DNA of 15,484 bases from Brachyspira catarrhinii (lineage in GTDB: Bacteria; Spirochaetota; Brachyspiria; Brachyspirales; Brachyspiraceae), in the NCBI RefSeq assembly GCF_005518285.1, contig NZ_SJDU01000013.1:1-15484 (forward strand). Reading direction: 5' to 3'. A program made the translations under genes and the position numbers. The notes under the pieces are model-generated. The model was not told the DNA's origin and searched no databases. It saw only the letters and a list, made by a program, of their open reading frames with translations. Shown one piece after another: positions 1 through 15,484 of the stretch (the first letter of the stretch is position 1; each line of letters starts with the position of its first letter).

Positions 1-96
1 ATTTATAAAGTCGAGCAAAACTTTTTCGCCTCCCTTGTCGGTAAAGAAATACCGAATGAAAAAATCGTTAAGCGCGTTAAAAGGTTTTTTATTCAT
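1..96 (-). CDS. N-terminus of an Rpn-family (PD-(D/E)XK) nuclease/transposase, cut by the window edge
   Basis: The reverse strand from an ATG at 96 stays open for 32 codons to the edge of the window, and the rest of the gene lies outside. The peptide begins MNKKPFNALNDFFIRYFFTD and continues with KGGEKVLLDFIN. This matches the N-terminal pattern of the Rpn recombination-promoting nuclease / PDDEXK_2 putative transposase family: an 'N-D-x-F/Y-F/V-R/K-Y-x-F' segment, then a short Gly-containing turn and 'LLDFIN'. Members occur in multiple copies in spirochaete genomes and are thought to act as DNA endonucleases that promote RecA-independent recombination. The catalytic residues would lie beyond the edge, so activity cannot be judged. 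No Shine-Dalgarno sequence precedes the ATG, but a consensus promoter does. The TPR gene ends 87 bp upstream on the same strand. The family call rests on my recall of the N-terminal pattern only. Confidence 0.68.
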   Translation of the reverse strand, partial: MNKKPFNALNDFFIRYFFTDKGGEKVLLDFIN

Positions 97-102
97 AATA
101 AT

Positions 103-130
103 ATTATAACAGAATAATTTTATTTGTCAA
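103..130 (-). promoter_or_regulatory. Consensus extended -10 sigma-70 promoter for the Rpn-type gene
   Basis: On the minus strand, TTGACA (130-125) is followed after 16 bp by TATAAT (108-103), with an extended -10 TG one base upstream (111-110). All 12 hexamer bases match consensus. Transcription would start near position 96, which is the A of the ATG, so the transcript may have little or no 5' leader. It lies in the 87-bp gap after the TPR gene. Confidence 0.7.
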
Positions 131-183
131 AATATTCAATAATAATTTATATTGCATATTTTTTCATTTGCCACTACCCTACT

Positions 184-3100
184 CTATTTTTGTATATGCA
201 AATTTTCAATATCCAAATCAGAATTTAAATTATCAAGATTATTTTTAGCCGTTTCATTGCCCGCGTTTATTTTCAAAGCTTTTTCAAACGATTTTTTAGC
301 TTCCTCGATTTTATTAATATTTGCCAAAACAACGCCGTAATTGTTCAATATAGAACTGTCGTTAATTACTACAATTGCGGGCGAATTGTCAATATCGACT
401 CCCAACTCTTTCAAAAGATAATCGTTCTTGGAATTAATCTCAACGCCTTTATTAAAATCAATTCCTCTTTCAAAAGAATGAAAAGCGTTATAATAATCTT
501 TCAAAAACAGATAAGAATTGCCGAGAAAACGCCAAGTTTCAAAATCGCCATCGCATAATAGAGACGATTTCAAAAGATTTTCCGAAGCTTCTTTATATTT
601 TTCGATTGAATAATATGACATCCCGAGCCATTTATAATTAATCGAACTATTTTGATTAATTTCAACCGCTTTTGATAAATATTCTATCGCCTTGTCAAAA
701 TCGCATGTTTTATAATAAGTATTTCCCAGCCAATAATAATGATTGTCGTTTTCGGGATTTAATTCGATGGTTTTGTTAAACGATTCAATCGATTCTTTAT
801 ACTGTCCGCTTTTGTTATATGAAATGCCGAGCCAATACCAATTGCCGACATCCTCGGAATTTAATTCGTTGGCTTTAAGCAAGGCTTCAATCGACTTTTC
901 AAATTGTCCGTTTTTATTGTAAGAAATTCCAAGCCATTGCCAATTAAGATGATTTGAATTGTTTAATTCTACAGCTTTCAAAAAATTCTCTGCCGATTCT
1001 TTATATTGATTATTTTCAAAATAAGCTTTACCTAATAAAAAATAATTCGTAAAATCTTCCGTAGAATTTTTAGCGTCTATTTCAATTGCTTTAACTAAAG
1101 AATTTATCGCATCTTCATAATTTCCAATTTGTAGATAAGAACCGCCCAACCACTGCCAATTTTTACTATCGTTTGGGTTTAATTCGATTGCCTTTAATAA
1201 AGATTCTACGGCTTTTTCATGTTGATTGCTTTCATAATAAGAACAGCCGAGCCATTGCCAAATTTTGCTATCGTCAGGGTTTAATTCTACAGCTTTTAGT
1301 AAATATTTTATAGCTTCTTCATATTTTCCGATTTCAAAATAGGAATAACCAACGCCTCCCAAATTTTCAGGGTTATTAATATCAAAACCGATATTTTTTA
1401 ATAATTCCTCAATATATTTTTTATATTCTTCGTTTTCGTTTAATATCATAGCCCTTAAAAAAGCTTTCACGCCGTTTTGAAATTGTTTCGTTTCAAAGAA
1501 AATACTTCCCAAAAGTTGCCAATTAAGATAATTATTTTTGTTTATTTCAATAGCTTTAGAACATAGATTTATAGAATTTTCATATTCCCCAATTTGAAGA
1601 TACGAATTTCCAATTTCTCTTAATAAATATTCTATATCGTATTTAACTTTTTCATTTGGATTTAATTCTAAAGATTTAAATAAAGATTCCACAGCTTGTT
1701 TATATTGAAAACTTTCATAATAAGAAGCTCCCAACCAAAACCAAGCCACAAAATCATTGGATTTTAATTTTATCGATTTTAATAAATTTTCTATCGCCTC
1801 TTTATACTCTTTATTTTTACAATAAGAAATTCCAAGCCAACCAAAATAATTATATTCGTTTTTATTTAATTCAATCGCTTTTATAAAACATTTTATAGCG
1901 TCCGCATGCCGTTTGTCTTTATTATATAAATGTCCTGCAACATCATAAATTTTCTCTTCACTTATATTAAATAACGATTTGAGAGTTTCTTTATATTCGT
2001 TATTAGAATTAAATTCTATAGCTTCGACATAACATTTAATTGCATGCTCAAATTGTTTATTTTTATGATACGACATAATTAACCAATACCAATTACTATC
2101 GTCTTCTTTATTTAGTTCTAACGCTCTTTTAAGAGCTTTTATAGCATGTTTATATTGTCCGATTTCGTAATATGCGTTTCCTAACCAATTATAATTAGGA
2201 TAATAATCAGAATTTAATTCTATAGATTTAAAAAAACTTTTTATAGCTTCTCTATACTCGCCAATTTCGGTATAATTGCAACCGAGCCAATGCCAATTAA
2301 GATAATTATTTTTGTTTATTTCAATCGCTTTTAATAACGATTCTATGGCTTTATCGTATTGATTATTTTTAAAATATGATATTCCTAACGAATTCCAATT
2401 TTTTACGCTATCAACATAAAAATCTATATCGCTTAATAATGATTTTGTATATTCTTTAATATTATTATTTAATTCAAAAGACTTTAGTAAAAATTCTATT
2501 ACATCCTCTTTATAGTATTCTTTTTTATCGCTATCGTTATATAAATTTTTTAAAATATCTAAATTAATATCTGGAAACTTTAATTCTATATTTCTTGTAA
2601 ACGCCTCTATAGATTTTTTATATTCCATAGTGTAAAAGTAAGAAATTCCTAATCCATACCAACTATTTTCAGAATTATGATTTAATTTAATTGACTTTAA
2701 TAGAGAATTTATAGCTTCTATATGTTGTCCATTTAAAGCGTAAGAACTTCCTAACCAATGATAATTAAGTTCATCGTTAGGATTCAATTCGATAGCTTTT
2801 AATAATGCTTCTATTGATTTTTTATATTGTCCGATTTTATTATATGAATGTCCTAACCAGTGCCAATTAAGAAAATCATTGGGTTTTAATTCTATGGCTT
2901 TTTTAAGTGTTTTTATAGCTTCTCTGTATTGCTTATTATCGTCATATAAACAACCCAACCAATATAAATTCTTTGCATTATTTGGTTCTAATTTTACCGC
3001 TTTTTTAAAAGATTTTATAGATTTTTTATATTCTTTATTCTCATAATATGAACGTCCTAAATAATATAAACACTCCGCATTATTAGGATTTAATTTAAGA

Positions 3101-3225
3101 AATTGAGAAAGTATTTTTATAGCTTCTTTATATTCTTTATTTTTACAATGAACCTTGCCAATATAAAGTAAATTATGTTTTTTATTATTAGCTTTATTAA
3201 TTTTATTTTTATTAGTTTTTGGCAT
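184..3225 (-). CDS. Giant tetratricopeptide-repeat (TPR) protein
   Basis: A 1013-residue protein built almost wholly from about 26 TPR units of mostly 34 residues, each close to 'x-NWxWLGxSYxxxGQYxxAIExLLKAIELNPND'. Units start near residue 17 and run to about residue 1000. Longer spacers interrupt them near residues 205-260 (a degenerate unit), 410-430, 535-550, 610-635 and 940-975. TPR arrays form right-handed superhelices that bind other proteins or peptides, and no enzymatic domain is visible. The N-terminus (MPKTNKNKINKANNKKH) is basic and polar, with no signal peptide or membrane segment, so a cytoplasmic location is likely. The ATG at 3225 is supported by a good Shine-Dalgarno GAGGTG at 3236-3231, five bases upstream. 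The gene diverges from the efflux operon. The last third is richer in G+C than the AT-rich first half. Binding partner and role cannot be told from sequence. Confidence 0.9.
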   Translation of the reverse strand: MPKTNKNKINKANNKKHNLLYIGKVHCKNKEYKEAIKILSQFLKLNPNNAECLYYLGRSYYENKEYKKSIKSFKKAVKLEPNNAKNLYWLGCLYDDNKQYREAIKTLKKAIELKPNDFLNWHWLGHSYNKIGQYKKSIEALLKAIELNPNDELNYHWLGSSYALNGQHIEAINSLLKSIKLNHNSENSWYGLGISYFYTMEYKKSIEAFTRNIELKFPDINLDILKNLYNDSDKKEYYKEDVIEFLLKSFELNNNIKEYTKSLLSDIDFYVDSVKNWNSLGISYFKNNQYDKAIESLLKAIEINKNNYLNWHWLGCNYTEIGEYREAIKSFFKSIELNSDYYPNYNWLGNAYYEIGQYKHAIKALKRALELNKEDDSNWYWLIMSYHKNKQFEHAIKCYVEAIEFNSNNEYKETLKSLFNISEEKIYDVAGHLYNKDKRHADAIKCFIKAIELNKNEYNYFGWLGISYCKNKEYKEAIENLLKSIKLKSNDFVAWFWLGASYYESFQYKQAVESLFKSLELNPNEKVKYDIEYLLREIGNSYLQIGEYENSINLCSKAIEINKNNYLNWQLLGSIFFETKQFQNGVKAFLRAMILNENEEYKKYIEELLKNIGFDINNPENLGGVGYSYFEIGKYEEAIKYLLKAVELNPDDSKIWQWLGCSYYESNQHEKAVESLLKAIELNPNDSKNWQWLGGSYLQIGNYEDAINSLVKAIEIDAKNSTEDFTNYFLLGKAYFENNQYKESAENFLKAVELNNSNHLNWQWLGISYNKNGQFEKSIEALLKANELNSEDVGNWYWLGISYNKSGQYKESIESFNKTIELNPENDNHYYWLGNTYYKTCDFDKAIEYLSKAVEINQNSSINYKWLGMSYYSIEKYKEASENLLKSSLLCDGDFETWRFLGNSYLFLKDYYNAFHSFERGIDFNKGVEINSKNDYLLKELGVDIDNSPAIVVINDSSILNNYGVVLANINKIEEAKKSFEKALKINAGNETAKNNLDNLNSDLDIENLHIQK
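1517..1551. repeat. 35-bp exact repeat within the TPR gene, copy 1
   Basis: This stretch is identical over 35 bases to 2291-2325 in the same orientation. It encodes the 'EINKNNYLNW' boundary between adjacent TPR units. Neighbouring units are much more diverged at DNA level, so the identity suggests recent duplication or gene conversion between units about 770 bp apart. Confidence 0.85.
2291..2325. repeat. 35-bp exact repeat within the TPR gene, copy 2
   Basis: Exact copy of 1517-1551. Recombination between the two copies would delete or duplicate about 774 bp, which is 258 codons and therefore in frame. That gives a simple route to length variation of the TPR array. Confidence 0.85.
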
Positions 3226-3254
3226 TTTATCACCTCGAGGTTTTACTATTTTTT

Positions 3255-3284
3255 ATTATAATATATTTTATATCTTAATTGCAA
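3255..3284 (-). promoter_or_regulatory. Putative promoter of the TPR gene
   Basis: On the minus strand, TTGCAA (3284-3279, 4 of 6 consensus bases) and TATAAT (3260-3255, 6 of 6) are separated by 18 bp. Transcription would start near 3248, giving a leader of about 23 bases that contains the GAGGTG ribosome binding site. In such AT-rich DNA chance -10 matches are common, so this is moderate evidence only. Confidence 0.45.
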
Positions 3285-3444
3285 GCGCAAAATTTTGTAG
3301 ATTGATAAAGTAAAGTTGCGGTTATAAACTTTTCTGTAATTAATAAATATTTTTTGAAACTTATATAAATGTAGAATTAGTATTATTTTAACTATTAATT
3401 TTTCTAATTTAAGTAAAAATTATTAAAATTTAGTGTAAAAATAT

Positions 3445-3473
3445 TTGATATACAATTAAAAGTATGATAAAAT
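3445..3473 (+). promoter_or_regulatory. Possible distal promoter of the efflux operon
   Basis: TTGATA (3445-3450) and TAAAAT (3468-3473) are spaced 17 bp apart, with a TG one base before the -10 (3465-3466). Ten of 12 hexamer bases match. It would give a leader of about 175 bases. It is weaker than the candidate at 3561-3588 and may be a chance match in AT-rich DNA. Confidence 0.3.
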
Positions 3474-3560
3474 AAAAATATAAAGACAATAAATAAAAAT
3501 TAGAGTATGAAACTTTTTTTAAAGTTATTCGTCTAATATATGAAATAAGAAAAAATTATA

Positions 3561-3588
3561 TTGATATTTTTAATTTGAAGTTTATAAT
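3561..3588 (+). promoter_or_regulatory. Probable main promoter of the tripartite efflux operon
   Basis: TTGATA (3561-3566) and TATAAT (3583-3588) are separated by 16 bp, with 11 of 12 bases matching sigma-70 consensus. The predicted start is near 3595, giving a leader of about 60 bases. A 10-bp inverted repeat starts just before the -10 and continues past the start site, as expected for a repressible promoter. Confidence 0.6.
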
Positions 3589-3616
3589 CTTTCTCTATTA
3601 ATAAAAATTATAAACT
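3579..3616. repeat. Operator-like inverted repeat over the efflux promoter
   Basis: AGTTTATAAT (3579-3588) and ATTATAAACT (3607-3616) are perfect 10-bp inverted arms separated by 18 bp. The left arm contains the whole -10 hexamer and the right arm lies just downstream of the predicted start site. The left arm would not be transcribed, so a DNA operator fits better than an RNA hairpin. A near copy of the right arm (9 of 10 bases, GTTATAAACT) occurs at 3321-3330. No regulator gene is in the window. Confidence 0.5.
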
Positions 3617-3654
3617 ATCCTTAAACTAAAAAAATAAAATTAACGGAGTTTATT

Positions 3655-5028
3655 GTGAAATTTATTTTATTTTTGTTTCTAATTTTGAATATGGTTTTAT
3701 ATTCTCAAGATATTGAAGAAAACACAAACGAAACTAATCAAGATGTAGAAAATAATGAAAATACGAATAATATTAAAGTTCGTCTAAATTTGGAAGACGC
3801 CTTGAAAATAGCTTCCGATAACGATAAAACTTTGAAAATGGCGGAATACGATGTAAAAATCGCTCAAGCTCAAAAAGACGGTTCGTTTTCCGATTTATTT
3901 TTGCCTTCTCTTACTGTAAGCGGAAGTCTTAATTTGGGCGAAACGGATGCATGGAGCGACAATAGAAATTTAGCTTTGACTAATTGGGGCGACACTTTAA
4001 GCGCGAGAGCCACATTGTCAAAAACGCTTTTTGCGGGATTTAGAAATTGGAATACCGATAAAGCGAACGAAGTAAATTTGAAAATGAAAAAAGAAGCTTA
4101 TTACGATAATGTAAAAAATGTAGATTTGAATACAAAACTTGCATTTTACAACACCTTTATCGCTCAGGAAAATTATAGAGTTTATTTGCAATCGCAATTA
4201 AATTATAGCAATAGAATGAATTATAATTATATTCAATATAGAAACGGGCAAGTTTCGGAATACGAATATTTGAATTCGAGAGTTCAATACGAAAATACAA
4301 AACCCCAAGTTATAAATTTAAGCAATCAATATCAAAGTTTGAAATTGACTTTTATCAGACAAATTGGACTTACCAATGTTGCGGACGAAGTGGAACTTAT
4401 GGGAAATATTTTGGACGCTACGAATATAACGGTTCCCGATATGGCTTACGATGATTTGCTTACTATTATAATGAATAATAATATCGAATTAAGCAATATG
4501 GAAAATAATTTGCAAATGCTCGAATATAATAAAAAAGTTGCAAAAAGCTATTTGTGGCCCACTCTAACGGGAAGCGCATCGGTCGGAGTAAGCACTGGAA
4601 ATAAATTGAGAAATAATATGGGCAAAAACGGTCAATTTAATTGGGGAGTCGATTTTACTTTAAGTTATAATTTGGATTCTCTTCTTCCTTTTTCTTCTAC
4701 GGCAAAATCGGCGGAACAGATAGATTTGAGCATAAAGCAAATGGAAGTGAATTATAATCAACTGCGCGACACAATAGAAGTGAGCAGCAGAGATTTAATT
4801 TCAACCGCTCGCTCTCAATCTGAAAATTTACAATCGCAGGCGGAAAATGCGAGAACGGCGGCATACGCTTTACAGATGGCGGAAAGGCAGTATAGAGGCG
4901 GAAGTATTTCGATGCTCGAAGTTAATGACGCGGAAATAAATTATTTGAACGCGCAACTTTCGTATTTGCAAGCTATTTACGAATATTTATCAAGTTCTCT
5001 TCAAGTTCTTAAACTTTTGGGAATTTAG
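3655..5028 (+). CDS. TolC-family outer-membrane efflux channel
   Basis: A 457-residue outer-membrane efflux protein (OEP/TolC family), the exit duct of the tripartite pump encoded with the next two genes. Residues 1-17 form a short Sec signal peptide with a hydrophobic core and probable cleavage after LYS-17. There is no lipobox cysteine. Residues 18-40 are an Asn/Glu-rich linker. From about residue 44 come the two internal repeats of the family, each opening with 'L-x-x-A-L-x-x-A/I' type helices (LNLEDALKIASDNDKTLKMA early; a second set near 260-290). The C-terminal part carries the usual 'AERQYRGGSISMLEVNDAEINYL' style region. The length is normal for TolC homologues. The start is GTG, chosen because GGAG at 3645-3648 sits six bases upstream and the signal peptide begins there. 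The adaptor gene follows after 38 bp. Substrate is not predictable. Confidence 0.92.
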   Translation: MKFILFLFLILNMVLYSQDIEENTNETNQDVENNENTNNIKVRLNLEDALKIASDNDKTLKMAEYDVKIAQAQKDGSFSDLFLPSLTVSGSLNLGETDAWSDNRNLALTNWGDTLSARATLSKTLFAGFRNWNTDKANEVNLKMKKEAYYDNVKNVDLNTKLAFYNTFIAQENYRVYLQSQLNYSNRMNYNYIQYRNGQVSEYEYLNSRVQYENTKPQVINLSNQYQSLKLTFIRQIGLTNVADEVELMGNILDATNITVPDMAYDDLLTIIMNNNIELSNMENNLQMLEYNKKVAKSYLWPTLTGSASVGVSTGNKLRNNMGKNGQFNWGVDFTLSYNLDSLLPFSSTAKSAEQIDLSIKQMEVNYNQLRDTIEVSSRDLISTARSQSENLQSQAENARTAAYALQMAERQYRGGSISMLEVNDAEINYLNAQLSYLQAIYEYLSSSLQVLKLLGI

Positions 5029-5066
5029 ATTTGAATATATGTTAAAAAACTAGGAGATTAAAAATT

Positions 5067-6401
5067 ATGAATTTAAAAATTGGTAAGGAAAATAAAAAAA
5101 ATAAAATCGGTTTTGCTTTTTTAATTTTATTAATATCGTTTATATCATGTAATAAGCAAGAAAATTTACAAAGAAAAGAAAATCCGATAAGCGTTTTGGT
5201 TGCCGCTCCTATAAAACAGAATCTAAACGAATATTTGGATTTGTCGGCGGAAATTAAGGCGATTAAAGAGGTGGAAATATCTTCCGATGTTCCGGGAAAA
5301 ATAGCGAATATACTTAAATACGAGGGAAGTTTCGTTAGAAAAGGAGAAACTATAGCCTTAATAGACAGATTCGTCATAGGTGCAAATTACGCTTATGCTC
5401 CCGCAAGAACTCCAATCGCTGGATATGTCACCACTACCTATATGGCTGTAGGCGCATCAATTGCAGCTTCCACTCCAATCGCAAATGTGGCGGATATTAG
5501 TCAGTTGGAAGTCGAGATACAAGTTCCAGAAAGGTCAATTACGGGAGTAGAATTAGGACAAACGGTATATATAAGAGTTCCATCCTCTCCAAATAAAGAA
5601 ATCGAAGCTAAAATAACGAAAAGAGATTATGCCGTCAATCCTTCCACAAGAACTTTAATGGTTAAGGCTTTGATAGACAATAAGGACAGTTTGCTTTTGC
5701 CCGGCATGTTTTCGGATGTTTCAATATTGTTAAATTCTGCGGATAATGTATTCGTTATTCCAAACAGTTCGGTATTCAGCGATGATACGGGTAAAAATTA
5801 TATATTTGTCGTAAAAGAAGACAGCGCCGTTCCAAGAGACGGAAATATTAGCGATAATGCCGATTCGCAATATAGAGCTTATACGAGAGAAGTAAATATA
5901 TTATTCACCTCAAAAGATAAAGTGGCTTTAAGTAGCGGACTCGAAGAGGGAGAGGAAGTCGTTATGTTCGGAAGAGAATTTTTAAAAGACGGCTCGCTTA
6001 TTAATAGAATAGAAAACGACCCGACTATTTTGGAATATATAACTCCGACAGCGGATAGCATAGCCGAAAATACGATAAACAATACTAATAATTTGACCGC
6101 GACTAATAATATTACGATTTCTACAGCAAATACGAATAATAGAATAAGTAGCGGAACGGTAAGGCAGACAAATTTAAGACCTATAAATACAAATCAAGTA
6201 AGAACTAACGCTATTCAAACTCCGCTTATTCAAAACACGAATAATAATTTAACTACAAATAATAATTTAACTACAAACACAAATGCGGTTAATAATTCCA
6301 ATTCGCCGAAAACGGAAATAATGGAAGGAACGAATACAAATAATATAAATACTAATAACGCCAATAATGAAAGTAATGAAATTTATTCGGTAGGCGGTTA
6401 A
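5067..6401 (+). CDS. RND efflux periplasmic adaptor lipoprotein, hairpin-less type
   Basis: A 444-residue membrane-fusion (HlyD/AcrA-type) adaptor linking the inner-membrane RND pump to the outer-membrane channel. A hydrophobic stretch (14-27) ends in FIS-Cys28, a plausible spirochaete lipobox, so the mature protein is probably a lipoprotein. The two halves of the lipoyl domain lie at about 68-101 and 110-142 and are joined by only about eight residues, whereas AcrA has a long alpha-helical hairpin there. A beta-barrel (about 145-225) and a membrane-proximal domain (about 226-315) follow. Residues 331-444 are a low-complexity Asn/Thr-rich tail, not part of the normal fold. The hairpin-less design is known for Borrelia BesA. 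Start: AGGAG at 5052-5056 lies ten bases before the ATG. The RND gene begins 50 bp downstream. Confidence 0.9.
   Translation: MNLKIGKENKKNKIGFAFLILLISFISCNKQENLQRKENPISVLVAAPIKQNLNEYLDLSAEIKAIKEVEISSDVPGKIANILKYEGSFVRKGETIALIDRFVIGANYAYAPARTPIAGYVTTTYMAVGASIAASTPIANVADISQLEVEIQVPERSITGVELGQTVYIRVPSSPNKEIEAKITKRDYAVNPSTRTLMVKALIDNKDSLLLPGMFSDVSILLNSADNVFVIPNSSVFSDDTGKNYIFVVKEDSAVPRDGNISDNADSQYRAYTREVNILFTSKDKVALSSGLEEGEEVVMFGREFLKDGSLINRIENDPTILEYITPTADSIAENTINNTNNLTATNNITISTANTNNRISSGTVRQTNLRPINTNQVRTNAIQTPLIQNTNNNLTTNNNLTTNTNAVNNSNSPKTEIMEGTNTNNINTNNANNESNEIYSVGG
6240..6275 (+). repeat. In-frame 18-bp tandem repeat in the adaptor tail
   Basis: Two perfect 18-bp units (6240-6257 and 6258-6275) encode Asn-Asn-Asn-Leu-Thr-Thr twice. 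Copy-number change would lengthen or shorten the tail by six residues without a frameshift. The surrounding tail is also built from AAT/ACT-rich near-repeats. Confidence 0.85.
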
Positions 6402-6451
6402 TAGTTTGGGTTTAAGGTTTATATTTAAGAGAATTACAGGAGAAATAATTA

Positions 6452-9400
6452 ATGAGAAGTTTTATTGAATTAGTAGTAAAGAAACCAGTCGCCGTTTGTA
6501 TGGGAATATTAGCCGTAGTCATTTTGGGAGCGGTAAGTTTACTTAGGCTGCCAGTCGACTTTTTGCCCGATATGGAACTTCCTTATATAAGCGTGAGAAC
6601 GACTTACGATAACGCGGGTCCCGAAGAGGTTGAAAAATCGGTTACAAGATTGATTGAAAGCGCGGTTTCTGGAATAAATAATGTAAAAACCATCACATCT
6701 TCTTCTCAAGAGGAAATGTCGAGCGTTTTTATAGAATTTAATTGGGGAAGCGATTTGGCAAGCGCAACAGCCGATATTAGAGAAGCTCTCGATAGAATAA
6801 GAAGCTCTTTACCTGACGATGCCGATAGTCCCGCGGTTTATAAGTTTTCCACCGACAGTATTCCCGTTATGGCTATAGCTTTTTACGGAACGGAAAATTT
6901 ATCCGCTTTATACGATTTGGTAGACAATCAAATATTAAACAGAATAAAGCAAGTCGGCGGAGTCGCGATGGCTGAAATTTGGGGAGGACTTAAAACTCAA
7001 ATAAAAGTCGATGTCGATATGAATAGACTTCAAGCTTACGGACTCGATATTAATACGATTGTGTCCACGCTTGCTCGCGAAAATCAAAACTTGGCGGGAG
7101 GACAAACTTACGAAGGAGTTTATAAATATACTTTAAGAACAACGGGAGAATTTAAAACGGTAAGCGATATTGGAACGGTTGTTGTAGCCTTAAAAGAAAA
7201 TAATACTCCTATAAGATTGAGAGAGATAGCGAATATTTACGAAGGCTACGATGAGGATATGGATATAATCAAAGTGAACGGAACGCCCGCGGTCTCTGTT
7301 TCTATAAATAAAGAATCGGGAGCGAATACGGTTGGAGTTTCCGATTCGATAAAAAAACAGCTTGACAATTTGAATTTGCCAGAAGGAATAAAATACGAAA
7401 TTATTTTCAATACCGCCGATACGGTTAATGATTCGATTGCGGGAGTATTGGAAGCCGCTTGGCAGGGCGGACTTTTTGCCGTAATAATTCTTATGATTTA
7501 TTTATGGAAAGTTAGAACCGTATTGATAATCGCAATATCGATTCCAATGTCTATAATTGTGACTTTTACTTTAATGTATTTTATGGATATTACTTTGAAT
7601 ATAGTTTCGCTTTCTGGACTCGTTTTGGGAATAGGAATGATGGTAGACAATTCGATAGTCGTTTTGGAAAATATATTTTTCTATAGAAATAGCGGATACG
7701 GAAAATATTCCGCCGCAATAGACGGAACATATACGGTAGCGCTCGCAATATCGGCGTCAACTCTAACTACAATAGCCGTGTTCTTGCCTTTCTTATTCGT
7801 AGAAGGAATGACGGGACAGATGTTTAGAGATTTATGTATAACGGTTACGGTTTCTTTGCTCGCTTCTTTGGCTGTCGCTTTGACAATAGTCCCTATGCTT
7901 GGAGCGAGGCTTATAACGAGTAAAAAATCAAAAAGATTAGCGCCGTTTGAAGATTTTTTCAATAAATATTTTCATTCAAAAGTTAATCTTATTTATGAAA
8001 AATTACTTACTTATTCGGTTCGTCATAAAAATAGAGTTTTAATCCCAGCCATAAGCATAGTATTGGCAATTATAGCTATAGGACTTATATTTATAGGTAA
8101 GGAAGGTTTTCCAGAAGCGGATGAAGGACAATTTAGAGCGAATGTTAGAATGCCTGTGGGAACGAGAATGGAGCAGACGGGTTCTTTCATTGATAGAATG
8201 GAAAACGATATTAAAGAAATAGTTGGCGAAGATATGGAAAGAATACAGACGAGAGTTCGCTACGGTTCTTCGGCAAATAGAGGAGAGTTGAGAGTTCGAT
8301 TAAGAGATAAAGAAGAAGGAAGAAAAACGGAAACGGAAGAATATGTCGAACTTGTTAGAAACAGACTTTCAAGCTATCCCGCTCAAATCAATGTAGACGC
8401 TATAAGCACGACTATGGGCGGAGGCGGAGGAAGCGATTCGAGTGGAATCGATATTGAAATAATCGGAGAAGATTTGGAGAGAGCGGGAGATTTGGCGAAT
8501 AATATTATAGCGGCTTTAAGCGATGTTCAAGGCTTGAGAGATATTCGCTTACGAAGAGACGATTCGAGCCCAGAGCTTAATATATCTATTAATAGAGATT
8601 TGGCTTCAAAAATGGGATTAAATATCAGCACGGTTGCCAATTCGATTAAAACGAGTTTCGGAGGCACTACGGCGACAAGAATGACTCCAGAAGGTTCGGC
8701 AAATACGGATATAGATGTTCAAGTTCAATTAAACGAAAGAGACAGAATAAATATTGACGATGTTAGAAGAATGCTTATTCCGACTTCGGCGGGCATGGTT
8801 CCAGTGTCTTCGATTGCGAGCATAGATAAAACTTTCGGACCTACGGTAATAGACAGAAAAGACGACAGCAGAATAACTACGGTAACGGCTTCTGGATACG
8901 GACGCCCTATGAATCAGATTATGGCGGATGTTCAATCGGCTATCAATACAAAAGTATATATACCCGCGGGATTTTCTATAAATTATTCGGGCGATTACGA
9001 GGATATGCAAGAAGCTTTCGGACAACTTTTACAGGCGGTAATTTTGGCTTTGGTTTTGGTTTACGCGGTTATGGCAACTCAATTCGAATCGTATATCGCG
9101 CCTTTCGTTATAGCTTTGGCGATTCCTTTCGGTTTTGCTGGTTCTCTTATTTTACTTTTCATAGGAGGCGAAACTTTAAGCGTTTATAGCGGAATAGGAA
9201 TAATAGTTTTAATCGGAGTTGTCGTAAATAACGGAATAGTTTTAATCGATTATATGAATCAATTAATGCAAGAGAAAAAAATAAACGGAGACGAATCGGC
9301 TTTAATTGCTGGACCGAGAAGATTGCGCCCCGTTTTAATGACTTCTTTAACCACAATATTGGGACTTCTTCCTATGGCTATGAGTAGCGGAAGCGGAAAC

Positions 9401-9595
9401 GAAATGTATAGACCTTTGGCTTTGGCTTTACTCGGCGGACTTACGATTTCTACAATGTTTACTTTGGTTATAGTTCCTACCGTTTATGCGGCTATAAGAA
9501 ATAGAATTCCGTTAAAAGATTATACGGCTAAAGATATTGAAAGTATCGAAAAAAACGACAATATTGAAGATGCTTTGGGAACTACGGAAAAATAA
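6452..9595 (+). CDS. RND-family (HAE1-type) efflux pump, inner-membrane permease
   Basis: A 1047-residue pump of AcrB-like length that exports substrates using the proton gradient, working with the two upstream gene products. TM1 (about 10-30) is followed by the family motif LPVDFLPDMELP (33-44), the first periplasmic porter region to about 330, TM2-6 (about 335-485), TM7 (about 530-548), the second porter region (about 555-855) and the last TM group (about 860-1015). In TM4 the sequence is GMMVDNSIVVLENI: D399 matches AcrB Asp407, but N400 replaces Asp408. In TM10, GVVVNNGIVLID puts N926 at the AcrB Lys940 position. These variants are common in a large RND subgroup. A five-glycine loop (656-660) lies in the second porter region. 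Start: AGGAG at 6438-6442, nine bases upstream. Substrate unknown; multidrug export is the default guess. Confidence 0.94.
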   Translation: MRSFIELVVKKPVAVCMGILAVVILGAVSLLRLPVDFLPDMELPYISVRTTYDNAGPEEVEKSVTRLIESAVSGINNVKTITSSSQEEMSSVFIEFNWGSDLASATADIREALDRIRSSLPDDADSPAVYKFSTDSIPVMAIAFYGTENLSALYDLVDNQILNRIKQVGGVAMAEIWGGLKTQIKVDVDMNRLQAYGLDINTIVSTLARENQNLAGGQTYEGVYKYTLRTTGEFKTVSDIGTVVVALKENNTPIRLREIANIYEGYDEDMDIIKVNGTPAVSVSINKESGANTVGVSDSIKKQLDNLNLPEGIKYEIIFNTADTVNDSIAGVLEAAWQGGLFAVIILMIYLWKVRTVLIIAISIPMSIIVTFTLMYFMDITLNIVSLSGLVLGIGMMVDNSIVVLENIFFYRNSGYGKYSAAIDGTYTVALAISASTLTTIAVFLPFLFVEGMTGQMFRDLCITVTVSLLASLAVALTIVPMLGARLITSKKSKRLAPFEDFFNKYFHSKVNLIYEKLLTYSVRHKNRVLIPAISIVLAIIAIGLIFIGKEGFPEADEGQFRANVRMPVGTRMEQTGSFIDRMENDIKEIVGEDMERIQTRVRYGSSANRGELRVRLRDKEEGRKTETEEYVELVRNRLSSYPAQINVDAISTTMGGGGGSDSSGIDIEIIGEDLERAGDLANNIIAALSDVQGLRDIRLRRDDSSPELNISINRDLASKMGLNISTVANSIKTSFGGTTATRMTPEGSANTDIDVQVQLNERDRINIDDVRRMLIPTSAGMVPVSSIASIDKTFGPTVIDRKDDSRITTVTASGYGRPMNQIMADVQSAINTKVYIPAGFSINYSGDYEDMQEAFGQLLQAVILALVLVYAVMATQFESYIAPFVIALAIPFGFAGSLILLFIGGETLSVYSGIGIIVLIGVVVNNGIVLIDYMNQLMQEKKINGDESALIAGPRRLRPVLMTSLTTILGLLPMAMSSGSGNEMYRPLALALLGGLTISTMFTLVIVPTVYAAIRNRIPLKDYTAKDIESIEKNDNIEDALGTTEK

Positions 9596-9663
9596 ATTTA
9601 TTATAATAAATTAAAAATATTATTATATAAAATATTATTTTCATTAATAACTAAAATAAATAA

Positions 9664-9706
9664 TTCAGATAGTAATCTTTATATAATTTAAAGATTACTA
9701 TTTGAA
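9664..9706. repeat. 18-bp inverted repeat between efflux and opp operons
   Basis: Arms 9664-9681 and 9689-9706 pair over 18 bp with one G-T wobble and a 7-base loop. It is AT-rich and is not followed by a T-run on the plus strand, so it is not a standard intrinsic terminator, though it could still end or protect the efflux mRNA. The right arm runs into the -35 box of the opp promoter (9702-9707), so an operator role is equally possible. Confidence 0.6.
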
Positions 9707-9730
9707 AAAATTAAAAATCTATTATATAAT
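9702..9730 (+). promoter_or_regulatory. Probable promoter of the opp operon
   Basis: TTGAAA (9702-9707) and TATAAT (9725-9730) are separated by 17 bp, and 11 of 12 bases match sigma-70 consensus. The predicted start near 9737 gives a leader of about 37 bases containing AGGAG (9760-9764), nine bases before the oppB ATG. Confidence 0.62.
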
Positions 9731-9773
9731 TTAACCTCGATAAAACATAAACAAAAAACAGGAGTAATAATTT

Positions 9774-10694
9774 ATGCTCGATTATGTTATAAGAAGATTA
9801 TTAGTATCCGTTTTGACTCTATTCGTTATAGTGACGATAACTTTCTTTTTGATGCATACCGTCCCAGGCGGACCTTTCGTTGGGGAAAAACCTTTGAGTC
9901 AAGTCGCTTTGGATAATTTGAATAGAAAATACGGACTCGACAAACCTTTAATAGTGCAATACGGAAATTATCTTAAAAACGCTATTAAAGGAGATTTGGG
10001 AACTTCGCTTACAAAAATTGGGCAATCGGTTTCTGGAACTATAAAGAGAGCTTTTCCCGTTTCGTTTAGACTCGGAATTTTCAGTATGTTTATATCCACT
10101 ACAATAGGAGTTTTATTCGGAATAATCGCAGCTTTAAGACATGGAAAAACTATAGACAGAGTAGTAATGGTTGCCGCGACTTTGGGAATCGCCGTTCCAA
10201 GTTTCGTTGTCGCCACAGTTTCTATTATTATATTTTCCGTTCAATTAAGGCTTCTTCCCGCTTACGGTTTCGATTCTTTTGCTCAATATATAATGCCGGG
10301 ATTCGCTTTAAGTTTTAGTTCTTTAAGTTTTATGGCAAGATTAATGAGAAGTTCGATGCTCGATGTGATTCATCAAGATTATATTAAAACGGCGAGAGCA
10401 AAGGGAGTTAGAAGAGGATTTATAATATTCAAACATGCCTTAAGAAACGCTATTATACCGATTGTCACTTATATCGGACCGTTATCTGCGGGAATACTCA
10501 CGGGTTCTTTTGTTGTTGAAAAAATATTTAATATTCCGGGCTTGGGAAGATATTTTGTAGAAAGTATCACTCAAAGAGATTATCCTACTATACTTGGAGT
10601 GACAATATTTTACGGAGCGTTTTTAATCGCTATGAATTTTTTAGTCGATTTGTCTTACGGAATAATAGACCCGAGAATCAAGATACAGGAATAA
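9774..10694 (+). CDS. oppB: Oligopeptide ABC transporter permease OppB
   Basis: A 306-residue inner-membrane permease of the OppB/DppB family, the same length as Escherichia coli OppB. Visible hallmarks are the N-terminal 'RRLL..VLTLFVIVTITFFLMHTVPGGPF' type TM1 and loop (PGGPFVGEK, 31-39), the FPVSFRLG region before the core domain (94-101), six predicted membrane segments, and the EAA motif that docks on the ATPases (TARAKGVRRGFIIFKHALRN, 206-225). The C-terminus has the family ending YGIIDPRIK. It pairs with OppC to form the channel for imported peptides. It is the first gene of its operon, with its own promoter and a strong ribosome binding site, and oppC follows after 44 bp. Peptides are the likely substrate, but DppB/nickel-type relatives look similar, so specificity is inferred. 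Confidence 0.92.
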   Translation: MLDYVIRRLLVSVLTLFVIVTITFFLMHTVPGGPFVGEKPLSQVALDNLNRKYGLDKPLIVQYGNYLKNAIKGDLGTSLTKIGQSVSGTIKRAFPVSFRLGIFSMFISTTIGVLFGIIAALRHGKTIDRVVMVAATLGIAVPSFVVATVSIIIFSVQLRLLPAYGFDSFAQYIMPGFALSFSSLSFMARLMRSSMLDVIHQDYIKTARAKGVRRGFIIFKHALRNAIIPIVTYIGPLSAGILTGSFVVEKIFNIPGLGRYFVESITQRDYPTILGVTIFYGAFLIAMNFLVDLSYGIIDPRIKIQE

Positions 10695-10738
10695 TTGATT
10701 TTAAGGTTTTAAAATTTTAATTTTAGAAGGTAATAAAA

Positions 10739-11719
10739 ATGGAAATATTGGATAAATCTTTATTTGAAAAAGCTACCGAAGAAGAAAAAGCGGCGGCGGA
10801 AGTTCAAAGAGAAAGCGTAACCTATTGGCAGGACGCTTATAGAAGATTCAAAAAAAATAAAGTTGCCTTGATTTCTATAATAATAATCGGAGTCATAGCC
10901 GTTTTGTCAATCTTCATTCCTATTTTTTCGGAATACGGATACGCTCAAATAAACAGAGGAGTAGAAAACAGTTTGCCGACTTTTGAACATCCATTTGGAA
11001 CGGACACTTTGGGAAGAGATTTGCTCGTCAGATGCATGATAGGAGCGAGAATCTCTCTTTTAATCGGGATAGTTTCGGCTACATTAGTCGTTATAATCGG
11101 AATAGTTTACGGTTCGGTTTCGGGTTATTTCGGCGGAATGCTCGACAATATTATGATGCGGATAGTCGACATAATAAGCGCCGTTCCTACCCTATTGGTT
11201 GTAGTTTTGCTTTCGGTTGTCCTAAAAGCTCCGATGGACAGATTATTTTTACAAAACGAATCTTTAAGGGCAATCGGACTTTTGGGACCTGGTTTATTCA
11301 GCATATTTATAGTAATTTCTTTGTTATATTGGACGAATATGGCAAGAATGACGAGAGGGCAGATTTTGGCTTTGAAAGGACAGGAATTTATAACGGCGGC
11401 GAGGGCTTTGGGAACTCCCCACAGAAGAATAATATTTAAACATTTGATTCCAAACGCTATGGGAGCGATTATAGTTTCGGCTATGGTTCAAATTCCTAAC
11501 GCGATATTTGTAGAAGCGTTTTTAAGTTTTTTGGGACTCGGAGTAAGCGCGCCTATGGTTTCGCTCGGCTCTCTCACTTCAAACGCCGTAAGCGGAGTTT
11601 ATTCGTATCCTTATCAATTATTGTTTCCAGCGGCTTTGATTAGCGTTATAATTTTATGTTTTAATTTGGCGGGAGACGGTTTGAGGGACGCTTTGGACCC
11701 AAGAATGAAGAATAGATAA
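10739..11719 (+). CDS. oppC: Oligopeptide ABC transporter permease OppC
   Basis: A 326-residue partner permease of OppB. A cytoplasmic N-terminal segment (1-40), acidic then basic, ends in the family pattern RRFKKNKVALIS before TM1 (43-63). HPFGTDTLGRDLLVR (84-98) is the conserved OppC/DppC signature, and the EAA loop reads EFITAARALGTPHRRIIFKH (216-235). The C-terminus GDGLRDALDPRMKNR is typical. It is about 20 residues longer than E. coli OppC, apparently through an insertion around 163-180 between the membrane segments before the EAA loop. Start: AGAAGG at 10725-10730, eight bases before the ATG. oppD begins 21 bp after the stop. Confidence 0.92.
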   Translation: MEILDKSLFEKATEEEKAAAEVQRESVTYWQDAYRRFKKNKVALISIIIIGVIAVLSIFIPIFSEYGYAQINRGVENSLPTFEHPFGTDTLGRDLLVRCMIGARISLLIGIVSATLVVIIGIVYGSVSGYFGGMLDNIMMRIVDIISAVPTLLVVVLLSVVLKAPMDRLFLQNESLRAIGLLGPGLFSIFIVISLLYWTNMARMTRGQILALKGQEFITAARALGTPHRRIIFKHLIPNAMGAIIVSAMVQIPNAIFVEAFLSFLGLGVSAPMVSLGSLTSNAVSGVYSYPYQLLFPAALISVIILCFNLAGDGLRDALDPRMKNR

Positions 11720-11740
11720 TTTATAAACGAAGGTAATTAA

Positions 11741-12724
11741 ATGAGCGATAATTTAAATAGTTTGCTTGAAGTTAAAAATTTAAGCGTGTCTTTTTTTACT
11801 CCATCGGGAGAGGTTAAAGCGGTTAATAATATATCTTATAAACTCGATAAATCAAAAGTATTGGGAATTGTCGGAGAATCTGGCTCTGGGAAAAGCGTTT
11901 CGGCGTATTCTATAATGGGACTCATAGACGAGCCTGGAAAAATCACAAACGGCGAGATATTATTCGAGGGAAAAGACTTAATAAATCTTTCGGAACATGA
12001 AAAAAGAAAAATCAGAGGAGATAAAATTTCGATGATATTTCAAGACCCAATGACATGCCTAAATCCCGTATATACTATAGGCAATCAATTAATGGAAGCT
12101 TTGACTACTCATCAAAAAATTAGCAAAACTGCCGCGGTAAATAGAATCGAAGAACTTTTAACTTTAGTTGGAATAAACGAGCCTAAAAGAAGAATGCGAC
12201 AATATCCTCATGAACTTTCGGGAGGAATGCGTCAGAGAGTTATGATAGCGATGGCTTTGGCGGGCGACCCTCAAATACTTATAGCGGACGAACCGACTAC
12301 GGCTCTCGATGTTACAATTCAAGCGCAGATACTCGAACTTATAAAAGATATACAGAAAAAAATTCAAATGGCTGTTATTTTGATTACGCATGATTTTGGA
12401 ATTGTGGCGGATATGGCGGACGATATTATAGTCATGTATGGAGGCGGAATAGTAGAGAGAGGAACGGTTTTCGATATTTTCGAGCGTCCGAAACATCCTT
12501 ATACTTTGGGACTTTTGAAATCGCTTCCGAGAATAGATATTAAGCAGGATAGATTGATTCCAATTGAAGGAACGCCGATAGATTTACTAAACATGAAAGC
12601 GGGATGTCCTTTCAGCACGAGATGCGAGGAATGCATGAAAGTTTGCATCGACAATAAACCTCCTATAGTTCAATTTGAGGAAGGGCATTTTTCGGCATGC
12701 TGGCTTCATCAAATGCCAAAATAA
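11741..12724 (+). CDS. oppD: Oligopeptide ABC transporter ATPase OppD
   Basis: A 327-residue ATP-binding subunit that powers peptide import, pairing with OppF under the OppB/C channel. All ABC motifs are intact: Walker A GESGSGKS (45-52), Q-loop Gln101, signature LSGGMRQR (159-166), Walker B ILIADEP with catalytic Glu184, D-loop, and switch His217. The C-terminal oligopeptide/dipeptide domain (about 250-327) contains cysteines 289, 295, 298, 302 and 320. The C-x5-C-x6-C...C arrangement is conserved in this family and in some OppD proteins binds a [4Fe-4S] cluster. An AAGGT ribosome binding site precedes the ATG closely. Gap to oppF is 50 bp. Confidence 0.94.
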   Translation: MSDNLNSLLEVKNLSVSFFTPSGEVKAVNNISYKLDKSKVLGIVGESGSGKSVSAYSIMGLIDEPGKITNGEILFEGKDLINLSEHEKRKIRGDKISMIFQDPMTCLNPVYTIGNQLMEALTTHQKISKTAAVNRIEELLTLVGINEPKRRMRQYPHELSGGMRQRVMIAMALAGDPQILIADEPTTALDVTIQAQILELIKDIQKKIQMAVILITHDFGIVADMADDIIVMYGGGIVERGTVFDIFERPKHPYTLGLLKSLPRIDIKQDRLIPIEGTPIDLLNMKAGCPFSTRCEECMKVCIDNKPPIVQFEEGHFSACWLHQMPK

Positions 12725-12774
12725 AAAATGTAAAAATTAAATTAAAATAATGAAAAAATAAAAGCGAGTATTTA

Positions 12775-13749
12775 ATGGAAAATTTAACAAAACCTTTAAT
12801 AGAAGTTCAAGACTTGAAACAGCATTTTAAGATAAAGGGCGGACTCTTCGGCAGAGCTACTCAAACCGTAAAAGCCGTTGACGGAGTTTCGTTTAATATA
12901 TACAGAGGAGAAACTTTCGGATTGGTTGGAGAATCGGGAAGCGGTAAAACGACTTTGGGAAGAACATTGCTTCATCTTTACAATCCAACGAGCGGAAAAA
13001 TATTTTTTGACGGAGAAGAAATAAGTAAAGAAAATTATAGAAATTACGCTAAAAAAATGCAAATAATTTTTCAAGACCCTTACGCCTCTTTGAATCCTCG
13101 AATGACGGTTGAAGATATAATCGGAGAAGCTTTGGATGTTCATAAATTATATTCCACCAAAAAAGAAAGAAGAGACAAAATAATAGAACTTCTTAAACTT
13201 GTGGGATTAAACGCGGAGCAAGCGCAGAGATATCCGCATGAATTTTCTGGAGGACAGAGACAGAGAATAGGAATAGCGAGAGCTTTGGCGGTTAGCCCAG
13301 AATTTATAGTTTGCGATGAACCCGTTTCGGCGTTGGATGTTTCAATTCAAGCGCAGATTATAAATATGCTTTACGATATGCAGCAGGAAATGAAATTGAC
13401 TTATCTTTTTATAGCGCATGATTTGGCGGTTGTTCGTCAGTTGTCTAAAAGAATAGCCGTTATGTATTTGGGAAATGTCGTGGAACTTACCGACAGCGAG
13501 TCTCTATATACTCATTCGCTTCATCCTTATACGCAGTCTTTGATTTCGGCGATTCCGATTTCAGAACCTTCGGTTGCGAAAACTAAACAAAGAATAATAC
13601 TTTCGGGCGAGATACCCTCCCCTATCAATCCGCCTTCTGGATGCAAATTCAGAACGAGATGTCCAAAAGCGGAATCTATATGTTCCGAAAAAGTTCCAGA
13701 GTTTAGAGAAATTGAATCGGGACATTTTTGCGCCTGCCATTTGGTTTGA
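12775..13749 (+). CDS. oppF: Oligopeptide ABC transporter ATPase OppF
   Basis: A 324-residue second ATPase of the peptide importer. Motifs are Walker A GESGSGKT (52-59), Gln100, signature FSGGQRQR (157-164), Walker B FIVCDEP with Glu182, and switch His215, so both Opp ATP sites should be competent. The C-terminal domain carries cysteines 290, 296, 303, 319 and 321 in the family arrangement. The N-terminal 'KQHFKIKGGLFGRATQTVKAVDGVSF' type region, with an extended loop before the first strand, distinguishes OppF from OppD. The ribosome binding site is poor (only a GCGAG-like stretch around 12764), so translation may be weaker than that of oppD or partly coupled. It is the only gene here ending in TGA among those checked. 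The membrane glycosyltransferase-like gene starts 31 bp later. Confidence 0.94.
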   Translation: MENLTKPLIEVQDLKQHFKIKGGLFGRATQTVKAVDGVSFNIYRGETFGLVGESGSGKTTLGRTLLHLYNPTSGKIFFDGEEISKENYRNYAKKMQIIFQDPYASLNPRMTVEDIIGEALDVHKLYSTKKERRDKIIELLKLVGLNAEQAQRYPHEFSGGQRQRIGIARALAVSPEFIVCDEPVSALDVSIQAQIINMLYDMQQEMKLTYLFIAHDLAVVRQLSKRIAVMYLGNVVELTDSESLYTHSLHPYTQSLISAIPISEPSVAKTKQRIILSGEIPSPINPPSGCKFRTRCPKAESICSEKVPEFREIESGHFCACHLV

Positions 13750-13780
13750 TTATTAAAATATTATTAAAAGAGGATAAACT

Positions 13781-15397
13781 ATGAAAATAGATAAATATAT
13801 AACAATTCCAATTTTACTTATAATATTTACAATAGTAGCAAATTTATTTTTAGATTATTACATTATACCGAAAAGATATGTGAGAATAGACCAATCTCAA
13901 CATTTTTACGATATGAAGAAATGGTATGAAAGCGGAAAATTGCCGACAACGAGCGCAAGATTTATTGCAAGTCAAGTGGTTAATGACGAGTTTACCACTC
14001 CGAGAGTTCCTGGGGGGGGGTATTATATACTTTATACTTTATTTTATAAAATGGCAAACGAAAGTTTATTAGGAGCAAAGATTATTAATCTTATTTTTAA
14101 TTTAATAATCATATCTATATTTCTTTTTTGGTTTTATAAAAAATTTGGATTATTAATAACCTCGATTATCGCTCCTTTAATTTTATGCAACGGCTATTTT
14201 GTTATGGCGACTACGGATTTTTGGAATCCTAACTTAACTTTGATTTTTAGCTTTCTCTTTTTTATATTTTTATTCGAATATATAGGTTCTGAAAACGAAA
14301 ATATTATAAAACTTTCCGCCGTTATGATTTTCCCAATACTTGCGATAATGGCGCAAGGACATTTTGTAACTTTTTTTTCTATGATTCCTACGATTATTGT
14401 TTATTTGATTATTAAGTTTAAACGTTCGATAAAATATATTATGTTTTGGATATTTGGAGTTTTTATTTCATTTTTGGAATATTTGCCTTATATAATTTCG
14501 GAGTTAAAAAACGGGTTTAATAATACGAATATGATTTTTTCCGTTCGCTCTGGGCTTTCTACTTTGCCTTTTCCTCAAATGCATGCAATATTTTTATTTC
14601 CGACAAACGAGATGTCCGTATTTTATGGAAATAGTATATACGGTTCTATTAATTTTTGGCTTCAATATCCGTTTATGATATTAGGATTATTATTTTTATT
14701 TGCAAGTATTATATTTTCTTTTTACTGCCTAATAAGGGTTTTTTATTTTGTTTTTAATAGAAAATACGAACCTAAATCAAATATTGAAAAAACTATAATA
14801 GAGATGCTAAAAATATTTTTAATTTTTATACCGACTACGATAATTGTTAATATACTCGCTCGCTCAAAACCCGGAACATTTCATTATTTATATTCCGCAT
14901 TTTCTCTTTCATATTTGCCAATTATATTATTTTTATTTCAGAAAAAAGATAAATTTATTTTGAATAAAAAATTTTTCTATATATTTTTTGCATGCATATT
15001 TATAAATATTTTTGTAATGACATTGCAACTTACGACTTATACTAAAAATTATGAAGTCCCAAGAAATGTTGAAGGCATGAAAACTGTAGCAAAAACTTTA
15101 ATAGAATATTCAAAAGGCGAAGAGTTAAGCGTTATAGGTTTGTATGCAGACGATAATTATATGTATAGAGATATTGCGATAGCCTACTTTCCAGATATGG
15201 TTTGGAATCAAAATAATAATTCCACAAATTTATATTTAATTTTAGACAGAATAGGGACTTTATCGAGACCTAAATATGCCGTTTCAAATTATATGGAATA
15301 TCTAAATAAAAACGCTACTTTGCTTGGAGATAACGGAACTTTATTTGTTTATAAATATCATGGCGAAGAGCCTTTGGAAATGCCAAAAAAGAAGTAA
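13781..15397 (+). CDS. Polytopic membrane protein, probable GT-C (family 39-like) glycosyltransferase
   Basis: A 538-residue integral membrane protein with about 10-11 hydrophobic segments (near 7-27, 99-119, 123-143, 149-168, 178-212, 217-238, 290-325, 341-361, 366-386 and 397-418) and a soluble C-terminal tail from about 420. After TM1 comes RIDQSQHFYDMKKWYESGKLP (an acidic Asp37 in the first extracytoplasmic loop, where GT-C enzymes keep their catalytic Asp/Glu), then TPRVPGGGYYILY (73-85). Further on are a 'QGHF' segment (192-195) and 'LPYIISELKNGFNNT' (235-249). This set recalls family 39-like glycosyltransferases that use polyprenyl-phosphate sugars to glycosylate lipids or proteins outside the inner membrane. 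Acceptor and sugar are unknown. A nine-G run encodes Gly78-80. AGAGGA (13769-13774) lies six bases before the ATG. It probably shares the opp transcript. Confidence 0.75.
   Translation: MKIDKYITIPILLIIFTIVANLFLDYYIIPKRYVRIDQSQHFYDMKKWYESGKLPTTSARFIASQVVNDEFTTPRVPGGGYYILYTLFYKMANESLLGAKIINLIFNLIIISIFLFWFYKKFGLLITSIIAPLILCNGYFVMATTDFWNPNLTLIFSFLFFIFLFEYIGSENENIIKLSAVMIFPILAIMAQGHFVTFFSMIPTIIVYLIIKFKRSIKYIMFWIFGVFISFLEYLPYIISELKNGFNNTNMIFSVRSGLSTLPFPQMHAIFLFPTNEMSVFYGNSIYGSINFWLQYPFMILGLLFLFASIIFSFYCLIRVFYFVFNRKYEPKSNIEKTIIEMLKIFLIFIPTTIIVNILARSKPGTFHYLYSAFSLSYLPIILFLFQKKDKFILNKKFFYIFFACIFINIFVMTLQLTTYTKNYEVPRNVEGMKTVAKTLIEYSKGEELSVIGLYADDNYMYRDIAIAYFPDMVWNQNNNSTNLYLILDRIGTLSRPKYAVSNYMEYLNKNATLLGDNGTLFVYKYHGEEPLEMPKKK
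14012..14020 (+). repeat. Nine-G homopolymer, candidate phase-variation tract
   Basis: Nine consecutive G encode Gly78-Gly80 of the membrane glycosyltransferase-like protein. No other G or C run longer than four was noticed in the window. With eight G the frame runs into TAG at 14070-14072 (about 96 residues); with ten G it meets TAA within about ten codons (about 89 residues). Nine G is the ON state in this sequence. Confidence 0.8.
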
Positions 15398-15484
15398 TAT
15401 TATTATATATAAAATGACGCATCAAAGTTATAAGTATAGGCGAATATACGATATTTAAATTCCAAATAAAAAATTTATAAGATA

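Follow-up and report, generated by a model that had tools for sequence, protein, structure and literature searches.

We find that a tract of nine consecutive Gs at positions 14012–14020 (+ strand) of a Brachyspira catarrhinii contig is very probably a slipped-strand (simple-sequence) contingency site, that is, a putative on/off switch for the gene that carries it. The stretch of DNA analyzed (the window) comprises 15,484 bases and makes up the whole of contig C41; the genome to which it belongs is 88.5% complete and totals 2,691,939 bases over 987 contigs. The tract lies inside a reading frame, early enough for a change of length to shorten the protein; relatives of that protein break at the tract in both other frames, and the tract is part of a genome-wide excess of runs of nine to fourteen Gs. 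The last two observations support the original prediction, which had read the tract as a device for phase variation by slippage.

The G tract and the gene that contains it

The window has a GC content of 0.327 and contains no other run of five or more Gs or Cs, so the nine-G run is indeed out of character for this DNA. A G9 run was present in 4 of 200 dinucleotide shuffles of the window (mean 0.03). GGG accounts for 12 of the 279 glycine codons in the window's nine main genes, the tract excluded, so that three consecutive GGG codons would occur by chance with a probability near 8e-5. A chance run as the origin of G9 was rejected on the strength of the shuffles, this codon rarity, and the Markov expectation given below. 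With nine Gs the run is also longer than the 7–8 that a Campylobacter survey (PMC6321876) takes as the minimum for G/C tracts.

The tract gene (13781–15397, + strand) is open through the tract and encodes a 538-residue membrane protein, a probable GT-C-like glycosyltransferase, preceded by an AGAGGA at 13769–13774 (+) that resembles a Shine-Dalgarno sequence by eye. The tract supplies codons 78–80 of 538 as three GGG, the early placement that had been claimed for it, and sits within the codons of a conserved Val-Pro-Gly-Gly-x-Tyr-Tyr motif (14006–14026, +). In an alignment of 54 family members, Pro77, Gly78, and Tyr82 are invariant, while Gly79 and Tyr81 are at least 90% conserved, which confirms the Pro-Gly-Gly-x-Tyr-Tyr motif around the tract. 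Both shifted frames stop within about 20 codons, again as foreseen: one is closed after 11 codons by a TAA at 14047–14049 (+) and the other after 19 codons by a TAG at 14070–14072 (+). Rescue by translation from an internal start seems weak: codon 91 is the first in-frame ATG 3′ of the tract, and the 20 preceding bases show no Shine-Dalgarno-like run by eye. We also considered a promoter in this region (15 promoter-like hexamers against 12.7 expected) and a structured RNA where the gene begins (z 0.32), and rejected both.

Directly upstream lies an oppF-like ABC transporter ATPase gene (12775–13749, +), the product of which shares 90–96% identity with its counterparts in 24 of 25 other Brachyspira genomes (three being partial pieces) and 80% with that of G009. 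In 19 of 25 genomes, the window's included, a member of the membrane-protein family lies no more than 124 bases behind oppF and in its orientation, directly after an oligopeptide-transporter operon; in the window, oppF and the tract gene together span 12775–15397. The oppF identities and the place of the family behind oppF led us to reject a foreign origin for the contig. Elsewhere in the window, a gene on the minus strand (184–3225) encodes a 1013-residue protein of TPR-like repeats, as judged by eye; the efflux and transporter genes are on the other strand.

Simple hydropathy analysis of the tract protein gives 11 membrane segments; residues 25–100 separate the first two, and a soluble end begins near residue 418. 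An acidic residue in the first loop is expected of GT-C glycosyltransferases. Asp37, His41, and Asp44 are at least 90% conserved in the 54 family members, any such role of Asp37 and Asp44 being putative. A relative of 52% identity, P0115, is named glycosyltransferase RgtA/B/C/D-like in UniRef and itself has no Pfam match; one of the 54 members comes near each of PMT_2 (E 0.0064) and Glyco_transf_22 (E 0.0011). The many membrane segments, long first loop, and soluble end resemble these GT-C enzymes, whereas the window protein has no Pfam or NCBIfam match, none of five further relatives matches the curated GT-C models, and a family profile retrieves no convincing relative of solved structure. 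The GT-C label of the original prediction thus has indirect support, from the hydropathy, the name of P0115, and the marginal domain matches, though not from a Pfam or NCBIfam match of the protein's own; a GT-C glycosyltransferase is likely but unproven as the identity of the tract protein.

Alleles at the tract site and the origin of the tract

A whole-protein search scored the 7,997 candidates sharing the most words with the window protein, 171 of which reached E ≤0.001; the best 120 were listed. Two of them are full-length relatives of 91% identity that differ from each other by a single in-frame glycine at the tract site: P0001 (308 member sequences) reads PGGGYY, and P0002 (6 member sequences) reads PGGYY. 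Among the 118 others of these best 120 of 171, 117 have a residue other than glycine after the two glycines and one lacks the motif region. Ala-Tyr follows the glycines in 81 of those 117, and one has PGE in place of PGG.

Broken-gene alleles, for which the original prediction had suggested looking, were sought with residues 1–77 as the query, a search that could return only proteins of about 42–135 residues. Of the 13 proteins obtained, the five nearest (P0121–P0125; 96–101 residues) resemble the family up to PRVPGG and then run out of frame at the tract, with both other frames represented. The tails of P0121 and P0123 (IIYFILxFxKWQTxVY) and of P0125 (TIYFILYFTKWQKKVY) resemble the window's 19-codon alternative frame, and those of P0122 and P0124 (VLYILYFILQNGKRxFIRSKNY) resemble its 11-codon frame with the first stop read as Gln. 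These breaks were read by eye, the chance likeness of the tails carrying an automatic alignment past the tract. The remaining eight short proteins are relatives that lack the tract: seven break or end elsewhere, and P0133, which seems to carry an internal deletion, diverges from the family near residue 75. The site is thus represented at the protein level by both ON and OFF alleles, two full-length and five shortened. If the glycine codons are GGG, the corresponding DNA lengths would be G9 and G6 for the full-length forms and about G7, G8, and either G11 or G12 for the short ones.

These alleles are metagenome-derived proteins from public assemblies, in which homopolymer errors are possible, and P0121–P0125 come from mostly short contigs (longest 1,396 to 8,169 bases). 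G runs are error-prone in PCR and in some sequencing methods, so the shortened forms might be sequencing, PCR, or assembly errors in a homopolymer that is stable in cells. We regard this as improbable, since the short proteins fall into five separate 90% clusters with 6, 13, 3, 3, and 3 member sequences (28 in all) and in two frames, and the two full-length relatives differ by one in-frame glycine. Error would also leave unexplained why runs of at least nine Gs number 16 in the window's genome and those of seven or eight only one.

Beyond these close relatives, the family has no tract at this site. All 32 distinct sites in the fetched loci, a count that excludes the window's G9, the G6 of G021, and the G7 of C95 and was made with a motif filter that misses some loci, use mixed glycine codons, and at most two (22 sites), three (7), or four (3) Gs stand in a row across the motif. 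The original prediction had held that mixed codons in orthologues would speak against a maintained tract, and outside the window's lineage mixed codons are what we find. Because the distant members lack the tract while relatives of 91% identity differ by one glycine and five break here, we read the mixed codons as the mark of a recent tract that arose in the window's lineage. A paralogue on contig C95 of the same genome reads CCT GGG GGG GCT at the motif, the only run of exactly seven Gs in that genome; G runs are thus able to lengthen at this motif, as one did in the window's lineage.

The copy in G021, a genome closely related to the window's, was weighed as a clean OFF allele, a reading weakened by the fact that more than the number of Gs differs: the frame breaks at a G6 whose flank is not that of the window, His replaces Pro, and its first ~70 residues resemble the paralogue type P0088 by eye. 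This paralogue-like front suggests that recombination near the tract took part, and the locus (L168, G021:C1:1466000-1473000) looks like a recombinant of two paralogues with its joint near the tract. Behind the tract, 427 of 458 residues are identical to the window protein, no stops occur, and dN is 0.029 against a dS of 0.298 (dN/dS near 0.1), which argues that the region is under selection or was until lately. The G021 copy is thus evidence of selection behind a broken frame and not of slippage as such.

The altered G021 site and the absence of a tract at all 32 other family sites would also fit a transient G run, thrown up by mutation in a gene on its way to loss, with the broken copies as pseudogenes. 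This relic reading is very unlikely, being at odds with the low dN/dS and the 458 stop-free codons behind the G021 break, with the persistence of full-length relatives at 91% identity in 308 and 6 member sequences, and with the window gene, in which we see no decay other than at the tract. Least credible of all is that the run acts by RNA polymerase or ribosome slippage, as frameshifting or a tuning of expression, and not by a change of DNA length: long G runs can be slippery for polymerases, and out-of-frame alleles might leak some full-length product, but the alleles in three frames appear to be DNA-encoded, which that reading does not need.

Under the slippage reading, the G9 tract would gain or lose Gs during replication. 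Lengths that keep the frame, as here, would give the full 538-residue membrane protein, while other lengths would end translation soon after the tract, leaving roughly 90–100 residues and one membrane segment. A population would then be a mixture of cells with and without the protein's activity, most likely the transfer of sugar to a cell-envelope glycan. We infer that the alleles arise by slippage of the G run and interconvert often, and that the product of the tract gene acts at the surface, as the term "surface glycan" in the original prediction supposes.

G tracts across Brachyspira genomes

The window's genome holds 12 runs of exactly six Gs, one of seven, none of eight, and 16 of nine or more (nine G9, three G10, two G11, one G13, and one G14). 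Markov models of order 1, 2, and 3, trained on 64,457 bases of contigs picked for their tracts with the long runs removed, predict 1.2, 0.15, and 0.04 runs of at least nine Gs. Each of these 16 tracts touches a reading frame of 100 codons or longer on the strand that carries the Gs; in seven the frame continues through, in five it is split into two pieces in different frames, and in four it stops no more than six codons after the tract.

A Pfam scan of pieces at all 16 loci gave a match at 13. Glycosyltransferases occur at four (GT8, GT2 twice, and TOD1/MUCI70), methyltransferases at five, and a radical-SAM/SPASM protein at one, where SPASM lies above and radical-SAM just below the cut-off. 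The three loci without a Pfam match are the window gene, a gene that looks lipoprotein-like by eye, and one short frame. Transporters of the SSF, PTS sorbitol, and DctM types occur at three loci, and these are weakened as evidence. For the PTS gene (C12), only one of the 25 other genomes has a relative, at 52% identity; for the DctM gene (C105), G007 alone has a close counterpart (89%), and the nearest named match is in Brevinema (74%); the SSF gene (C1) has relatives of 22–30% only. Contigs C12 and C105 may be foreign to the genome bin. The SSF-type genes of the window's genome (L047, G000:C1) and of G014 (L120, G014:C1:240400-244400), at 29% identity, both have G8–G10 runs near the gene front. 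On contig G000:C130 (L051), five G9–G11 tracts lie on 13 kb, at 1133, 7040, 8253, 9145, and 12646; three of them are in related methyltransferase genes, and two of these three are in register.

Runs of eight or more Gs occur at least once in 25 of 26 Brachyspira genomes, with 16 in the window's genome, 18 in G021, and 0 to 8 in each of the other 24. A frame of at least 100 codons is touched by 14 of the 18 runs in G021 and by 46 of the 70 in those 24 genomes; not every run is therefore a gene switch, since the remaining 24 of the 70 touch no such frame. The Pfam scan covered 13 of the 18 G021 tracts and 7 of these 70. Eight of the 13 G021 tracts scanned have a match, namely FkbM and two other methyltransferases, GT10, GT2, two radical-SAM proteins (one below the cut-off), and a Serpulina variable surface protein. 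This last gene, the Serpulina/Brachyspira variable surface protein gene (PF05540; L098, G021:C1:1698400-1702400), is split in two frames at a G9 (1977–1985 of the locus).

Two tracts are common to the window's genome and G021, one in a lipoprotein-like gene (G14 and G10, both split) and one in a methyltransferase gene (G9 and G9, both split). A further family has an in-register tract in nine copies from six genomes (G003, G008, G013, G019, G022, and G024), where it ranges from G8 to G13 and leaves five copies open and four split; the two of the nine copies that were scanned are both methyltransferases. Variation in tract length at a fixed site therefore extends beyond the window gene.

The tracts of contigs C24, C180, and C211 fall late in their genes, within a shared tail of about WWIPxRKWRDNFRNKFFDKFI, and the tail region has matches in 22 of 26 genomes. 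One 3′ segment with a G tract is attached in turn to a radical-SAM protein, a GT8, and a methyltransferase (L049, L053, and L054 on G000 C24, C180, and C211, and L100 in G021). The DNA around the tract is 81–87% identical, so the tail seems to be shared by recombination.

Relation to known phase-variable systems

Phase variation through poly-G tracts is an established feature of Campylobacter, Helicobacter, and Neisseria; Brachyspira are intestinal spirochaetes of people, pigs, and birds. According to the PhasomeIt survey of Campylobacter (PMC6321876), G runs there peak at nine (53%) and ten (26%) and mostly fall within open reading frames, the Gs being on the coding strand; the C. jejuni genomes of the survey's isolate set have a median of 20. 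The window's genome is alike in having nine G9 and three G10 among 16 tracts, against about 20, in open reading frames with G on the coding strand, and in both systems homologs with and without a tract coexist (PMC6321876). It differs in its spirochaete host, in a gene family for which we found no match among theirs, and in that the length differences predicted here lie between relatives.

Nearer in lineage, Treponema pallidum has length-variable G tracts in the promoters of the envelope genes tprE/G/J/L and tp0126 (PMC7864442). That spirochaete also combines envelope genes with length-variable G runs of about 7–11, but its tracts, as described in that text, are in promoters, whereas the window tract is inside a coding region. 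In Helicobacter canadensis, early tracts stop translation, as the window's would, and late homopolymer tracts change C-termini, much like those of C24, C180, and C211; variation among reads of a population was shown there, whereas ours is a comparison of relatives' proteins (PMC2823697).

Among the papers listed by our searches, which did not extend to preprints and most subscription journals, none reports poly-G or slipped-strand phase variation in Brachyspira. One source notes only that on/off switching can occur in Vsp proteins and takes its example from Mycoplasma (PMC5415613), and term look-up in the available text of PMC2650404, PMC4603578, PMC6779451, PMC8116685, and PMC3532143 returned nothing on homopolymer switching. 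Systems of this kind are known; within the scope of these searches, the organism and the gene family are new to them.

Taken together, these results incline us, if only slightly, to the view that a poly-G phasome not reported before operates in Brachyspira, chiefly in the window's lineage and G021. Its targets would be envelope-glycan enzymes, lipoproteins, a variable surface protein, and perhaps nutrient transporters; populations in the gut would then be mosaics of surface (and feeding) types, and some tracts would switch a C-terminal tail common to unrelated glycan enzymes. If the 16 tracts and those of the near relative do switch, heterogeneity of surface glycans and proteins would be measurable from existing metagenomic reads, and some genes now listed as truncated or hypothetical would be explained.
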